DNA of 64,000 bases from Agrobacterium tumefaciens (lineage in GTDB: Bacteria; Pseudomonadota; Alphaproteobacteria; Rhizobiales; Rhizobiaceae), in NCBI RefSeq assembly GCF_005221325.1, contig NZ_CP039891.1:94105-158104 (forward strand), in the 5' to 3' direction. The notes beneath the pieces are model-generated. The model did not search any database, was not told the origin of the DNA, and saw only the letters and a list, made by a program, of their open reading frames with translations. Positions within the stretch are counted from its first letter, which is position 1; every line of letters starts with the position of its first letter. The translations under genes and the position numbers were made by a program. Positions 1-64,000 of the stretch are shown in pieces.

Positions 1-92
1 GACTGGCGATCGTTGCGGTCGCTATCTTCCTGGACCGGCTGTCGCGCGGCGCATTACAGCAAAGTCGTGCGCCGGTCGGGGCAAGTAGCTGA
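1..92 (+). CDS. C-terminal tail of a glycine betaine/proline-type ABC permease (ProW-like), partial
   Basis: The frame beginning at base 3 is open from the window edge to a TGA at 90-92. It reads LAIVAVAIFLDRLSRG followed by a short hydrophilic tail. A hydrophobic last helix ending in a 'LDR(L/I)xxG' motif is typical of the C-terminus of ProW/OpuAB-type permeases for quaternary amines. The next gene starts 20 bases later with its own Shine-Dalgarno, so the two may be co-transcribed. That would fit uptake of proline betaine or hydroxyproline derivatives feeding the downstream racemase/epimerase. Only about 29 residues are visible, so the family call is an inference. Confidence 0.55.
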   Translation, partial: LAIVAVAIFLDRLSRGALQQSRAPVGASS

Positions 93-111
93 CGGAACGA
101 AAGGAAAGATC

Positions 112-1110
112 GTGCGACACAGCTTCTTCTGCATCGACAGTCATACCTGCGGCAATCCCGTCCGCCTCGTCGCTGGCGGTGGCCCCCTTCTGCCGCATCT
201 GCCGATCTCCGAGCGGCGCGAGCTGTTTATTCGGGACCACGATTGGGTAAGAAGGTCCCTGATGTTCGAACCGCGCGGCCATGACATTATGTCAGGCGCG
301 ATCATCTATCCAGCCTATCGCGAGGATTGCGATTTCGCGGTCCTCTTCATCGAGGTTAGCGGTTGCCTACCCATGTGTGGGGCCGGTACGATCGGTCTGG
401 TGACCGCAGGCATCGAGGAAGGCCTAATCAAACCGCGGATCGAGGGACAACTTTCCATTGAGACCCCGGCCGGCCGGGTGGATATTCTCTACGAGAAACC
501 CGGCGCGTTCGTGGAATCGGTGCGCATGTTCAACGTGCCGAGCTATCTTCACGCCGCAGACGTCGCCGTCGATCTTCCGGGCTTCGGGGGTCTCGTCGTG
601 GATATTTCCTATGGGGGAAATTATTACGCAGTCATTGAACCGCAGCAATCGTGGTCGGGACTTGATGGGATGTCTGCCGGCGGAATAGTCGATCTCAGCG
701 TAAAGTTACGCGAAGCGCTGGCAGAAATCTGCAATCCGCACCATCCGGACGATGCCAGGATCAACGGAGTTCACCACGCTCTCTGGTGTGATAAACCGAC
801 AAGCGACGCGGCAGATGGTCGTGGGGCTGTGTTCTACGGCGACAAGGCCATCGATCGCTCCCCGGGCGGGACTGGTACCTCAGCCAGAATGGCCCAGCTT
901 TACGGCAAGGGGCGGCTGAAGGTAGGCCAACCCTTCCGTCAGGAAAGTATTATCGGCACTGTGTTCGAAGGGCGGATCGAAGACGAAGTCCCGGTTGGTC
1001 CGTTTAAGGGCATCAAGCCGAGCGTTGGGGGGTGGGCCCGGATCACCGGGCATAATACTATCTTCGTGGATGATCGGGACCCTCTCGCGCATGGCTTTCA
1101 GATCAGATAG
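112..1110 (+). CDS. Proline racemase / 4-hydroxyproline epimerase superfamily enzyme with variant active site
   Basis: A 332-residue protein, normal length for the proline racemase superfamily (hydroxyproline 2-epimerases, proline racemases and trans-3-hydroxyproline dehydratases, cytosolic). The GTG start at 112 is chosen because AAGGAA lies 6 bases upstream at 101-106 and the protein then begins MRHSFFCIDSHTCGNP, the usual N-terminus. The first catalytic cysteine is present at about residue 89, but in MCGAGTIG, where family members usually have MCGHGTIG. The second catalytic position, usually Cys or Thr in DRSPCGTGT, is Gly here (DRSPGGTGT, about residue 252). Two-base epimerisation as described for the family would lack its second thiol, so the reaction may be altered (lyase, one-base chemistry or another substrate). 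Its neighbour upstream looks like a betaine/proline permease. Family call firm; reaction unknown. Confidence 0.85.
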   Translation: MRHSFFCIDSHTCGNPVRLVAGGGPLLPHLPISERRELFIRDHDWVRRSLMFEPRGHDIMSGAIIYPAYREDCDFAVLFIEVSGCLPMCGAGTIGLVTAGIEEGLIKPRIEGQLSIETPAGRVDILYEKPGAFVESVRMFNVPSYLHAADVAVDLPGFGGLVVDISYGGNYYAVIEPQQSWSGLDGMSAGGIVDLSVKLREALAEICNPHHPDDARINGVHHALWCDKPTSDAADGRGAVFYGDKAIDRSPGGTGTSARMAQLYGKGRLKVGQPFRQESIIGTVFEGRIEDEVPVGPFKGIKPSVGGWARITGHNTIFVDDRDPLAHGFQIR

Positions 1111-1935
1111 ACGCTTGCCGTGGTGGTAGATTGAACATGACGTCATCTGACACGGCTACCCGGGTTTACCGTCTGTCGTCGGCTTTGTCCGCGCATTCAG
1201 TTATCGCCTTTGCGTTGTTCGTTGGCGCTCTGCGTTCCGGGCATCGTCATAAGATCAAGCAGCATTGGTCGTAGTACACTTTCACGCCGGGGCGAGAAAC
1301 AACGAAATTAATATCCATCTGAAGATTGCATTGACTTTCACATGCTGCGGGAAACGCGTCTGAATTCGCGATAACTCTCAAACCCAAGAGAGATTGCCAC
1401 CCGAACCACCGTCGACTCGGCGACAGAACAACGAGCAGCTTGGGAATTCGCCGTCGACAGGCGACGACTTCCGGGCAGGTGACAACAGTTCGCGGGATTC
1501 GCCCTTGATGACAGGATAGCTGCAAAGCTTTGACCGCAAGCATGCTTCTCAAATCAAAAATTTCTTGGGCTTCGGAACTTTTACTTTCACTTCCCATGGC
1601 GATTTTCCTTCCCTCGCCGATGACAAACTGAATGACGAAGTTTTCCAACATCTATGTGCTGACGGGACGCTGTCGGCCGACACGGATTCAATGGCAGCAG
1701 CTGCGATCGCCAGAGCGCTGCGAACATCAGCTCTAGTTGGTGCATTCCGGACGTACCGCTACGAGCCGCCTCGACTGACGAAGCGGGCTGTGCCGTGTGG
1801 GCCTGGACGAAGCGGTCCTCATCACGCCGCCAGAAATTGGGAATCTCGTCATTGTCTGCTTTCTGCATCAATGGGGCCACCGCTCTTCCTTGGCCAACCT
1901 CAGCTGTCGATGTCTAGCTCCCTACAACCCTTAGT
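1111..1935. other. Gene-poor stretch of 825 bases
   Basis: This interval separates the racemase from the convergent adenine deaminase. Short open frames occur on both strands (for example minus strand 1247-1651 and 1587-1880) but none has a recognisable motif, a good ribosome site or a family-like N-terminus. One minus-strand frame around 1560-1770 ends in a lysine-rich tail and could be debris of a former gene. I see no tRNA, terminator with a T-tract, or long repeat. Confidence 0.4.
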
Positions 1936-3798
1936 TTACCACACGACAGGATGCGATTGGCCTGTGTTGACGTTGACAAGTCCTGACGGCACCTGGTCGC
2001 TTGGCGCGACGAATACCCAGCGCCAGGGCAGGCAAGTCAGGGTGGCGAATATCAGCGTTTCCGGAAAGCCCGGTTTCCAGATCTTGGTAGCGGAAGGCTC
2101 GTACATCCACTCGATCTTTTCCGCGGCTGAGTATAACTGCTGCATTTCTCGATCAAGTTCCTCTGCCGGGCGCGCCGTCATCAGGCCACCGATCTCGTAG
2201 CGTACCTCCGCTACGATCTCGCCCCGATGCACCAGCACCCATCCGCCGGCGATTTCCTGCAGGCGATTTACGGCCATCGCCATCGCACTGTCGGAGGAGC
2301 CCACCGTCCAGACGTTATGTGAATCATGGGCGACGGAGCAGGCAAGCGCCGTGTCCGGATCCGAAGGACCGCAGCCCAGCCAGAACATCGATGCCAGCTT
2401 TCCGGTGCCGTTATACCGGTCAACGATAGCGAATTTCGTGATCCTCCGCACCGTGTCTCGCAGCACCTCGCCGTTTTTAACGGCCAGTTCCATTGTCAGG
2501 AAATCCTGATTCCAGTGAAAGGGGCGCAGGAGCGCTGCTTGCACGGTGTAACGGCTGTCTGGAGCAGGAATGGCAAAGTCCGCTGCAGTCAGGAAGCGCC
2601 CGATCTTCATCGTATCGCTTGCCCATTCCGGCCAGGAAATGTCGGGTTGCGGTCCGAGATATTGCTTGCCTTCGGAAACGAGCAAGCCGTCTGCGTAAAC
2701 GGCTGAGATGGAAACGGACTCCACGTCGTTGAGCAGCACGAGATCCGCGTAGCGGCCGGGTGTAATGCTGCCCACCCATGCGTCGATGCGCATATGTCTG
2801 GCCGGGTTGAGCGTGACACATTGAATGGCGGTTTCGGGCGGGACGCCGTGCTCGATCGCGGATCGAAGATTGTAGTCGCTAGCGCCTATTCTCAGCGTTT
2901 CCGAGGCACTGCGGTCATCCGTGGTAAAGGCGATATTGGACCAATCGGGAAGGCCGCGCTCAAGGAGGCCCGGCAAGACCTCGGGGAAATTATAGGGGCG
3001 GATCTCAATGAAGATGCCGCGGTTTATTTTCTCCCAGCCGTCCTCGAAACTCCAGATCTCATGATCGGAAGAGATACCGGACGCGGCGAAGGCACTGGTT
3101 TCATGCACCTCGACAAGACCTGCACCGTGTCCCTCGACAACGCCGCGCTGTTCGACCGTAGCACGGATCATTCCCCATATTCGCTCATAGGCGGGGTTTT
3201 GCGGATCCCAGACCGCCGGCCAGTCCATGACCTCGTCGAGACTGACCACGGACAGATCTCCCGTCAGGAAGCCGCGCTGCTCCTCATAGCCGTAATGGCC
3301 GCCGGTGCTCTCCCATCCGCTCGGAGGCACTGCGGAGCCGGGCTGGATGAAGACCTTGTGTGGTACGCCATAACTGCGGGCCGTCTTCCAGAACGCCGTA
3401 TTGTTGGGGCCGTCGACATTTGCGAATTCGTGGCTCGCCTCGCACGTCCAGGTGTTGCCTCTCGGCAGAACAAGGGCTGCCTCATATTCGGGCGTCAGGT
3501 GCGTGCTTTCGATGTGCTTGTGCACCTCGCCGAAGCCGGGAACGGCCGAAAGGTCCGGATAGTGTACTCGGCCGGCGACCTCCCCCTTGTATTGGCCGGC
3601 AGGGCCGACCCAGGCGATGCGCCGTCCCTTGACGACGATCTCCTGGTCAATAGCCCACATGCGCGTATGTACATTCAGCAGGCGGCCCACGCGGATCACC
3701 AGATCCGCCGGTCTTTTGCCCAAGGCCACAAGGACGAGATCCTGGCGGATGGTGATATCGTCCTTTGCGCTGAGGATGAGGTCGTTTGGAAGGCTCAT
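1936..3798 (-). CDS. ade: Adenine deaminase (AdeC-type amidohydrolase)
   Basis: A 620-residue metal-dependent amidohydrolase that would convert adenine to hypoxanthine and ammonia in the cytosol. The metal-binding HxH appears as GEVHKHIES near residue 93, where AdeC proteins usually read DxHxHIES. A catalytic-Asp region 'TTDDRSASE', the helix 'HGVPPETAIQCVTLNPARHM' and the C-terminal GGWVLVHRGE / GGLMTARPAEE motifs all match the adenine deaminase family with its C-terminal domain. The start has AAGGAG eleven bases upstream (3805-3810). The stop of the upstream purine permease is 12 bases away, so the two form one operon for purine salvage or use as a nitrogen source. The lysine inside HKH and the missing Asp before it mark a divergent subfamily. 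Another purine-type substrate is possible. Confidence 0.88.
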   Translation of the reverse strand: MSLPNDLILSAKDDITIRQDLVLVALGKRPADLVIRVGRLLNVHTRMWAIDQEIVVKGRRIAWVGPAGQYKGEVAGRVHYPDLSAVPGFGEVHKHIESTHLTPEYEAALVLPRGNTWTCEASHEFANVDGPNNTAFWKTARSYGVPHKVFIQPGSAVPPSGWESTGGHYGYEEQRGFLTGDLSVVSLDEVMDWPAVWDPQNPAYERIWGMIRATVEQRGVVEGHGAGLVEVHETSAFAASGISSDHEIWSFEDGWEKINRGIFIEIRPYNFPEVLPGLLERGLPDWSNIAFTTDDRSASETLRIGASDYNLRSAIEHGVPPETAIQCVTLNPARHMRIDAWVGSITPGRYADLVLLNDVESVSISAVYADGLLVSEGKQYLGPQPDISWPEWASDTMKIGRFLTAADFAIPAPDSRYTVQAALLRPFHWNQDFLTMELAVKNGEVLRDTVRRITKFAIVDRYNGTGKLASMFWLGCGPSDPDTALACSVAHDSHNVWTVGSSDSAMAMAVNRLQEIAGGWVLVHRGEIVAEVRYEIGGLMTARPAEELDREMQQLYSAAEKIEWMYEPSATKIWKPGFPETLIFATLTCLPWRWVFVAPSDQVPSGLVNVNTGQSHPVVW

Positions 3799-3810
3799 GG
3801 TGCGCGCTCC

Positions 3811-5178
3811 TTAAAAAGCCCGATTGACGATAATGATGTAGATGATGAAGATGACATCAAGGGCTACGAGCATCGCGGTGAGTTTCTGCCACTGGCGCGT
3901 CGCCAGAACGATCAGCGAGTAGACGAAGCAACCGATCGCCAATCCCATCATCAGATCGGTGGTTACGACCGTGATCAGGAGGATCAGGATAGGCGGAATG
4001 GCATTCTCAGGCCGCGACGTGTCCAAGTCGCGAATGCCTTCCATCATCAGAACGCCGACCATCACCAGGGCCGGAGCCGTTGCCTGGGCCGGAATGATGC
4101 CGATGAGCGGCCAGAAGAAGAGCGAGACACCGAAGAGAACTGCGACGACGATGCCGGTCAGGCCCGTACGGCCGCCTGCTTCGACGCCCGCCGCCGATTC
4201 CACGTACGCCACGACAGTCGACGTGCCTAAAGCAGCACCGATAATCGAGGCGAAGCCGTCAGCGGCGTAGGCCTGCCTGGCGCTCGGAATGTTGCCGTCC
4301 TCATCCATGATCTTGCCGCGGCGTGTCACACCAATCAGCGTCGCTGTCGCAGAGAAGAAATCGGATATGAAGAAGTAGAGCGTGATCGGAAGAACGAGCC
4401 AGAAGTGCGTGAAAAACTCATGGAAATCGAAAGCGAAGAAGAGCTCTTTTGGGATGATCGGAAAATCGATGATGCGATCCGGAACGGCTGTCAGCGGCGT
4501 TCCATCCGCTGTGATGAACAGGCCGATGACACTCAGGGCGGCGATCGAGATCAGGAAGGCGGCCGGTATCCGCAATGCGATCAGCATCGGCGTCACAAGC
4601 ACGCCGATAAGCGAAAGCATGACGGCCGGCTCGGCGATATCACCGAAGGAAAGCCGGTCATTGGCCAGAGACACCAGGCCGGCGTTCTTGAGGCCGAGAT
4701 AGGCGATGAAAAGACCGAGGCCGCATTGTATGCCCAGCCGGATCGGCTCGGGAAAACCGCGGACAATCCGCTCGCGCCATCGGGTGAGCGACAGGATCGT
4801 AAACAGGATCCCGCCGATCAGGACCATGGTGAAGGCAGTCTGGTAGGATACTCCCATCTGCAGCACGACCACCTGCGCAAAGATTACGTTCGACCCCATT
4901 CCGGGCGCGAGCGCGATCGGCAGATTGGCCCAAAGCGCCATGATCAAGGTTCCTACCATCGAAGCGAGGGCCGTGGCGATGATGAGCGAATGCATATTCA
5001 TGCCCGCGGCCGACAGGATCGCTGGGTTGACCACGATGATGTAGCTCATCGCGCCGAAGGTCGTGAGACCGGCTACGACCTCACGCGATATCGACGAATT
5101 CCGCTTTTCGATGCGGAAATATCGATTGAGGGCCGGTAGTTTTGACCCCTCCTGATCCGAAAAAACACTGCCTGTCAT
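3811..5178 (-). CDS. NCS2 family purine permease (AzgA/GhxP/AdeQ-like)
   Basis: A 455-residue inner-membrane protein with about 12 hydrophobic segments. The N-terminal 'TTFGAMSYIIVVNPAIL' and 'ALAPGMGSNVIFAQ' segments are the signature of the AzgA-like branch of the NCS2 nucleobase:cation symporters. These import adenine, guanine or hypoxanthine. The start is supported by GGGGAACGA about 10 bases upstream. It is the first gene of a two-gene operon with adenine deaminase, so imported adenine would be deaminated at once. The family call is secure; adenine as substrate is inferred from the neighbour. Confidence 0.9.
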   Translation of the reverse strand: MTGSVFSDQEGSKLPALNRYFRIEKRNSSISREVVAGLTTFGAMSYIIVVNPAILSAAGMNMHSLIIATALASMVGTLIMALWANLPIALAPGMGSNVIFAQVVVLQMGVSYQTAFTMVLIGGILFTILSLTRWRERIVRGFPEPIRLGIQCGLGLFIAYLGLKNAGLVSLANDRLSFGDIAEPAVMLSLIGVLVTPMLIALRIPAAFLISIAALSVIGLFITADGTPLTAVPDRIIDFPIIPKELFFAFDFHEFFTHFWLVLPITLYFFISDFFSATATLIGVTRRGKIMDEDGNIPSARQAYAADGFASIIGAALGTSTVVAYVESAAGVEAGGRTGLTGIVVAVLFGVSLFFWPLIGIIPAQATAPALVMVGVLMMEGIRDLDTSRPENAIPPILILLITVVTTDLMMGLAIGCFVYSLIVLATRQWQKLTAMLVALDVIFIIYIIIVNRAF

Positions 5179-5578
5179 TGCCTATCGTTCCCCTGTTTTT
5201 GCCGTCGCGTTGGCAGCTTTTTGCTGTCTATCGAGCGCGATGAAACTGGATATCGTCATGAAAAGGCGGGCGCCATGACTGCGGCTTCGTGAAGTTGATT
5301 GGAATTCAGAAAGATATGCCCATTCTGACAACCGAGAGGCTTCGGTCGCTGCACAGGGATTACTTTTTGGCTTGGCACGAATGCCCTAACCGCAGTGCGA
5401 CAGGCGGGTCAGCGTTCACATAGAATGCGATGAGTTAGGCACGAATATTGCTTGTTATCGAAATGGAACGCCGTCGTAAATTGGCAAAGGCCGAGGTTCT
5501 CACACCAAGCCGCAGCCGACCGAGTGCAATTGGGTTCTACGCATCGGATGCGGGCTGTTCTGTAGGAAGGATCGAGTT
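5179..5578. promoter_or_regulatory. Divergent intergenic region between purine permease and AraC regulator
   Basis: These 400 bases hold no convincing gene and must contain the promoters of the leftward permease-deaminase operon and of the rightward AraC gene. The nonamer GGCACGAAT occurs twice as a direct repeat (5374-5382 and 5438-5446). Direct repeats are the usual arrangement of AraC-type binding sites, so these are candidate operators. This is inference only. Confidence 0.4.
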
Positions 5579-6364
5579 ATGGAGATTTTAAGTCGAGACT
5601 ATAACTTTCACTTTCACAAGGCGACAAGCGACAACAATCCAGCCGGCACCTATTTCGGCGAACCACGTGTCGAGGTGTCGCTCATTGTGAAGGGGTCGGT
5701 GCGGTTCATCGTCGACGGCCGTGTTCGAGTTGTGCATGCGCCCTGCGCCACATTACAGGCATACCAGGTCGATCTCTACGCGTTGTCAAACAAAGACCAA
5801 AAGGTTCAGACAATGTGGTGCCACTTTTCTCCGGATGCGCTGTCGGAGGAGGACTGGTCGGTACTGGAAAATTTGCCGGCCGCCCAGCCGATTCCTCCCT
5901 TGATGCCATCGCTCTTTGCCGGCGCTCTCTCATTGCAGCAGGAATCCGATGCCACGCCCGAGCACGATGTCACAAATCACATGCGCAATTCGCTCGGCCG
6001 GACGATCCTCGCGGAATATATCCGAGGCACCCAGCTTGCGGGGCGAACGAGGCCATTGCCAAAGGCGGTTAGCGTGGCAAAAAAGGCTCTCGACAGTGAA
6101 TATTCACGATCGTGGACGGTTGCAAGGCTAGCGAGCCTCGCCGATACCAACGCAAACTACCTCATCCATCTTTTCAAGACCTATCTCGGCGTGCCGCCGA
6201 TACATTATTTATGGGAGAGAAGGCTGGATGCGGGTATCCAGATGCTGCAGTCCACCAGCCTGACAATCGACGAGATATCCCATCGCTGCGGATTCCGGAG
6301 CCCGGCGCATTTTTCACGGCGGGTCAAGGAGAGGAATGGCGCTCCACCAAGCCGTTTCCGGTAG
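5579..6364 (+). CDS. AraC-family transcriptional regulator
   Basis: A 261-residue regulator. The first ~130 residues form a cupin-like sensing domain ('EVSLIVKGSVRFIVDGR'). The C-terminal ~100 residues hold two helix-turn-helix motifs: 'WTVARLASLADTNANYLIHLFK' type first HTH and 'LTIDEISHRCGFRSPAHFSRRVK' type second HTH, ending in the usual PxxFR. The start has AAGGA upstream of ATG. It is divergent from the purine permease operon and is the obvious candidate regulator for it. The ligand is unknown. Confidence 0.9.
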   Translation: MEILSRDYNFHFHKATSDNNPAGTYFGEPRVEVSLIVKGSVRFIVDGRVRVVHAPCATLQAYQVDLYALSNKDQKVQTMWCHFSPDALSEEDWSVLENLPAAQPIPPLMPSLFAGALSLQQESDATPEHDVTNHMRNSLGRTILAEYIRGTQLAGRTRPLPKAVSVAKKALDSEYSRSWTVARLASLADTNANYLIHLFKTYLGVPPIHYLWERRLDAGIQMLQSTSLTIDEISHRCGFRSPAHFSRRVKERNGAPPSRFR

Positions 6365-6571
6365 TAGTTGTATTTTCACGGAATCGTGGTCTTGCGAGCC
6401 GTCAATTATCTCTGCAAATACGGCATCTCTATCGTGACTTGAATCCAGGCTGCGGACGGCGGCAATAGAACAGGTGTGTGTTTCGGTGTGGACCCTGCGG
6501 CGATGGCAAAGACATTGAAAACTCCATAGTCATGCGGCGTTCGCGCAGGTTTTCCCACGAGGATCGAGCCA

Positions 6572-6700
6572 ATGAGAATCCTGTCGATTTGCCTTGTTGC
6601 CGTTTTGGCGCTCTCAGTTGGTCCGACTTACAGGCATCAAGGATGGGGCTTCTATGCAACAGGTCAACCGGTCTATCTTCGAGGGCGGTCACTGATGTGA
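6572..6700 (+). CDS. Possible small exported peptide (42 residues)
   Basis: An ATG at 6572, with GAGG about 10 bases upstream, opens a 42-codon frame. It begins MRILSICLVAVLALSVG, a good signal-peptide or membrane-anchor shape, and continues with a Gly/Tyr-rich tail (HQGWGFYATGQPVYLRG). The size, the hydrophobic N-terminus and the GWG-Y-G tail recall small membrane peptides common in rhizobia, but I cannot name a family. It stands alone between the AraC gene and a broken TetR gene, so it may be chance. Confidence 0.35.
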   Translation: MRILSICLVAVLALSVGPTYRHQGWGFYATGQPVYLRGRSLM

Positions 6701-6789
6701 TCTGAAATCCGCTGCGTGTTTGAAGAACGTCTGCTCCTCCTTTGACAGGTGCCGCTGTTCTTGTTTTTCACCCCATGTCCCGTAATAAA

Positions 6790-7426
6790 TCACAGCGTAG
6801 GCCCGGACCTTTTATTCACGCTTTGAAGAACGAGATTTATAACATTCTCAATCCCTGGGTTGTCGGGTTTGTAGCCGGACGAAAGCACTGGATGTAAATA
6901 GTTCGTCATGTGCATGGTGATACATGCGGCGGCCAGCTCGCGGGTCTCGATGCACCCGAGTCCGGAATCACATTCCGCTTTCAGGAGCTTTGTGATTGAG
7001 GCACGCACACGAGCCAAAAACCCGCGTGCGGCTGGCAATGCTTGGATTACTGCATCCCTGACCAGGTCGTTCGCGTGAACGTTCCCTACGATTTTTTCCG
7101 AACTCACCTCGGCAAGAGTGCGCAGTAAGCATGCGAGCCGTTAATCCGGTGATTGATCCGTAGAATTCGTGATGCGTTCGAGTTCGTCGCTAATTTTGTT
7201 CAGTTGCAGTTCTGCAAGCGCCTCATCAATCGACCCTCTTGCCGGGAAAGACCGGTACAACTCAGCGCGGCTAATCCCAGCTTGTGCCGCTATGTCATCG
7301 ATTGTCGCCTTGCGATAGCCAACTCCGCGAACACTTCTTCGGCCCCTCGAAGAATGTCAAATTTAGCCAAAGCGGTTTTGGACTCTCTACCGCTTCGGTT
7401 CCCCGACTACTCGGTGATCGCCTCAT
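6790..7426 (-). pseudogene. TetR-family regulator gene broken by several frameshifts
   Basis: On the minus strand three frames must be joined to recover a TetR-like protein. An N-terminal piece starts at the ATG at 7424-7426 (MRRSPSSRGTEAVES). The next piece reads KFDILRGAEEVFAE. A third frame reads GYRKATIDDIAAQAGISRAE and continues LYRSFPARGS, a textbook TetR helix-turn-helix, but stops at SPD. The C-terminal ligand-binding part then continues in another frame (LLRTLAEVSSEKIVGNV and on to 6790). The order and content are those of a single ~200-residue repressor, so this is a decayed gene rather than several small ones. It lies downstream of, and in the same direction as, a glutathione S-transferase that it may once have regulated. 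Confidence 0.75.
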
Positions 7427-7490
7427 AAGGGACCACCCATTCCGAAAGCCACTCTTCTGCTGCGCATAAAGCGCGCTCGCTGCTGCGGAA

Positions 7491-8183
7491 TCATAATGGT
7501 TGAGACCGAGTGGAGTACGATGCCAGCGCTCGCTGAAACGCGGGGCGAGCTTCACCGCGTTCGACGTAAAGTTGAACCATGGGGATCTCTCGTAGGACAT
7601 CCGTCCCACGTAGCGATCTAAGCACGGTCACCATCAGCAGGTCTCCGGCAGTAAAATCCCCGTCCAACCAGTCAGAGCCACCCAGCGTCTCAGCCAGTTC
7701 CTGAAGCCGCAGGGGAAGATAGCCAGCGCTACCTGACGAAATGCAGGGTTCAATTGTGTTCAAAGCCGCAAACATCCACATCACCGCCCGTGCCCTCGCA
7801 TTGCGGTCGGGTGGCAGCAGACCAGAATGCTCGTGCGCGATGTGATGGACGATCGCTCCTGATTCGAAGAGGGCTAGGTCGCCGTCCTCGTAAGTCGGCA
7901 TCTGTCCGAAAGGATGGAGTTCGCGGCGGTATTCAACCCTTTGCATTTCAGGAAACGTCAAAAACCGCAGATGATACGGTTGTCCAACTTCTTCCAATGC
8001 CCAGCGCACCCGAAAATCGCGGTGGTGCCCCCGGCCGCCATCGAAAGGGTTTTGGAACGTGGATACGATTGGTTGCCTTTTGGTGTGACTTTCCAGAACA
8101 TCGACATTTTTGACTTCGCTTGCTCGCTCGACGGATGGCCGCAGGGCAATGTTGCCCCACAGCGTTCTGAAGAGTGCCTTCAT
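7491..8183 (-). CDS. Glutathione S-transferase family protein
   Basis: A 230-residue cytosolic protein. The N-terminal thioredoxin-like domain has 'RVRWALEEVGQPYHLRFL', 'HPFGQMPTYEDGDLALFESGAIVHHIA' (the cis-Pro and ES glutathione-binding region) and then an all-helical C-terminal domain with 'GGSDWLDGDFTAGDLLMV', the N-capping box/Asp motif. The ATG at 8183 is preferred over the upstream ATG at 8201 because GGGAGG lies eight bases before it. The residues before the first helix are longer than in classic GSTs and no obvious catalytic Ser/Cys was identified. Likely a detoxification enzyme; substrate unknown. The TetR remnant downstream suggests former local regulation. Confidence 0.88.
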   Translation of the reverse strand: MKALFRTLWGNIALRPSVERASEVKNVDVLESHTKRQPIVSTFQNPFDGGRGHHRDFRVRWALEEVGQPYHLRFLTFPEMQRVEYRRELHPFGQMPTYEDGDLALFESGAIVHHIAHEHSGLLPPDRNARARAVMWMFAALNTIEPCISSGSAGYLPLRLQELAETLGGSDWLDGDFTAGDLLMVTVLRSLRGTDVLREIPMVQLYVERGEARPAFQRALASYSTRSQPL

Positions 8184-8242
8184 GTGAGATCCTCCCGACA
8201 TGCAAGCTTTTTCTTTGGAGTTAGCATTCTCACCGGCTCTGC

Positions 8243-11200
8243 CTATTCCGCAGCGAGATGCACACTCGGTTCTGCACCCATCCCATGGTGGTTTTCCTTA
8301 AGCGAATCCTCCGACGGCTTTATCCGGAACCAAGCCACGTAGAGCGCCGGAAGAAACAGCAGGATCAGCACTGTGCCAACAGCTGTGCCGCCGATCAGCG
8401 TGTAGGCCATCGACCCCCAGAACACCGAATGGGTCAGAGGAATGAAGGCGAGAACCGCTGCAAGTGCTGTCAGAATGACTGGGCGCGTCCGCTGCACGGT
8501 CGCTTCGATAACGGCATGATAATCATCCAGGCCAGCAGCCTGATTGTCCTTGATCTGCTCGGTCAGGATGAGCGTGTTTCGCATCAGAATGCCGGCGAGT
8601 CCGATCAATCCGAGGATGGCATTGAAGCCGAACGGTTGATTGAACAGAAGCAAGGCTGGCACCGTCCCCGCAAGACCTAAAGGTGCCGTCAGCATAACCA
8701 TGGTCATGGTCGACAGGCTACGGACCTGAAGAATGATGACGATCAACATCGCCGCAATCATCATCGGGAATATCTTGACGAGTGCGGCGTTTGCCTTCAG
8801 CGATTCCTCAATGTTACCGCCCATCTCAATCCGATAGCCGACGGGGAGTGATGCGATCAGCGGCTGCAGCGCCTTCATCACCGCTTGCGAAACTTCCGGC
8901 GGTTGGGTTGCTTCGCTGATGTCAGACCGAATAGTAATTACGGATGTTCGGTCTCGGCGTTTCATGATCGGCTCTTCGAACCTGATTTCCGAATGGCCTA
9001 TCTGGTCAAGCGGAACTGCCTGTCCGTCGCGGCTGATCAGCGAGAAGTCCGAAAGTCTCGAAGGATCAAGACGGTTTTCGCCGCCGCTGCGTGCGACAAC
9101 AGGCACGTTGCGAATGTTTTCTCGAACCTGCGTAACCGAGACCCCGCTCAACAGCAATTGCATCTGCTGCGCAGCCTCAGCTGGCGATAGACCGATGAGG
9201 TTAAGTCGCTCCTGATCGGGGATGAAACGGACCACGGGCGTGCGATTGCCCCAATCACGGTTGGCCTGACGGACATCCGGAACGGTTTTCATGATGGCGA
9301 GAGCTTGTTCTGAAATCTCGTAGAGCTTTTCGGGATCTGGTCCCATGACACGAAACTCGACAGGGAACGGCGTATAAGGCCCGAATACGAGTTGTGTGAC
9401 GCGGACCGATGCCTCGGGCGCAAGGCCATTAGAAATTGCATCGCGCAGGCGGTGCTTCAACGCTTCGCGTCCCTCGGCATTTGGCGTCAGCGTGACGATT
9501 TTGGCGAATGCGGGATCCGGCAGCTCAGGAGCCATCGCGAAGAAAAAGCGCGGTGCACCCTGGCCGATATAGCTGGTAACGATATTGGACTCGGGCTGCT
9601 CTTGAAGCCACTTCTCCACTTTCTCGACGGTTCTTGTCGTGGTTTCGATACTGGTCCCTTCAGGCATGCGCACTTCGACAAGTACTTCCGGCCGGTCCGA
9701 AGCTGGAAAAAACTGCTGCTTGACGCTACCCATGCCGACGACTGAGGCTGCCATGATCACGACGACTGCCGCACAGGTTACGAATTTGTGGCGAACAGCA
9801 AACTTGATCACATTGCGAAGGCGCTGGTAATTCGGGGTGCCATAGATCGCGTCGTGGCCGCCGCTGACAGGTTTGATGTCGGGGAGCATTTTAACGCCGA
9901 GATAAGGCGTAAACACCACGGCGATGATCCAGGACACGATCAGAGCAAAGCCGACGACCCAGAAGATGTTACCCGCGTATTCGCCGGCCGTCGACCGCGC
10001 GAAGCCAACCGGCATAAGTCCAATGATTGTGACAAGCGTGCCCGAAAGCATCGGCGCTGCTGTGTGGCTCCAGGCGTAGGCGGCCGCCTTGATACGGTCC
10101 ATGCCTTCTTCCATCTTCACCACCATCACTTCAATGGCGATGATGGCGTCATCGACAAGAAGCCCGAGGGCGAGAATAAGCGCCCCGAGCGTGATGCGAT
10201 CGAAGAAGCGGCCTGTCTCCAACATAATCAGAAAGACAACAGCCAGTGTCAGCGGCACTGCAAGTGCCACGACGATGCCGACGCGCCAACCCAAAGCGAC
10301 CAGACTGACGAACAGCACCACACCGAGCGCCATGGCAAATTTCATCATGAACTCGCCGACGGCTTCCTGAATATTGACGGCCTGATCGCTGACCTTTGCC
10401 AGCGTCATACCCAGAGGCAGAGCCTGGCTGATCTTTGCAGATCGTTCCTCAAGCGCTTTGCCAAGCTCAAGGCCGTTCCAGCCTGATTGCATGACCGCAC
10501 CAAGCATGATTGTCGGCTCGCCATTATGGCGGATGACGTAGGTCGCAGGATCTTCATAGCCACGTTTGATTTCGGCAATGTCGGAAAGCTTCAAGGTCCG
10601 GCCACCCGCCACGATGGGGGTATCACCGATGGCCTGGATGCTGTTGTAAGCGCCATCGAAACGGATGAACACCTGGGGACCGCGCGTGTCGATGGACCCG
10701 GCTGGGGTCACCGTATTCTGGTTTTGAAGTGCCGAAGCGATATCCTGCGCAGAAACTCCGAGTGTCGCCAGTTTCTCAAACGAAAACTCGACGAAAATCT
10801 GCTCGGGCCTCTCACCCAGAATATTGATTTTTTTGACGCCCGGCACATGAAGAAGATCTTGCCGGATCGTCTCGGCCTGACGGACCAGATCACGCATCGG
10901 CATGCCCTTTGCTTTCAGGGCGTAAAGGCCGAAGCTGACGTCAGAATACTCATCGTTGACGAAGGGGCCAAAGACACCGGGCGGCAGGCTTCTGGCTTCG
11001 TCCCCTAGTTTCTTGCGCGCCTGATAGAACTCTTCCTCGACGGCACTGGCCGGTGTGCTGTCCTTGAGGGTAACCGTCAGGTAAGCGTATCCAGGACGCG
11101 TGGTCGTTTCCACCCTGTCATACCAGGTCAGTTCCTGAATACGTTTCTCCAACGGTTCGGCGACCAGCTCCTGCATCTCGCGCGCGGTCGCGCCCGGCCA

Positions 11201-11356
11201 TGCGGCCGTGACGGTTATCGTCTTGATGGTGAAGGATGGATCTTCCGCGCGTCCAAGGCTCATGAAAGCATAGACGCCTGCGGCAGCCAGAAGGACGATA
11301 AAGAACAGGGTGACGGCACGCTCGCGGACGGCGAGCGCAGACAGGTTAAAGCTCAT
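8243..11356 (-). CDS. RND multidrug efflux transporter, inner-membrane pump (AcrB family)
   Basis: A 1037-residue RND pump of full length with the usual 12 membrane helices and two large periplasmic loops. The N-terminus is 'SALAVRERAVTLFFIVLL'. The TM4 proton-relay motif appears in 'LGALILALGLLVDDAIIAIE' (two Asp residues), and the second half carries 'LIGLAGILMRNTLIL'. It uses proton motive force to export drugs or lipophilic compounds with the adaptor encoded just upstream; its start overlaps the adaptor's stop by four bases. No outer-membrane TolC-type channel is encoded nearby, so it must borrow one. Expression is probably controlled by the divergent TetR gene. Confidence 0.95.
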   Translation of the reverse strand: MSFNLSALAVRERAVTLFFIVLLAAAGVYAFMSLGRAEDPSFTIKTITVTAAWPGATAREMQELVAEPLEKRIQELTWYDRVETTTRPGYAYLTVTLKDSTPASAVEEEFYQARKKLGDEARSLPPGVFGPFVNDEYSDVSFGLYALKAKGMPMRDLVRQAETIRQDLLHVPGVKKINILGERPEQIFVEFSFEKLATLGVSAQDIASALQNQNTVTPAGSIDTRGPQVFIRFDGAYNSIQAIGDTPIVAGGRTLKLSDIAEIKRGYEDPATYVIRHNGEPTIMLGAVMQSGWNGLELGKALEERSAKISQALPLGMTLAKVSDQAVNIQEAVGEFMMKFAMALGVVLFVSLVALGWRVGIVVALAVPLTLAVVFLIMLETGRFFDRITLGALILALGLLVDDAIIAIEVMVVKMEEGMDRIKAAAYAWSHTAAPMLSGTLVTIIGLMPVGFARSTAGEYAGNIFWVVGFALIVSWIIAVVFTPYLGVKMLPDIKPVSGGHDAIYGTPNYQRLRNVIKFAVRHKFVTCAAVVVIMAASVVGMGSVKQQFFPASDRPEVLVEVRMPEGTSIETTTRTVEKVEKWLQEQPESNIVTSYIGQGAPRFFFAMAPELPDPAFAKIVTLTPNAEGREALKHRLRDAISNGLAPEASVRVTQLVFGPYTPFPVEFRVMGPDPEKLYEISEQALAIMKTVPDVRQANRDWGNRTPVVRFIPDQERLNLIGLSPAEAAQQMQLLLSGVSVTQVRENIRNVPVVARSGGENRLDPSRLSDFSLISRDGQAVPLDQIGHSEIRFEEPIMKRRDRTSVITIRSDISEATQPPEVSQAVMKALQPLIASLPVGYRIEMGGNIEESLKANAALVKIFPMMIAAMLIVIILQVRSLSTMTMVMLTAPLGLAGTVPALLLFNQPFGFNAILGLIGLAGILMRNTLILTEQIKDNQAAGLDDYHAVIEATVQRTRPVILTALAAVLAFIPLTHSVFWGSMAYTLIGGTAVGTVLILLFLPALYVAWFRIKPSEDSLKENHHGMGAEPSVHLAAE

Positions 11357-12459
11357 GACTTGTCCGCCTCTGCTTTTTCCACCGTTGTTCGAACGCTTGC
11401 ACCATCCGTCAAAAGGTGTGCTCCCAGCGCAATGATGTCTTCACCTGGCTTAACGCCGGATACGATGGCGTCCTCTTCACCCAAGCGTTCGACCTTGATC
11501 TCACGAAAATGTACAGTAGATGCTTGGCTATCAACGATCCAAACACCACTTCGGGTGCCGTCATCGATGATAGACCCGACAGGAACCTCGGCGTGAGACT
11601 GAGCATCCTGATTGGGTATCTTCACTGTTACCGTCGCGCCAAGAGGCGCGCTCGCTGCCGCACCTTCGAGCACCCAGCGCGCTTCATAGGTTCTTGTCCT
11701 TGGGTCGGCAGACGCAGAAATCTGACGAAGCACCGCTCTCGCCTCACCCTCGCGCCCGTAAACGGAGGCGTAAGCCGGGGCTCCCACTTCCGGGCGAATA
11801 TTTTCAGGCATGAAGACGAGGGCCTCGCGCGCGCCCGCTTTCGCCAGCCTGACAACGGTTTGTCCGGCAGCAACTACCTGCCCAGGCTCGCCGAGGGTTT
11901 CGACCACCGTACCGTCTACGTCTGCCAAAAGCTGTGAGTACGTCGCCTCATTCGCGGCGACATTGGCTTCAGCCTGAGCCGCGGACAGCTGGGCTGCGGC
12001 AGTATCGAGCGCCGCCTTTGATCGTTCATATTGCTGGGTCGATGCGGCATTGGTTTTAATCAGATTGGCAAAACGCTTCTCATCAGCCTGCGCTTGGACA
12101 AATGTCGCCTGGGCTGCAATGACGGCATTGCGCTTTGCCGTCAGCGCAAGCCGAAGGTCGGTTTCGTCAATTTGCATCAATGGCTGCCCCGCCTTGACCT
12201 CGTCTCCAATGTTGACGAAACGCGTGATGATCTTTCCAGGCACCCGGAATCCCAGGTCGCTTTGCACGCGCGCTGCGACCGTACCTGTCAAGCTGCGCGA
12301 GATGGAGTCGGGTGTTTTCGCCTGCGCTACGCTCACATAGGGAGCAATTGTGCGGGGGTCGGCGGTAGCGGAAACCTCTGCCGTTGGCCAGAGCCAGAAC
12401 GCTCCTGCGGCGGCCCCGGCGAGGAGCACGGCCGATAAAAGGACCATTTTTTTGTTCAC
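11353..12459 (-). CDS. RND efflux periplasmic adaptor (membrane fusion protein)
   Basis: A 368-residue HlyD/AcrA-type adaptor. It has an N-terminal membrane anchor or signal (VLLSAVLLAGAAAGAFWLW), a split lipoyl domain ('GDEVKAGQPLMQIDETDLRLAL' and 'DGTVVETLGEPGQVVAAGQ'), a coiled-coil hairpin rich in Ala/Gln between them, and C-terminal beta-barrel segments. It would bridge the RND pump to an outer-membrane channel. The GTG start at 12459 has AAGG 8 bases upstream; an in-frame ATG at 12447 is the alternative. First gene of a two-gene operon. Confidence 0.93.
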   Translation of the reverse strand: MNKKMVLLSAVLLAGAAAGAFWLWPTAEVSATADPRTIAPYVSVAQAKTPDSISRSLTGTVAARVQSDLGFRVPGKIITRFVNIGDEVKAGQPLMQIDETDLRLALTAKRNAVIAAQATFVQAQADEKRFANLIKTNAASTQQYERSKAALDTAAAQLSAAQAEANVAANEATYSQLLADVDGTVVETLGEPGQVVAAGQTVVRLAKAGAREALVFMPENIRPEVGAPAYASVYGREGEARAVLRQISASADPRTRTYEARWVLEGAAASAPLGATVTVKIPNQDAQSHAEVPVGSIIDDGTRSGVWIVDSQASTVHFREIKVERLGEEDAIVSGVKPGEDIIALGAHLLTDGASVRTTVEKAEADKS

Positions 12460-12492
12460 GAGCGCACCTTCTTGACGAAAGAGTTGAAACTG

Positions 12493-12514
12493 TTAGATTG
12501 CTTCTTAAATCTAA
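12493..12514. promoter_or_regulatory. Inverted repeat, probable TetR operator of the RND operon
   Basis: TTAGATT (12493-12499) and AATCTAA (12508-12514) form a perfect 7-base inverted repeat with an 8-base spacer. It is widened by CTGT and ACAG flanks. A third copy of AATCTAA lies at 12537-12543. The site is in the 95-base divergent region between the adaptor and the TetR gene, where an autoregulatory operator is expected. Confidence 0.7.
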
Positions 12515-12554
12515 AACAGTTATTGATGTCAACTGAAATCTAAGGGTCCATATC

Positions 12555-13139
12555 ATGAGAGTCAGTCGAGCCCAGGCAGAGGCCAATCGCGAGGCGGTCA
12601 TCAACGCCGCAAGTCGTCTCTTCAGAGAGAACGGATTTGATGGGATTGGTCTGAAAGACCTGATGAAAGGCGCTGGCCTTACGCAGGGCGGCTTCTACAA
12701 GCAGTTCAAATCGAAGGACGACCTTGCTGCACTTGCTTCACGGCGCGCGATGGAAAGCGCGACACGTCGATGGTCGTCCGTTGCTGCGGCGAGTTCAGAT
12801 CCTTTTCGGGCGTTCGTCGATTTTTATCTTTCCGCAGGCCACCGTGAAGAAACGAGCGACGGGTGCCCGTTGGTTGCACTTGGTTCAGACGCCGCGAGAC
12901 AAAGCCCAGAAGTTCGAGCACCATTCCAGGATGGGATTAAAGCCCACCTTCAGGTTCTTCAGGAATTGATGCCGAATGGGGGAAGCCCTGAAGCCAACGA
13001 GAAGGCAAAAGTCGCGCTAGCTCTGATGGTTGGCGCTGTCACGCTGTCACGGATCGTGACCGATCAAGACCTATCAACAAGCATGCTCGAAACTGCGGCC
13101 AAGGAGGTGATGCGACTAGCACACTCCAAAGAGGCATAA
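12555..13139 (+). CDS. TetR-family repressor
   Basis: A 194-residue protein. The N-terminal DNA-binding domain reads 'NREAVINAASRLFRENGFDGIGLKDLMKGAGLTQGGFYKQF', the form typical of TetR repressors next to efflux genes. The C-terminal ligand domain contains 'GCPLVALGSDAARQSPEVRAPF', shared with that group. It is divergent from the RND operon with a palindromic operator between, so it most likely represses both. The inducer is unknown. Confidence 0.92.
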   Translation: MRVSRAQAEANREAVINAASRLFRENGFDGIGLKDLMKGAGLTQGGFYKQFKSKDDLAALASRRAMESATRRWSSVAAASSDPFRAFVDFYLSAGHREETSDGCPLVALGSDAARQSPEVRAPFQDGIKAHLQVLQELMPNGGSPEANEKAKVALALMVGAVTLSRIVTDQDLSTSMLETAAKEVMRLAHSKEA

Positions 13140-13180
13140 GCGTACACATTTCTGCCTGTAAAACATTGTTTGGAGTCTCT

Positions 13181-14458
13181 ATGCGTCGTATCGTCATTAC
13201 CGGCATGGGTGCGGTAAGCCCACTCGGTGCCAGTGTTTCCAGTTCGTGGACCCGGCTTAAGGCCGGACGATCTGGTATTCGTCGTCTATCGGATGAGGTC
13301 GTTGGCGAACTACCTGCGAAGGTTGGCGGGGTCGTCCCGTCCATTTCGGAGGATGCGGAGGGCGGCTTTGATCCTGATCGCGTCCTGCCACCGAAAGATC
13401 AGCGTAAAATCGACCGATTCATTCTCTTTGCCCTTGCCGCAGCTGACGAAGCACTTGCGCAGGCGCGATGGAGACCAATTTCTGAAGAGGATCGTCTTCG
13501 GACGGCAACGATCATCGCGTCTGGGATCGGCGGCTTTCCGGCCATCACCGAAGCTGTACGTACTGTAGATCAAAAGGGGCCACGACGTCTTTCGCCGTTC
13601 ACCATTCCTTCTTTCCTCGTTAATCTAGCTGCCGGTCAAGTATCAATCCGCCACGGGTTGAAGGGGCCGCTGGGAGCGCCGGTGACAGCCTGTGCGGCAG
13701 GTGTTCAGGCAATTGGCGATGCCGCAAGGCTAGTTCATGCCGGCGAAGCTGACATCGCAGTTTGCGGCGGGACGGAAGCCTGCATGAACATCGTCAGCCT
13801 CGGCGGATTTGCGGCGGCAAGGTCGTTGTCTGCAGGGTTCAACGACACGCCCGAACTGGCATCGAGGCCGTTTGATATGCTTCGTGATGGGTTCGTCATG
13901 GGCGAGGGTGCAGGGGTTCTCGTCATCGAGTCCCTCAGTCATGCACTTGCACGCGGCGCCGAACCGTTGGCCGAACTGGTCGGTTACGGCACGACAGCGG
14001 ATGCTCATCACATTACGTCTGGCCCTGAGGACGGATCAGGTGCTGCGAGAGCTATGCAGATTGCGATAAAACAGGCTCGCATTTCTCCACAAGAGATCCA
14101 GCATTTGAATGCGCACGCGACATCAACGCCGGTGGGCGACCGAGGCGAAATCGAGGCTATAAAGTCTGTGTTTGGCAAAGGATCGAATGTGGCGGTGAGC
14201 GGCACGAAATCCGCGACCGGGCACCTACTTGGTGCGGCCGGCGGACTTGAAGCAATATTTGCAATCATGGCTCTGCGAGACCAGGTTGCACCGCCGACGC
14301 TGAACCTCAATGCACCAGATCCCGCCAGTGACGGAATCGACATCGTCGCAAAGGTGGCTCGACCTATACTCATGAACTACGCGATAACCAATGGATTTGG
14401 TTTTGGCGGCGTGAATGCCAGTGCCGTATTCAAGCGGTGGGCTGACAAAGCTTCATAG
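13181..14458 (+). CDS. fabF: Beta-ketoacyl-ACP synthase II (FabF family)
   Basis: A 425-residue condensing enzyme of normal FabF length. The start at ATG 13181 gives MRRIVITGMGAVSPLG, the standard N-terminus, with GGAG nearby. The catalytic triad is complete: Cys in 'VTACAAGVQAIGD', His in 'LNAHATSTPVGD', and Lys/His in 'SGTKSATGHLLGAAGG'. The C-terminus 'NGFGFGGVNASAVF' is conserved. It lies 41 bases after the TetR gene and points the same way. The housekeeping fabF normally sits in a fab cluster on the chromosome, so this isolated plasmid copy next to an efflux pump is probably specialised (modified lipid, secondary metabolite acyl chain, or bypass of FabF inhibitors). Confidence 0.93.
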   Translation: MRRIVITGMGAVSPLGASVSSSWTRLKAGRSGIRRLSDEVVGELPAKVGGVVPSISEDAEGGFDPDRVLPPKDQRKIDRFILFALAAADEALAQARWRPISEEDRLRTATIIASGIGGFPAITEAVRTVDQKGPRRLSPFTIPSFLVNLAAGQVSIRHGLKGPLGAPVTACAAGVQAIGDAARLVHAGEADIAVCGGTEACMNIVSLGGFAAARSLSAGFNDTPELASRPFDMLRDGFVMGEGAGVLVIESLSHALARGAEPLAELVGYGTTADAHHITSGPEDGSGAARAMQIAIKQARISPQEIQHLNAHATSTPVGDRGEIEAIKSVFGKGSNVAVSGTKSATGHLLGAAGGLEAIFAIMALRDQVAPPTLNLNAPDPASDGIDIVAKVARPILMNYAITNGFGFGGVNASAVFKRWADKAS

Positions 14459-14569
14459 GAACTCGGATTTATGGCACTGACGTGCGGCCAGTAAAGCCGC
14501 ATCCATATCAACATCGGCAAAGTGCCGACCGGTCACGCCGATGATGGGCGCAGGCAAAGGGAATTAACG

Positions 14570-14782
14570 ATGTGGAACCGCATCCTTGCGAAATTGAAGC
14601 TCTGGAGTGAAGCCCTCCTGGGGATCGACGATCTCCAAGGGGATCAGCTCGCGGGACTCCAACAGCGCGTCCGCCGACTTGAACAGGAAATGGAGAAGGT
14701 TTTGCCACCCGCAACCGCAGGAGACGCGTCTAAAATAGAACGGAAACTGTCTTTGGACAGACCGGATAATAAGCCTTGGTGA
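14570..14782 (+). CDS. Small coiled-coil protein of unknown function
   Basis: A 70-residue protein starting MWNRILAKLKLWSEALLG with a short amphipathic N-terminal helix. A predicted coiled coil follows (LAGLQQRVRRLEQEMEKV, heptads of Leu/Val/Met) and then a charged tail. AAAGGGAATTA precedes the ATG. It follows fabF by about 110 bases on the same strand. I recognise no family. An amphipathic helix plus coiled coil suggests a small membrane-associated or scaffold protein. Confidence 0.55.
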   Translation: MWNRILAKLKLWSEALLGIDDLQGDQLAGLQQRVRRLEQEMEKVLPPATAGDASKIERKLSLDRPDNKPW

Positions 14783-14810
14783 TCGGCGGCCGGGGTCGTG
14801 CGGTCGCACC

Positions 14811-15227
14811 TTAGCATAAGCGATCTAACGCCAGGGTGACGTCCTCAAGTGATCCGTTCTGTTCCAGTTTTCTCTTAATTCTAACGTCTATCTCGTCCAG
14901 GATTACGCGTGCTGATAGTAGCTTGCGGCGGCCCTCCGCGGCGAGCTCAAGAGTCTTCGCGCGGCGATCGCTGGGGTCATCGAGCGTCGTGATCAAGCCT
15001 AGCCTAAGAAGCGGTTTGATATTTGCAGATACCGTCGAGGGATCAAGACCGAGCGCTACACTAACGTCTGTGTTACGCGGGGACGGTATACGTTCTATGG
15101 CATCTAGCAATGCCATTTGTTCTCCCGTCATTCCAAGTTCACTCAGTCTCGAATTTACTTCCCGTGACAGGAGGCGTGCGAACCGCACCACGACAAAACA
15201 AAGATCTTTTTCAGGATTTGCGCCCAC
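14811..15227 (-). CDS. MarR-family transcriptional regulator
   Basis: A winged-helix regulator of 138 residues from the GTG at 15227 (GAGG five bases upstream). The frame is open to a GTG at 15311, but that would place the start within a near-palindrome. Seen: 'ELGMTGEQMALLDAIER', the recognition-helix segment 'LGLDPSTVSANIKPLLRLGLI' and the wing 'DDPSDRRAKTLELAAEGRR', all characteristic of MarR proteins. It is divergent from the MATE exporter and is its likely regulator. Confidence 0.85.
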   Translation of the reverse strand: MGANPEKDLCFVVVRFARLLSREVNSRLSELGMTGEQMALLDAIERIPSPRNTDVSVALGLDPSTVSANIKPLLRLGLITTLDDPSDRRAKTLELAAEGRRKLLSARVILDEIDVRIKRKLEQNGSLEDVTLALDRLC

Positions 15228-15792
15228 AGCAGCCTCGCGCCCTACGACCAAACGAGTAACATCAGTGTGAATTGTTAGCCGACTTATATTCCATCTACCA
15301 TCTAAAACCACGTCTTAAAACGTCTTTAACCGGCAAAGATTCTCGGTCTGATGCGGATTCAGCATCATACTTATTCTTACGTGAAAGGTCGTTACGCGGA
15401 TTGCCTGAAGCTATGGCGGTTGTCGATTCCTACCCCTCAAGGGCAGCTCTTGCATTTTGGCGATCGGCATCGCTCAAAAACCCGGGACACGCGACCTGAA
15501 TTGAGGTTTGCTGGCGATCCTGATCCATTAAATTAGCATATTCGCATCGGGTTGAGAGGTCTTCGTATTGCTCAAGACGGTCAAACAGCCCTGCTGCCTA
15601 CCGCCAAAGCATACCTTTTTAGACCCTATTCCAATTTTGTTTCTCTACTGGCTTTATGGCACAAATCTGCCTAACCCATTTTTTTGATTGCGTTCGACTT
15701 CTATAAATGGTTTAGACTCCGATATAAATCTAATTCACATATGCGTGTGGCTGATGAGCGTAGTTCCCACGGCCCCTTATGAAGGACAAACG
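15228..15792. promoter_or_regulatory. Divergent region between MarR and MATE genes
   Basis: About 565 bases without a convincing gene; short open frames here show no family features. The strand-neutral near-palindrome ACGTCTTAAAACGT at 15310-15323 (one mismatched pair) is a candidate MarR-type operator. The half ACGTCTT repeats as AACGTCTTT. The segment just before the MATE start is AT-rich, as expected for a promoter. Confidence 0.4.
15310..15323. promoter_or_regulatory. Near-perfect palindrome, candidate MarR operator
   Basis: ACGTCTTAAAACGT is a 14-base palindrome with a single mismatched pair. It lies upstream of the preferred MarR start, in the region shared with the divergent MATE gene. 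MarR proteins bind palindromes of about this size. Confidence 0.45.
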
Positions 15793-17190
15793 ATGGATCT
15801 GGCATCTCCTCGAAAAAGATCGCCCCAGGCGGGCGCTGCGCCCAAAGCCAAACTCGATATACTCGATGGCTCGATCACACCGACCCTGCTACGCTTGGCT
15901 CTGCCAACTGTCATCGTTCTCGTCGTCCAAACTGGCGTAGGCGTTGCTGAAACTTATTTCATAAGTTTCCTTGGCACTGAGGCGATGGCAGGGGTCACGC
16001 TTGTATTTCCTGTTCTCATGCTGATGCAGATGATGTCGAATGGCGGAATAGGTGGTGGCGTATCCTCCGCAGTAGCTCGCTCAATTGGCGCGAATCGTCG
16101 CTCCGACGCCGATGCGCTGGTTTGGCACTCGGTTGTTCTTGCAATTGTGTTTGGCTTGGCATTTTCTATCGCTGCAATTTTGTTTGGATCAATCCTTTAC
16201 CGCTCAATGGGAGCGACCGGATCAGCCCTATCTGCTGCTCTTACCTACTCTGGAATAACTTTCGCTGGTTCAATTCCTATCTGGATCACAGCATTGTTGT
16301 CTTCAGCACTCCGTGGTGCTGGAAATGTGAAGGTGCCTGCAATCGTCATCGTGCTCGGCGCGGTGATAATGCTAGCCCTATCTCCGCCACTGATTTTTGG
16401 CTGGGGCCCTATTCCGGCACTGGGCGTCGCTGGTGGCGGCATAGCCGTGGTTGCATATTATCTGATTGCAGCTATCGTGCTCGCATTGTATTTGAGATCG
16501 TCGCGCTCTCCGCTAAAGCTGAAGGCCGTTCCGCTCGAACGACGCCTGTTTAAAGACATTCTGGGCGTTGGGCTGCTTTCCGCAGTCGGAACCGTGCAGG
16601 TCAACCTCACGGTGACATTAGTCACAGCAGCGGTAGGTCATTTTGGAACGGATGCTATAGCGGGTTTTGGTATCGCATCACGCCTCGACTACCTTCAGAT
16701 CCCAATCATATTTGGGCTTGGAACGGCCATCGTCACCATGGTGGGCATCAATATGGGAGCCGGCCAGTTTGATCGGGCGCGCAAAATTTCTTGGATAGGT
16801 GCGGGTATAGCTTTCGGTATCACGCAGGCCATCGGCGTCGCCGCCGCATTGTTCCCACACATCTGGATGGCGTTGTTCACTTCAGATCCAGCGGTCAATC
16901 AAATGGGATCTCACTATTTGCAAATCGTGGCTCCCGCCTATGGGGCCGTAGGACTGGGGCTTGCACTCAATTTCGCGAGCCAGGGTACCGGTCGCGTTCT
17001 CCTACCAGTGCTTGCCGTGACCGTTAGGATGATTATCGCTGCGTTTGTGGGATGGTCGGCGGTCATCTGGTACGGCGCAAGCATGGGCATGTTGTTTCAG
17101 ATCGTGGCGCTCGGTGCAGTCGCGTACGGAGCACTCACAGCTGCCGCAGTCCTTCCAAAGCGAGTTTTCTCACTGAGGCGTAAGGACTGA
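15793..17190 (+). CDS. MATE family multidrug/cation exporter
   Basis: A 465-residue inner-membrane protein with about 12 helices in two similar halves. The start at 15793 has GAAGGAC eight bases upstream; an upstream ATG-like extension adds an unlikely hydrophilic N-terminus. Motifs 'ILDGSITPTLLRLALPTVI', 'ETYFISFLGTEAMAGVTLVFP' and 'NGGIGGGVSSAVARSIGANRR' are those of NorM/DinF-type MATE proteins, which export cationic drugs by sodium or proton antiport. It is divergent from a MarR gene, a common arrangement for inducible exporters. Substrate not predictable. Confidence 0.93.
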   Translation: MDLASPRKRSPQAGAAPKAKLDILDGSITPTLLRLALPTVIVLVVQTGVGVAETYFISFLGTEAMAGVTLVFPVLMLMQMMSNGGIGGGVSSAVARSIGANRRSDADALVWHSVVLAIVFGLAFSIAAILFGSILYRSMGATGSALSAALTYSGITFAGSIPIWITALLSSALRGAGNVKVPAIVIVLGAVIMLALSPPLIFGWGPIPALGVAGGGIAVVAYYLIAAIVLALYLRSSRSPLKLKAVPLERRLFKDILGVGLLSAVGTVQVNLTVTLVTAAVGHFGTDAIAGFGIASRLDYLQIPIIFGLGTAIVTMVGINMGAGQFDRARKISWIGAGIAFGITQAIGVAAALFPHIWMALFTSDPAVNQMGSHYLQIVAPAYGAVGLGLALNFASQGTGRVLLPVLAVTVRMIIAAFVGWSAVIWYGASMGMLFQIVALGAVAYGALTAAAVLPKRVFSLRRKD

Positions 17191-17371
17191 TGCGGCCACT
17201 AGCTCCGCGCGTCTTTATCAAATCCGACGCGCATCGTCAGCAAGGCAATGATCTATGGCGCGTGATCGCACACCGAGTGCCATATCGCGCTGATTCACCG
17301 AAGTGAACCAATAAGAACATAGCCGCGATAGATCGGGAATTGGTCGGTGGCGGCTTACAAGGAGCAAAGAG

Positions 17372-18274
17372 ATGACGAACCGGATTCTAGTCACTGGCGC
17401 CGCCGGCGCTGTCGGTTACGCCTTGTGCAACGCGCTGCTGGAACGCGGATTGAGGGTCCGAGCTTTGGTCCGAGCTACCAATCAGCGATCGGAGGAACTG
17501 GCTGCGCGAGGCGCCGAAATCGCGGTGGGCGACCTGCTTGATCTGGCCGCCGTCCATCGCGCGGTTGAAGGATGTGACCGAATTTACTTCGGTATGAGCG
17601 TGTCGCCATCTTACCTGGAGGCGGCCGTCAACATGGCAGCTGTCGCGAAGCACCACAAGGTCGAAGCTTTTGTAAACATCTCGCAGATGACCGTGTCACA
17701 GATGAGCATCACGTCAACTACCGACAGCCCGCAACAAAAACTGCACTGGCTGGCCGAGCAGGCCTTGAACTGGTCTGGATTGCCGATTGTGCACATTCGC
17801 CCGACGGCGTTCCTCGATACATTTTTTCTTCGCCTGTCGGTGCAGTCCATTCGCCAGCATCAGCAAATCCGTTTGCCATTTGGTAACGGCAAGATCTCAC
17901 CGATTGCAAGCGAAGACGTCGCGAGGGTCATCGCAGCGGTATTGCAGGAGCCTTCTGATCATATCGGAAAGGTTTACGAATTGACCGGCGCACGATCGCA
18001 GGACCTGTCCGACATCGCCGGTGAATTTTCGAAGGCGCTTGGCCAGACAATCAGCTACGTCGACGTGCCTTGGGAGCCGTGGCGAAAGGCGCTGGGGGAC
18101 AGCGGAATGTTAACGCCCCATGTTCTGGCTCATCTGGCAACGATGGCGCTTCTCATTCAGCAGAACCGTTATGATCGTATGACCACGGACGTTGAGTTGT
18201 TATCCAAGCGGCCGCCACTGACCGTTTTCGAATTTGTTCAACAGCATGCCCAAACTTATCTCGCAAATGCCTGA
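17372..18274 (+). CDS. NmrA-like NAD(P)-binding oxidoreductase
   Basis: A 300-residue atypical short-chain dehydrogenase. It begins with the Rossmann nucleotide motif 'ILVTGAAGAVGYALCNALLERG', followed by 'LVRATNQRSEELAARGAEIAVGDL' and 'FVNISQMTVSQ'. These are typical of NmrA/HSCARG and quinone or azo reductase relatives that often lack the SDR catalytic YxxxK. AAGGAG precedes the ATG. It follows the MATE gene by 180 bases, possibly as a separate unit. Possible roles are reduction of quinones or redox sensing; no substrate can be assigned. Confidence 0.85.
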   Translation: MTNRILVTGAAGAVGYALCNALLERGLRVRALVRATNQRSEELAARGAEIAVGDLLDLAAVHRAVEGCDRIYFGMSVSPSYLEAAVNMAAVAKHHKVEAFVNISQMTVSQMSITSTTDSPQQKLHWLAEQALNWSGLPIVHIRPTAFLDTFFLRLSVQSIRQHQQIRLPFGNGKISPIASEDVARVIAAVLQEPSDHIGKVYELTGARSQDLSDIAGEFSKALGQTISYVDVPWEPWRKALGDSGMLTPHVLAHLATMALLIQQNRYDRMTTDVELLSKRPPLTVFEFVQQHAQTYLANA

Positions 18275-18314
18275 TGGCAATCGCGAGAATGGGCAGTCGG
18301 TTGAAAGGAGGAAG

Positions 18315-18515
18315 ATGAGAAAATCAGCTAACGTATTCGCGACGAAGACGGCCGCCACCTCGGAAAAATGGGCACTAATTACGGGTGCATCCAGCGGCCT
18401 TGGAGTAGAATTTGCTCAGTTGGGCGCGAGGCCGAAGAACACGTCCAAACTGCATCGGCTGGCTTCCCGGAAGGCGGGGGCTGCTCGGCATCAGCAGACC
18501 GTGGGACGCAAGTAA
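18315..18515 (+). pseudogene. Truncated short-chain dehydrogenase (N-terminal fragment)
   Basis: A strong AAAGGAGG site followed by ATG at 18315 opens a frame reading MRKSANVFATKT then WALITGASSGLGVEFAQL, the glycine-rich NAD(P)-binding start of an SDR. After about 36 residues the SDR similarity stops abruptly and the frame ends at 18515 in unrelated sequence. The N-terminal layout resembles the intact SDR at 50051-50884 (N-terminal extension then 'RALITGASSGMGLEYAEL'). This looks like the stub of a deleted gene that formed an operon with the NmrA-like gene 40 bases upstream. Confidence 0.65.
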
Positions 18516-18551
18516 TATGCTGGTCCACTTCCGACTGAAACTCCAGGATTT

Positions 18552-19019
18552 ATGATGGTCCCTTCACGTCCAAAAAAAATATTGCGGCTGCGCAAAGGCA
18601 GCCGGCATGTGGTCGCGCTCCTTCTTGCGGATGGCACCGTTCCTGCCGCCCCGTTTTGGTCTGAGGCTCAGGCCGCGTCGGCATATGGCCTCGCTTTTAG
18701 CCAATGGTCATCTCTGCCGACGGAGGTTTTTGCAGAAATACACCTCGACACGATCCCGCCAGAAATCTCCATCTTTGCGAGATCGACTCGGCGCGGCCGC
18801 GTCGAAGGAGCCATCCTGTGGACGAAAGACGGGATATTTCCAAAAATCCTCGGCTCGGTCGCAGACGCAATCATAGCGGCCGGGATCTTCGTCGCCACTG
18901 GTCAAACCGGGATTACGACCGCGAGCAAACAACTTTGTCGAGGAGTGATCCCTGCGCATTTCAATTCAGACGAAGCCCGCGACAAAATTGCTTTCTGCCT
19001 CGATCGGTCTTCCCTCTGA
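18552..19019 (+). CDS. Unrecognised open frame, 155 residues
   Basis: An ATG-started frame that I cannot assign to a family. It starts with a basic segment (SRPKKILRLRKGSRH), has a moderately hydrophobic middle and includes a Gly/Ala-rich stretch near residue 110 (VADAIIAAGIFVATGQTG). It follows directly after the truncated SDR, so it may be a real small gene, the remnant of a fused gene, or chance. No good ribosome site is visible. Confidence 0.25.
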   Translation: MMVPSRPKKILRLRKGSRHVVALLLADGTVPAAPFWSEAQAASAYGLAFSQWSSLPTEVFAEIHLDTIPPEISIFARSTRRGRVEGAILWTKDGIFPKILGSVADAIIAAGIFVATGQTGITTASKQLCRGVIPAHFNSDEARDKIAFCLDRSSL

Positions 19020-19254
19020 TGTTCAAAAGGCAGTAGCTGCAAGTTTGCGCGGCTGTTGTAGCCACGGGAGTGAGATCCCTCATCGACATAAGAGACGCGG
19101 GATGCTCCAGTGTGAATCTGCTATTGGGCGCTCGACAAAGAACAGAGACCGCGACTAAGATAGTCAAACTCGGTCACTTCGAGAGGATTTGAACCGAGGC
19201 GAATAAGTATCGATGCAACCCGCCTTGGTTTGAATACTGACGAGACCTACCTTA

Positions 19255-20055
19255 TCAAGCGCCTGCGGTTTTACCGCCATCGATCGGGATCACAGCTCCC
19301 GTGATATAGCTTGAAGCAGCGGACGCTAGCAACAGTGCGAGCCCTTTGATTTCCTTCGGTTCGCCTAGCCGCCCGACTGGCACCGTGGCGGCCTCCCCGG
19401 CCTCATTTTCTGCGTTGAAAAACCTGCCATCATTGATGTTGGTCTTGAAGGGGCCAGGCGCCAGACCGTTGACGTTGACGCCGTAAGGTGCGAGTTCAAG
19501 CGCCAGTTCCTTGATAAGCAGGACAAGTGCCGATTTCGAGGCTGTATAGGAATATCCGATCGATGGATTGGCCCGCAGTCCTGCGATCGAGGCCGTGACA
19601 ATGATCCTGCCGGAGCGCTGCTCCTTCAGTGCGGGCACGACCTGCTTCAGCGTATGCACCACACCAGTCAGATTGATCCCCAGCGTCCTATGCCACGCGC
19701 CAAGATCGATGTTCTCGAAGAGGCCGGCTTCGTTCTTCCCGGTAGATGGTCCATAACCACCGGTGACGCCGGCATTGGCAAAGACAATATCAACGCCACC
19801 GAGCGCCTCGACCGCAGAGCGGATGATGCTGCCGATCGCCTCGTTGGCGACGTCACCAAGATGCGCGCTGACTTGAAAACCGTTATCCGTCAATCTGGCC
19901 GTTTCCGCTTCCAGCCGTTCGGCATGGTTGTCAATAATTGCTACGTGCGCACCGTTTTCGAGCAGAGCTTCGGCGATTGCCAGTCCCAACCCGCTCGCGC
20001 CACCCGTAACGATTGCTTTCTTGCCTTCGACCGAAAATATCTGATTCAAACTCAC
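19255..20055 (-). CDS. Short-chain dehydrogenase/reductase (classical SDR)
   Basis: A 266-residue classical SDR. It has the cofactor motif TGGASGLGLAIAE, an NAD-preferring acidic residue after beta-2 (AIIDNHAERLE), NAG in 'FANAGVTGG', catalytic Ser in 'VTASIAGLRA', and Tyr-Lys in 'YSYTASKSAL'. It ends with 'ITGAVIPIDGGKTAGA'. It is the last gene of the leftward sulfur-related cluster (rhodanese, importer, flavin monooxygenase), 26 bases after the rhodanese gene. It probably oxidises or reduces a carbonyl intermediate released by the monooxygenase. The substrate is an inference. Confidence 0.9.
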   Translation of the reverse strand: MSLNQIFSVEGKKAIVTGGASGLGLAIAEALLENGAHVAIIDNHAERLEAETARLTDNGFQVSAHLGDVANEAIGSIIRSAVEALGGVDIVFANAGVTGGYGPSTGKNEAGLFENIDLGAWHRTLGINLTGVVHTLKQVVPALKEQRSGRIIVTASIAGLRANPSIGYSYTASKSALVLLIKELALELAPYGVNVNGLAPGPFKTNINDGRFFNAENEAGEAATVPVGRLGEPKEIKGLALLLASAASSYITGAVIPIDGGKTAGA

Positions 20056-20081
20056 GATTGTCTCCTACTAAATGTTGCTAA

Positions 20082-20921
20082 TCAAAGCTCGACCGGCCGG
20101 CTCTTGTCAGCCGTCCACTCCGACCAGGAGCCTGGGTAGAGGGCGACATCCTTCCCAATCTCCGAAAGCGCTAGCGTGAATAGCGACGAGGCGATCCCGC
20201 CGCCGCAATAGGCAGCGATCGGCTGAGACAGGTCGATGTCCGCTTCACTCAGCTTTTGCTTGAGCTCGCCAGGGGCGATGAGCTTACCATCGGTCCCGAT
20301 GAGGCGATCAACAGGAAAGCTCTTCGCCCCGGGGATGTGCCCATTGCCTTCACCGGTGAAGGACGAAGACGGTCGGACGTCTACTAGGGTTGTATCTGCC
20401 GGAAGTGACGCGACCTGATTGACGTCGATGCTTGGCAAAGTGTTGGCGATCAGTTCCACCCGGCCGATCGAGGGGACGACCCCCTCACCTGTTTCCACCG
20501 TTCTTCCCGACGCCTTCCAACTGGCGAGGCCGCCGTCGAGCAGCTTGACGTCAGTCAATCCTGCCCATGTGAGGGTCCACCAGGCGCGGGCGGCTGGGGC
20601 GCCATTGGTATCGTCATAAACGACTATGCGGCTCCCGTTGCTGACGCCAAGCCTTCCAAGATCTTCCGCTAACCGCTCGATCTGCGGAAGCGGATTGCTT
20701 CCTCGACCGTGTTGGCGGGCAGCGGGATCAGCAAGCTCATTGGGCAGATCGATGTAGTGTGCCCCAGGAAGGTGTCCCTCCAGATAACTATCTCTCCTGC
20801 CAGGTTTTCCTGGCGTGAAACGAACGTCAAGCAGCACAAGCTTTGAGTCACCGTCCAAAGCCGTGGCCAGGTCTTCGGCGCTGATTAGGTTTGAGGGGCG
20901 CAGAGAAGGGTTCGAGGTCAT
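20082..20921 (-). CDS. Two-domain rhodanese sulfurtransferase (thiosulfate/3-mercaptopyruvate type)
   Basis: A 279-residue tandem rhodanese. The inactive N-terminal domain includes 'LLDVRFTPGKPGRRDSYLEGHLPGAHYIDL'. The catalytic C-terminal domain has 'LVDVRPSSSFTGEGNGHIPGAKSFP' and the active-site Cys in 'AYCGGGIASS', a CGGGIAS loop rather than the canonical CGSGVTA. It would accept a sulfane sulfur and transfer it to a thiol or cyanide. It lies in the operon after the ABC permease. A second, distantly similar rhodanese (25185-26093) bounds the other side of the cluster. Confidence 0.9.
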   Translation of the reverse strand: MTSNPSLRPSNLISAEDLATALDGDSKLVLLDVRFTPGKPGRRDSYLEGHLPGAHYIDLPNELADPAARQHGRGSNPLPQIERLAEDLGRLGVSNGSRIVVYDDTNGAPAARAWWTLTWAGLTDVKLLDGGLASWKASGRTVETGEGVVPSIGRVELIANTLPSIDVNQVASLPADTTLVDVRPSSSFTGEGNGHIPGAKSFPVDRLIGTDGKLIAPGELKQKLSEADIDLSQPIAAYCGGGIASSLFTLALSEIGKDVALYPGSWSEWTADKSRPVEL

Positions 20922-20962
20922 GGTGTGTCTCGATTGGTTAGAGGAAGTAACTCGGGGATTAG

Positions 20963-21817
20963 TCAGTGTTGGCTAAACGCGAATGTCCGCCAGCGTGTCA
21001 GCCGATGCTCGACGGCCAGGAAAATGACATTGAGTGCATATCCCACCGCCGCGACCGTAAAAATTCCGGCGAACAAGGAACGTATGTCGAGCACCTGTTG
21101 AGCCTGGAGGATGAAATAACCAATACCGCTGTTGCCGGCGAGCATTCCCGTCACGACGGCAATGACCAGCGTGACACCAAGCGCTTGGCGCATCCCGACA
21201 AGGATGAATGGCAGCGCTGCAGGAAGGCCGATTTCAAGTTGGGTTTGAAGCCAGGAAAGCTGAAACGTTTGAGCAGTCTGTCGCATCGTTTTCGAAACGC
21301 TTCGCGCGCCGGCAAAGGAATTCAGCAAAATTGGAAAGCTGGCGGCAAGGACAATAATGGTGATCTTAAAGCTGTCCGCGATGCCGAGATACAGGATGAG
21401 TAGGGGAAGCAGGGCTGTGATGGGAATTTGTCGGAGGAGTTCAACAGGCGGCTCGGCAGCTCCCCAAATGACGCTTACCCTTCCCATGAGAAATCCGAGC
21501 ACGATCCCGACGGCCGTGGCGACGATAAAGCCGATCGCGGTAATTCGCATCGTGTCACCGAGCGCAATGAGAAGATCGCCGTTCGTTACCTGCTCGATCC
21601 AGGTCGCATAGATATCGCTAAGAGCCGGAAGTTGCGGCATTGGATAGCTCGAAGCCACGACTTGCCAAACCACGAGCAGGACGGCGACGATCGTCCATCC
21701 GAACGCACGGCTGGCTAAGTAACGCCCGACGAACGAAACCGCAAAGCTTGAAAACCAAAATCTGGCTCGTTGTATCATGGGTGGCACCGCCTCCCCAAGG
21801 AATTCTGACGATGACAT
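20963..21817 (-). CDS. ABC transporter permease, NitT/TauT (SsuC/TauC) type
   Basis: A 284-residue inner-membrane permease with about six helices. The BPD_transp_1 EAA-like segment reads 'SKTMRQTAQTFQLSWLQTQLEIGLPAALPFILVGMR'. ATG 21817 is chosen because it begins 10 bases after the ATPase stop; longer frames would overlap the ATPase. It works with the ATPase just upstream and the binding protein at 24005. The family imports sulfonates, taurine, nitrate and aromatic acids. Confidence 0.9.
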   Translation of the reverse strand: MSSSEFLGEAVPPMIQRARFWFSSFAVSFVGRYLASRAFGWTIVAVLLVVWQVVASSYPMPQLPALSDIYATWIEQVTNGDLLIALGDTMRITAIGFIVATAVGIVLGFLMGRVSVIWGAAEPPVELLRQIPITALLPLLILYLGIADSFKITIIVLAASFPILLNSFAGARSVSKTMRQTAQTFQLSWLQTQLEIGLPAALPFILVGMRQALGVTLVIAVVTGMLAGNSGIGYFILQAQQVLDIRSLFAGIFTVAAVGYALNVIFLAVEHRLTRWRTFAFSQH

Positions 21818-21827
21818 AACTGAACTT

Positions 21828-22604
21828 TCACTGATTGGACAATACGCGGCCCAGTAGCTCGCGACGCAGGTCGAGAAACGCAGGTTCAGAGCGCGTTTCG
21901 ATCTGATGCCTTGGTCTTGGGAGATCGACGGGGACATCGAGTTGGACACCGCCACCATTGGGAGCGAGAACGATCACCCGATCTGAGAGGTACAGCGCCT
22001 CTTCGATGTCATGAGTGACAAAGACAACCGTCAGGTGATGGTCTTTCCAAACCTTGAGGAGCAGATCCTGCAGCGTTGCCCGGCTCAATGCATCGACCGC
22101 AGAAAAAGGCTCATCCAGCAGCAAGACCTTCGGGTTGGAAGCGAGTGCCCGGGCAATCGCGACACGTTGCTGCATCCCCCCCGATAGCTCTGCCGGATAC
22201 CGCTCGCTGATACCGGCAAGCCCCACCTCTGCAAGCTTCTCTTCTACGAGCCCAGGGAAGTCGGCGCTCCTGGGCCGTGAACCATATGCGTGTCGGAGTC
22301 CAAACCTGATGTTGGCACCAACCGTCTTCCATGGAAGAAGCGATTCGCTAAAATTTTGAAACAGATAGCGGACGCTGGCTGGCGGTCGGATGATCGGGTC
22401 ATTGCTGATGGTCGCCACCCCGGAAGAAGGCGATTCGAGACCCGCAAGCAAGCGAAGCAGCGTGGACTTGCCACATCCTGATCGACCGACAACCGAGACA
22501 AAGGCGCCATCGGCTATCGTCAAGGAGACAGGAGAAAGACCGGTAATAGCTTCTCCTCGGGCGCTCCGATAGGTTTTGCTGACGGCGGACACGGCAATCG
22601 TCAT
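21828..22604 (-). CDS. ABC transporter ATP-binding protein, NitT/TauT (SsuB) type
   Basis: A 258-residue ATPase with Walker A 'GRSGCGKSTLL' (about residue 40), signature 'ELSGGMQQRVAIARAL', Walker B 'VLLLDEPFSAVDALSR' and H-loop 'VFVTHDIEEALYLSDR'. The Q-loop reads 'FQNFSESLLPW', not the more usual FQE-x-LLPW of SsuB/TauB. The same Q-loop variant occurs in the second importer at 43544-44356, so the two cassettes are close paralogues. It energises sulfur-compound uptake at the inner membrane. Confidence 0.93.
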   Translation of the reverse strand: MTIAVSAVSKTYRSARGEAITGLSPVSLTIADGAFVSVVGRSGCGKSTLLRLLAGLESPSSGVATISNDPIIRPPASVRYLFQNFSESLLPWKTVGANIRFGLRHAYGSRPRSADFPGLVEEKLAEVGLAGISERYPAELSGGMQQRVAIARALASNPKVLLLDEPFSAVDALSRATLQDLLLKVWKDHHLTVVFVTHDIEEALYLSDRVIVLAPNGGGVQLDVPVDLPRPRHQIETRSEPAFLDLRRELLGRVLSNQ

Positions 22605-22613
22605 CTGCGCCCC

Positions 22614-23981
22614 CTACTCCGCCGCGACAAGGCCGGCTGCTTCCGAGAACCGGTTTGCAGGGCGCGTGATGCCAAGATGGCCGCGCAACGTCTCGGCTTC
22701 ATACGAGGTCTTTTGAATGCCAAGGCGCTGCAGCTCGGGAACGACAAGATCGACGAATGCGTCGAGAGGTGTTCGGGCGTAAGGTGGGAAAAGTTTCACT
22801 CCATCGAATGCCCGCGCCTCGAAATTTTCCGCTATCCAGTTCGCGATCTTCTTGCCACTTCCAACCACCGGAGGCTGGTTTAAATGCCCTTTGTTGGAGA
22901 TGTAGTGGAAGAGATCGAGGAGCGAGACGTTCTCGTCCCCGAAGGCCGCCAGCGCGGTCCGAAGCCACTGGTGCTTATCGAGATCTCCAGCATCGAGGAC
23001 GTCGACAACCTTTTCCCGGGAATTGATCGACGCGATGTCCTTGCCGACAAGGGCCGAAACCTGGGTCGGGACATATTGGGAAACAACAAGATCCTGCACT
23101 TCGCGGAATTTACGGTGTGCTTCTGCGTCCGTCCCGCCGACGAAGAACGTAATGCCAGGGATGACGAAGAAGGTGTCTGGATCCCGGCCGAACGGCTGCA
23201 GATAGCTTTTCACCTTTTTATAGTATTCGATGTTCCATTCGGTCGAAACAAACGGACTGAAACGAATATCCGCGAACTCTCCGCCATACTGGAAGGATGC
23301 TTCCGAGCCGCCAGCATGAATGACCGGGATATGTCCCTGCGGAGGGCGCGGGAGGTTGAGCGGGCCACGAACCGAGAAGTGGTCGCCCTTGAAATCGATC
23401 GTGTGAGCTTTGGACGGGTCGATAAATTTTCCGGCTGATCGGTCGTCGAGAAAATACCCATCTTCCCAACTGTCGCTCAAACCATTGATGATCGAGATGA
23501 ACTCGCGCGCCCTTCGATATTTTTCATCACCAGAGATGTGCTTGATCTGTCCGTAGTTCTGGGCAGGTCCGTCGACGCCTTCGAGACCTGTAACAATGTT
23601 GAGGCCCGCCCGGCCATTGCTCAGGTGATCGAGTGAAACGATCGCACGTGCCGTATCGTAGGGATCTTGATAGGAGCTGTTGACAGTGACGACGAGGCCG
23701 ACATTGCGCGTGATTGCTGCGACGTACGAGGCCACTGTGAATCCTTCAAGCTTGAAGACGTCATTGTGCCAGAAGCCCTGCGCATCAGGGGTGCTCGATA
23801 TCGCATTCCCCATGAAGTAATAGTCGAACACCCCGCGCTCAACCGCACGTGCCGTATCGGCGAGATAAACCGGATCTACAGTTCCGTTATTGAAAGCCTC
23901 CGGAAGACGCCATGCGCTGGCGTGTCTGCCGGTTGGCCAGGCGGAATAGGCGAGCTTCAATCTACGCTTGCTGGTGCTCAT
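22614..23981 (-). CDS. Flavin-dependent monooxygenase, NtaA/SnaA/DszA (luciferase-like) family
   Basis: A 455-residue luciferase-like FMN/FMNH2-dependent monooxygenase. Seen: 'YSAWPTGRHASAWRLPEA', 'VVTVNSSYQDPYDTARAIVSLDHLSNGRAGLNIVTG', and 'PQGHIPVIHAGGSEASFQYG', typical of the NtaA/SnaA/DszA branch. These cleave C-N or C-S bonds of aminopolycarboxylates, dibenzothiophene sulfone, dimethylsulfone and related compounds using reduced flavin from a separate reductase. GGAG lies 8-10 bases before the ATG. It sits between the binding protein and ATPase genes of a NitT/TauT importer, with rhodaneses on both sides. Desulfurisation of an imported organosulfur compound is the best guess. No flavin reductase is encoded nearby. 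Confidence 0.9.
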   Translation of the reverse strand: MSTSKRRLKLAYSAWPTGRHASAWRLPEAFNNGTVDPVYLADTARAVERGVFDYYFMGNAISSTPDAQGFWHNDVFKLEGFTVASYVAAITRNVGLVVTVNSSYQDPYDTARAIVSLDHLSNGRAGLNIVTGLEGVDGPAQNYGQIKHISGDEKYRRAREFISIINGLSDSWEDGYFLDDRSAGKFIDPSKAHTIDFKGDHFSVRGPLNLPRPPQGHIPVIHAGGSEASFQYGGEFADIRFSPFVSTEWNIEYYKKVKSYLQPFGRDPDTFFVIPGITFFVGGTDAEAHRKFREVQDLVVSQYVPTQVSALVGKDIASINSREKVVDVLDAGDLDKHQWLRTALAAFGDENVSLLDLFHYISNKGHLNQPPVVGSGKKIANWIAENFEARAFDGVKLFPPYARTPLDAFVDLVVPELQRLGIQKTSYEAETLRGHLGITRPANRFSEAAGLVAAE

Positions 23982-24004
23982 GGTTGTTTCTCCACCTTCA
24001 GCGT

Positions 24005-24997
24005 TTAATTCTTGGCAGTCGCGAAGATGTGCTTGTCCAAATCGACATCACCTGGAACGTTCGCATACTGGCTGCCGACGGCGATCCAGGCTTTGAGCTT
24101 GTCGAGGTCCACCGGCTTCTCGTATCCGAAATACTCGGTTGCGGCCTCCAGAATGCCTGGCGTCTCCTTGTCGAGCGCGCGCAGATCGATCTTTGTTTGG
24201 CTCTTTACATATTCTGCCTGCTCGTCCTTGGACAAACCGCGGTACCATATTTCGGTTTCGCGCAATGCGTCGGTGAAACGTTTCGCTGCGTCGCTGTTCT
24301 TTTCGTACCAGGCAGCCGTCGCCCACCAGCCGGCAATCGGCGAACCGTCGGCAATCTTCAGACCGCGCGTGTTAGTCTCGCCAACGGTACGGAACCCGAA
24401 TTGAGCAATCCATTTGTACGCATTGACAGCGGACGATGTGAAAAAGGCGTCAGCCTGACCGCTTTGGAGAACCGCACCGAATGAGGTCTGATCCGGAACG
24501 ATCGTGAACTTGACCTTTGAAGGATCTCCGCCCTGGGCGCTAACAATGGATGACGCGATGACCTTGAACTGCGGCGGAGCGCCGAGCGCAATGTTTTTGC
24601 CCTCGAGATCTTTCACCGTTTTGATGGCGCTATCCGGCTTTACCAGGATGAACTGGAACGGGCTAAGGCCGTTGTGGGGAGCGACAAACCCGATATCGAA
24701 GCCGTTCTTGATCGAGGAAAGACCCGCAAAAATGTCGGCATATCCAATGTCTGCGGAGCCGTTCACCGTGGCAGTGATGTTATTGGTGCCTGTCGCAAGC
24801 TCGCTGATCTCTAGCTTCACCCCATGTTTTGCGAATATCCCCTCCGCAATACCTGCCCGAAAATCCTGGGGCATGACTGAACCTGAGACGGCCGATATCT
24901 TCAAAGTGAGCGGGGTTTCGTCGGCCGCGTAAACACCGCCGCCCGCGACTGTAAAGATCGAGGCGGCGATAAGAACCGCCCGCGTGGTCATAAGCAT
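24005..24997 (-). CDS. ABC transporter periplasmic substrate-binding protein, NitT/TauT type
   Basis: A 330-residue protein with a Sec signal peptide (TTRAVLIAASIFTVAGGGVYAADE). The NMT1/SsuA-like body includes 'GIFAKHGVKLEISELATGTNNI', 'GSADIGYADIF' and 'DLEGKNIALGAPPQFK'. It would deliver substrate to the permease-ATPase pair downstream. AGGAT precedes the ATG. Its own upstream region (24998-25184) is AT-rich and holds a palindrome, so a promoter here is likely. Ligand unknown; the flanking enzymes suggest a sulfur-containing organic compound. Confidence 0.92.
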   Translation of the reverse strand: MLMTTRAVLIAASIFTVAGGGVYAADETPLTLKISAVSGSVMPQDFRAGIAEGIFAKHGVKLEISELATGTNNITATVNGSADIGYADIFAGLSSIKNGFDIGFVAPHNGLSPFQFILVKPDSAIKTVKDLEGKNIALGAPPQFKVIASSIVSAQGGDPSKVKFTIVPDQTSFGAVLQSGQADAFFTSSAVNAYKWIAQFGFRTVGETNTRGLKIADGSPIAGWWATAAWYEKNSDAAKRFTDALRETEIWYRGLSKDEQAEYVKSQTKIDLRALDKETPGILEAATEYFGYEKPVDLDKLKAWIAVGSQYANVPGDVDLDKHIFATAKN

Positions 24998-25065
24998 GGT
25001 TATATCCTATCGATGATAATCAACATGCTTTGATATTAAATTTTGTAATTAGAATTGTAAAAATC

Positions 25066-25079
25066 AAATCTATAGATTT
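25066..25079. promoter_or_regulatory. Perfect 14-base palindrome upstream of the sulfur importer
   Basis: AAATCTATAGATTT is a perfect palindrome in the AT-rich gap between the second rhodanese and the binding-protein gene, about 70 bases upstream of its start. The position fits an operator for a repressor or a LysR/CysB-type activator. Chance occurrence in AT-rich DNA cannot be excluded. Confidence 0.45.
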
Positions 25080-25184
25080 TAGTCGAAATTAATAGAAAAA
25101 TTGCCCCAACCTAGGTGCGGAACGAGATTCTTCGTCTACAATTCATAGAGAAAGGATCGGTCCGGGACGTCGTCAAATTATATT

Positions 25185-26093
25185 TTAGTTTGAATCGGCT
25201 TTGCTTAATCGGCCTGGTCCGGTTTCAAGGGATAAGTCTGGATCAGATATCCACTCGTTTAGGTATCCGTCATATTCTGCGGTGTTCTCGTAACCCAGAA
25301 CCTCCAAAGCAAGCGCTCCATAGGTGGATGCAACACCACCTCCGCAATAGGTGATGATCCGTTCCCCGGTGAGCGGCGTTACACCGCGAAAAGTCTCCGA
25401 CAGCTGTTTGAAAGGCAGCATCGTATTGTTCTGCGGATCAATCAGCTTGGTGAACGGCAGATTGCTGCTGGAAGGAATATGGCCCGCTCGGGCGCGAACC
25501 GAAATCTCTCCCGAGAAATCGTCCGGCTGGAGCAGGCAGATCAAGGTCCCCTCCGCTCGTCCCGTCGAAAGTGTGACGACCTCCTCTTTGTGCGCCCATG
25601 GTTTTTCCTCGTTTTCGATGCGATAAACAGTACGCTCGAAGCGCGGAAGCCCCGTGTCCAGTCGACCACCCTGAGCCTGATATCGCTTCAGTCCGCCGTC
25701 GAGAACACTGACCTTTTCATGGCCAAGCGTTCGGAAGACCCACCACAGTCGCGCCGCCCATTGTCCGGCGAGCGCATCGTAGGTGATGACGTGAACATTG
25801 GGCCGAAGTCCAAGTTTTCCAGCCGCCTCCTCAAATTGGGCGGCTGTCGGTCGTGTGAATGATAGCGAGGACGCCGGATCGGAGAATTCGGTAAACAGGT
25901 CAGCAAAACGAGCGCCCGGAATGTGGCCCTTCTCGAGGAAATGATCGAGGCCGGATCTGAATTCGCCCCTCGCCGATCCAGAGGGTGCTGGATCGAGGAA
26001 GACGCTTGCGTCCAAAACAACGACGTCCGCCTCATTGGTGTGCGCCATGAGCCACTCGACCGAGACGAGGGGGGGAACCCGCTTTGCAATCAA
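25185..26093 (-). CDS. Two-domain rhodanese sulfurtransferase
   Basis: A 302-residue tandem rhodanese. The N-terminal domain includes 'VVVLDASVFLDP' and 'LEKGHIPGARFADLFTEFSD'. The C-terminal catalytic domain has 'RARAGHIPSSSNLPFTKL' and the active-site Cys in 'TYCGGGVAST'. The start is a TTG at 26093 with AAGGAA nine bases upstream; no in-frame ATG precedes the domain. Only distantly similar to the rhodanese at 20082, so not a recent duplication. First gene of the leftward cluster. It may detoxify or recycle sulfane sulfur released by the monooxygenase. Confidence 0.88.
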   Translation of the reverse strand: MIAKRVPPLVSVEWLMAHTNEADVVVLDASVFLDPAPSGSARGEFRSGLDHFLEKGHIPGARFADLFTEFSDPASSLSFTRPTAAQFEEAAGKLGLRPNVHVITYDALAGQWAARLWWVFRTLGHEKVSVLDGGLKRYQAQGGRLDTGLPRFERTVYRIENEEKPWAHKEEVVTLSTGRAEGTLICLLQPDDFSGEISVRARAGHIPSSSNLPFTKLIDPQNNTMLPFKQLSETFRGVTPLTGERIITYCGGGVASTYGALALEVLGYENTAEYDGYLNEWISDPDLSLETGPGRLSKADSN

Positions 26094-26254
26094 GACTATA
26101 TTTCCTTAGGTCCCAGAGACTTTACCGACGTGTTTTTCGAAGCTAGAATTCTAACTAGAAAAATGCGATTACATCAAGGCTTCCCGAAGCCCAAAAGCAC
26201 AGGAAGCAGGATCAGTGTTCCGCCCGGGAATCAGGATTAGGGATTTGTATTCCG

Positions 26255-26584
26255 TTGAACAAGCGCTATTCAGACGAGCTACGTGATCGTGCGGTGGCGC
26301 TGGTGGACGAACGGCGCCTACGGAATCCGAGAGATCGCACTATTTACCGAGAAGTGGCAGAGAACCTCAAGATCGGAGAACAGTCTCTCAGGCTTTGGGT
26401 GCGGGAATTTGATAGGGAGCGAAACACTCGTATTCCTTCTATCGCGAAAAAGGACGATGACGGCGTCCCTGAGCATGTCGAAGCTGAAATGAACAGCCTT
26501 CGCCGAAAAATTGAAAAATTACAGGCGGAGAACGACGTTCTTAAACGGGCTTTCGTGGTATTTTCCTCAGAGTGGTCAAAGTAA
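26255..26584 (+). mobile_element. Lone IS3-family OrfA-like transposase gene (IS remnant)
   Basis: A 109-residue frame beginning MNKRYSDELRDRAVALVDE from a TTG. It has a helix-turn-helix ('REVAENLKIGEQSLRLWVREFD') and a C-terminal leucine-zipper-like coiled coil ending 'IEKLQAENDVLKRAFVVFSSEW'. This is the layout of IS3/IS911 OrfA proteins. No OrfB integrase core follows before the next gene at 26722 and I saw no terminal inverted repeats, so it is either an eroded insertion sequence or an exapted DNA-binding protein. It lies divergent to the sulfur cluster. Confidence 0.7.
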
Positions 26585-26721
26585 CAATGCTACCGGCCGT
26601 CTTGTTGGCATGCAGACCCGTGGATCCAGATTTTCGAACTTTCGCTTTGGCGCATTGACACAGCACAGTCACTTTTGCACGGAGGTCTACAGTCGAGGAA
26701 GCATATCAGCAGGGTACGCCG

Positions 26722-27615
26722 CTAAAGTCTGTAGAAGCGCTCGGCATTATCGTGAAACAACGCGAGTCGCTCATTTACCGAATAGCCAGCTGTGATAGTA
26801 CGGAAGGCGTCGAAAATCCGGTCATAGCTCGAGAACAGCTTGTCCACGGGGAAATTTGAGGCGAACATGCATCGTTCAACGCTGAAAGCCTCGATGGCTG
26901 TCTCCACATAAGGCCGGAACTCCTCAGTCGTCCAAGTACAGTTGCCCATTCCAAGGCCCGAAATTTTGCAAGCGATATTGGGGGCTGCGGACAGTCTTTC
27001 CATCGCCAGGCGCCAGCCGCCGAAATGGTCAGGGCCATCCACCTGCATGCCCGTATGGTTAAGGATGATCTGAACGTCGGGAAAGTCGGCGGCCAGATCG
27101 ACAAACTCGTCCATCTGCCAGTAATAGAGCTGCAGATCGAAACTCAGCTCGCGCTTCGCCAATTCGCGGAAGCCGTTGCGCCATTCAGGCGTTCGGCTGA
27201 CTTCCGGTTCCGTCAGGTAGGTTTTAGCCGCGTCGTGATGAAAATTCATCGATTGCCGGATGCCGCGGAAATTGGCGTATTGCATGTGCTCGTCCAGCAG
27301 ATCGCCGACATCGCGCTTGCGCAGGTCGGCATATCCCACGATCCCGTGCGGGAACCCATGCCTGTCGGCAACTTGTTGCAACCACCGGGTTTCCCCAGCC
27401 GGATCCTTCGGGTCGTATCCGACATCCAGATGGACCGCCTTGACGAGGTTCTGCCCGCGGGCATCCGCCAGAAAATCGGCGATAAGGTAGGTTTTGTTGA
27501 TCGCGGTATAGTCCCCGAAGGCGGACGGTTTTACGCCGTCGGAAAGCCAAGGGTAATAGTTGTTGTCGAGGTCCCAAAGATGGAAATGTGGGTCGACGAT
27601 CGGCAAGTCATCCAT
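26722..27615 (-). CDS. Amidohydrolase-2 family hydrolase (fuconolactonase-like)
   Basis: A 297-residue TIM-barrel hydrolase. It begins 'PIVDPHFHLWDLDNNYYPWL' with the metal-binding HxH. It continues with 'FRGIRQSMNFHH', 'IILNHTGMQVDGP' and 'CMFASNFPVD' near the C-terminus, as in sugar lactonases such as L-fuconolactonase and 4-sulfomuconolactonase. Lactone hydrolysis fits its place as the last gene of a carbohydrate uptake operon that also encodes a dehydrogenase able to make a lactone. The exact substrate is unknown. Confidence 0.85.
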   Translation of the reverse strand: MDDLPIVDPHFHLWDLDNNYYPWLSDGVKPSAFGDYTAINKTYLIADFLADARGQNLVKAVHLDVGYDPKDPAGETRWLQQVADRHGFPHGIVGYADLRKRDVGDLLDEHMQYANFRGIRQSMNFHHDAAKTYLTEPEVSRTPEWRNGFRELAKRELSFDLQLYYWQMDEFVDLAADFPDVQIILNHTGMQVDGPDHFGGWRLAMERLSAAPNIACKISGLGMGNCTWTTEEFRPYVETAIEAFSVERCMFASNFPVDKLFSSYDRIFDAFRTITAGYSVNERLALFHDNAERFYRL

Positions 27616-27680
27616 GATTGCATATCCAGTAGATGTTGAAACGGTAGCGGGCGGGGATAAACACCGCGCCCGCGAAGAGA

Positions 27681-28661
27681 TTATTTGGAAGGCGGGAATA
27701 CGCGGGCAATCACCTTTTTGGCGTCGTCGGAATCGACCTTGTCTGCTGTCACGAGAGGCATGACCAGCGCAAGATCCTTCTTGACCGGCGCTCCCGTCAT
27801 CGCATTGAAGACCTGTTGCGTACCGTCGATGCCCTGCCCGACGGCTTCCTGGAAAAAGATCCCCTGGATAGCGTTGGACCTCAGTAATGCGATCGTCGTC
27901 GGGCTGCCATCGGCAACCGCAACACCCACCTTGCCTGTAAGGCCGCGGGTCTGCAGCACCTTGGCGGCGCCTGTGCCTGCCTCGTCATACATGCCGTAAA
28001 TGGCCTTGATGTCCGGGTGGGCGGTCATCATGTCGTTGGCCTGGGTCACGGCCTCGTTGACGGTCAGTCCGCGTGTCTCGAGCATCTGCGCCAGCTTGCA
28101 ACCATCCGCCTGAAAGGCCTCCTGTGCGCCCTTCAGATATTTCTGGGCGTTTTCCCGATCCTGTGGCAGGGACAGCATACCCACTTGATCGCCACCTCGC
28201 TCCTTGGCAAGTTTGCACACGAAGCTGCCTTGGGCTTTGCCGGTCTCGTAGTTGTTCGCCGTCACGGACGACGTGTAGTCTACCTGGCCGGGTTGCGGAC
28301 CAATACCCGCGAATGCGATCGGAATGTTCTGCGATTTCAGATAGGCAAGCAGCGGAGGCGTGCTGGTCGAGCTGACAGGTCCGATGACGATCGCATCCAC
28401 GCCCTTTGTCACCGCCGTGCGCGCGTTGTCCATCTGCTTTGCCGGCGAGTTTTCCGATGTATATTCGACATAGTCCATGCCGAGTTCCTCGGCCTTCTGC
28501 TTGACGCCGTAACCGACCCATTGCCAGTAGGAAATGTCCAGCGACGGTGCCAGATAGGCGACGGTTTTCTTGTCCTGTGCCTGCGCGCCGCCGCTTGCCA
28601 GACCGATCGCCAATACAATGCCTGCAGCGAGCGCCAGGCGGCGTTTTCCCGTATTTTTCAT
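27681..28661 (-). CDS. Sugar ABC transporter periplasmic binding protein (RbsB-like)
   Basis: A 326-residue periplasmic-binding-protein type I sensor. ATG 28661 has a strong GGAGGA site and gives a signal peptide ([20 protein letters not shown], cleaved after AQA). The mature part has '[32 protein letters not shown]' and '[19 protein letters not shown]', the hallmark hinge motifs of ribose/galactose-type binding proteins. It forms an importer with the ATPase and permease genes just upstream in the operon. Confidence 0.92.
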
Positions 28662-28706
28662 TTCAGTTCCTCCTCCCAAGGCCCGGGACATTCCGGTCCA
28701 AACCAT

Positions 28707-29717
28707 TTAACGAAAACCGCGTCGCGCCTTGCCGAAGCGATCGATCAGGACCGCCGTCAAGATCGCAAGACCCGTGACCGAACCCTGCCAAAAACTGTTG
28801 ATACCGATGAGATTGACGCCATTCTGGATCACGGTGATCATCAGGGCGCCGAGCACCGCACCGACAGCCGTTCCCGTGCCTCCCAAAAGGCTAGCCCCGC
28901 CGATCACGACGGCCGCGATCGCCTGCAGCATCAGGCTCGCGCCGGCGGTTGATTCCGCGTTGAGGATGTAGGAGATCGTCAGCAGCCCGGAAAAGGATGC
29001 GAGAAGAGACGAGGCCACATAGGCGAAGAACTTTGTCCGTTTGACCGGAATGCCCAATAGATAGGCCGCGGTTGAACTGCTGCCGACCGCATAGAACCAG
29101 CGGCCCGCCACCATCTTCTTGAGGAACAGCTCGATGACGATCAGGAAAACGACGCAGAACAGGATATAGTTCGGGACGCTCGGTATAAGGCTGCCGCTGT
29201 TTAGCAGCCAGAAATCCGGATCGCCGATCGGCATCGAACGGCCGTTGGTGACGATAAATGCCAGCGATCCGGCAATCGCAAAAGTGACCAGAGTGACCAC
29301 GAAGGGCGCAAGCCCGACAATCGTCACCAGAAAACCGTTGATAGACCCGAATATCAGTCCGACACCAAGCCCGAAGGATGCGGCTGCAACCCCGCCGAAA
29401 CCCTGCGCCATGGCCTGTGCCGTCACCATGCCGGTGAGCGAAAAGACCGATCCGACGGACAGATCGATGCCGCCGGTAATAACGACCAGAAGCACGCCGA
29501 GCGACATGATGATAAGCGGAGCGCCGGCCTGGGTGATGTTGGCGAAATTCCCCCAGCTGAGGGCCTGGGGTACCTGTGACCCGACGGCAAGCGCCACCAG
29601 CACGATCGCAAGCGCGATGGCAATTTCGGTTCGATAAGTGCCGAACAGGCTTTCCCGATGCTTCACCGCCGCATGCTGCGTGGGCTCGGCCGGAACTCTT
29701 TCTGGCGCGTATGTCAT
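28707..29717 (-). CDS. Sugar ABC transporter permease (RbsC-like)
   Basis: A 336-residue membrane protein. ATG 29717 overlaps the ATPase stop by four bases (ATGA), which decides the start. Characteristic segments are 'VVITGGIDLSVGSVFSLTGMVTAQ' and 'AVVIGGASLLGGTGTAVGAVLGALMI', conserved in BPD_transp_2 ribose-type permeases. Partner of the neighbouring ATPase and binding protein. Confidence 0.93.
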   Translation of the reverse strand: MTYAPERVPAEPTQHAAVKHRESLFGTYRTEIAIALAIVLVALAVGSQVPQALSWGNFANITQAGAPLIIMSLGVLLVVITGGIDLSVGSVFSLTGMVTAQAMAQGFGGVAAASFGLGVGLIFGSINGFLVTIVGLAPFVVTLVTFAIAGSLAFIVTNGRSMPIGDPDFWLLNSGSLIPSVPNYILFCVVFLIVIELFLKKMVAGRWFYAVGSSSTAAYLLGIPVKRTKFFAYVASSLLASFSGLLTISYILNAESTAGASLMLQAIAAVVIGGASLLGGTGTAVGAVLGALMITVIQNGVNLIGINSFWQGSVTGLAILTAVLIDRFGKARRGFR

Positions 29718-31210
29718 GCTGCCATTCCCGTCAAATGCGCGAGTGCATCCTCGCTGAGGTTTTCTTTTTCGATGATCCCGGCGCAGAGTCCATCGGTCTC
29801 GAAGGCCATCACCCGGTCGCAGACTTCCAGAAGTTCCGCGTTTTCCGTTGACCACCAGACGATGATCGTGCCGCTGGCAGCCATCTGCCGTATCAACTGG
29901 TAAATCTCCTTCTTGGTGCCGATATCGACGCCGCGCGTCGGCTCTTCGAGAACGAGAAGGCGTGATGGAACTCCGAGCCAGCGCGCTAAAAGAAGCTTCT
30001 GCTGCGTCCCGCCGCTCAAGGTGCTGGGCAGGTCCCAGATGGAGGCAGCCTTGACCTTGAGTGCATTGATCAGGTCGAGGCATTCCAAACGCTCGGACGC
30101 ACCTGCCAGCATGCCGCCACGCACGATCCGTCTCGAGGCCATCACATTATCGATGATGGGAAGGTCGGCCAAGATGCCCTTGTGGGCGCGGTCGCCGGAT
30201 ATGAACCCCGACCCTTTCCGCGCCGCATCGCGCGGAGATGCGAATTTTTCGGGCCATCCGGCGCGTGCCACGACCCATCGTTTTGCCTTGGCGGCGCCAA
30301 CCAAGGCTTCGATCAGGGTCTGTGGCCCGGCCGGCGCGCCGGCGATACCGAGAACCGTTCCGGCCTCGAGCGACACCTCTAGATCGGCATCTCGGATGAC
30401 CAGCCTATCCGGATGCGCAGGGTCCGGTTTGAACCGGGCGGGTGCCGCAGTCTCCGCCTGCCTTGCGAAGACCTGCCCCATTTTCTCGACGATCATGGCG
30501 TCGGTCAGGCTGTCGATCGCGGACCGGTCGACCGCGGTCCTGCCGTCACGAATGATGGTGCAAACATCGGCTATTTGCCTGATTTCCTTCATGCGATGCG
30601 ATACGAAGACTACTGCAAGACCCTTTTCGGTCGTCAGCCTGCGCAGGACGGAAAAGAGACGCTGCGTTTCGACCGCAGTCAGGTTGGCGGTCGGCTCGTC
30701 GAGCAGGATAAGCTCCGCGCCGGAGGACAATGCCCGAGCAATCTCGACCATCTGTCCCTGGTGGAGCGTTAGATCACCGACAAGGCTGTGAAGCGATGTA
30801 TCGGCGAACTCCCGATCGATCAGGCAAAGAGCCTCGTGCGCCATGCGCCATGCGCGCTTCCTGTCAAACAGACCGAAACCTTTCGGCAACCGCGGCAGGA
30901 TCAGATTTTCTGCAACGGTCAAATGCGGCAGAAGGGCGAGTTCCTGGTGAACCACGGCGACCTTCGAACGCCCCTCCGTTTCGGATAGCAGATTGCCGGT
31001 TGCATCGTGGAATGTGATCTTGCCGGCGTCCTTTGCGGCCAGTCCGGTGATAATCCGGATCATCGTCGACTTGCCGGCGCCATTTCCACCGAGCAGGGCA
31101 TGGACTTCGCCGCGTGCGACCGAGAAATCCACTCCCTTGAGAACGGAAGTCGCGCCGTAGGACTTGGTTAGCCGCCTGACGGAAAGAACCGGTTGCGATT
31201 GGTCAGCCAT
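29714..31210 (-). CDS. Sugar ABC transporter ATP-binding protein (RbsA-like, two ATPase domains)
   Basis: A 498-residue protein with tandem ATP-binding cassettes. The first has Walker A 'GGNGAGKSTMIRIITG' and Walker B 'LILLDEPTANLTAVE'. The signature region reads 'LTLHQGQMVEIARAL', weaker than LSGGQ. The second half has the expected degenerate Walker A ('GIAGAPAGPQTLIEAL'), a good signature 'TLSGGTQQKLLLARWL' and 'LVLEEPTRGVDIGTKKEIYQLI'. This is the usual RbsA/MglA pattern. GAGGAG precedes the ATG. Confidence 0.93.
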   Translation of the reverse strand: MADQSQPVLSVRRLTKSYGATSVLKGVDFSVARGEVHALLGGNGAGKSTMIRIITGLAAKDAGKITFHDATGNLLSETEGRSKVAVVHQELALLPHLTVAENLILPRLPKGFGLFDRKRAWRMAHEALCLIDREFADTSLHSLVGDLTLHQGQMVEIARALSSGAELILLDEPTANLTAVETQRLFSVLRRLTTEKGLAVVFVSHRMKEIRQIADVCTIIRDGRTAVDRSAIDSLTDAMIVEKMGQVFARQAETAAPARFKPDPAHPDRLVIRDADLEVSLEAGTVLGIAGAPAGPQTLIEALVGAAKAKRWVVARAGWPEKFASPRDAARKGSGFISGDRAHKGILADLPIIDNVMASRRIVRGGMLAGASERLECLDLINALKVKAASIWDLPSTLSGGTQQKLLLARWLGVPSRLLVLEEPTRGVDIGTKKEIYQLIRQMAASGTIIVWWSTENAELLEVCDRVMAFETDGLCAGIIEKENLSEDALAHLTGMAA

Positions 31211-31220
31211 GACATTCTCC

Positions 31221-32480
31221 TCAATAGATCGTCAGAGCAGGAATGAAGCTCACTGCCATCAGAAGCAGCATCGCCATCCCGAAAAAGGGCCAGAGTTCGC
31301 GCGTCGTGGTGCCAAGCGGTGCCTTAGCGATGGACGAAGAGATGAACAGCGTCGTGCCGATCGGCGGCGTGTAGAGGCCGATGCCGAGGTTGATCACCAT
31401 CATCAGCCCCAACTGGACGCGGTCGAGCCCGATCGCATCGGCGAGCGGCACGAAAATCGGTCCGAGAAGCAGGATCGCCGGAGGCATGTCGAGCGGCATG
31501 CCGACGATAAGCATCAGGATGTTCATCATCAGGATGATGACGATGGGGCTGGAGATATTGGCCGCGACCCATTCCGCCATCTGTTGCGGAGCCTGGTCGA
31601 AGGTGAGGACCCAGCCGACGGCAGCACTGCCCATGATCACCAGCATGACGACGCCGGTGGCCACGCCTGCCTCGACGATGTTTTCGCAGAAGCGCGGCCA
31701 GGTCAGATCGCGATAGACCAGCAGGCTCAACAGCAGCGAATAGACTACGGACAGAACTGCGACTTCGGTTGGTGTTGCAAAGCCGAAGCGCAGCAGAAGG
31801 ATGATGAGGATGGGCAGCAGGATTGCAGGAGCACTCTGTAGCGCAAGCCTTGCGAGCTCGCGCTTCCTCATCTTGACCTTTTGGGCGCCATAGCCGCGGC
31901 GCACCGAAATGAACCAGCAGACGAAAACGAAACTCGCGGCCATGATCAGGCCGGGGAGAATGCCTGAGACGAACAGGTTGGCGACGCTGACACCACTGAC
32001 CAGTGAGTAAAGAATCATCGGGATCGACGGCGGGATCAGAACATCGATGACGGACGACGTCGCGTTGTTTGCAGCGCAGAGTGCAGGCGGAAATCCCTGC
32101 TTCTTCTGCCAAGGGATCAGCACGGAACCGAGCGCGCTGGCGTTTGCAACGGCAGAGCCAGACACGCCACCAAACACCACCGAGGAAACAACTGTCGTTG
32201 AGAGCGGCCCGCCGCGCCAGCGTTGCATTGCCTTGGACGCGAGTTCGAGCAATTGCTTGCCCAATTCGCCGCCGAGCATCAATGTCCCCGCCAGCATGAA
32301 GAACGGCAAGGCGAGCATCGGAAAGGACTGCGTCTGGTCGTAGACCTGTTGCGCGACGACCGACAGCGGCACGTATCCATTGAAAAAGATGCCGAGGCCT
32401 GCAGCGATGATCAGGCCGTAACCGACAGGTACGGCCAATACCATGAGGACGCAGAAAGAGACGATCATGATCAGTGTCAT
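31221..32480 (-). CDS. dctM: TRAP transporter large membrane subunit (DctM)
   Basis: A 419-residue membrane protein with about 12 helices. Motifs 'LALPFFMLAGTLMLGGELGKQLLELA', 'GGVSGSAVANASALGSVLIPW' and 'PPSIPMILYSLVSGVS' are those of DctM large subunits. It carries substrate across the membrane with sodium or proton coupling. Its start overlaps the DctQ stop by four bases. Confidence 0.95.
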   Translation of the reverse strand: MTLIMIVSFCVLMVLAVPVGYGLIIAAGLGIFFNGYVPLSVVAQQVYDQTQSFPMLALPFFMLAGTLMLGGELGKQLLELASKAMQRWRGGPLSTTVVSSVVFGGVSGSAVANASALGSVLIPWQKKQGFPPALCAANNATSSVIDVLIPPSIPMILYSLVSGVSVANLFVSGILPGLIMAASFVFVCWFISVRRGYGAQKVKMRKRELARLALQSAPAILLPILIILLLRFGFATPTEVAVLSVVYSLLLSLLVYRDLTWPRFCENIVEAGVATGVVMLVIMGSAAVGWVLTFDQAPQQMAEWVAANISSPIVIILMMNILMLIVGMPLDMPPAILLLGPIFVPLADAIGLDRVQLGLMMVINLGIGLYTPPIGTTLFISSSIAKAPLGTTTRELWPFFGMAMLLLMAVSFIPALTIY

Positions 32481-33007
32481 AGGGGCATCTCCTCGGCCTT
32501 GATCTCGATCCTCTGATCCCAGCCGAAGCGAAGGACACGGAGCGTCGCCGCTACGGTGACGAAGGCCACCAGCACAGCCCCGACGGCCAGCGCGTAGTAG
32601 CCGATGCTATTGGGCAGTTGCAGGACCGGACTGTGTTCGAAGCCAGCGATTTCGGCCACAACGACCGACTGGTAGGCCAGGATGAGGAACGAGATGATAC
32701 TGATGACGTTGGCGACAACGAATGCCGTAAGCCGGGCACTGCCATCAAGCTTGTCGTAAAGCCACTCGACGGCCATGTGGCCGCCGGCATGCGCTGCCAG
32801 AACGATGCCCGCGATGATGAACCACGGGAACATCAGCATGGGCAGCTCCTGCGCGAAGCCAAAGCCGCCGCTTTCGAGCGTATAGCGAGCGAAGACGTTT
32901 GCCGTCATCACCACCGTCAGCGCGATGCCGCTGGCGATGATGACGAAACGGGAAAAGAGGACTATGGCGCGCGACACCATGTCGACACCCTTGAACAGCA
33001 TCTGCAT
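32477..33007 (-). CDS. dctQ: TRAP transporter small membrane subunit (DctQ)
   Basis: A 176-residue protein with four hydrophobic segments and the DctQ signature 'AQELPMLMFPWFIIAGIVLAAHAGGHMAVEW'-type region (conserved E-L, AG and H residues near 50-80). It couples DctM and DctP. It lies between dctP and dctM in the usual order. Confidence 0.92.
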   Translation of the reverse strand: MQMLFKGVDMVSRAIVLFSRFVIIASGIALTVVMTANVFARYTLESGGFGFAQELPMLMFPWFIIAGIVLAAHAGGHMAVEWLYDKLDGSARLTAFVVANVISIISFLILAYQSVVVAEIAGFEHSPVLQLPNSIGYYALAVGAVLVAFVTVAATLRVLRFGWDQRIEIKAEEMPL

Positions 33008-33034
33008 TGGGAAGCTCCGTTCAGTGGCAGGGCT

Positions 33035-34039
33035 TTACGCCCTGGCCTCCGCTTCGATCTTGCTGACAAAATCGCCGAACGGCTTCTTCTTCCAGTTCTC
33101 GGCAACGCTTACGGTAGCCTTGACGAAGGCTTCGTGCTCGACTTCTGTAACCTCGACAGCCGCGCTGCTCTTGAAATTGGCAAGAACCTGCGCGTCCTTT
33201 TCCGCAGAAAGCTTGCGCTGCAGGTCGCCGGCCTCATTGGCCGCCGCCCTGACCGCTTCGAGATCGGCGCCAAGACGCGCCTGGGCGATCTTGGACATCA
33301 AGAACGGTGTGGATTCCCATTTGTGCGCGGTAAGGCTTACATATTTGTTGACCTCGAACAGCTTGGAGCTTTCGATATTAGCCAACGGGTTTTCCTGTCC
33401 ATCCACGACACCTTGCTGCAGCGCGATGTAGAGTTCTCCGAAAGCGATCTGTTCGGTTGCGGCACCGAGAGCCTGGAAGATGTCGATAGTCATCGGATCG
33501 GCGGGCGTGCGAACCTTCAACCCCTTGAGTTCTGCGGGCGCGGAAATCTTGCGTTTCGAATTGGTGAGGTGGCGAATGCCGTTATCCCACCAGTCGAGCG
33601 GAACGACACCGACCGCCTCGAAACGCTTGTTGAGGTCTGCACCCACAGGTCCGTTCAGAACCTCCATGGCCTTCTTTGTGTCGGGAAACAGGAAGGGCAG
33701 GCCGAGCGCCGCGAGTTCAGGCACGAGGGCGGACGTCGCACCCTGGCTATTGGCGGTAAAATCGAGCGCGCCAGTGCGTAGGCTGGTCAGCATGGCGGAA
33801 TCGCTGCCCAGCGTTTCGGCGCCGGCAACGTTGATCCTCACGCGACCGGCGGTCTTTTCCGCCACCAGTTCTGCGAACTTGGCTGCGGCTACGGTGCGCG
33901 GGTTTCCGGGGGCTGCGCCGTGCCCAAGGGTCAATGTGGTCGCCGCCCGGGCCGGACGAATGCCGAAAACCACGGCAGGGGCCGCCAGGGCGCCGGTCAC
34001 GACGGTTAGAAAAGCGCGTCTGTTGATATGCAAGCTCAT
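33035..34039 (-). CDS. dctP: TRAP transporter solute-binding protein (DctP)
   Basis: A 334-residue periplasmic protein. ATG 34039 is preceded by GGAGGAGAAC and gives a twin-arginine-like signal (NRRAFLTVVTGALAAP, cut after ARA). The DctP body includes 'LRTGALDFTANSQGATSALVPELAALGLPFLF', 'ELKGLKVRTPADPMTIDIFQALGA' with the substrate-carboxylate Arg, and 'GVVDGQENPLANI'. The conserved Arg suggests an organic acid (sugar acid) ligand. The operon thus imports both an acid by TRAP and a sugar-like ligand by ABC. Confidence 0.93.
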   Translation of the reverse strand: MSLHINRRAFLTVVTGALAAPAVVFGIRPARAATTLTLGHGAAPGNPRTVAAAKFAELVAEKTAGRVRINVAGAETLGSDSAMLTSLRTGALDFTANSQGATSALVPELAALGLPFLFPDTKKAMEVLNGPVGADLNKRFEAVGVVPLDWWDNGIRHLTNSKRKISAPAELKGLKVRTPADPMTIDIFQALGAATEQIAFGELYIALQQGVVDGQENPLANIESSKLFEVNKYVSLTAHKWESTPFLMSKIAQARLGADLEAVRAAANEAGDLQRKLSAEKDAQVLANFKSSAAVEVTEVEHEAFVKATVSVAENWKKKPFGDFVSKIEAEARA

Positions 34040-34105
34040 GTTCTCCTCCACTATGTGCTTACGAGAATGATCGGCCCGCACTCCCATCCGGGCCGTCATA
34101 GAAGT

Positions 34106-35143
34106 CTATTCATCCAGCCATGACTTGATCGCCGCTGTCACTTTCAGTATCGAAAGACCATACTGGTCATGCAATGTCGGAAGTGCTCCTGCTTCCAGGA
34201 ATTCGTCAGGAAGACCGATCTGCCGGAATGCAGCAGGTCTGACGTCAGAGCGCATCAATGTTGCACCGACGGCCTCTCCCAGTCCGCCGATAACAGTGTG
34301 GTTTTCCGCCACCACCACAAGCCGGTTCTGCTTGCGGCATTCGGCAAGGATCGTCTCCACGTCGAGCGGCTTGATCGTCGGTACGTGCAGAACGGCGGCA
34401 TCGACGCCATCCTTCTGCAGGTTTTTTGCCGCTTCCAGCGCGCGCATCGTCATCAGCCCGGACGAGATGATCAGCACATCCCTGCCCTCACGGATGATCT
34501 TGGCCTTGCCGAGTTCGAACTTGTAGCCGTATTCGTCAAGCACCAGCGGCACGTTACCACGCAGAAGACGCATATAGACCGGGCCCTTGTGGGCTGCGAT
34601 AGCAGGCACCGCCTGCTCGATCTCGCTGGCATCGCAAGGATCGATTATTGTCAGGTTCGGCATGCCGCGGAACATGGCGATATCCTCGGTCGCCTGATGG
34701 CTGGGGCCGTAACCGGTGGTGAGGCCCGGAAGCGCGCAGACGATCTTCACGTCCAGCATCTCCTCGGCGATCGCCAGGCAGATGAAGTCATAGGCGCGGC
34801 GCGATGCAAACACGGCGTAGGTGGTGACCCAAGGCTGAAAACCCTCGCGCGCCATTCCCGACGCCGCCATCATCAGCAACTGCTCGGCCATGCCCATCTG
34901 GTAGAACTTGTCGGGATGGGCGGCGCGGAAAACGTGCAGGTCGGTATATTTCGCAAGATCAGCCGACATACCGACGATGCGGTCGTTGTTTTCCGCCAGC
35001 GCAGCAAGCGCGTTTCCAAATGGTGCAGGCTTTGTCGGCTGTTCCGGGCCAGCGATTGACGCGATCATGGCAGAGGTGGTCAGGCGCGGACGGTCGGCAC
35101 CATGGGTCAAAAAATCCGGACGGATGTATTTCGAGCGTCTCAT
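34106..35143 (-). CDS. Transketolase-like enzyme, C-terminal subunit
   Basis: A 345-residue half-transketolase (Pyr domain plus C-terminal domain). Seen: 'DKFYQMGMAEQLLMMAASGMAREG', where the catalytic Glu of 'AEQ' activates the thiamine cofactor, and 'LPGLTTGYGPSHQATEDIAMFRGMPNL'. ATG 35143 overlaps the stop of the N-terminal subunit gene by four bases, so this start is preferred over upstream ones. With the partner it should transfer a two-carbon ketol unit. Split transketolases in catabolic operons often act on unusual sugars, such as branched apulose phosphate or sulfo-sugars. Confidence 0.9.
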   Translation of the reverse strand: MRRSKYIRPDFLTHGADRPRLTTSAMIASIAGPEQPTKPAPFGNALAALAENNDRIVGMSADLAKYTDLHVFRAAHPDKFYQMGMAEQLLMMAASGMAREGFQPWVTTYAVFASRRAYDFICLAIAEEMLDVKIVCALPGLTTGYGPSHQATEDIAMFRGMPNLTIIDPCDASEIEQAVPAIAAHKGPVYMRLLRGNVPLVLDEYGYKFELGKAKIIREGRDVLIISSGLMTMRALEAAKNLQKDGVDAAVLHVPTIKPLDVETILAECRKQNRLVVVAENHTVIGGLGEAVGATLMRSDVRPAAFRQIGLPDEFLEAGALPTLHDQYGLSILKVTAAIKSWLDE

Positions 35144-35979
35144 TCTCCTGCCCCCGCATCGATAATCCTGATTGCTTCTTTCCACTCGTCCGGCTCAACC
35201 CGAAGAAAGTGGTTTCGCTCGCGCGCTTCCAGGAAGGGCACGCCCTTTGCCATTTTCGTATCACAGATGATAATTCTCGGCTGCTCTCCTTTGTAGTGGC
35301 GGGCAGCGTCGAAGGCAGCAACCAGAGCGTCGAGATCATTGCCATCGACCCGCAGGACAAACCAGTTGAACGCTTCAAATTTTGGCCCGAGCGGCTCGAA
35401 ATTGAGAACGCCCATAGACGGGCCATCTGCCTGCATTTGATTGACATCAACGATGCCAATGAGATTGCCCAGCTTGTAGGAGCCTGCCGACATCGCCGCC
35501 TCCCAGGTCGACCCCTCGTCCAGTTCTCCATCGGAAAACAGGTTGTAGACGAAGGCATCCGATTTCTTGCGCTTCAGCGCAAGCGACATCCCGACGGCGA
35601 TGCCAAGGCCATGACCAAGCGATCCGCCGGTGATTTCCATGCCCGGCGTATAGCTCGCCATGCCAGACATTGGCAGCCGGCTTTCATCGGTGCCGTAGGT
35701 TTCGAGCTCATCCTCGGGGATGATCTTCGCCTCGATCAGCGCCGCATAGAGCGCGATCGCGTAATGTCCGATCGACAGGAGGAAGCGGTCGCGACCTTCC
35801 CATTCCGGGTCGTCGGGACGGTAGTTGGTGGCATGGAAATATGAAACGGCAAGCACGTCGGCAACGCCGAGTGCCTGGGCGATATAACCCTGCCCCTGCA
35901 CTTCACCCATCCTCAGCGCATGGCGCCGGATACGCCGGGCGCGCTCGGGCAGGCTGATATTGTGACCCATTTGTGCCAT
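35140..35979 (-). CDS. Transketolase-like enzyme, N-terminal subunit
   Basis: A 279-residue thiamine-diphosphate-binding subunit. The ThDP motif reads 'SDGELDEGSTWEAAMSAGSYKLGNL' followed by 'VDVNQMQADGP' (the metal-binding xDG...N pattern). An N-terminal 'SIGHYAIALYAALIEAK' and 'GSLGHGLGIAVGMSLALK' match transketolase substrate-binding histidines. It is translationally coupled to the C-terminal subunit. Confidence 0.92.
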   Translation of the reverse strand: MAQMGHNISLPERARRIRRHALRMGEVQGQGYIAQALGVADVLAVSYFHATNYRPDDPEWEGRDRFLLSIGHYAIALYAALIEAKIIPEDELETYGTDESRLPMSGMASYTPGMEITGGSLGHGLGIAVGMSLALKRKKSDAFVYNLFSDGELDEGSTWEAAMSAGSYKLGNLIGIVDVNQMQADGPSMGVLNFEPLGPKFEAFNWFVLRVDGNDLDALVAAFDAARHYKGEQPRIIICDTKMAKGVPFLEARERNHFLRVEPDEWKEAIRIIDAGAGE

Positions 35980-36021
35980 CGGCTGGCATCTCCTAGAATA
36001 TATACGTGGCGATACGGCCGA

Positions 36022-36783
36022 TCAGTGGATCAGCATGCCCCCGTTGACGTCGATCACTGCACCGGTGACATAGGCCGACAGGTCGGATGCCAGGAACAGA
36101 TAGATGTTGGCGACATCGCGTGCATCACCGAGACGGCTTAGCGGAATGCCCTTGATGATGTCGGCGCGCATCTCGTCCGTCAGCTTGCCGCCGGTAATGT
36201 CGGTCTGGATCAGTCCCGGTGTGACCGAGTTGACGCGGATGCCGACAGGGCCGAATTCACGCGCCATGGCCTTGGCAAGGCCAAGTACGCCAGCCTTGGC
36301 TGCGGAGTAATGCGGGCCGCCGAAAATTCCACCACCGCGCTGCGCCGACACCGAGGAAATACATGCGATCGAGCCGCCGCCATGATCGCGCATGCCTGGG
36401 ATGAATGCCTGGCTGAGGAACAGAATGCCGGTCATGTTGACGGCGACGATGCGGTCCCAGTCGGCGGGAGTGATATCCAGCGTTTTGACCGGCTGGGTGA
36501 TGCCGGCGTTGTTTATAAGTGAATCAATCTTGCCGAAAGCAGCCTCGACCGCGATTGCGGCAGCCAGGCAGGATGCCTTGTCGGCAACATCGCATCGCAG
36601 CCCGATATGACTGCCGTGCGACACCTTCGGCAATTCGGTGGCAGCGACTTCCGCTGCATCACCGTCAATGTCCAAAATGGCCACACGAGCGCCATGCTCG
36701 GCAAAGAGTTCGGCTGTGGCGCGGCCGATGCCACGCTTGCTTGCCGCGCCCGAAATGACCGCGGTTTTCCCTTTTAACAACAT
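36022..36783 (-). CDS. Short-chain dehydrogenase/reductase (SDR)
   Basis: A 253-residue classical SDR: cofactor motif 'SGAASKRGIGRATAELFAEHG', acidic 'AILDIDGD' (NAD preference), 'NNAGITQP', catalytic Ser in 'CISSVSAQRGG', and Tyr-Lys in 'HYSAAKAGVLGLAKAMA'. It ends 'YVTGAVIDVNGGMLIH'. First gene of the ten-gene leftward operon, 140 bases from the divergent LysR gene. Probably oxidises the imported sugar or polyol, or reduces a ketose, before the transketolase step. Confidence 0.92.
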   Translation of the reverse strand: MLLKGKTAVISGAASKRGIGRATAELFAEHGARVAILDIDGDAAEVAATELPKVSHGSHIGLRCDVADKASCLAAAIAVEAAFGKIDSLINNAGITQPVKTLDITPADWDRIVAVNMTGILFLSQAFIPGMRDHGGGSIACISSVSAQRGGGIFGGPHYSAAKAGVLGLAKAMAREFGPVGIRVNSVTPGLIQTDITGGKLTDEMRADIIKGIPLSRLGDARDVANIYLFLASDLSAYVTGAVIDVNGGMLIH

Positions 36784-36900
36784 GAAAATTCTCCTCCCAA
36801 TGCCTCCCCGACACCGGTCCTCTCATCAACGGCTGTCGCCGAATGAGATCAAGTTGGCAAATCATCGGGCCGACGACAAACGCGATATTTACACTGGGAG

Positions 36901-36915
36901 GTGAATCTGGTTCAC
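36901..36915. promoter_or_regulatory. LysR-type T-N11-A operator
   Basis: GTGAATCTGGTTCAC is a perfect 5-base inverted repeat with a 5-base spacer. T at 36902 and A at 36914 give the T-N11-A pattern of LysR-type regulator sites. It ends 8 bases before the LysR start and lies in the divergent region with the SDR-transketolase operon. It is a good candidate for autorepression and operon activation. Confidence 0.7.
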
Positions 36916-36922
36916 TAATCTC

Positions 36923-37813
36923 ATGCTGAATATGGCCTCCTTATCTGCATTTCGCATCTTCGAATCCGCGGCCCGTCTCGGATCGTTCCGGGCTGCTGCG
37001 GAGGAACTGAGCCTGTCGCCCAGTGCCGTCAGCCACGCGATAAAAGGCTTGGAAAAAAGCCTTGGTGTTGCTCTGTTCGAGCGCACGACACGGAACGTGG
37101 CGCTGACGCTTTCAGGCCAGACGATGCTGACCCATGCATCGGGCGCCTTCGAGGAACTTCGGCGCGGTGTTGAGGCGATCTCATCCAATCGGGCGCATCT
37201 GCTTCGGGTCCACTGCGCACCGAGTTTTGCGGCACAGGTTCTGTCTCCCTTGTTGCCTTCGTTTCTAAGGCAGAAACCGGGCGTCGAAGTAAGGATCGCA
37301 GCGAGCACGGCCTACGCACGCTTTGTCGACGGCCTTTATGATGTAGATATCGTCTATGGCGAGCCGCTCAACCGGGAAGATCTGATTGTCGTTCCGCTTG
37401 GAGAAGAGATCGTCTCACCAGTGTGTTCGCCGGCACTTGCTGCATCGCTCGTATCTATCCGTGACCTGAAGAGATCACCTCTCATCCGGAGTGATCTGAA
37501 ACGCATACAGTGGATCGATTGGTTCGAAATCAACGATCTTGGCCCTCCTCCCCAACCGGCTATGTCATTCGACCGATCCTTCCTCGCTCTGGACGCAGCC
37601 GCCAACGGGCTCGGGATCGCATTGGAATCAAACCTGCTGGCGCGGCGGGCGCTCGAGAATGGACAATTAGTGCGCCCGTTTGTCGGCAATTATCGTGACA
37701 ACCGCTACATTGGCCATTATCTCGCCTACCCCAAATCCGGTAACCAGCGGCGCCTTGCCCGTGAATTTGCGGCATGGCTCGAGTTTGAACTAACAGGTAG
37801 CACCGGCGCATGA
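36923..37813 (+). CDS. LysR-family transcriptional regulator (GcvA-like)
   Basis: A 296-residue regulator. The N-terminal winged HTH reads 'ASLSAFRIFESAARLGSFRAAAEELSLSPSAVSHAIKGLEKSLGVALFER', typical of the GcvA subgroup. The C-terminal effector domain begins about residue 90 ('LLRVHCAPSFAAQVLSPLLPSF'). It is divergent from the ten-gene carbohydrate operon and is its probable activator. An ATG at 36932 is an alternative start; neither start has a strong ribosome site. Confidence 0.9.
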   Translation: MLNMASLSAFRIFESAARLGSFRAAAEELSLSPSAVSHAIKGLEKSLGVALFERTTRNVALTLSGQTMLTHASGAFEELRRGVEAISSNRAHLLRVHCAPSFAAQVLSPLLPSFLRQKPGVEVRIAASTAYARFVDGLYDVDIVYGEPLNREDLIVVPLGEEIVSPVCSPALAASLVSIRDLKRSPLIRSDLKRIQWIDWFEINDLGPPPQPAMSFDRSFLALDAAANGLGIALESNLLARRALENGQLVRPFVGNYRDNRYIGHYLAYPKSGNQRRLAREFAAWLEFELTGSTGA

Positions 37814-37910
37814 AGTCTTTAGGCAGACCCCATTTCTAATTGGTATCCTTGCAAAGATCAGACGGGGAGCATAGGTACAAGGTCTCATCTGTTTCCGGTA
37901 GTCACGTCAA

Positions 37911-38393
37911 ATGGGTAAAGAACAAAAGTCTGTAGAGCAGTTGTTGAACGAATGCGCTGGCTTCGATCTGCGCAGGACAGCTCGGCGGGTTACAAACCTT
38001 TATGATCAAATTATTGAACCATCCGGGATTACGGCTGCGCAATGGCCCCTTCTAAGGGCCCTGGAGCACGGGACTTTATCAATGTCGAGACTGTCAACCG
38101 AACTGCAGGTCGATCGAACCAGCCTTCGCCGCATGCTTGATCCCTTAGAAAAGCACAACCTCGTTGCCGTGAGCCGAGATCCCCTCGATAAACGAAGCCG
38201 GCTCGTATCGCTGACCGAGCAAGGAGATCTGGCAAGGAAGAGCGCCCACACCCATTGGCGGCGGGCGCAGGAGACGCTTTTCCAAATCCTTGGCGAAGAC
38301 CAGTGGCGGGATCTGGTTTCTGTTCTGCGCAAAACTAATCGGGCGGTTCGTGAAGCGACCCGAGATGATCGCGACGAGACGCTTGGATCCTAG
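37911..38393 (+). CDS. MarR-family transcriptional regulator
   Basis: A 160-residue winged-helix protein. The N-terminal dimerisation helix is 'FDLRRTARRVTNLYDQIIEPSGIT'. The DNA-binding part is 'MSRLSTELQVDRTSLRRMLDPLEKHNLVAVSRDPLDKRSRLVSLTEQG'. MarR proteins of this type often respond to aromatic acids or acyl-CoA thioesters. Its stop overlaps the convergent acyl-CoA synthetase stop by three to four bases. It is the only regulator next to the PaaA-like oxygenase locus and is the likely sensor for it. Confidence 0.9.
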   Translation: MGKEQKSVEQLLNECAGFDLRRTARRVTNLYDQIIEPSGITAAQWPLLRALEHGTLSMSRLSTELQVDRTSLRRMLDPLEKHNLVAVSRDPLDKRSRLVSLTEQGDLARKSAHTHWRRAQETLFQILGEDQWRDLVSVLRKTNRAVREATRDDRDETLGS

Positions 38394-41143
38394 GCATTTG
38401 CTGCCAACCCCGGTTGATCAGCATCGGAGACGAACCGATCCACCAGGTTCGCTAACGCGAATTTTGTGACTTTACCCATCGGATTTTTTGGAAGTGAATC
38501 CACAAACACGACAAGCGTCGGGCACTTGTAGTGCGCGATTTTCGATCGGCAGCGCGCCATAACCTCGTGCTCTGTCAGCCGGAGGTCATCGGTTAGGACC
38601 ACTGCAGCCGTCACGCTCTCGCCCCATTTCGGGTCTGGTCTTCCAAATACCGCAGCTTCGCGTATTTCGGGGAAGGCGAGAAGAACGTTTTCAACCTCGG
38701 CGGCGTAAACGTTCTCGCCACCTGAAATGATCATTTCCTTGAGGCGACCTTTTACGTCAACGTTGCCGAAGGCATCGTAGACCCCGATGTCGCCGCCGTG
38801 AAACCATTCCTGCCGCAAAGCCGTCTCGGTCGCGGCTGGGTTTTCCCAGTAACCGCTAATAACCTGTGGCGACCGCACCACGATCTCGCCAGGCTCTCCC
38901 CTTGCTGCGATTGAGCCGTCCGCTGTTATGATGGCTACCTCTGCGCCGGCCGGCGCGCGACCGACGCAACTCGGCGCATGACCACCACCGGGTATGGCGC
39001 GATGGACAGCGATGCTACCGGTTTCCGTCATACCGAGTGTGTTTGTGACCTCTACCCAAGGAAGTAACGCGTGGATTCGTGCCAAGAGGACATCGGGTAG
39101 CGGTGCCGATGCTGAGCTCCAGTAGCGGAACTCGCGTAGCTGCTCCTTGATGCCACGCTTCTCAATTTGGTCAAGCATCTCGAAACCAATAGTCGGCGGT
39201 ACGAAGAGAGTGGCGACCTGATGTTTGATCGTTGCGTCCAATACGGCGTTTACGTTGAACTCGCTGTGAATTTTCGCCCAGCCTCCGCTGGTTAACGTAC
39301 CTATAATTGCTGGTTCGTGCCCCGTTATGTGAAACATCGGGGTTGTCACAAGCCGTGCTTTCTGGCGATGTGTTCGCAATTCTGACAACGTGCTCAGGAA
39401 CGAGAACCACATCACGTTCCTGTTGCTTCGGACCGCACCCTTTGGAAAGCCCGTTGTCCCCGCGGTGTAGAGGATCGACGCTGCCCGGTTCTCATCCGGA
39501 TTGATGGCAGGAAAGTTCTTTTCCACGACCAGGTGCGCGACTTCATGAGCAGAAAGACGATCGAACCCAGCGAACTGGACGTCAGACGGAACATCGTGGC
39601 GGATGGCGGGGACAAGTGCCGCCAAATCGTCGCTGTGCACTAGTAACTTGGAACCGCTGTTGCGAAGGACGTAGGCAATCTCAGGCGCCTTGAGCCGAAA
39701 GTTTACAGGGACAATGATCGCCCCAAGCGCGTTTGCGGCAAGGTAAAGATGGATAAATTCGAGACTGTTTCGGCCAATGATCGCGACCCGGTCACCCGCG
39801 CCGACACTGTATGTCTGCGAAAGAAGAGTGCTAAGGCCTCCCACGTGATCAACGATATCACCGTAGGTCGCCGTGCGCCCGTCCACGTCTATCGCGAGGT
39901 TTTTTCGGCGCCATCGCGCGCTTCGTCTGATCAGCGACAAGATATCGATAGCATTGAGGAGAGGCGCAGGGGTGGTCGCACTTGAAATGTGCCCATCTGC
40001 GTGCGGGCGATCATGTGCCACCAAATAGAAACCGTCCGACCTCAGGGAACACTGAAGTGGAACCTCCGACCAACCGGCTGGTTCACGTTCTTCGCCGGAA
40101 AAGGCCCGACGCACCGCACTGACTTGTGGCGAGCGGACAAGGAGGCGACCGGCCGAATTTTCATCCTGCAAAACGTCGCCAGCGGCGTGGACGGCGATAT
40201 CGACGCTTGGAAAGCCTTGCCATAACGACTGATCGAAATCGTATTCTGCGATGATGCCGTTCGCGGTGTCGCCAAGGACGAGATGCACGTCGGCACCCGC
40301 ACGCCTCAGTGAAAAACACTCTTGAAGTTGTTCGCTCGTCGGAAGGCTTGCCGTGTCGCTGAAGACGATGAGCCTCAGGCCGGCAAGCGAGCCGGACGCT
40401 TCGAGGATTGAGCGTGCGCGGGCAAGACTGTGAAGATCGACGACCCAAGTTTCGACGACCGAGCGAACCCGATTGGGAATAGGGCTTTCCGTATCAAGTT
40501 GCAGCACGTGAACGCCGCTCATAATGCTTGCAAACAAGAGCGACTCGAAGAGGAGATTTTCCACTCTGCCCAGCGCACCAATCGTATGTCCCCGGTCATT
40601 ATCAAGAGCAAAAGATGCAAACAGCCCCGTGTAGACCACGTTAAGGTGAGTTCGCCCTACGAGGCTCAACGGCCCCTCGTCGTCCGTCAACACCCATGAC
40701 ACGATTTCTCCCTCGCCGTCGCTGTGCCGCACAGCTGGACGGGTCCGCGCGACCGATCCAGCCGAACCCCTAAAAATCTCATCGACGGTTATCGAATGCT
40801 GATGCGAATATCGGTCCTCAGCGATCCAGAGATCCAACGCCGGATACTCTCCCCTGGGGTGACTTTGAATGAGAACAGGAGTGGCGCCTAACGCCAATAC
40901 CGCCCAAAAAAGCAAAGCACGCTCTGAAAAATCGCTAGTGGCGATTGCCACTTGCATTCCGGCTCTAATACCGGCCTCAAAAATGGCTCTTGACAATTCT
41001 TGCACGCGCGCCTCGGCCTCGGCGCCTGTGAAAGTTCCGCGCCTCCCCGTTAAAACCTGCAAGTCGTGGTTGGCGGTCGTCCCGCGTGAGAGGAAAGTTG
41101 CAACCTCGATACCGTCTACTTTTAGTGGCGCTGTGCGTGTCAT
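38390..41143 (-). CDS. Acyl-CoA synthetase with two tandem adenylation-type domains
   Basis: A 917-residue protein, about twice the usual acyl-CoA ligase core. Residues ~1-400 resemble a degenerate AMP-binding N-terminal domain (opens like 'EARVQELSRAIFEAGIRAGMQVAI') but lack the P-loop TSGTTGxPKG. Residues ~410-917 are a complete ligase: 'LYTAGTTGFPKGAV' at ~560, 'NTLGMTETGS', 'GGDIGVYDAFGNVDVKGRLKEMI', 'SGGENVYAAEVE' and the catalytic Lys in 'PKNPMGKVTKFAL' near 890. ATG 41143 has GAGG six bases upstream; an in-frame ATG at 41194 is weaker. It would convert an imported acid to its CoA thioester with ATP. It is divergent from the CoA-transferase-transporter-oxygenase operon. The role of the N-terminal pseudo-domain is unknown. 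Confidence 0.88.
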   Translation of the reverse strand: MTRTAPLKVDGIEVATFLSRGTTANHDLQVLTGRRGTFTGAEAEARVQELSRAIFEAGIRAGMQVAIATSDFSERALLFWAVLALGATPVLIQSHPRGEYPALDLWIAEDRYSHQHSITVDEIFRGSAGSVARTRPAVRHSDGEGEIVSWVLTDDEGPLSLVGRTHLNVVYTGLFASFALDNDRGHTIGALGRVENLLFESLLFASIMSGVHVLQLDTESPIPNRVRSVVETWVVDLHSLARARSILEASGSLAGLRLIVFSDTASLPTSEQLQECFSLRRAGADVHLVLGDTANGIIAEYDFDQSLWQGFPSVDIAVHAAGDVLQDENSAGRLLVRSPQVSAVRRAFSGEEREPAGWSEVPLQCSLRSDGFYLVAHDRPHADGHISSATTPAPLLNAIDILSLIRRSARWRRKNLAIDVDGRTATYGDIVDHVGGLSTLLSQTYSVGAGDRVAIIGRNSLEFIHLYLAANALGAIIVPVNFRLKAPEIAYVLRNSGSKLLVHSDDLAALVPAIRHDVPSDVQFAGFDRLSAHEVAHLVVEKNFPAINPDENRAASILYTAGTTGFPKGAVRSNRNVMWFSFLSTLSELRTHRQKARLVTTPMFHITGHEPAIIGTLTSGGWAKIHSEFNVNAVLDATIKHQVATLFVPPTIGFEMLDQIEKRGIKEQLREFRYWSSASAPLPDVLLARIHALLPWVEVTNTLGMTETGSIAVHRAIPGGGHAPSCVGRAPAGAEVAIITADGSIAARGEPGEIVVRSPQVISGYWENPAATETALRQEWFHGGDIGVYDAFGNVDVKGRLKEMIISGGENVYAAEVENVLLAFPEIREAAVFGRPDPKWGESVTAAVVLTDDLRLTEHEVMARCRSKIAHYKCPTLVVFVDSLPKNPMGKVTKFALANLVDRFVSDADQPGLAANA

Positions 41144-41265
41144 GGGTACCTCGTAAAAAATCGTCGTCTCTAAGCGAACGACAGATGTTGTCATTTTCTA
41201 ACGAGGTATAGGCACTCAGAAAGACACGATATTTCGGTAATCTGGAGCAAAAGGAAAAAATATGT

Positions 41266-41275
41266 GTGTGCACAC
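41266..41275. promoter_or_regulatory. GTGTGCACAC palindrome in the ligase/CoA-transferase divergent region
   Basis: A perfect 10-base palindrome inside a run of TG repeats, midway between the two divergent starts (41143 and 41325). It is one of two candidate binding sites for the nearby MarR regulator. Confidence 0.4.
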
Positions 41276-41280
41276 GCTTT

Positions 41281-41295
41281 ATAGTAATCTACTAT
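41281..41295. promoter_or_regulatory. ATAGTA-ATC-TACTAT inverted repeat, candidate MarR operator
   Basis: Six-base perfect arms with a three-base spacer, 30 bases upstream of the CoA-transferase start. The size and AT-rich composition fit MarR-family operators. Binding here could control the rightward operon. Confidence 0.5.
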
Positions 41296-41324
41296 TTCGA
41301 TAGAGTTTAAAGACAGGATTAGCG

Positions 41325-42536
41325 ATGAAGTTATCAGGTGTGCGCGTGCTGGACCTTTCGCAGTTTATGGCGGGGCCATTGATTTCCGCCGTGATGCGCG
41401 ATCACGGAGCTGATGTCATCAAAATTGAATCTCGTACCGGTGACCCTACGCGGCACGCCGGCCGCGTTGGTGAGGAGGAAAGTACCTTTTTCGCCAGCCT
41501 TAATCGCGGCAAACGTTATGTCGCTGTGGATCTGAAAGCTCCTCAGTCGCGATCCGCACTGCAAAAACTAGTTCAGGCCGCTGACGTGCTCGTGGAATCT
41601 TTCGGACCGGGCACGAGTCGCCGCCTTGGCCTCGACTATAATACTGTGAAGGATTGGAACCCCGACCTCGTTTACTGTTCGGTCAGCGCTTTTGGTCAAA
41701 CTGGTCCCTTGCGCGAGGTCGGCTCGCACGACCAACTGGTGCAGGCGATTGCTGGCACATATGCGCGAGGCCATGACGGCAGTCCGATTGCGCCGACTGT
41801 CCCTATCGCCGGCGTTGTTGCCGCCTACTCGGCTCTTTCTGGGATTCTGATGGCGCTTCTGGCCGCACGCGAAGGGAGAGGAGGCGACCATCTTGATCTC
41901 TCAATGTTCGATGCGACACTAACTGCGCGCCCCACTGCCCTGTCACAAGCGCTGAGCACCCTCGATGCGCCGCAGGAATTTACTTTCAATGTCGGTATCG
42001 CTCTTCTATCGACTTACCGCACTGCGGACGCCAAATGGCTTTCTTTGGGTGCGCATGAACCTCGATATGCACGGGCATTGCTCCAGGCTCTGGAGCGCGA
42101 GGATCTAATCCCGCACGCGATAACGCCGGGGGCAGATCAATCCGCCGTAGCGAGCTTTTTAAGGCGCGCTTTTGCCTCGAGGACTTTGGACGAATGGCTC
42201 GAGTGGACAAAGGACAAGCGGCTGAGCCTCGGTCCCGTATTGAACTTCGCTGAAGCCTTGGCCCATCCACACACCGAGGCCCGCAGCATGCTTTTGCGAG
42301 ACCGGAACGGTCGGCCGCACCTTGGAACACCGCTCAAGTTTTCGGCCGATCCTGGCGAACCCGACCTACGCCTGGGGCGGGTCGGTGAAGATACCCTTGC
42401 CGTCCTCAAAGAGATTGGTATCGACGAAAACTCCCTGGATGAGCTGCTTCGGACTGAAGCGATTTTCGCCCCTGACGCTCCAGGTATCGGTGCTGGCTAT
42501 AAGACGATCCTGCAAGAGGCGCCAATCCATGGATGA
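41325..42536 (+). CDS. Class III CoA-transferase (CaiB/BaiF family)
   Basis: A 403-residue formyl-CoA-transferase-like protein. It begins 'LSGVRVLDLSQFMAGPLISAVMRDHGADVIKIE', a family signature. It continues 'SLNRGKRYVAVDLKAP' and 'DVLVESFGPGTSRRLGLDY', and has the catalytic Asp in 'DHLDLSMFDATL' near residue 190. It would move CoA from an acyl-CoA donor to a free acid. It is the first gene of a rightward operon; the next gene (binding protein) begins within about 30 bases of its stop. Together with the divergent ligase it gives two routes to charge the acid substrate. Confidence 0.92.
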   Translation: MKLSGVRVLDLSQFMAGPLISAVMRDHGADVIKIESRTGDPTRHAGRVGEEESTFFASLNRGKRYVAVDLKAPQSRSALQKLVQAADVLVESFGPGTSRRLGLDYNTVKDWNPDLVYCSVSAFGQTGPLREVGSHDQLVQAIAGTYARGHDGSPIAPTVPIAGVVAAYSALSGILMALLAAREGRGGDHLDLSMFDATLTARPTALSQALSTLDAPQEFTFNVGIALLSTYRTADAKWLSLGAHEPRYARALLQALEREDLIPHAITPGADQSAVASFLRRAFASRTLDEWLEWTKDKRLSLGPVLNFAEALAHPHTEARSMLLRDRNGRPHLGTPLKFSADPGEPDLRLGRVGEDTLAVLKEIGIDENSLDELLRTEAIFAPDAPGIGAGYKTILQEAPIHG

Positions 42537-42564
42537 ACAGCACTCTTCGAGCCAAAGGTGGACC

Positions 42565-43539
42565 ATGGCAGTACGATTTTTAACGCTTTCTTTGTTTTTC
42601 ACGTTGGCTTTCGCCGCGTTCGCAGGACCGGGCCAGGCGCAGGAGAAGACGAAATTCCGCTTCGGCGTTCTATACTCAAATCCCCTCGCAGCATTGATTG
42701 CCGTTGAGCGTGGCTATTTCAAAGAAGAGGGGATCGATGTCGAACTCGTCCCAGTCCAAAACGGCCCTGCAGCCATTGCCGCCGCGACCAGCGGCGCCGT
42801 GGATGTGACGTTCGGGGACATCCTGGCATGGTCCAGCGGTCTTTCAAACGGCTTCACCAATGTAAAACTTTTGCTGCCGGGTACGTACAACGGTAGTTCG
42901 GACCTGTTGGTTGGACCCAAGTCAAGTTTGCGCGTAGCTTCCGACTTTGTAGGCAAGCGCATCGGCGTTCCCCCTGCCCCGACTTTTGGTCTTTCCGTGC
43001 GCATATGGCTTGAGGCCGCCGGCGTAGACCCTTCGAGCGTCAAGCAGGTGATAATTCCTACAAACGGAGACGGCCAGGCGCTGGCCCGCGGCGATGTTGA
43101 TGCTGTACTGACGTTCGAACCGGCGTCGAGCCGTCTGGTGCTTGAACAAGGCGCCGTCTCTCTCGGCGATACAACGGAAAAGGCCGCTCCCGAAGGAGCA
43201 ACCTTCACCGCTTATTACGCCAATGAAAACTTCGCTAAAACCAATCCCGAACTGCTTGCTCGGATCGCCCGAGCTATCAATCGCGTGGTCGCTGATGAGA
43301 AGAATATAACGATCAAGGAACGGGCGTTGATCCTCGGTAAATATAGCGGAATAGACTTGGTCGAGCTGGACAAGGCCGTGCCCGGTCTCATCGATCGCAT
43401 CCGTTTCGGCAAATTTCAGACCAAACCCGTAAATATTGCCGCAACGCAGGCATGGCTCGATCGAGCTGCAAAATTCGGGGGCGTTCCTGCTTCCGTGGAC
43501 ATCACGCCGCATATTCTATCACCTGCTTTGGGGAAATAA
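42565..43539 (+). CDS. ABC transporter periplasmic substrate-binding protein, NitT/TauT type
   Basis: A 324-residue protein. ATG 42565 is chosen for its AAAGGTGG site and because it yields a clean signal peptide (MAVRFLTLSLFFTLAFAAF, cut after GQA). ATG 42529, overlapping the CoA-transferase stop, is the alternative. Body motifs are 'ERGYFKEEGIDVELVPVQNGPAAIAAATSG' and 'FVGKRIGVPPAPTFGLSV'. The family binds sulfonates, nitrate, aromatic acids and vitamin precursors. Here it probably binds the acid that the CoA ligase and oxygenase process. Confidence 0.9.
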   Translation: MAVRFLTLSLFFTLAFAAFAGPGQAQEKTKFRFGVLYSNPLAALIAVERGYFKEEGIDVELVPVQNGPAAIAAATSGAVDVTFGDILAWSSGLSNGFTNVKLLLPGTYNGSSDLLVGPKSSLRVASDFVGKRIGVPPAPTFGLSVRIWLEAAGVDPSSVKQVIIPTNGDGQALARGDVDAVLTFEPASSRLVLEQGAVSLGDTTEKAAPEGATFTAYYANENFAKTNPELLARIARAINRVVADEKNITIKERALILGKYSGIDLVELDKAVPGLIDRIRFGKFQTKPVNIAATQAWLDRAAKFGGVPASVDITPHILSPALGK

Positions 43540-43543
43540 GTTC

Positions 43544-44356
43544 GTGAGTACGCTTTCGACATCAAATAGTGGCGCGCGTCCGATCTCGCATGGCGCCCGG
43601 GTCGCGTTCTCCGACATCGCTAAAGGATACGGGAATGGGAACCGCCAGTCTTTGGCGCTTCAGGGGCTTAGTGGCACCGTTGCGGCAGGTTCCTTCGTGT
43701 CCGTCGTTGGGCGGTCTGGTAGCGGGAAGTCAACGCTGCTGCGCATTCTTGCAGGCCTCTTGCCTTCTGACGCAGGCCTGATCGAGATCGACAACAACGT
43801 GGTTGAAGGCCCGCCTTCGGGCGCCCGGTATGTCTTCCAAAATTACAGCGAATCTCTTTTTCCCTGGTGTTCTGTCGAAGCCAATATCCGCTTTGGTCTT
43901 AAGAACGGGTCTGCCACGCGAAATTCCAGCGATGCGGGTCCGCTTCACTATCTGAAGCTCGTCGGGTTGGAAGATGCTGCGGCCAAGTACCCGTGGCAGT
44001 TGTCAGGTGGCATGCAGCAGCGCGTTGCGATAGCCCGAGCGTTGGCGTCCTCGCCTCGTGTTCTGCTGATGGACGAGCCTTTCGGCGCGGTTGACGCTCT
44101 CAGTCGTTCCAAGCTGCAGGACATGCTGCTTAAACTTTGGGAAGAGCTTGGCCTGACTATTCTGCTTGTCACGCATGACATCGACGAGGCCCTCTACTTG
44201 TCAGACCGCATCCTTGTACTGAACCCGGACGGCGATGGTTTCGCTGCGGACGTTGAGGTTGCTCTGCCCCGCCCGCGCTCGCAGATCGAGACGCGCGAGC
44301 ACGAAGCTTTCAGCCATCAACGGCGGGAACTGTATCAGCTGATCCTTGGCCAGTAG
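43544..44356 (+). CDS. ABC transporter ATP-binding protein, NitT/TauT type
   Basis: A 270-residue ATPase with Walker A 'GRSGSGKSTLLRILAG', Q-loop 'FQNYSESLFPW', signature 'QLSGGMQQRVAIARAL', Walker B 'VLLMDEPFGAVDALSR' and H-loop 'LLVTHDIDEALYLSDR'. The GTG start at 43544 is four bases after the binding-protein stop with GGGAAATAAG before it. Closely similar to the ATPase at 21828-22604, including the unusual Q-loop. Confidence 0.92.
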   Translation: MSTLSTSNSGARPISHGARVAFSDIAKGYGNGNRQSLALQGLSGTVAAGSFVSVVGRSGSGKSTLLRILAGLLPSDAGLIEIDNNVVEGPPSGARYVFQNYSESLFPWCSVEANIRFGLKNGSATRNSSDAGPLHYLKLVGLEDAAAKYPWQLSGGMQQRVAIARALASSPRVLLMDEPFGAVDALSRSKLQDMLLKLWEELGLTILLVTHDIDEALYLSDRILVLNPDGDGFAADVEVALPRPRSQIETREHEAFSHQRRELYQLILGQ

Positions 44357-44374
44357 CTCACATTGGAACAACGC

Positions 44375-45223
44375 ATGACGATTTCAACCAATACATATGC
44401 TGTGCCCATCCCCAAGTCCAATACCGGTCGCGGCCCTTTCACAAAGGTGGCCTTTCGGCCTCCATTGCGCACATCCGGATGGATCGCAGTGATATTGTTG
44501 CTCGTGTCGTGGGAGCTCAGCGTTAGGCTCGGGTTTATCGCTCTCCCGAGCGTCCCCGCCCTTTCGAAAGTTGCGACGACCTGGTGGCTGGAAGCCAGTT
44601 CAGGACGCCTCATTAGTGAACTTGGCTCGACGCTTGGCCTGATGGCAGTTGGATATGGCCTTGCCGCAATAATCGGCATAGTTATCGGGTTGGCGATGGG
44701 GAGCAGTAAGGTCATCTGGGAGCTGCTGGAACCCTTTGTCGAGCTTTTGCGGCCACTGCCCATTTCAGCGCTTGTCCCGCTACTTATTCTCTTCCTCGGG
44801 ATCGACGCCGCTCTCAAGGTCACGGCAGTCACGCTCGGCGCGGTCTTCCCCATCCTTGTCAATACATATGCGGGTGTACGATCGGTGACCCCGACGCTTC
44901 GTGAAACAGCGAAGACATTCGAGCTGAGCCGATGGCGGACGCTGATCGCTGTCGTTTTTCCTCATGCCTCACCATACATCTTTGTCGGTCTTCGAACTTC
45001 GCTCGCCATTTCGCTCATCATCAGTGTTTTTGCGGAAATGATCGCGGGCAGCGCAGGGATGGGTTTCTTCATCCTCCAGGCGCAGCAGACATTGAGTGTA
45101 CAGAAGCTTTATGCCGGTGTTCTGACCCTGGCAGTCGTCGGATATGTGTTGAACGCACTCTTCCTGCGATTAGAAAATCTCGTTCTTCCATGGCGCGTGG
45201 ATGGACCACTTCGTCGAGCTTAG
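44375..45223 (+). CDS. ABC transporter permease, NitT/TauT type
   Basis: A 282-residue membrane protein. The cytoplasmic EAA-like loop reads 'TPTLRETAKTFELSRWRTLIAVVFPHASPYIFVGLRTSLAIS'-type sequence (conserved E and G positions), and 'GMGFFILQAQQTLSVQKLYAGV' near the end matches the paralogue at 20963. A TTG at 44363 is a possible earlier start; ATG 44375 follows GGAA. Completes the importer of this operon. Confidence 0.9.
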   Translation: MTISTNTYAVPIPKSNTGRGPFTKVAFRPPLRTSGWIAVILLLVSWELSVRLGFIALPSVPALSKVATTWWLEASSGRLISELGSTLGLMAVGYGLAAIIGIVIGLAMGSSKVIWELLEPFVELLRPLPISALVPLLILFLGIDAALKVTAVTLGAVFPILVNTYAGVRSVTPTLRETAKTFELSRWRTLIAVVFPHASPYIFVGLRTSLAISLIISVFAEMIAGSAGMGFFILQAQQTLSVQKLYAGVLTLAVVGYVLNALFLRLENLVLPWRVDGPLRRA

Positions 45224-45260
45224 CCGCGAGAACCTCGCTCCAAATTGTCAGGAGATTCAA

Positions 45261-46235
45261 ATGACCACCCTTGCTCCCCAAGCACCGGCAAAAACCGTGG
45301 GCCTCTCAAGCACCGAAGCGGAGGAGGTTGCGCTCCAAACACGCCTCAAGGCAGGTGGAAACGTCGAAACGATCGATGAGATGACTGACCGGTATCGGTT
45401 GGTTCTGAAAGCGACGATCTCCATTTCTGCCGATCTTGAGGTCATGACGCTACCCTTGCAGCACAATTCGTTTTTCAAGAGCAATTCGATCAACGAGCGC
45501 ATCGCTTTGGCTTCGGCATTGCAAGACGAGATGGGCCACGCCCAAATCATGTTTCGGCTGCTTGAGGATTTCGGAATAGACCCCTACGAGCAACTTTTCA
45601 TCAGGCGGCCTGAAGACTTCAAAACATTCTATAATCTTGAGTGGGAGCCTATTGACGCGATCTCCACGGCCGTGGGTCACATCATGGGTGACGCGGCGGG
45701 TTACATTACGACGATCGACCTAGAATCGAACTGTTCTTACGGCCCCTACAGCAGATCGCTTCGCAAAGTTAACTTCGAAGAGAACTTCCATGTGAAGCGC
45801 GGCGAGTACAGTATTCGACATTACATGGGGCTGGGTGAAGAGGTGCGTCAACGCGTTCAGGCTCAGATTGATCTGACGTTCCCACGCACGGCGGAATGGT
45901 TCGGCACGACCGACGACGTCAAGTCGCGTACAGACCAGTTGCACTATCGCGTCCGGGGACTGAGCAATGATCAACTGCGTCAGCAATGGCTGTCCAGGGT
46001 AGTGCCGTTTTGCGAGGAGGTCGGGCTGAAGGTCCCTGCCCATTTTGACGCGGAACTCGGGATTTACGTGTTGGATTACCAGCTTCCCATCCTGTTCAAC
46101 AATGAGGTCGGAAAATGGGACTTCCGCACAGTGACGTGGGAAGAGAAGAAGGCGCAGTGGAAGCGCGGCGGACCATTTAAGATCCCCGGACTGACACGCC
46201 TTCAGCAAGAGCTCTGGGGAGACGACCTTTGGTAA
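45261..46235 (+). CDS. PaaA-like catalytic subunit of an acyl-CoA diiron oxygenase
   Basis: A 324-residue ferritin-like protein homologous to PaaA, the diiron subunit of phenylacetyl-CoA 1,2-epoxidase. The match is seen block by block: iron-binding 'ALQDEMGHAQIMF' (PaaA has VQDEAGHGLY), 'SNCSYGPYSRSLRKVNFEENFHVKRGE' (PaaA has SYGPYARA...KEESFHQRQG), 'LSNDQLRQQWLSRVVPFCEEVGLKVP' and 'HFDAELGIY'. Both ExxH-type iron motifs are intact, so it is probably active on an aromatic or related acyl-CoA. AGGAG lies seven bases before ATG 45261. An N-terminal extension and the C-terminus differ from E. coli PaaA, marking a divergent branch. Neighbours supply PaaB-, PaaC- and PaaD-like partners but no PaaE. 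Confidence 0.9.
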   Translation: MTTLAPQAPAKTVGLSSTEAEEVALQTRLKAGGNVETIDEMTDRYRLVLKATISISADLEVMTLPLQHNSFFKSNSINERIALASALQDEMGHAQIMFRLLEDFGIDPYEQLFIRRPEDFKTFYNLEWEPIDAISTAVGHIMGDAAGYITTIDLESNCSYGPYSRSLRKVNFEENFHVKRGEYSIRHYMGLGEEVRQRVQAQIDLTFPRTAEWFGTTDDVKSRTDQLHYRVRGLSNDQLRQQWLSRVVPFCEEVGLKVPAHFDAELGIYVLDYQLPILFNNEVGKWDFRTVTWEEKKAQWKRGGPFKIPGLTRLQQELWGDDLW

Positions 46236-46543
46236 CGGAACTCCAGGTCAAGGCCGCACTGAGGGCCGTGCACGATCCCCACGTACCGGTTCCCATCGAG
46301 GAGATGGGCATGTTGCGCGGGATAGAGATTGCCGATGATGGGACCGTTATGGTCGAACTCGGCATCCCTTGTCTGGCTTGTCCAGGCGTCTCAATGCTGA
46401 AGAACGATATAGTTCAGGCCGTAAGCACGATTGCGGGTGTCACGGGCGTCATCGTTGACGAAGGCTGGCATCACCACTGGACGACGAGCATGATTGCGCC
46501 GGAAGCACGGGAATTCATGCGCAGAAATGGAATTCGAACATGA
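46229..46543 (+). CDS. PaaD N-terminal-half protein (DUF59/MIP18 iron-sulfur assembly domain)
   Basis: A 104-residue protein from a TTG at 46229 that overlaps the PaaA-like stop. It carries the MIP18/DUF59 fold: 'AVHDPHVPVPIEEMGMLRGIEIADDG', the conserved Cys in 'GIPCLACPGVSMLKNDIVQAV', and 'DEGWHHHWTTSMIAPEAREFMRRNGI', which aligns to '[22 protein letters not shown]' of E. coli PaaD. It stops exactly where PaaD would continue into its zinc ribbon; that part is encoded separately at 47567-47779. PaaD is thought to mature the Fe-S cluster of PaaE or the diiron site of the oxygenase. Confidence 0.88.
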   Translation: MVTELQVKAALRAVHDPHVPVPIEEMGMLRGIEIADDGTVMVELGIPCLACPGVSMLKNDIVQAVSTIAGVTGVIVDEGWHHHWTTSMIAPEAREFMRRNGIRT

Positions 46544-46806
46544 GCGAAAAGAGCGGTTTCAAGAAGATTGATACGGCCCTCGAAATCGGGCCTTCTGGGC
46601 CGACCCACTATGAAGTGTTTGCGCGTGCCGATGCAGGGGCCCAACTCGAGCATATCGGAAGTGTTGAGGCCCCGAATGTAAAGCTTGCGAAAGCGCGCGC
46701 TTGGTATCTTTTCGATCACATTTCCTGGCAGCAAATGATCATCGTTCCGTCAGTAGCGATCGTGCAGATTCATCCTGCCCGCAACCATCTCGAACCTGGA
46801 GCCTGA
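46540..46806 (+). CDS. PaaB-like small subunit of the oxygenase
   Basis: An 88-residue protein matching PaaB: 'THYEVFARADAGAQLEHIGSVEAPNVKLAKARAWYLF' corresponds to PaaB's 'LYEVFVRSKQGLSHRHVGSL-A-ALENARD' core. PaaB bridges PaaAC heterodimers in the epoxidase complex. Its ATG overlaps the stop of the preceding DUF59 gene (ATGA), showing translational coupling. Confidence 0.85.
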   Translation: MSEKSGFKKIDTALEIGPSGPTHYEVFARADAGAQLEHIGSVEAPNVKLAKARAWYLFDHISWQQMIIVPSVAIVQIHPARNHLEPGA

Positions 46807-46809
46807 ACG

Positions 46810-47580
46810 ATGTTGTCACAAAAAGCATTGGAGAAGCAGCTGTTCAGCGAGTTGCTCGCTATAGCAGATACCAAATTTGTACTTGGAAGCTGGTATTTCA
46901 TCGCTCTTCCGAACGGTCGGTCAGTGCAGGATTGGACCGCGCTTTGCGCACTAACGCAGGATCACTACGGCCACTCCCGCGCTCTTTACCGTTACTTTGC
47001 CCGGTACGGTTTCACGCGACCGGAAGCAGAGTGGCAGCGTGAAGCGGCCGACATCCGAAGCGCCCGCGTGCTCGATTATCCGCCTGAGTCCTGGGCTGAT
47101 CTCATCGTCACGGCGTATCTTGTGGAACTCGCCGTAACTTTGAGGCTAGGCTCATTTGCTGCGGCTGATGGTGACGGCGCGTTTGCGCGTCTGGCGCGCA
47201 AGATCCAAAACGAGTCGAGGTTCCACCTTGTGTATCTCGAAGGATGGCTGGACGTTTTGACGAACGGTATCGATGAGGATATTCACCGTTCGCTGCAAAA
47301 GCGCCTGAAGCTGTTTATCGAGTGGTGGGGCCCAGCGGATGTCGATGATGTGGTCCATTTGAGCGGCACCCGATCAATCGATGATACGGCACTGCTTGCC
47401 GAGTTCAGAGAACAAGTTAGCGCCGCCCTCCCGGCGTTCTCGTCGACTATCAATGAATTGACCGCTGGAAATCGTGGTGGCGCGGTCTCGGCTGAACTTC
47501 GTCGAAGTGGACGGCGGGGCATACCCGAGACGCTATATGAGCTCCTTCGCTTCAAGGAACCTGAACTTGCGGTCCCGTGA
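46810..47580 (+). CDS. PaaC-like structural subunit of the oxygenase
   Basis: A 256-residue ferritin-like helical protein homologous to PaaC, the non-catalytic partner of PaaA. 'KIQNESRFHLVYLEGWLDVLTNG' aligns with PaaC 'IKEARYHLRFSRGWLERLGNG'. 'QDHYGHSRALYRYF' sits where PaaC has 'GQARNFLSYA'. 'GRRGIPETLYELL' resembles the C-terminal GKKGLHTEHL motif. Four bases follow the PaaB-like stop. Unlike typical PaaC it retains an E/D-x-x-H-like element in 'TQDHYGH', so metal binding here cannot be dismissed. Confidence 0.85.
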   Translation: MLSQKALEKQLFSELLAIADTKFVLGSWYFIALPNGRSVQDWTALCALTQDHYGHSRALYRYFARYGFTRPEAEWQREAADIRSARVLDYPPESWADLIVTAYLVELAVTLRLGSFAAADGDGAFARLARKIQNESRFHLVYLEGWLDVLTNGIDEDIHRSLQKRLKLFIEWWGPADVDDVVHLSGTRSIDDTALLAEFREQVSAALPAFSSTINELTAGNRGGAVSAELRRSGRRGIPETLYELLRFKEPELAVP

Positions 47581-47779
47581 AACCTCTTCGAGCGTCACGA
47601 ATCCTCCTATCTCTGTTCGCTGCACCCATTGTGATGGAGACAACGTGCGCATGGAGTCGCTCTTCGGAGGGAGCGTTTCCGAGGTGCTGTATCGGTGCCT
47701 CGATTGTCGAAGCTTTTTTCATTGGGTGAAGTGGCGAGACGATCTTCGTCAAGAAGAGGAGAAGAGTTTTGGAAGATGA
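47567..47779 (+). CDS. PaaD C-terminal-half protein (zinc ribbon)
   Basis: A ~70-residue protein with four cysteines in two CxxC pairs: 'VRCTHCDGDNVRMESLFGGS' and 'VLYRCLDCRSFFHWVKW'. This aligns to the C-terminal domain of PaaD ('EVRCPRCASVHTTLISEFGS' ... 'ALYRCDSC'). The likely start is a TTG at 47567 with AAGGAA eight bases upstream, overlapping the PaaC-like stop; an ATG at 47537 is the alternative. It ends the oxygenase operon. In PaaD the zinc ribbon is fused to DUF59, so this is a gene split with the halves separated by two genes. Confidence 0.82.
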   Translation: MRSRETSSSVTNPPISVRCTHCDGDNVRMESLFGGSVSEVLYRCLDCRSFFHWVKWRDDLRQEEEKSFGR

Positions 47780-48341
47780 GCTCGCAGATCGTTAGATTGG
47801 TCGCCGTACCACAGTCAGTTGTGGCATCGCTAGCCGATTAACTGTTCAGAACCCCTGTGTGGCAATATGGCTCCAATATGACAGTGAAAAAAAGGCACGA
47901 AGTTGTTGTCTTACTTCGCCAGCACTTCGTACCTAGTGGCGTAGGCGACATTGATTATTGGCGGGACGGCGGTTACCTGTCCCGCCTGCAAGATTTCTGA
48001 GATTTCTCATGCTGCGCGAAAGCCAAAGATGCTGGTGGCAGTATCGGTTAGCGCGCCACCCTCAGACCGGCGGCCTGACGGTGTAACGTCTGTCAAATCT
48101 CTTCATCCTGAAACAGCTGCTCTGTCTTCCTGGAGCGATTTTCTCGCGCGCGCAGGCAGCTGAATCCCAGTCTGAGCCATAAATGGGACAGTTGACATTA
48201 TAGATTTCGTTTGACATCAATAATGTTCGTTCTGGGTCGTCCGGGCGCTAGTCAGGTTGACCTTCTTCCTGACCACACCGAGAAAAATGCCGTCTTGGCA
48301 CGCTGCGCGGTTCGCCTAACCATTTCCAAAAAGGAGCAGTA
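47780..48341. other. Intergenic region after the oxygenase operon
   Basis: About 560 bases without a convincing gene. It holds a GC-rich stem-loop (47960-47986) that could end the operon. Two TTGACAT repeats (48192-48198 and 48211-48217) are candidate -35 elements or a direct-repeat operator for the hydrolase gene starting at 48342. Confidence 0.4.
47960..47986 (+). terminator. Stem-loop, possible terminator of the oxygenase operon
   Basis: GGCGGGAC and GTCCCGCC form a perfect 8-base stem with an 11-base loop, 180 bases after the last oxygenase gene. There is no T-tract, so it would be an atypical or Rho-assisted terminator, or a transcript-stabilising hairpin. Confidence 0.35.
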
Positions 48342-49196
48342 ATGACCATGAATTATTCCAATGCACCAACTCGATCTGTTGATGTCGGTGGGACGCCCTT
48401 CGTTTACCGCGAGATCGGAACCCCGGGCGGCGTCCCGATCGTTTTTTTGCATCACTTTACCGCCGTGCTGGAAGACTGGGACCCACGGGTTATCGACGGT
48501 CTGGCAAAAAATCATCATGTCGTCATCTTCAACAACCGGGGCGTGGGCGGTAGTGGCGGTGAAACGCCGACGTCCGTACAGGAAATGGCCAGGGACGCTG
48601 TCGCCTTCATCGGCGCGCTGGGACATAAGACGGTTGATCTTGTCGGGTTCTCGCTCGGCGGCTTCATCGCCCAGGTGATTGCCGTTGACAATCCGGGGCT
48701 GGTGCGCAAGCTAATCTTGGCAGGTACCGGTCCTGCCGGCGCAGACTTGGCCGATGCAGCAACGCCCAACCCTCCCCTGGATTTGGAAGGCGTAATCGCC
48801 AAAGCGCAGGCGGCGGGCAAGCATCCAAAGCATCTTCTGTTTTTCACGCAGACCGCTGCGGGGCAGATGGAGGCAAACGCTTTCCTCGCGCGCCTCGATG
48901 AACGCGAGGATGATCGCGACCACGCCGTGACTCCTGAAACCATACACGCTCAAACGGAAGCGATCGGCAAATGGAATCGGGAAGCGCCAGTCGGCCTCAC
49001 GGAGTTGAACATTCCCACGCTTATCGTCAACGGCGATCGAGATGTAATGGTGCCGACGGCACGTTCTCTCGAGCTTCTCCGGCTCATTCCTGATTCACGC
49101 TTAAGCATTTATCCCGATGCTGGACACGGCGGCCTGTTCCAATTTCACGCGCTCTTCGTCGAGCAGGCTCACGGATTCCTGACCGAACCAGCCTAA
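48342..49196 (+). CDS. Alpha/beta hydrolase
   Basis: A 284-residue alpha/beta-fold hydrolase. Oxyanion region 'IVFLHHFTAVLEDW', nucleophile Ser in 'VGFSLGGFIAQ' near 105, acid in 'VNGDRDVMVPT', and His in 'PDAGHGGLFQF'. AAGGAG precedes the ATG at 48342. It points the same way as the oxygenase operon but is separated by 560 bases and probably has its own promoter. It could hydrolyse an ester, lactone or ring-cleavage product; substrate unknown. Confidence 0.88.
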   Translation: MTMNYSNAPTRSVDVGGTPFVYREIGTPGGVPIVFLHHFTAVLEDWDPRVIDGLAKNHHVVIFNNRGVGGSGGETPTSVQEMARDAVAFIGALGHKTVDLVGFSLGGFIAQVIAVDNPGLVRKLILAGTGPAGADLADAATPNPPLDLEGVIAKAQAAGKHPKHLLFFTQTAAGQMEANAFLARLDEREDDRDHAVTPETIHAQTEAIGKWNREAPVGLTELNIPTLIVNGDRDVMVPTARSLELLRLIPDSRLSIYPDAGHGGLFQFHALFVEQAHGFLTEPA

Positions 49197-49319
49197 TCTA
49201 ATGCGACGCATGAAGCGCGGCTTGTAGCTTGGTCAACGGACCCGGTTTGAGATTAGATCCTAGCTCTGCTGCGATATTCGATGGCGCGGAACCATGTCAC
49301 CTAATAGGAAAAGTCACAG

Positions 49320-49763
49320 ATGAACGAGGGACTAGCGGATTTGAGCGGACTTGATCAGGTAAGGGAACTTCTCGCTAAGGGTTTACAACCTCCCTTCGGG
49401 GAGAAACTGGCCATATCACTCATCGAAGCTGATTACGGCCACGCTGTATTCGAGGGTATGCCCGACGCCAGCGCTTATAATCCGATGGGTACTGTACACG
49501 GTGGCTACATCGCGACAATGCTGGACAGTGCGTGCGCCGTCGCCACGCATACTGGTCTGAAGCCAGGCTTCGCGTATACAACCCTCGAACTGAAAGTCTC
49601 CTTTCTCAGGCCCCTTACCGAGCGAAGTGGTGTCGTGCGTGCGGTCGGGCGGCTCGTCTCTATCGGAGGTCGTGCGGCGTTTGCAGAAGCGACGGTTCAC
49701 GACGGCGATGGCCGGTTATCGGCTACCGCGACGTCTACGCTCTTGATCTTCCAGCCCCGCTAA
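49320..49763 (+). CDS. PaaI-like hotdog-fold acyl-CoA thioesterase
   Basis: A 147-residue hotdog thioesterase. The active-site strand-helix reads 'YNPMGTVHGGYIATMLDSACAVA', with conserved Asn, HGG and the Asp/Ser of the central helix, as in PaaI and 4-hydroxybenzoyl-CoA thioesterases. 'TTLELKVSFLRPL' matches the second strand motif. PaaI removes CoA from dead-end intermediates in phenylacetate catabolism, so its place 1.5 kb downstream of the PaaA-like oxygenase suggests a housekeeping role for the same pathway. AGGAAA precedes the start. Confidence 0.88.
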   Translation: MNEGLADLSGLDQVRELLAKGLQPPFGEKLAISLIEADYGHAVFEGMPDASAYNPMGTVHGGYIATMLDSACAVATHTGLKPGFAYTTLELKVSFLRPLTERSGVVRAVGRLVSIGGRAAFAEATVHDGDGRLSATATSTLLIFQPR

Positions 49764-50050
49764 TGGCCAAGTGTCTCCACATGGCTTTCGAGTGATGACT
49801 GCGTGGAAGCGAAATTCTCAGGCAACATCGGCATCTGGCGCGGCTCTTGATCTGGAATGTGCGGAGCGTTTCGGCCTTCTGGATCATCGCATAGATTGTC
49901 GCTTCGTCTTGCTTGATGGCCCCGAACGGTGTGGTGATACGGGCGACATTCGCGTTGTCATATGGATGCCGATCTCACTAGAAATCCAGAACGGCCGCCA
50001 ATATCCAGCAGGCCGGCGACGGACGTGTCGGTCGCCGGCCGACTTCAGCT

Positions 50051-50884
50051 TTATCCCCCTGTGACACTTTTCATGGCGGCTCGCTGCATCGATCGCGGCG
50101 TCAGGCGGTTTGAGAATATAATGATGTTGTTCATCAATCCTGGGAGGACGGAAGCTTTTCCTTGTGATAGCGCGCGAAGACCACTTTCGGCGACAGGACG
50201 GGGCTTCATCGTTAGAAACCGCAGCATGCGTGAGACAGGTGCGCTTGCGGCCGAATCGAACCCGGTTTCGGTGTGTCCTGGGCAAAGGCAGGTGACCGTC
50301 ACGCCTCGAGGGCGGAGTTCGTCGTGCAAAGCTTCTCCAAACGACAACACGTAAGATTTCGTTGCTGCATAAGCGGCAAACCCGGGAACGGGCTGGAATG
50401 ACAGAATGCTTGCAATGAGGAGTATCTGACCAGACCCGCGGGTTGCCATATCCTGCCCGAAGATAAAGCTCAGTTCCGTGACCGCTGTGATGTTGAGCTG
50501 TATCATATCGGTCGTGCGCTCTAGCGGGGTGTCCAGGAAGTCGCCGTGCAACCCATACCCGGCATTGTTCACCAGAATATCGATCTGCAGCGACTGGTCG
50601 TCCAGACTGCTCTTCAAGCGAGCGGCAGCGCCAGGGGCTGCAAGATCGATCGGTTCAACAACGATCTCGACACCATATTTCTGTCGAAGCTCTATGGCGA
50701 GCTTCTCCATCGGCTCCCTGCGCCGCGCGGCGAGCACGAGATTTACGTTTTGTGCTGCCAGTAGTTCGGCATATTCAAGGCCCATGCCGCTGGAGGCGCC
50801 GGTAATCAGGGCCCGCTTCGTTGCGGCACCATTGAATTTTCTGATGAGGGAGGTTTGCGTTTCCGCGTTAGCGACGTTTTGCAT
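50051..50884 (-). CDS. Short-chain dehydrogenase (SDR) with N-terminal extension
   Basis: A 277-residue SDR. About 20 residues precede the cofactor motif 'RALITGASSGMGLEYAELLA'. NADP preference is suggested by 'LAARRREPME'. 'NNAGYGLHGDFLDTPLERT', catalytic Ser in 'IASILSFQPVPG' and Tyr-Lys in 'YAATKSYVL' are present. 'RGVTVTCLCPGHTETGF' is typical of YqjQ/DltE-like SDRs. ATG 50884 has AAAGGAAA before it. It is probably co-transcribed with the aldehyde dehydrogenase 80 bases upstream. The stub at 18315 resembles its N-terminus. Confidence 0.9.
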   Translation of the reverse strand: MQNVANAETQTSLIRKFNGAATKRALITGASSGMGLEYAELLAAQNVNLVLAARRREPMEKLAIELRQKYGVEIVVEPIDLAAPGAAARLKSSLDDQSLQIDILVNNAGYGLHGDFLDTPLERTTDMIQLNITAVTELSFIFGQDMATRGSGQILLIASILSFQPVPGFAAYAATKSYVLSFGEALHDELRPRGVTVTCLCPGHTETGFDSAASAPVSRMLRFLTMKPRPVAESGLRALSQGKASVLPGLMNNIIIFSNRLTPRSMQRAAMKSVTGG

Positions 50885-50964
50885 TTGGTTTCCTTTCAAT
50901 TAGATGGACATGTCGGCGGAGCTGACGCGAAGTCTTGCTTGTTAGCTCCTACAGGGTTTGATTT

Positions 50965-52383
50965 TTACCGGATCATGAGGTTTAGGATGCGCTCGACCAA
51001 CTTTCCGTAGGGAGGATGGAACATTTTGACGGTGTTCCACCGTCCCTGCTCATAGATACCTTTGGCATGGCTCAGTCGCCTGAAGCCCTCGACGCCGTGA
51101 TAAGCGCCTATTCCGCTTGCGCCCACGCCGCCGAAAGGCAGGTCATCCTGGGCGACATGCATGATCGTGCCGTTAATCGTAACGTTGCCTGATGTCGTGC
51201 GGTCGAGCACCTTTCGGCGTTCCGCAGAGTCTCCACCGAAATAGTAGAGAGCCAGCGGCCGCGGACGGGCGTTCACATAGGCGATCGCTTCACTGATGTC
51301 TCGATAGGAAAAGATAGGCAGAATGGGACCGAATATCTCCTGGTGAGCGATTTTCATCTCATCGGTGACGCCCAGCACTACCGTCGGCGCGAGCGTATGC
51401 GGACGGCGGGCGGCGTCACCAGGCCGGTGCCCGACCTCGATAATCTGTGCGCCGTGGGCACGGGCATCCTCGATCAGGTCGATCAGCGTCCCATACTGAC
51501 GGTCGTTGACGATGGAAGTGTAGTCCTTGCTGGTCGGACCGTCTGGATAGGCCGCCTTTGCCAGCCTGTCGAAACTCGCGACAAATGTGTCGACCTCGGA
51601 TTCGTGCACCAAGGCATAGTCGGGGGCGATGCAGGTCTGCCCACCGCTAAGAAGCTTCCCCCAGACGATATCGGACACAAAACGATCCTGAACACCGCCC
51701 TTGGCAACGATTGCCGGAGACTTCCCGCCAAGCTCCAGGGTGACCGGCACGAGATTGTCGCTCGCCGCCTTCATCACCGCGCGCCCCACTGCTGTGCTGC
51801 CGGTGAAGACAAGGTGATCGAACGGTAGGGTTGAGAAGGCCGCACCGTCACCCTCGACGAGCGCAACCTGTTCTTCCGTGAAGATTTCACCGAGCATCGA
51901 TGAAAGGAGGGCATTTGTTGCCGGCGTCACATTGGACGGCTTGAGCATGACGCGGTTCCCCGCGGCGATCGCGGTCACCACCGGCATCAGAGATAGCTGA
52001 ATTGGATAGTTCCAAGGCGAGATAACGCCAACGACGCCAACCGGCTGATACTCGATTCGGGCTCGGCCGAATTGCATCAGGAGCGAAACATGACGCCGCT
52101 CAGGCCGCATGAAGCGACGCAAGTTTTTGCTTAGATAATCGATGCCGGCGATCACTCCGAAGACCTCCATGATCGCTGTCTCGTGACGGGCACGATGCCC
52201 GAAGTCCGAAGAGACGGCCGCCTCAAGGGCCGCGCGGCGACCGATCAGTGCCTGCTTCAGTCTGGCGAGATTGGCGCGACGATCCGCGAGTGATGGCGCC
52301 CCGTCGCGGAGAAAGGCGGTTCGCTGGGCGGTGAGGATACGGCCCATGTGGTTGGCGTCGGTGAATTCTTCTATAGCGTTCAT
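50965..52383 (-). CDS. Coniferyl-aldehyde-type aldehyde dehydrogenase
   Basis: A 472-residue NAD(P)-dependent aldehyde dehydrogenase. Seen: 'GVVGVISPWNYPIQLSLMPVVTAIAAGNRVMLKPSN', catalytic Glu in 'VTLELGGKSPAIV', catalytic Cys in 'SGGQTCIAPDYAL', and 'EIFGPILPIFSY'. The 'LADRRANLARLKQALIGRRAALEAAVSSDFG' start and 'QTCIAPDY' are characteristic of the coniferyl aldehyde dehydrogenase (CalB) group, which oxidises aromatic or long-chain aldehydes. ATG 52383 has GGAG six bases upstream. It is divergent from a TetR gene. Confidence 0.92.
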   Translation of the reverse strand: MNAIEEFTDANHMGRILTAQRTAFLRDGAPSLADRRANLARLKQALIGRRAALEAAVSSDFGHRARHETAIMEVFGVIAGIDYLSKNLRRFMRPERRHVSLLMQFGRARIEYQPVGVVGVISPWNYPIQLSLMPVVTAIAAGNRVMLKPSNVTPATNALLSSMLGEIFTEEQVALVEGDGAAFSTLPFDHLVFTGSTAVGRAVMKAASDNLVPVTLELGGKSPAIVAKGGVQDRFVSDIVWGKLLSGGQTCIAPDYALVHESEVDTFVASFDRLAKAAYPDGPTSKDYTSIVNDRQYGTLIDLIEDARAHGAQIIEVGHRPGDAARRPHTLAPTVVLGVTDEMKIAHQEIFGPILPIFSYRDISEAIAYVNARPRPLALYYFGGDSAERRKVLDRTTSGNVTINGTIMHVAQDDLPFGGVGASGIGAYHGVEGFRRLSHAKGIYEQGRWNTVKMFHPPYGKLVERILNLMIR

Positions 52384-52416
52384 GGCATACTCCGATGTAG
52401 ACAAAAGCAACATGGA

Positions 52417-52430
52417 GGTCTATATAGACC
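52417..52430. promoter_or_regulatory. Perfect 14-base palindrome, probable TetR operator
   Basis: GGTCTATATAGACC lies between the divergent aldehyde dehydrogenase (start 52383) and TetR (start 52478) genes. A related half-site GTAGAC is at about 52397. Position and symmetry are those of an autoregulatory TetR operator. Confidence 0.75.
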
Positions 52431-52477
52431 GCAATGTTACCACTGTCAACAATGTATCCAAGAGAAACTTTATCGCC

Positions 52478-53128
52478 ATGACAGACGTCCAAAACCGCCC
52501 CTATCATCACGGTGATCTCCGCCGCGCAATCATTGAAACGGCGTTAGACATGCTCCGGGATGACAAGAACTGGCAGTTCACGCTGCGAGAAGTCGCCCGT
52601 CGGGCCGGCGTCAGCCACGCTGCGCCCTACAAACACTTTCCGGATAAAGCAGCTCTGCTCGTCGAACTCGCCATGATTGGATTTGATCGACTACGCGAGG
52701 CGCTAGCGGAGGCGAAACCCGAAGCCCCCCGATCTCTGCTCGAAGAAATCATGCCGATATCTCTGGCATATGTCGCGTTCGGAACCGATAACCCGGCCCT
52801 ATACCGGCTGATGTTCAGCGCGGAGGAAGGGCGAGCCGTAGGAATGCATCTCGATCAACGGGCGTTAGCGGTATTCGACATAGTGCTGGACATGCTCAAC
52901 CGCGGTCAAGCTGCCGGGACCATTCGCAAGCGACCTGTCAGGGGACAGGCGACCGCCGCATGGGCGCTCATTCACGGTATCACCTTGCTCGCGATCGATG
53001 GGCTCCTGGTGCCAGAAAAAGTCGGATCTGCGCCGCTGGATGCAGCCATTGCCACTCTGGTGGAAGGGCTCGCAATCCCGCAACCGACCACTGAGTTCAT
53101 ACGAAGCCTGGGGCCGCGTGAACAATGA
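52478..53128 (+). CDS. TetR-family repressor
   Basis: A 216-residue regulator. The HTH region reads 'WQFTLREVARRAGVSHAAPYKHFPDKAALLVELA'. The C-terminal domain (TetR_C_33-like: 'YRLMFSAEEGRAV', 'ATAAWALIHGITLLAIDGLL') is shared with regulators of aldehyde or lipid genes. Start at ATG 52478. Divergent from the coniferyl-aldehyde-type dehydrogenase with a palindrome between them, so it most likely represses both. Confidence 0.92.
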   Translation: MTDVQNRPYHHGDLRRAIIETALDMLRDDKNWQFTLREVARRAGVSHAAPYKHFPDKAALLVELAMIGFDRLREALAEAKPEAPRSLLEEIMPISLAYVAFGTDNPALYRLMFSAEEGRAVGMHLDQRALAVFDIVLDMLNRGQAAGTIRKRPVRGQATAAWALIHGITLLAIDGLLVPEKVGSAPLDAAIATLVEGLAIPQPTTEFIRSLGPREQ

Positions 53129-53305
53129 TTTCGCGTTCTGGGCGTCATCCGATCAAGCAGCGTCGGCTGTAGTAGGCACTCGAGCCCGGCTGGCTGGCTC
53201 TACCTTGATTATCTCGTCGCTGGAGCCGAATGCAGTGTCGATTATATCAACTGTCGGGAGCCGATCGAGCCAACCGCTTTCTCTACGGGAGGCCCATCAC
53301 GCTCT

Positions 53306-54610
53306 TCAACGATATTGCCCCGGAAAAACAATATCCTGATCTACGAGGACACTGAATCTGTAGCCGGGCCGGATCTGCAACGTTGGCTGCACGTCCATGT
53401 TACGCTGGATTGTGCGGTCGGCTACTCGCCCAAAGGTTTCGGCAAAATTGCGCCTTGCCGCATCGGACGCCGTATCCTGCGTGGCAAGCGTTGAGCTCTG
53501 GGGCACCGCCATGTCGATGCCGGTCCCAATCAGGGCAATCATGACCGCCGAGCCGAAGGTTTTGAGATAGTGGTTGTTCACCTTGTCATTGAAGCCACCG
53601 TAGCCTTCAGCATCCGTGCCGGCCATGCCGCCGATCTGCAACGTCGAGCCGTTCGGGAAGATAATGTCTGACCAGACGACGAGCACGCGGCTCTGCCCGA
53701 ACGACACTTTGCTATCGTAACGGCCGAACAGTTTCGTGCCCTGCGGGATCAGCAGGCGATGGCCGGTCGCGCTGTCATAGACATTCTGGCTGACCTGCGC
53801 GGTGATGCGCCCTGGAAGGTCGGAATTGATGCCTGTTATCAATGTTGCCGGAATGACGGATCCGCGTTTTAACTCGTACAGGGACTGTTGTGGTACGACC
53901 CGGTTCGGCAGATAGCCGAGATCCTTGAGATCGGTATTGAAGAAGTCTTCCTTGGAAGTCTGTCCGTTGGGGTCGATGTTCTGTCCGCCCAGACCAGCGC
54001 GCAAGGCCGCGGCGTAAAGATCGGATGCGTTTCCGTTCGCCGCGGCTGTCGTCGTCCGGCCTCCTGCGCTCTCATCTTTTTCCGACCGCGCTTCCAGCTT
54101 GCCGCGATCGATGGCGAGCGGCGCGTCGTAAGCGGAGTCCCGCGCCTGCATTCGGGCCATCCTCTGGCGTTGCTGCTCGCGCAAAACCTGTTCCTGTTGC
54201 TCGCGTGCGAGTCGCGTGCGCCAAACCTCTTCCGGCTCCAGTTCCGATCCTTTCCGTTGTTCTTGTGTCGGTTCGGGTTGCGTGAATGGGTTGGCCGCCT
54301 TGTGTTCGGCCTGCGTCGTCTCGACCGGCGTCGGCTGGAACGTCGTCTGCGGCTGTGGCTCACCAATGATGCCGTCGGTGACCCCCCGCTTGATCTGGTC
54401 GGCATAGGTCGAGGCCGGATTGCCCGAACTGGTGTCCGGACCGTTATCCTTGCCGAAGTAAAGCCCGCGCGAGGTAAGGCCGTAGAAGATGATGGCAAGG
54501 AATGCGACCAACAGCACGATCACGACGATGATTGGCACGCGGTTCACGCGCTTGATGCCGGATGTGGCCTGACTGTTCCCAGCACCTCCAAGCTTGAGAG
54601 ATTCTACCAT
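53306..54610 (-). CDS. trbI: Conjugal transfer protein TrbI
   Basis: A 434-residue VirB10-like protein. It has a short cytoplasmic N-terminus, one membrane helix (VPIIVVIVLLVAFLAIIFYG), a long Pro/Gln/Glu-rich periplasmic linker, and the conserved C-terminal domain ('GSVIPATLITGINSDLPGRITAQVSQNVYDS', 'GTKLFGRYDSKVSFGQSRVLVVWSDI'). TrbI spans the envelope and forms the outer-membrane core with TrbG and TrbH. ATG 54610 has GGAGG upstream. Last gene of the traI-trb operon. Confidence 0.95.
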   Translation of the reverse strand: MVESLKLGGAGNSQATSGIKRVNRVPIIVVIVLLVAFLAIIFYGLTSRGLYFGKDNGPDTSSGNPASTYADQIKRGVTDGIIGEPQPQTTFQPTPVETTQAEHKAANPFTQPEPTQEQRKGSELEPEEVWRTRLAREQQEQVLREQQRQRMARMQARDSAYDAPLAIDRGKLEARSEKDESAGGRTTTAAANGNASDLYAAALRAGLGGQNIDPNGQTSKEDFFNTDLKDLGYLPNRVVPQQSLYELKRGSVIPATLITGINSDLPGRITAQVSQNVYDSATGHRLLIPQGTKLFGRYDSKVSFGQSRVLVVWSDIIFPNGSTLQIGGMAGTDAEGYGGFNDKVNNHYLKTFGSAVMIALIGTGIDMAVPQSSTLATQDTASDAARRNFAETFGRVADRTIQRNMDVQPTLQIRPGYRFSVLVDQDIVFPGQYR

Positions 54611-54621
54611 GATTTCCTCCC

Positions 54622-55101
54622 TCACCCGCGCCGCATGAGCGACAGCGCGCTTGCCGGTGTTGCACCCGATGTCGTGACTGTGTAGGCCCGACCGAGTTCG
54701 ACACTGCTCGTAGAGAGCCGTGCGAGCACCTGTCCGTCGTAGGGCATGATCACATAGGCGAGCGGGATGACGGCTGCGCTACTATCCGTCTTCTGGTCGG
54801 TGACAACGGCATAGCCCCATCCCTTCAATGCCGCTTCAAGCGCCTGTCCGAAGGGAGAACCATCTTGCTTGAGCACAACGGTCGCCTTCCCCTGTCCGAT
54901 CTGTTCGGCAAGTCGGCTGACCATGTCGCCGGCGATCGCGCCCGCCGCCGGTCCGGAGATTGCGGGAGGTGCCGCGCTGGAGGCAAGGACGTTGGTGTCC
55001 ATCGACTGGCAACCGGAAACGAGGATGGCGAGGGCAATCGTTGCGGCGAAGCACCGGATCGGGCCTAGACGGTTTCCGCCACGACGGAGGAGATTCAGCA
55101 T
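54622..55101 (-). CDS. trbH: Conjugal transfer lipoprotein TrbH
   Basis: A 159-residue protein with a lipoprotein signal ([15 protein letters not shown], lipobox LVSGC) and a small periplasmic domain ('[29 protein letters not shown]'). The start shares a base with the trbG stop (TAATG). TrbH is the VirB7-like lipoprotein that stabilises the outer-membrane complex. Confidence 0.9.
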
Positions 55102-55955
55102 TACCGCCCTCCCCTGCTGATCGTCACCTTCTGCTGTTTCCAACCGACGCCTGAGACGAGGACGGCACGATCGATATTGTAATCGACCACCATCATGTTG
55201 CTCTTCATGCGATAGTTGACGATGCGGTTCTGGCCGCCGGAGACGACGAAGAGAACCGGTGCATCCTGCCCGGAGATCGACCGCGGAAACTGGATGTAGG
55301 TCTTTTGTCCATCCGAATAGACCCGCGTCGGCCGCCAGCCGGCACTGCCGGAGACGGAATAGGCAAAGCTCAGTTGCTCGGCCGGAACGCCAGCGCCCGG
55401 GATCGTACTCGCCTCCAGGCGCGCGTTAACGTCGGCAAGCTTTGCCGAGACGTCCTCGGGATATTCAAACCCGACGCGCGCCATATACTGCGTGGCATGT
55501 GACTTGAGCTGGATGTGATAGGTCCGCCGCGACGTCGTCACGACCATCGAAGTCAAAAGACCCGGCTCCGACGGCTTGACGATCAGGTGGATCGCCTGCC
55601 CACCGGCCGCACCCGAGGTCGCAGGCTCCACCTTCCAGCGCACAGTGTCGCCGACCAGAACGTCGCGAACGACCTCGCCGCCCTGGAGCTCGATATCGCA
55701 GACCTGCAGCGGCGAGCAGACGACGGACGGCTGCACTTCGCCATAGAGGAAGACTACCTTTCCATCCGCACCTTTGGTGACAAGGCCGCGGCTTCCACGC
55801 CACTGGGTCGAGATGCCCATTCCCTTCGCCTCGTTCACCGTGACACCATCGGCGGCAAGTGCGTGGGAGGGGGCGAAAGCCATCACCGGGAAAATGAGCA
55901 GCATGGTGGCGCTCGCAGTCAGCGTGGCCCGTACTCTGATGTGTCGTCTGTTCAT
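55101..55955 (-). CDS. trbG: Conjugal transfer protein TrbG (VirB9-like)
   Basis: A 284-residue secreted VirB9/CagX-family protein. The signal peptide ends at HALA. '[41 protein letters not shown]' and the C-terminal '[29 protein letters not shown]' are the two conserved blocks. An ATG at 55967 is an alternative start. Part of the outer-membrane core complex. Confidence 0.94.
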
Positions 55956-55972
55956 GTTGGGAGCCATGCCTT

Positions 55973-56635
55973 TCAAAGCTGCGCGGTCCAGTCGAAGTCT
56001 CGTAGGTAGAGACCGATGGGATTGAGGCGGATGACGCCCTCGTCCTGAGGCGGTGTCAAAGTTACGGTGGCGATCCCGCGGAAGCGGCGCGTGGCTGTCT
56101 CCTTGCCGCGGCGATCCCGCTCGAACTCGGTCCAGTCGATCTGGTAGCTTTGGTTCGACAGTGCGACGATGTTGTTGACCTCGATCGCCACCGTTGCGGT
56201 CTTCGCCTTCTCGAATGGCGAATTCGAGCGAAACCAGGCATTGACCTTCTCGGTCGCGGGATCGGACGTGCGCAGCAGCCCATAGGTCCGGTCGATATAT
56301 TGCTTCTGCACGACAGCATCCGGCGTAACGGAGCGGAAGTTCGACACGAAACTGCCGAGTGTTGCGCGTACCACGCGTGGATCGGCATATTCAATCTGCT
56401 GCGGAAAGCCGGCATTGACTGATGTGCCGAGCTTGTCGACTTCGACGATATAGGGGATCAGCTTGACCTGGGTGCTCTGGTAAAGCGCGTAGCCAAAACC
56501 GATAACGGCCATCGTCATTCCGGCGATGCCGACGACGCGCCACGCGGCTGCCGCTTTCACGTACGAGCCATAACGTTCGTTCCATTCGTTGCGCGCGGCG
56601 ATGTAGGGATTATCTGGGACATTCTGTCCTGCCAT
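55973..56635 (-). CDS. trbF: Conjugal transfer protein TrbF (VirB8-like)
   Basis: A 220-residue bitopic inner-membrane protein. It begins '[22 protein letters not shown]', the TrbF signature, then one membrane helix ('[21 protein letters not shown]') and a periplasmic VirB8-like domain. ATG 56635 is preferred; ATG 56656 overlapping the trbL stop is possible. Confidence 0.94.
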
Positions 56636-56652
56636 TGCGGAGCGGCCTTTCG

Positions 56653-57843
56653 TCATTTGCTGTCGTTGATTGGCGGTGGTGGAGGCGGTGTGCCGGGCCG
56701 GCCGGATGGTTGATCGAGTTTGGGGTTGGCAAGGCCAAGGATCGACCCGGCATAGGCGCCGGGCGAGCCAATCGCCTTTTCCTTTGCCGCCGAGCCGACG
56801 GCACCAGCGGCTCCGCCGATTCCGGCTTGCATGCCGCGCAGGGCCGCACTGGCAAGAGAGGCGCCCCCTGCCCTTGCGGCATTCGCGGCCCCGAAGCCTC
56901 TGTTGGCCGCACCTGATATCAGGAAGCCGGCGCCGAGTGCCGCGGATGCCGCTTGCCCGCCATGACGAATGGCTTCCATGCCGCCGCCGGCCGATGCGCC
57001 CTGGACCACGCCCTGCAGAATGGGGGGCACATACATGGCGATGACGAAGACAACGACCGAGATGCCGGCAATCGCCAGCGTGGTGATGAACTGTTCAGAG
57101 GTCGCGGTTGGCGCCTCTGCCAGACCGAGAAGGATGTCGGAGCCGATCTTCGCGATCATCACCAGCGCCATCAGCTTCATGCCGACGGAGAAGGCGTAGA
57201 CCAGGTATTTGATGGCGAAATCCTTAGTGTGGGAGGAACCCCCGAGCCCGAGCATGATCATGCCAGCGAGCAGGCCGACATACATCTCGACCATGACGGC
57301 AACGAAGATCGCAGCGACGAGGCTGAACGACACGACGACCACGACCATGGCGAAGACGGCGGCGATCGCCAGCGTGTTATCCTCCCAGAGGCCGAACTTT
57401 GCCTGTTCCGACATCTTCGTTGCGACACGAATGCCGGCATCGAAGATGTTGGCGGGAGATGCCGAGCCGCCACCGGCGCCGATCTGGTAGAGACTGTCGA
57501 CCACGGCCTTGGCGAACTCCGGTCCTCTGTCGAGGATGAAGGCGAATAGGCCGATGAACATGATGCGCTTGACGAGTTCAGCGAACCAGCTGTCGAGCGA
57601 GGCGGCGTTGATTGCCAGCCATACGGCCGCGATCCCGACCTCGATGCCGGCGAGGATCCAGAACAACGAGCGGGCGGCATTCATCACCGTCGTCTCCCAG
57701 CCCTTGGCGGCGGTGACGACGGAATTTTCGAGTGTGGTCAGGACCTGGCCCTGCTGTGCCAGCGCCGGCGTGGTAACCACCAGGACGACCGCAATCGCGA
57801 TGAAGCTCCGCTCATGAGCGCGAAAAGAGGGAGCGGCTACCAT
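56653..57843 (-). CDS. trbL: Conjugal transfer protein TrbL (VirB6-like)
   Basis: A 396-residue polytopic inner-membrane protein with an N-terminal signal-like segment and about six helices ('[22 protein letters not shown]', '[26 protein letters not shown]'). It ends with a Gly/Ala-rich tail and a Pro run near the C-terminus. It forms part of the DNA translocation channel. Confidence 0.93.
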
Positions 57844-58070
57844 CGTGGTTTCATCTCCTGGCCCCCGCGAATGTCGCGGTCGGAGTTCCCACCAAAGAAC
57901 TGTTCGCGATGTTGGCGCTGTTCTTCATCAGAGGATGAATTCATTGGGGCGGTGCCTGACCCTGAGACTGGCGTGGCCTGCTGCTGAACGACGACCCAGG
58001 TGATAAAGCTTGCACCGGCCGCGGAAACGACCGCCACGAGGGCGATAATGACGATCAGACGCGGGCTCAC
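57837..58070 (-). CDS. trbK: TrbK protein (small membrane protein, possible entry exclusion)
   Basis: A 77-residue protein: N-terminal membrane helix (LIVIIALVAVVSAAGASFITWVV), polar linker, and C-terminal '[23 protein letters not shown]'-type tail. IncP TrbK is an entry-exclusion lipoprotein, but no lipobox is visible here. Its last ~22 residues closely match those of TrbJ just upstream. Overlaps trbJ and trbL by a few bases. Confidence 0.88.
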   Translation of the reverse strand: MSPRLIVIIALVAVVSAAGASFITWVVVQQQATPVSGSGTAPMNSSSDEEQRQHREQFFGGNSDRDIRGGQEMKPRW

Positions 58071-58876
58071 CAGCGCGGCTCCATCGTCTGGCCGTTCCTG
58101 ATGTCACGCTCGGTCCCGCTGAAGAATTGTTCGCGCCGCGCTTGCGCCAGGTCCTTTTGTGCCTGTTCGGACTGGAACCAGGTGCCCATCATCGTCATCT
58201 GCTGGGAGACCAGACCCCGCAGTTTCTGCATCTGCGCGACCTGCTGTGCGGCGATTTCGTGCCCGACCTGCAATGCCTTCATCTGGCCATCGGCCGTTTC
58301 CGACATCGACCTGAGCTCCGACATGGTGCTCTCCTCACTAGAGAATTGCTCGGCCGTAAGATTGGCGGCCTTCAACGTGCCGGCGATGGTGTCGCGATTG
58401 GTGTCGGACCAGTTCTGATAGGTCGTGGAGAAGCTCGCACCATCAGGCAAGTTGCTCTTCATATCGGCGAAGCTCTGAAACCGCTGCTTGAGGACATCGT
58501 CGGCATTGCCCATGGAGAAGGCGACGCCCTGGCCCTGGTTGACGACGGTCTGGAGGTTCTTCAGATCGCTTTCGACTTGTCCCCACACATGGTTCGGAAG
58601 CTGCGCGGTGTTCTGCAGCATGTTCTTGTAGATGTTGAGCTGGTTCTGGATCTGCTCGGCCAGCTGCGAGATCTGGGTGATCTGATTGTTTACCTGTTCG
58701 GCGGACTTGCCGACCAGACTGATCAGTTCGGTATTGTTGGCAAGCTGGGTCCATTCGGTTGCCTGTCCCGTGACGCCACCGGCCTGCGCAGGAAGCGGAA
58801 GAGCGGACGAGAGCATGAAGGCCGCACCGAGCGCGGCGTGCAAGATTCTATTGAGTCGGGAAGAGCGTGTCGGCAT
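58067..58876 (-). CDS. trbJ: Conjugal transfer protein TrbJ (VirB5-like)
   Basis: A 269-residue secreted protein with a signal peptide (LHAALGAAFMLSSALPLPAQA) and long helical, Gln-rich repeats ('VNNQITQISQLAEQIQNQLNIYKNML'), typical of VirB5/TrbJ minor pilus components. ATG 58876 overlaps the end of trbE by about 29 bases and has GGGGGAT upstream. The C-terminal tail (REQFFSG then RDIRNGQTMEPRW) recurs in TrbK. Confidence 0.92.
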   Translation of the reverse strand: MPTRSSRLNRILHAALGAAFMLSSALPLPAQAGGVTGQATEWTQLANNTELISLVGKSAEQVNNQITQISQLAEQIQNQLNIYKNMLQNTAQLPNHVWGQVESDLKNLQTVVNQGQGVAFSMGNADDVLKQRFQSFADMKSNLPDGASFSTTYQNWSDTNRDTIAGTLKAANLTAEQFSSEESTMSELRSMSETADGQMKALQVGHEIAAQQVAQMQKLRGLVSQQMTMMGTWFQSEQAQKDLAQARREQFFSGTERDIRNGQTMEPRW

Positions 58877-61316
58877 GGGCGATCCCCCTTTGTTGGAGCC
58901 AATGGAGAGGCCAGCTGGCCCCATGTTCAAGATGCAGGGCACGGATGCGCTTGAGGTCTTCCTTTCCAGATGCTCCGACAAAGGAGAGCGCCACCGGTCC
59001 AAGCCCCATGTCGAACAGTCGACGCCCCTCGGGCGAGACGACGTAATAGTCCCGCTTCGGAATCGCTGTTGCGACGATCTCGATCTGTCGCTCGTTGAAG
59101 CCGATGCGCTCATAGAATTCGCGAGTGCCCGGCTCCCGCGCTGCACCGTTCGGCAGGCAGATCTTGGTCGGGCAGCTCTCCTTCAGCACATCGATGATGC
59201 CTGACCGCTCGGCATCAGAGATCGACTGGGTGGCGAGCACCACGGCGCAATTGGCCTTCCGCAGCACCTTCAGCCATTCCCTGATCTTGTCGCGGAACAC
59301 TGGATGGCCGAGCATCAGCCAGGCCTCGTCAAGGATGATCAGGCTGGGTACACCAGTCAGCCGCTTTTCGATGCGTCGAAAGAGATAGGTGAGCACGGGC
59401 ACTAGATTGCGCTCGCCCATGTTCATCAGTTCCTCGATTTCGAAGCACTGGAAGGCGCCGAGCGCCAGCCCGTCCTCCTCTGCATCGAGAAGCTGTCCCA
59501 TCGGCCCGTCGACGGTGTAATGATGCAGGGCGTCCTTGATCTCGCGCATCTGGACGCCGGAGACGAAGTCGGAGATCGAGCGGCCCCTTGATTCCGCCAT
59601 CAGCCCGATCTGTCGGGAAATAGCGTTTCGGTAGTCGGGTGTGATCGTTACACCCTGCAGTGCGACCAGCATCTCGATCCACTCCGAGGCGAAGGCCCGA
59701 TCGCCATCGGTCGAGAGTTCCGCCAGCGGGCAAAAAGAGAGTGTCCTCGCCTGGCCATTGGCTGACGGACCAAGATCGCCGCCGATCTGGTAATGGTCGC
59801 CGTCCAGCCCGAGTGTCAGCGGCAACATCGAACCTCCCTTGTCGAAGGCGAAGATCTGCGCACCGGCGTAGCGTCGGAACTGCGCTGCGATCAGTGAGAG
59901 CAGGGTTGATTTGCCGGAGCCGGTCGGGCCAAAGATCAGCGTGTGGCCGACATCGTCGACATGCAAGTTGAGCCGGAAGGGAGTCGACCCGCTTGCGACC
60001 TGCATCAGGGGGGGCGATCCGACCGGATAGAATGGGCACGGTGCTATCGGGCTTCCGGACCAGATCGAATTGAGCGGGATGAGGTCGGCGAGATTGCGCG
60101 TGTTGATCAGCGGCTCGCGGATATTGGCATAGGAGACGCCCGGCAGGCTGCCGAGAAAGGCATCGGTCGCGTTGATTGTCTCAATCCGCGCGCCAAAACC
60201 TTCCGCCTGGATAAGGCGGCGGACCGCCTCACATTTCTCCTGAAGACGGGATTGATCTTCGTCGAAGAGGACAATGACCGGGGTATAGTAGCCATAGGCC
60301 ACGAGTTGCGACGACGCCTCGGCGATCGCGTCCTCGGTCTCTGCCACCATCATCATCGCATCCTGGTCGAGCGATCGGGATTGAGTTTGAAAGAGCTGAT
60401 CAAAGAATGGCCGGACCTTCTGCTGCCATTTCTTACGCGTGCGCTCGAGCCTCGCCCTTGCCTCCTCGGCGTCAAGGAAGACGAAGCGGGACGACCAGCG
60501 ATAGGTGAGCGGCATCAGGTCAAGGCTGTTGAGGATCCCGGGCCAGCTTTCCGCGGGCAGGCCATCGATCGCCACCACACCAAGAAACCGGTTCTCGACC
60601 AGCGGCGTCAGACCGTGCTGCAGCTCGGCCGTCACCAGCCAGTCGAGGTACATGGGGATCTGGGGCAGGCGCACCGGATGGTTCTCCCCGGTGATGCAGA
60701 AGCGGATAAACTGGAAGAGCTCGTCGTAGCGGGCGACACGATGACCGCCGCGCTCTGGCGTTTCGCGGGTCATCATCCGTCGAATCGATACGACATTGGC
60801 AAGATACTGTTCGACCTCCCGGATCGACGTCAGAAAGGTTTCGATAGCCTTGTCGGCATAGGTGGCGGACCGGCTGCCAGCATCGGAATAGACATAGCGT
60901 GTCAGTCCGGACCGCCTCGGCTCCGGTGGGCGCCACGTCAGGATCAACGCATGCCGGCTTTCGTAGTGCCCCCTCTCCTTCTGGAAATGTGCCCGCCGCT
61001 CTGCATCGATGACGCGGGTGACCGGATCAGGGAAATGGCTGGCATCCTCTGTTGGATAATCCCCTGTCGGCACCCGGACAGCCTCGACCTGGATCATCCA
61101 TCCGGACCCGAGGCGCGACAGGATGGCATTGATCTGTCGCGACACCTCGTTGCGCTCGGCATCGGTCGAGCTTTCGCTGTCCGGGCCGGCAAAGTACCAG
61201 CCCGCCATCAGCGAGCCGTCCTTCAGGAGAACGACGCCGTTATCGACCAACCCGGCATAAGGAACGAGATCGGCAAAGGATGGTCCGGAATGGCGGAACG
61301 ATTTGAGGGCAACCAT
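58848..61316 (-). CDS. trbE: Conjugal transfer ATPase TrbE (VirB4-like)
   Basis: An 822-residue VirB4/CagE-family ATPase. Walker A 'FGPTGSGKSTLLSLIAAQF' lies near residue 460 and Walker B 'LIILDEAWLMLGHPVF' near 655, followed by 'VLATQSISDAERS'. The N-terminal 'GVVLLKDGSLMAGWYFAGPD' is standard. ATG 61316 has GAGGGAG upstream. It powers pilus assembly and DNA transfer at the inner membrane. Confidence 0.96.
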   Translation of the reverse strand: MVALKSFRHSGPSFADLVPYAGLVDNGVVLLKDGSLMAGWYFAGPDSESSTDAERNEVSRQINAILSRLGSGWMIQVEAVRVPTGDYPTEDASHFPDPVTRVIDAERRAHFQKERGHYESRHALILTWRPPEPRRSGLTRYVYSDAGSRSATYADKAIETFLTSIREVEQYLANVVSIRRMMTRETPERGGHRVARYDELFQFIRFCITGENHPVRLPQIPMYLDWLVTAELQHGLTPLVENRFLGVVAIDGLPAESWPGILNSLDLMPLTYRWSSRFVFLDAEEARARLERTRKKWQQKVRPFFDQLFQTQSRSLDQDAMMMVAETEDAIAEASSQLVAYGYYTPVIVLFDEDQSRLQEKCEAVRRLIQAEGFGARIETINATDAFLGSLPGVSYANIREPLINTRNLADLIPLNSIWSGSPIAPCPFYPVGSPPLMQVASGSTPFRLNLHVDDVGHTLIFGPTGSGKSTLLSLIAAQFRRYAGAQIFAFDKGGSMLPLTLGLDGDHYQIGGDLGPSANGQARTLSFCPLAELSTDGDRAFASEWIEMLVALQGVTITPDYRNAISRQIGLMAESRGRSISDFVSGVQMREIKDALHHYTVDGPMGQLLDAEEDGLALGAFQCFEIEELMNMGERNLVPVLTYLFRRIEKRLTGVPSLIILDEAWLMLGHPVFRDKIREWLKVLRKANCAVVLATQSISDAERSGIIDVLKESCPTKICLPNGAAREPGTREFYERIGFNERQIEIVATAIPKRDYYVVSPEGRRLFDMGLGPVALSFVGASGKEDLKRIRALHLEHGASWPLHWLQQRGIAHADTLFPTQ

Positions 61317-61327
61317 GCCGTACTCCC

Positions 61328-61627
61328 TCAGTAGGTGCGCCACGGCGACGATGTCGCGCGGTAGAAATTCTTGTAGGAGATATGCCTGATGTAAACCCTC
61401 CGCATCAGTGGATCGGACTTGGCCATCATACGAAGGGCTGCGACCGCGACCAACCAGATCGCGACACCGAACAGTGCTGCGTACCAGGTGAGCACAACGA
61501 AGATCAGAATGATGGCGGCAAGTGCCGTAAGCAGGACAAGCTCGCGATCGGCGCCCATCAAAAGGTTCGGTCGCGACAGGGCCCGATGCACCCGCGACCG
61601 GATGAGGTTGGAGCCGGCTTCAGCCAT
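61328..61627 (-). CDS. trbD: Conjugal transfer protein TrbD (VirB3-like)
   Basis: A 99-residue small inner-membrane protein with a hydrophobic hairpin ('[33 protein letters not shown]'-type region) and the conserved '[20 protein letters not shown]' N-terminus. Overlaps trbC by eight bases. Partner of TrbE. Confidence 0.93.
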
Positions 61628-62030
61628 GAGTCCCCTCCCCTGCCACGGGCGGCATTGTCACCTGCTCTGAGGCAGCCGGATCAATATCTGCCGCGCCACG
61701 GCGCTCTCCAATTGAAGCACCGGTCGCGCCAAACAGCGCGACGATCTGTGTGGCGCCGAGCAGGACGCCGCCGACCAAGGCCACGTAGCAAAGGCGACGG
61801 GCAAAATCGTTGAGTTCGCCCCCGAAAATCAGCATGGCACCGGCGATCGCGACCGCGGCAAGCGCTATGAACCCCGCGACAGGACCGGTGATCGACTGTT
61901 GGATCTGCTGCAGTGGAGATTCCCACGGAAGGCCGCCGCCACCTGAACCCGCAAATGCGGGCTCCGAACGGCTGAAGGAGATGGCAGCAAACGTAATCGC
62001 AGCGAGAATAGGATAGTTGTTACGCGACAT
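61620..62030 (-). CDS. trbC: Conjugal pilin TrbC (VirB2-like)
   Basis: A 136-residue prepilin: signal peptide ([20 protein letters not shown], cut after AFA), then two hydrophobic helices ('[49 protein letters not shown]'-type core), typical of VirB2/TrbC pilins that are trimmed and cyclised. Start at ATG 62030, overlapping the trbB stop. Confidence 0.93.
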
Positions 62031-62991
62031 GGCTGTCCTCGTCGATTTGCGCATAGTGTTCGGTCTGGTAGTGGCTGTTGCGGTATCCCTCGATATGGAT
62101 CACCTCGCGGACCCGCCTCCCCTTCCCCGTCCGCTCGATAGAGACGACGAGATCGACTGCCTCACCAATCACTTCCTGCATTGGCTGTTGGCTGGCTTCG
62201 GCGGTCAGTTGCTCAAGCCGGCGCAGCGCCGACATAGCGGTGTTCGAATGGATGGTGGTGACACCTCCGGGATGGCCTGTGTTCCAGGCTTTCAGGAGCG
62301 TGAGCGCGGCACCGTCGCGGACCTCACCGACGATGATGCGGTCTGGGCGCAGCCGCATGGTGCTTTTCAGCAACCGCGCCATGTCGATTGTATCGCTGGT
62401 ATGCAGGCAGACTGCGTTTTCGGCCGCGCACTGGATTTCGGCAGTATCTTCGAGGATCACCATGCGATCGTCGGGTGCAGCTGAAACGATTTCTGCGATG
62501 ATTGCGTTGGCGAGCGTGGTCTTGCCGGAGCCAGTGCCGCCGGAAATGACGATGTTCATGCGGGCGTCGATCGCGCTGCGAATGGCTGATGCCTGCGCCT
62601 CTGTCATCACCTTCGAGGACACATAATCGTTGAGCGGGACGAGACGCGAGGCGCGGCGACGGATCGTGAAGGCAGGCCCTGAGACGATTGGTGGAAGCAG
62701 TCCTTCAAATCGATGGCCACCGATCGGAAGTTCGCCCGAGATGATCGGGCGCTCGTCGTCTGCCTCCGACTGGAGCGCGTGTGCGACGCTACCGATGACC
62801 ACTTCCGCCGCCGCTGGCGCCATGACCCCAGCCTCCGCGACACCGTGACCCAGACGCTCGATGAACAGTCGGCCGTCAGGGTTGAGCATGATCTCGACGA
62901 CCGTGGAATCGTTGAGCGCGACACATAGTTGATCGCCAAGCGCATCCTGGAGCTTGCGGACGAGGCGAGGGTGGGAACGTAGCTGGTTCAC
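62020..62991 (-). CDS. trbB: Conjugal transfer ATPase TrbB (VirB11-like)
   Basis: A 323-residue hexameric secretion ATPase. Walker A '[16 protein letters not shown]' near residue 150, Asp box 'ILEDTAEIQ', Walker B '[13 protein letters not shown]', His box '[13 protein letters not shown]'. The GTG start at 62991 overlaps the traI stop (GTGA). Cytoplasmic motor for pilus and DNA transfer. Confidence 0.96.
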
Positions 62992-63623
62992 GCTGCGCTC
63001 CTCTCCGGGTGATCATCGGCACAAGAGAGAACGGACCGATAGTTCGAAGGGCGAACCTGTTCGAAGCTCTCTTGGTCCGCTGGAAGCGTGCCGGCGATGG
63101 CGACGGTATTGCCAATCGGAACGGGTTCACCCAACCGCGCCATCGGCCATCCCGCTCGGTTCAAGATGCGCTCGAAACGTAGATCGGTGGCGGTAACGAT
63201 CTTGTCGTAGCCATTCGCCATCGACCATTCGATGATCCCGGCGAACATGGTCAATGTTGCAAGGTGGAGTTGGCTCCCTCCCCTACCCGCGGGCAAAGTC
63301 GTATCAACGCAGAAGCGCGAACTCTCGATCATCGCGGTGTTTGCATTGAGCGAACCATCCCTCAAGAGCTGCGGAAATGTCAGCTCCAGCATGGTCGGGC
63401 CCACTGCGGGAAGGAGGCGTGCACATCCGACCACCTTGTTGCCGGAGGTGGCGAGGATGTAGGTTGGATTGAATTCGTCGTACTGATCCCGCTCGCCATC
63501 ATCGGTGATGGCGACATCCCATTCGAGCCGCCCGCCAAATACGTCGGCGCGCAGCCTGTACATCTGCTTGAGAAGAGTCTGATGCTCGACATATCGGTCG
63601 GGCGAGATGGTGAGAACCTGCAT
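62988..63623 (-). CDS. traI: Acyl-homoserine lactone synthase TraI (LuxI family)
   Basis: A 211-residue LuxI-type autoinducer synthase. Conserved catalytic residues are visible: Arg and Phe in 'YRLRADVF', Trp in 'GRLEWDV', Asp in 'ERDQYDEFN', Arg in 'GCARLLP', and 'MIESSRFCVD'. In Ti and related rhizobial plasmids TraI makes 3-oxo-C8-homoserine lactone, read by TraR to activate the traI-trb operon and repABC. First gene of the leftward transfer operon, with a tra box about 60 bases upstream. No traR or traM is in the window. Confidence 0.95.
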   Translation of the reverse strand: MQVLTISPDRYVEHQTLLKQMYRLRADVFGGRLEWDVAITDDGERDQYDEFNPTYILATSGNKVVGCARLLPAVGPTMLELTFPQLLRDGSLNANTAMIESSRFCVDTTLPAGRGGSQLHLATLTMFAGIIEWSMANGYDKIVTATDLRFERILNRAGWPMARLGEPVPIGNTVAIAGTLPADQESFEQVRPSNYRSVLSCADDHPERSAA

Positions 63624-63682
63624 CCTTATCTCCGCGTGAACTTCGTCAGCGGGATGAAGATCATCTCAATCCATGGTTGGCC

Positions 63683-63700
63683 ATCTGCAGATCTGCAGGC
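63683..63700. promoter_or_regulatory. tra box 1 (TraR-binding palindrome) of the traI-trb operon
   Basis: The 14-base perfect palindrome CTGCAGATCTGCAG (63685-63698) contains the TGCAGATCTGCA core of Ti-plasmid tra boxes. It lies about 62-75 bases upstream of the traI ATG, the position for TraR-dependent activation of traI-trb. Confidence 0.85.
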
Positions 63701-63772
63701 GGTGATTCTGGTGAGTCGGGGGTAGCCGAGTTGTGAATCAAACTACGGCGGGGTGTGCGAAATGCGCTGGAT

Positions 63773-63790
63773 TTCTGCAGATCTGCAGTT
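63773..63790. promoter_or_regulatory. tra box 2 (TraR-binding palindrome) in the traI-repABC region
   Basis: A second copy of CTGCAGATCTGCAG (63775-63788), spaced 90 bases from the first. In Ti plasmids paired tra boxes here activate both traI-trb and the divergent repABC promoters, raising copy number at high cell density. Divergent repABC is expected just beyond the window edge. Confidence 0.82.
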
Positions 63791-63880
63791 TCCACCGACT
63801 ATACGCCACCACTGGAATCTGACTAACTAGCGGAAAGATATCGCAGATTCGGCGAGCGGACTGGATTCCCCCAAAATCCG

Positions 63881-63896
63881 TTAACTTGTTGTTAAC
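63881..63896. promoter_or_regulatory. CtrA-type binding site TTAA-N7-TTAAC
   Basis: TTAA (63881-63884), seven bases, TTAAC (63892-63896): a perfect match to the consensus for the alphaproteobacterial cell-cycle regulator CtrA. It lies between the tra boxes and the presumed repA start to the right, so it could tie plasmid replication to the cell cycle. It can also be read as two GTTAAC half-sites five bases apart. Confidence 0.55.
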
Positions 63897-64000
63897 CTTA
63901 AATGTCTTGCGGCGCGATGGGAATCGGGAGATAGTTTCGCAAATGATGGCCTTCAAGCCATTTTTTCGAAAGTGACGACCTCCGGGAAATAGATCGCAAA

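What the first reader, a model, noticed from the sequence alone, without database searches (positions are those of the whole stretch)
45261..47779. PaaABC-like acyl-CoA diiron oxygenase with PaaD split into two genes and no PaaE
Five overlapping or tightly spaced genes encode PaaA-like, PaaD N-terminal half, PaaB-like, PaaC-like and PaaD C-terminal half, in that order. Known phenylacetyl-CoA epoxidase operons run A-B-C-D-E with one fused PaaD and a PaaE reductase. Here the DUF59 part ends in the PaaD 'WTT..MxPxAR' motif and the zinc ribbon with two CxxC pairs is encoded after PaaC. Iron-binding motifs of PaaA are intact. The split, the reordering and the absent reductase suggest a distinct branch of the multicomponent oxygenases, likely using a borrowed ferredoxin or flavodoxin reductase and acting on a different acyl-CoA.
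Basis: partly seen in the sequence, partly recalled or inferred. Interest (0 to 1): 0.88.

Follow-up and report, generated by a model that had tools for sequence, protein, structure and literature searches.

The report
Reductase-less PaaABC oxygenase, two-gene PaaD
A plasmid of a soil bacterium carries an uncharacterised relative of the iron enzyme that starts phenylacetate breakdown; its helper protein is made as two separate pieces and no electron-supplying partner is encoded with it, an arrangement shared by distantly related bacteria and archaea that may show what the helper really does.

Summary
Observation confirmed. On an Agrobacterium conjugative plasmid five tightly packed genes encode PaaA-, DUF59 (D1)-, PaaB-, PaaC- and PaaD-zinc-ribbon (D2)-like proteins, without PaaE. 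It is neither a sequencing error nor a lone oddity: of 54 related loci (Pseudomonadota, Actinomycetota, Bacillota, Thermus, haloarchaea) 25 show A-D1-B-C-D2, 25 A-D1-B-D2-C, three are cut by contig ends and one has D1 elsewhere; D1 and D2 are never in one ORF (0 of 52), and a PaaE-like query found none closer than 9.4 kb. In 12 of 12 ordinary paa loci both halves are fused and PaaE follows in 11. A lies outside ordinary PaaA (100/100). 'Split' is probably backwards: two-gene PaaD looks ancestral by a one-step margin. Part was already catalogued: haloarchaeal operons have adjacent D1-D2, with D2 named 'PaaE'. New: D1 of this clade has DPH...PCxxCP where canonical PaaD has DPE...TYxGCP (55 of 57 against 0 of 33 rows). 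D1 and D2 persist without PaaE, so PaaD most likely serves PaaABC. Probable function: diiron monooxygenase on an imported, CoA-activated acid, with a shared ferredoxin. Substrate and donor are unproven.

The parts
45261..46235 (+). A: PaaA-like diiron oxygenase subunit (324 aa); columns of the diiron ligands hold E60, E90, H93, D144, E174, H177
46229..46543 (+). D1: DUF59 half of PaaD (104 aa), TTG start, with DPH (16-18) and PCLACP (47-52) in place of the canonical DPE and TYxGCP
   Evidence: PF01883 54.5 bits; TIGR02159 positions 1-88; signature counts
46540..46806 (+). B: PaaB-like bridging subunit (88 aa)
   Evidence: PF06243 26.6 bits, just under cut-off 27; TIGR02157 24.5 bits; found in all 54 loci
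46810..47580 (+). C: PaaC-like subunit (256 aa) with a degenerate diiron site, probably non-catalytic
   Evidence: PF05138 74.6 bits; ligand columns; alignment
47567..47779 (+). D2: PaaD zinc-ribbon half (70 aa from TTG 47567; 80 aa from ATG 47537), CTHC...CLDC; no gene listed here in the PLSDB tables
   Evidence: PF23451 40.7 bits; TIGR02159 positions 96-144; found in 52 of 54 loci, the other two cut by contig ends
41325..42536 (+). CaiB-type CoA transferase, first gene of the presumed operon
   Evidence: PLSDB gene table, NCBIfam
42529..43539 (+). ABC transporter substrate-binding protein, SsuA/TauA type
43544..44356 (+). ABC transporter ATPase
44375..45223 (+). ABC transporter permease; ends 37 nt before A
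38390..41194 (-). divergent AMP-binding acyl-CoA ligase; ligase domain in the C-terminal half, a second AMP-binding stretch that looks degenerate before it (gene table starts it at 41143)
   Evidence: PF00501 two stretches; generic ligase matches from residue 401 on
49320..49763 (+). PaaI-family hotdog thioesterase, also present in pAtCG920; possible product release, not shown to be in the operon

Best explanation
The five genes encode a diiron acyl-CoA monooxygenase of the PaaABC kind, in a clade of its own. A carries the working diiron site, B bridges, and C is a partner subunit whose own site has decayed. D1 (DUF59) and D2 (zinc ribbon) together do what one fused PaaD does elsewhere: most likely they help load or repair the iron of PaaABC. 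Because D1 and D2 persist where no PaaE is found, their client is PaaABC and not PaaE. An acid is imported by the ABC transporter, turned into a CoA thioester by the divergent ligase or the CaiB transferase, hydroxylated or epoxidised by the oxygenase, and released or passed on by CoA enzymes. Electrons come from a shared [2Fe-2S] ferredoxin and its reductase encoded elsewhere. Shown by computation: gene content, order, phylogeny, ligand-column conservation, fold of A, no PaaE found. Inferred: iron loading, substrate class, electron route.
Against: No biochemical or growth evidence. In Agrobacterium no ferredoxin gene is near, and in 43 of 54 loci none was found nearby. The reductase search could not see everything: 23 of the 53 loci other than the window have a flank under 9 kb upstream or 8 kb downstream. 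The ligase matches are generic, so the substrate cannot be named. PaaZ and PaaG models are not above cut-off in the genome (the second model reaches its cut-off in none of the 14 control genomes either), so if an epoxide is made its fate is unclear. D2 shows weak constraint outside its core. SufT of M. tuberculosis did not bind Fe or Fe-S (PMC9045647, passages), and a 2026 survey says PaaD and PaaE are non-essential in certain conditions and strains (PMC13186573, passages).
Confidence: 0.62

Rival explanations
1. Two independent splits: the common ancestor had a fused PaaD, which broke once in this clade and once in the haloarchaeal ordinary-type operons.
For: The two arrangements differ (D1-B-C-D2 here, adjacent D1-D2 in haloarchaea). 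Parsimony favours one fusion over two splits by a single step only.
Against: A single change (fusion in bacterial PaaD) suffices on the tree; D1 and D2 share an ORF in 0 of 52 loci of this clade.
Confidence: 0.28
2. An ordinary PaaABCDE operon that lost PaaE and broke PaaD recently, perhaps a decaying remnant.
For: The genome has no PaaE, PaaG or PaaZ match above cut-off; ordinary clusters without paaE are known (PMC2653477, passages).
Against: A lies outside the canonical clade (100/100); dN/dS of A, D1, B, C is 0.06-0.25; the same block is kept across phyla.
Confidence: 0.03
3. D1 itself binds a metal or Fe-S cluster through H18, C48 and C51 and, alone or with D2 (a rubredoxin-like four-Cys ribbon), hands electrons to the diiron site in place of PaaE.
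For: H18, C48 and C51 occur together in 55 of 57 rows and in none of 33 canonical rows; 53 of 53 database homologues (one of them the window's own) have DPH and PCxxCP; SufT proteins have one strictly conserved Cys (PMC4982691 and PMC9045647, passages).
Against: Thermus (L006) and Natrarchaeobius (L056), also without PaaE found, keep DPE and lack the CxxC; haloarchaeal ordinary-type operons also keep DPE/TYxGC, and no reductase is annotated beside the one inspected in annotation with its 'paaE'; zinc ribbons seldom carry iron (general knowledge).
Confidence: 0.08
4. The complex is not a ring or chain monooxygenase but another diiron activity on a CoA ester or amine.
Confidence: 0.08

Closest known systems
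Phenylacetyl-CoA epoxidase PaaABCDE (bacterial)
   Same: A, B, C and both PaaD domains are homologous; same fold and diiron ligand columns in A
   Different: A 22% identical to solved PaaA; PaaD in two genes placed around B-C; no PaaE found; D1 motif changed; no PaaG or PaaZ match above cut-off in the genome
Haloarchaeal PaaABC with NF041868 (PaaD) and NF041869 ('PaaE', homologous to the PaaD zinc ribbon)
   Same: DUF59 and zinc ribbon in separate genes, no reductase in the operon of L116
   Different: Order A-B-C-D1-D2; A groups with ordinary PaaA; D1 keeps DPE and TYxGC; C keeps the ligand residues in all columns checked
Second haloarchaeal and Thermus A-D1-B-C-D2 operons (annotated as 'phenylacetic acid catabolic protein' or paaA/paaC)
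   Same: Same clade and same gene order
   Different: A 36-48% identical to the window's; L005, L117 and L122 have a plant-type [2Fe-2S] ferredoxin gene nearby, L004 has none found; Thermus D1 keeps DPE
Benzoyl-CoA epoxidase BoxAB
   Different: BoxB chains of about 470 residues against 324; partners not compared
SufT / MIP18 DUF59 proteins
   Same: D1 aligns without gaps to TM0487 (1uwd)
   Different: DPE...T..C motif changed to DPH...PCxxC

Membership tests
Phenylacetyl-CoA epoxidase PaaABCDE | PaaA above the NCBIfam equivalog cut-off (280 bits) | tested here: not met
   114.8 bits
Phenylacetyl-CoA epoxidase PaaABCDE | PaaB and PaaC above their equivalog cut-offs | tested here: not met
   24.5 of 85.45 and 46.7 of 133.35 bits
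Phenylacetyl-CoA epoxidase PaaABCDE | PaaD as one DUF59 plus zinc-ribbon protein | tested here: not met
   two genes here; one ORF in 12 of 12 control loci
Phenylacetyl-CoA epoxidase PaaABCDE | PaaE reductase in the operon | tested here: not met
   no PaaE-family match on the plasmid contig, none above cut-off in the genome; a real PaaE scores 434.3 against 420.8
Phenylacetyl-CoA epoxidase PaaABCDE | A branches inside PaaA | tested here: not met
   canonical PaaA is one side of a 100/100 branch without the window's A (with haloarchaeal rows)
Phenylacetyl-CoA epoxidase PaaABCDE | activity on phenylacetyl-CoA | not testable with these tools
   needs biochemistry
PaaA_PaaC diiron family (PF05138) | score above gathering threshold | tested here: met
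   A 133.8 and C 74.6 bits against 28.5
PaaABC-type multicomponent oxygenase | PaaA-like fold and diiron ligand residues in the catalytic subunit | tested here: met
PaaD zinc ribbon (PF23451) | score above gathering threshold | tested here: met
   40.7 bits against 27
DUF59 / MIP18 (PF01883) | score above gathering threshold | tested here: met
   54.5 bits against 23.5
DUF59 / MIP18 (PF01883) | DPE-X26-31-T-X2/3-C motif (as given in PMC9045647, passages) | tested here: not met
   D16-P17-H18 ... P47-C48-L49-A50-C51
Haloarchaeal PaaD and 'PaaE' models NF041868 / NF041869 | scores above cut-offs 180 and 100 | tested here: not met
   D1 59 bits, D2 16.1 bits
Benzoyl-CoA epoxidase BoxB | family membership beyond fold | not tested

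The most novel reading that the evidence does not exclude
A cross-domain clade of PaaABC oxygenases for which I found no name keeps the ancestral two-gene PaaD, and its DUF59 half has turned the DPE/T/C pocket into a His-Cys-Cys metal site, so that D1 with D2 forms a dedicated metal-handling pair (iron loader, possibly also the electron entry point) that makes PaaE unnecessary.
Probability: 0.15. Interest if true: 0.8.

Novelty: new variant of a known kind. Interest (0 to 1): 0.55.

Why it matters
What PaaD does is unsettled: a 2015 review says it is indispensable in vivo but not required in vitro and may insert iron into PaaE or PaaA (PMC4498308, section 14). Here is a natural experiment: both PaaD domains are kept with PaaABC in all 51 loci not cut by a contig end (in one of them D1 lies about 2 kb away) while no PaaE is found beside them, which points to PaaABC as the client. 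Separate D1 and D2 proteins can be purified, deleted and swapped one at a time, which a fused PaaD does not allow. The clade-specific His/Cys/Cys set gives a precise mutational test. It also offers an explanation for 'incomplete' archaeal paa configurations (PMC13186573, abstract and passages) and shows that the NCBIfam model NF041869 'PaaE' matches a zinc ribbon, not a reductase. Genes annotated as PaaA without a PaaE may in part be these enzymes and not markers of phenylacetate degradation.

Tried and rejected
A-D1 fusion: P0081 (422 aa) looked like a natural A-D1 fusion. It comes from one contig of 2085 bases, the A end (WGCPVVM for the usual WGxxLW; by eye) suggests a frameshift at the overlap, and a targeted search found no second case (1 of 215 candidates, itself). 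Not used as evidence.

PaaE search with the longest ORF of L077 was void because that ORF is on the wrong strand; repeated with the right ORF.

D2 as chance ORF: dN/dS of its non-overlapping part (0.74) is close to that of one shifted frame (0.85; the other 1.95); the case rests on the conserved core and on 52 of 54 loci. One D2 row (L033) in the alignment was cut at the wrong domain; the scan gives it E 9e-29, but that model was built from these same loci, so the independent test is the single-sequence search.

Substrate from ligase family: generic acyl-CoA ligase matches only. Downstream alpha/beta hydrolase (48342-49196): not listed in pAtCG920, so not counted as a part. Promoter scan: 2 sites against 3.6 expected in shuffles. 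Structure of C: the job failed on the machine and was not repeated, so the fold of C was not tested. Docking of D1 with D2 cannot be run with these tools. Windows of reduced view: gene clusters were named from one scanned representative each.

Searches in print for this arrangement; none of the listings showed it, but four of them were capped (19: 20 of 124 listed; 28: 20 of 22; 87: 15 of 36; 112: 15 of 24) and the library holds only open-licence PMC papers. One search looked for DUF59 site papers.
Full report
1. Where it is. The window is bases 94105-158104 of contig C4 of its genome. Its coordinates coincide with conjugative plasmid pAtCFBP5877b of Agrobacterium tumefaciens CFBP5877 (NZ_CP039900.1, 158,104 bases; A at 139365-140336 in both). 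The block is also 100% identical on NZ_CP116691.1 and 93.6% identical on pAtCG920. Upstream on the same strand lie a CaiB CoA transferase and an SsuA/TauA-type ABC transporter, whose permease ends 37 nt before A; a divergent AMP-binding ligase, MarR and LysR genes lie further upstream. A PaaI-type thioesterase follows on both plasmids whose tables I read.

2. The five genes. A (324 aa), D1 (104 aa), B (88 aa), C (256 aa) and D2 (70 or 80 aa) are packed with overlaps or gaps of a few bases. D1 matches the first 88 and D2 positions 95-144 of the 146-position PaaD model, and D2 passes the PaaD zinc-ribbon model. The gene tables of two plasmids list nothing at D2; these PLSDB tables are incomplete by the tool's own account. 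No protein reaches the equivalog cut-off of PaaA, PaaB, PaaC or PaaD.

3. Not an oddity. A profile-driven scan of one genome per species gave 49 loci (85 stretches matched a pattern, 50 were confirmed); with four plasmid loci (L004-L007) and the window there are 54 (L003 is the window's own plasmid and was left out). Searched with the window's single sequences, D1 and B came up in all 54 and D2 in 52 (weakest D2 E 0.0017). With family models built from those hits the orders are: A-D1-B-C-D2 in 25, A-D1-B-D2-C in 25, cut by the contig end in 3 (L018, L039, L048), D1 elsewhere in 1 (L056). D1 and D2 lie in one ORF in 0 of 52. Hosts include Bradyrhizobium, Pseudomonas, Burkholderiales, marine alpha- and gammaproteobacteria, Amycolatopsis, Mycobacterium, Sulfobacillus, Thermus and haloarchaea. 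Three further loci (L103, L117, L122) show A-D1-B-C-D2 too. The close type is rare: in 398 sampled genomes of the phylum 2, the window's own included, score about 512 bits, and the best matches of the other 68 genomes with a match are at most 161.5 bits (at most five candidates scored per genome); in the genus 5 of 39 genomes match, four of them at 29-31% identity only.

4. Controls. In 12 ordinary paa loci from the same order (L092-L102, L104; L103 is of the window's kind and was left out) the same D1 and D2 models hit one ORF after C in 12 of 12, and a PaaE-like reductase follows in 11 of 12; the twelfth (L098) is cut by its contig end. The same reductase query (a chromosomal reductase of the window's genome) found no PaaE-like reductase closer than 9.4 kb in the 54 loci; the one at 9.4 kb is in Mycobacterium L028, and weak hits in L005 and L056 are stand-alone ferredoxins. 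Limits: 23 of 53 loci have less than 9 kb upstream or 8 kb downstream, and six have under 1 kb downstream.

5. Electron donor. Nine gammaproteobacterial loci have an adrenodoxin-type [2Fe-2S] ferredoxin gene convergent just downstream of the block, and two haloarchaeal ones a plant-type ferredoxin upstream; two more haloarchaeal loci have such a gene annotated. Agrobacterium has none near: its nine Fer2 matches are on contigs C1 and C3, not C4. Its best PaaE-like protein is on C1 at 174 bits against a cut-off of 420.8.

6. Phylogeny. With 75 rows (69 chosen from 135 collected, plus six database proteins) canonical PaaA is one 100/100 group and the window's A sits in a 29-row 100/100 group outside it. 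With 49 rows including haloarchaeal ordinary-type operons and PaaC as outgroup, the A-D1-B-C-D2 clade (20 rows) has 97/85, and ordinary bacterial (9) plus haloarchaeal (3) PaaA form the other, 100/100. Holding all two-gene A rows together is rejected (p-AU 0.00045). As the haloarchaeal ordinary-type operons also have two PaaD ORFs (3 of 3; annotated in L116), one fusion in bacteria explains the pattern with one change, an ancestral fusion needs two. This is a one-step margin; it rests on few rows and long branches, and the tested group was chosen after the tree was seen.

7. Prior art. NCBIfam NF041868 (PaaD, DUF59 only) and NF041869 ('PaaE', 56 positions) describe the haloarchaeal pair; the second matches the zinc ribbon of canonical PaaD and of six D2 proteins tested, so its name is misleading. 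A 2026 survey calls archaeal configurations incomplete (PMC13186573, abstract and passages); the two-gene PaaD offers an explanation. A 2009 survey found paaA-D in all 25 clusters, paaE in 19 (PMC2653477, passages). Eight literature searches, four with capped lists, did not show this clade described.

8. A signature in D1. DUF59 proteins share DPE-X26-31-T-X2/3-C with a reactive Cys (PMC9045647, passages). In 55 of 57 rows of the window's clade the motif is DPH ... P-C-x-x-C; the exceptions are Thermus (L006) and Natrarchaeobius (L056). All 33 canonical rows (30 bacterial, in which some genomes occur twice, and 3 haloarchaeal) have DPE and T-Y-x-G-C. All 53 database homologues of D1, the window's own among them, have both changes and are 92-130 aa long, while a fused PaaD of 165-180 aa would have been within the search's length range. 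Aligned to TM0487, H18 and C48 fall on E22 and T52 and C51 on C55. That TM0487 residues D20, E22, T51, T52 and C55 cluster is my recollection; PMC9045647 says that D, E and T side chains form a pocket of about 5 A in three DUF59 structures, TM0487 among them, but 12-17 A in M. tuberculosis SufT (passages). Metal binding is inference.

10. Function. Neighbours are CoA-ester enzymes: clusters whose scanned representative is an AMP-forming ligase in 34 of 54 loci (31 plus the window, pAtCG920 and Pseudomonas), CaiB in 15, MaoC in 23, enoyl-CoA hydratase in 17, anywhere in the held flanks of up to 10 kb (64 kb for the window). In Bradyrhizobium ligase, thiolase and FadB-like genes follow. The Pseudomonas relative shares MarR, ligase, CaiB and ABC transporter genes with Agrobacterium upstream of A and has an OprD porin downstream. 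I therefore read it as a monooxygenase on an imported, CoA-activated acid, most likely aromatic or alicyclic; the acid is not identified.

11. Verdict. It is a new variant of a known kind, already half-recorded in databases under misleading names.

Noticed in passing
L116 (Haloferax lucentense plasmid) 7478-7645 and NCBIfam NF041869: The gene annotated paaE there is a 55-aa zinc ribbon homologous to the C-terminal part of PaaD, not a reductase.
   Followed up: yes
L116, L118, L121 (haloarchaeal ordinary-type paaC): These PaaC proteins keep the ligand residues in all seven columns checked (3 of 3), unlike bacterial PaaC, so both subunits may be catalytic there.
   Followed up: partly
window 38390-41194 (-): The acyl-CoA ligase carries about 400 extra N-terminal residues that look like a degenerate second AMP-binding domain.
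   Followed up: no
L006 7438-7617 (Thermus plasmid): An extra 60-aa ORF that looks by eye like a second PaaB sits between B and C.
   Followed up: no
L100 2963-3745, L101 2568-3413, L104 2134-2901: A third PaaA/PaaC-like gene (about 260-280 aa) lies just beyond PaaE in three ordinary paa operons and forms its own 100/100 clade.
   Followed up: partly
L019 7847-8605 and the same place in L020, L021: A nitroreductase-family gene starts 18-19 nt after D2 in three marine alphaproteobacterial loci; a possible electron supplier.
   Followed up: no
L028 573-1901 (Mycobacterium sp. SM1): A reductase-like ORF with a plant-type ferredoxin motif lies 9.4 kb upstream of A, the only PaaE-like reductase that the query found near any of the 54 loci.
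   Followed up: no
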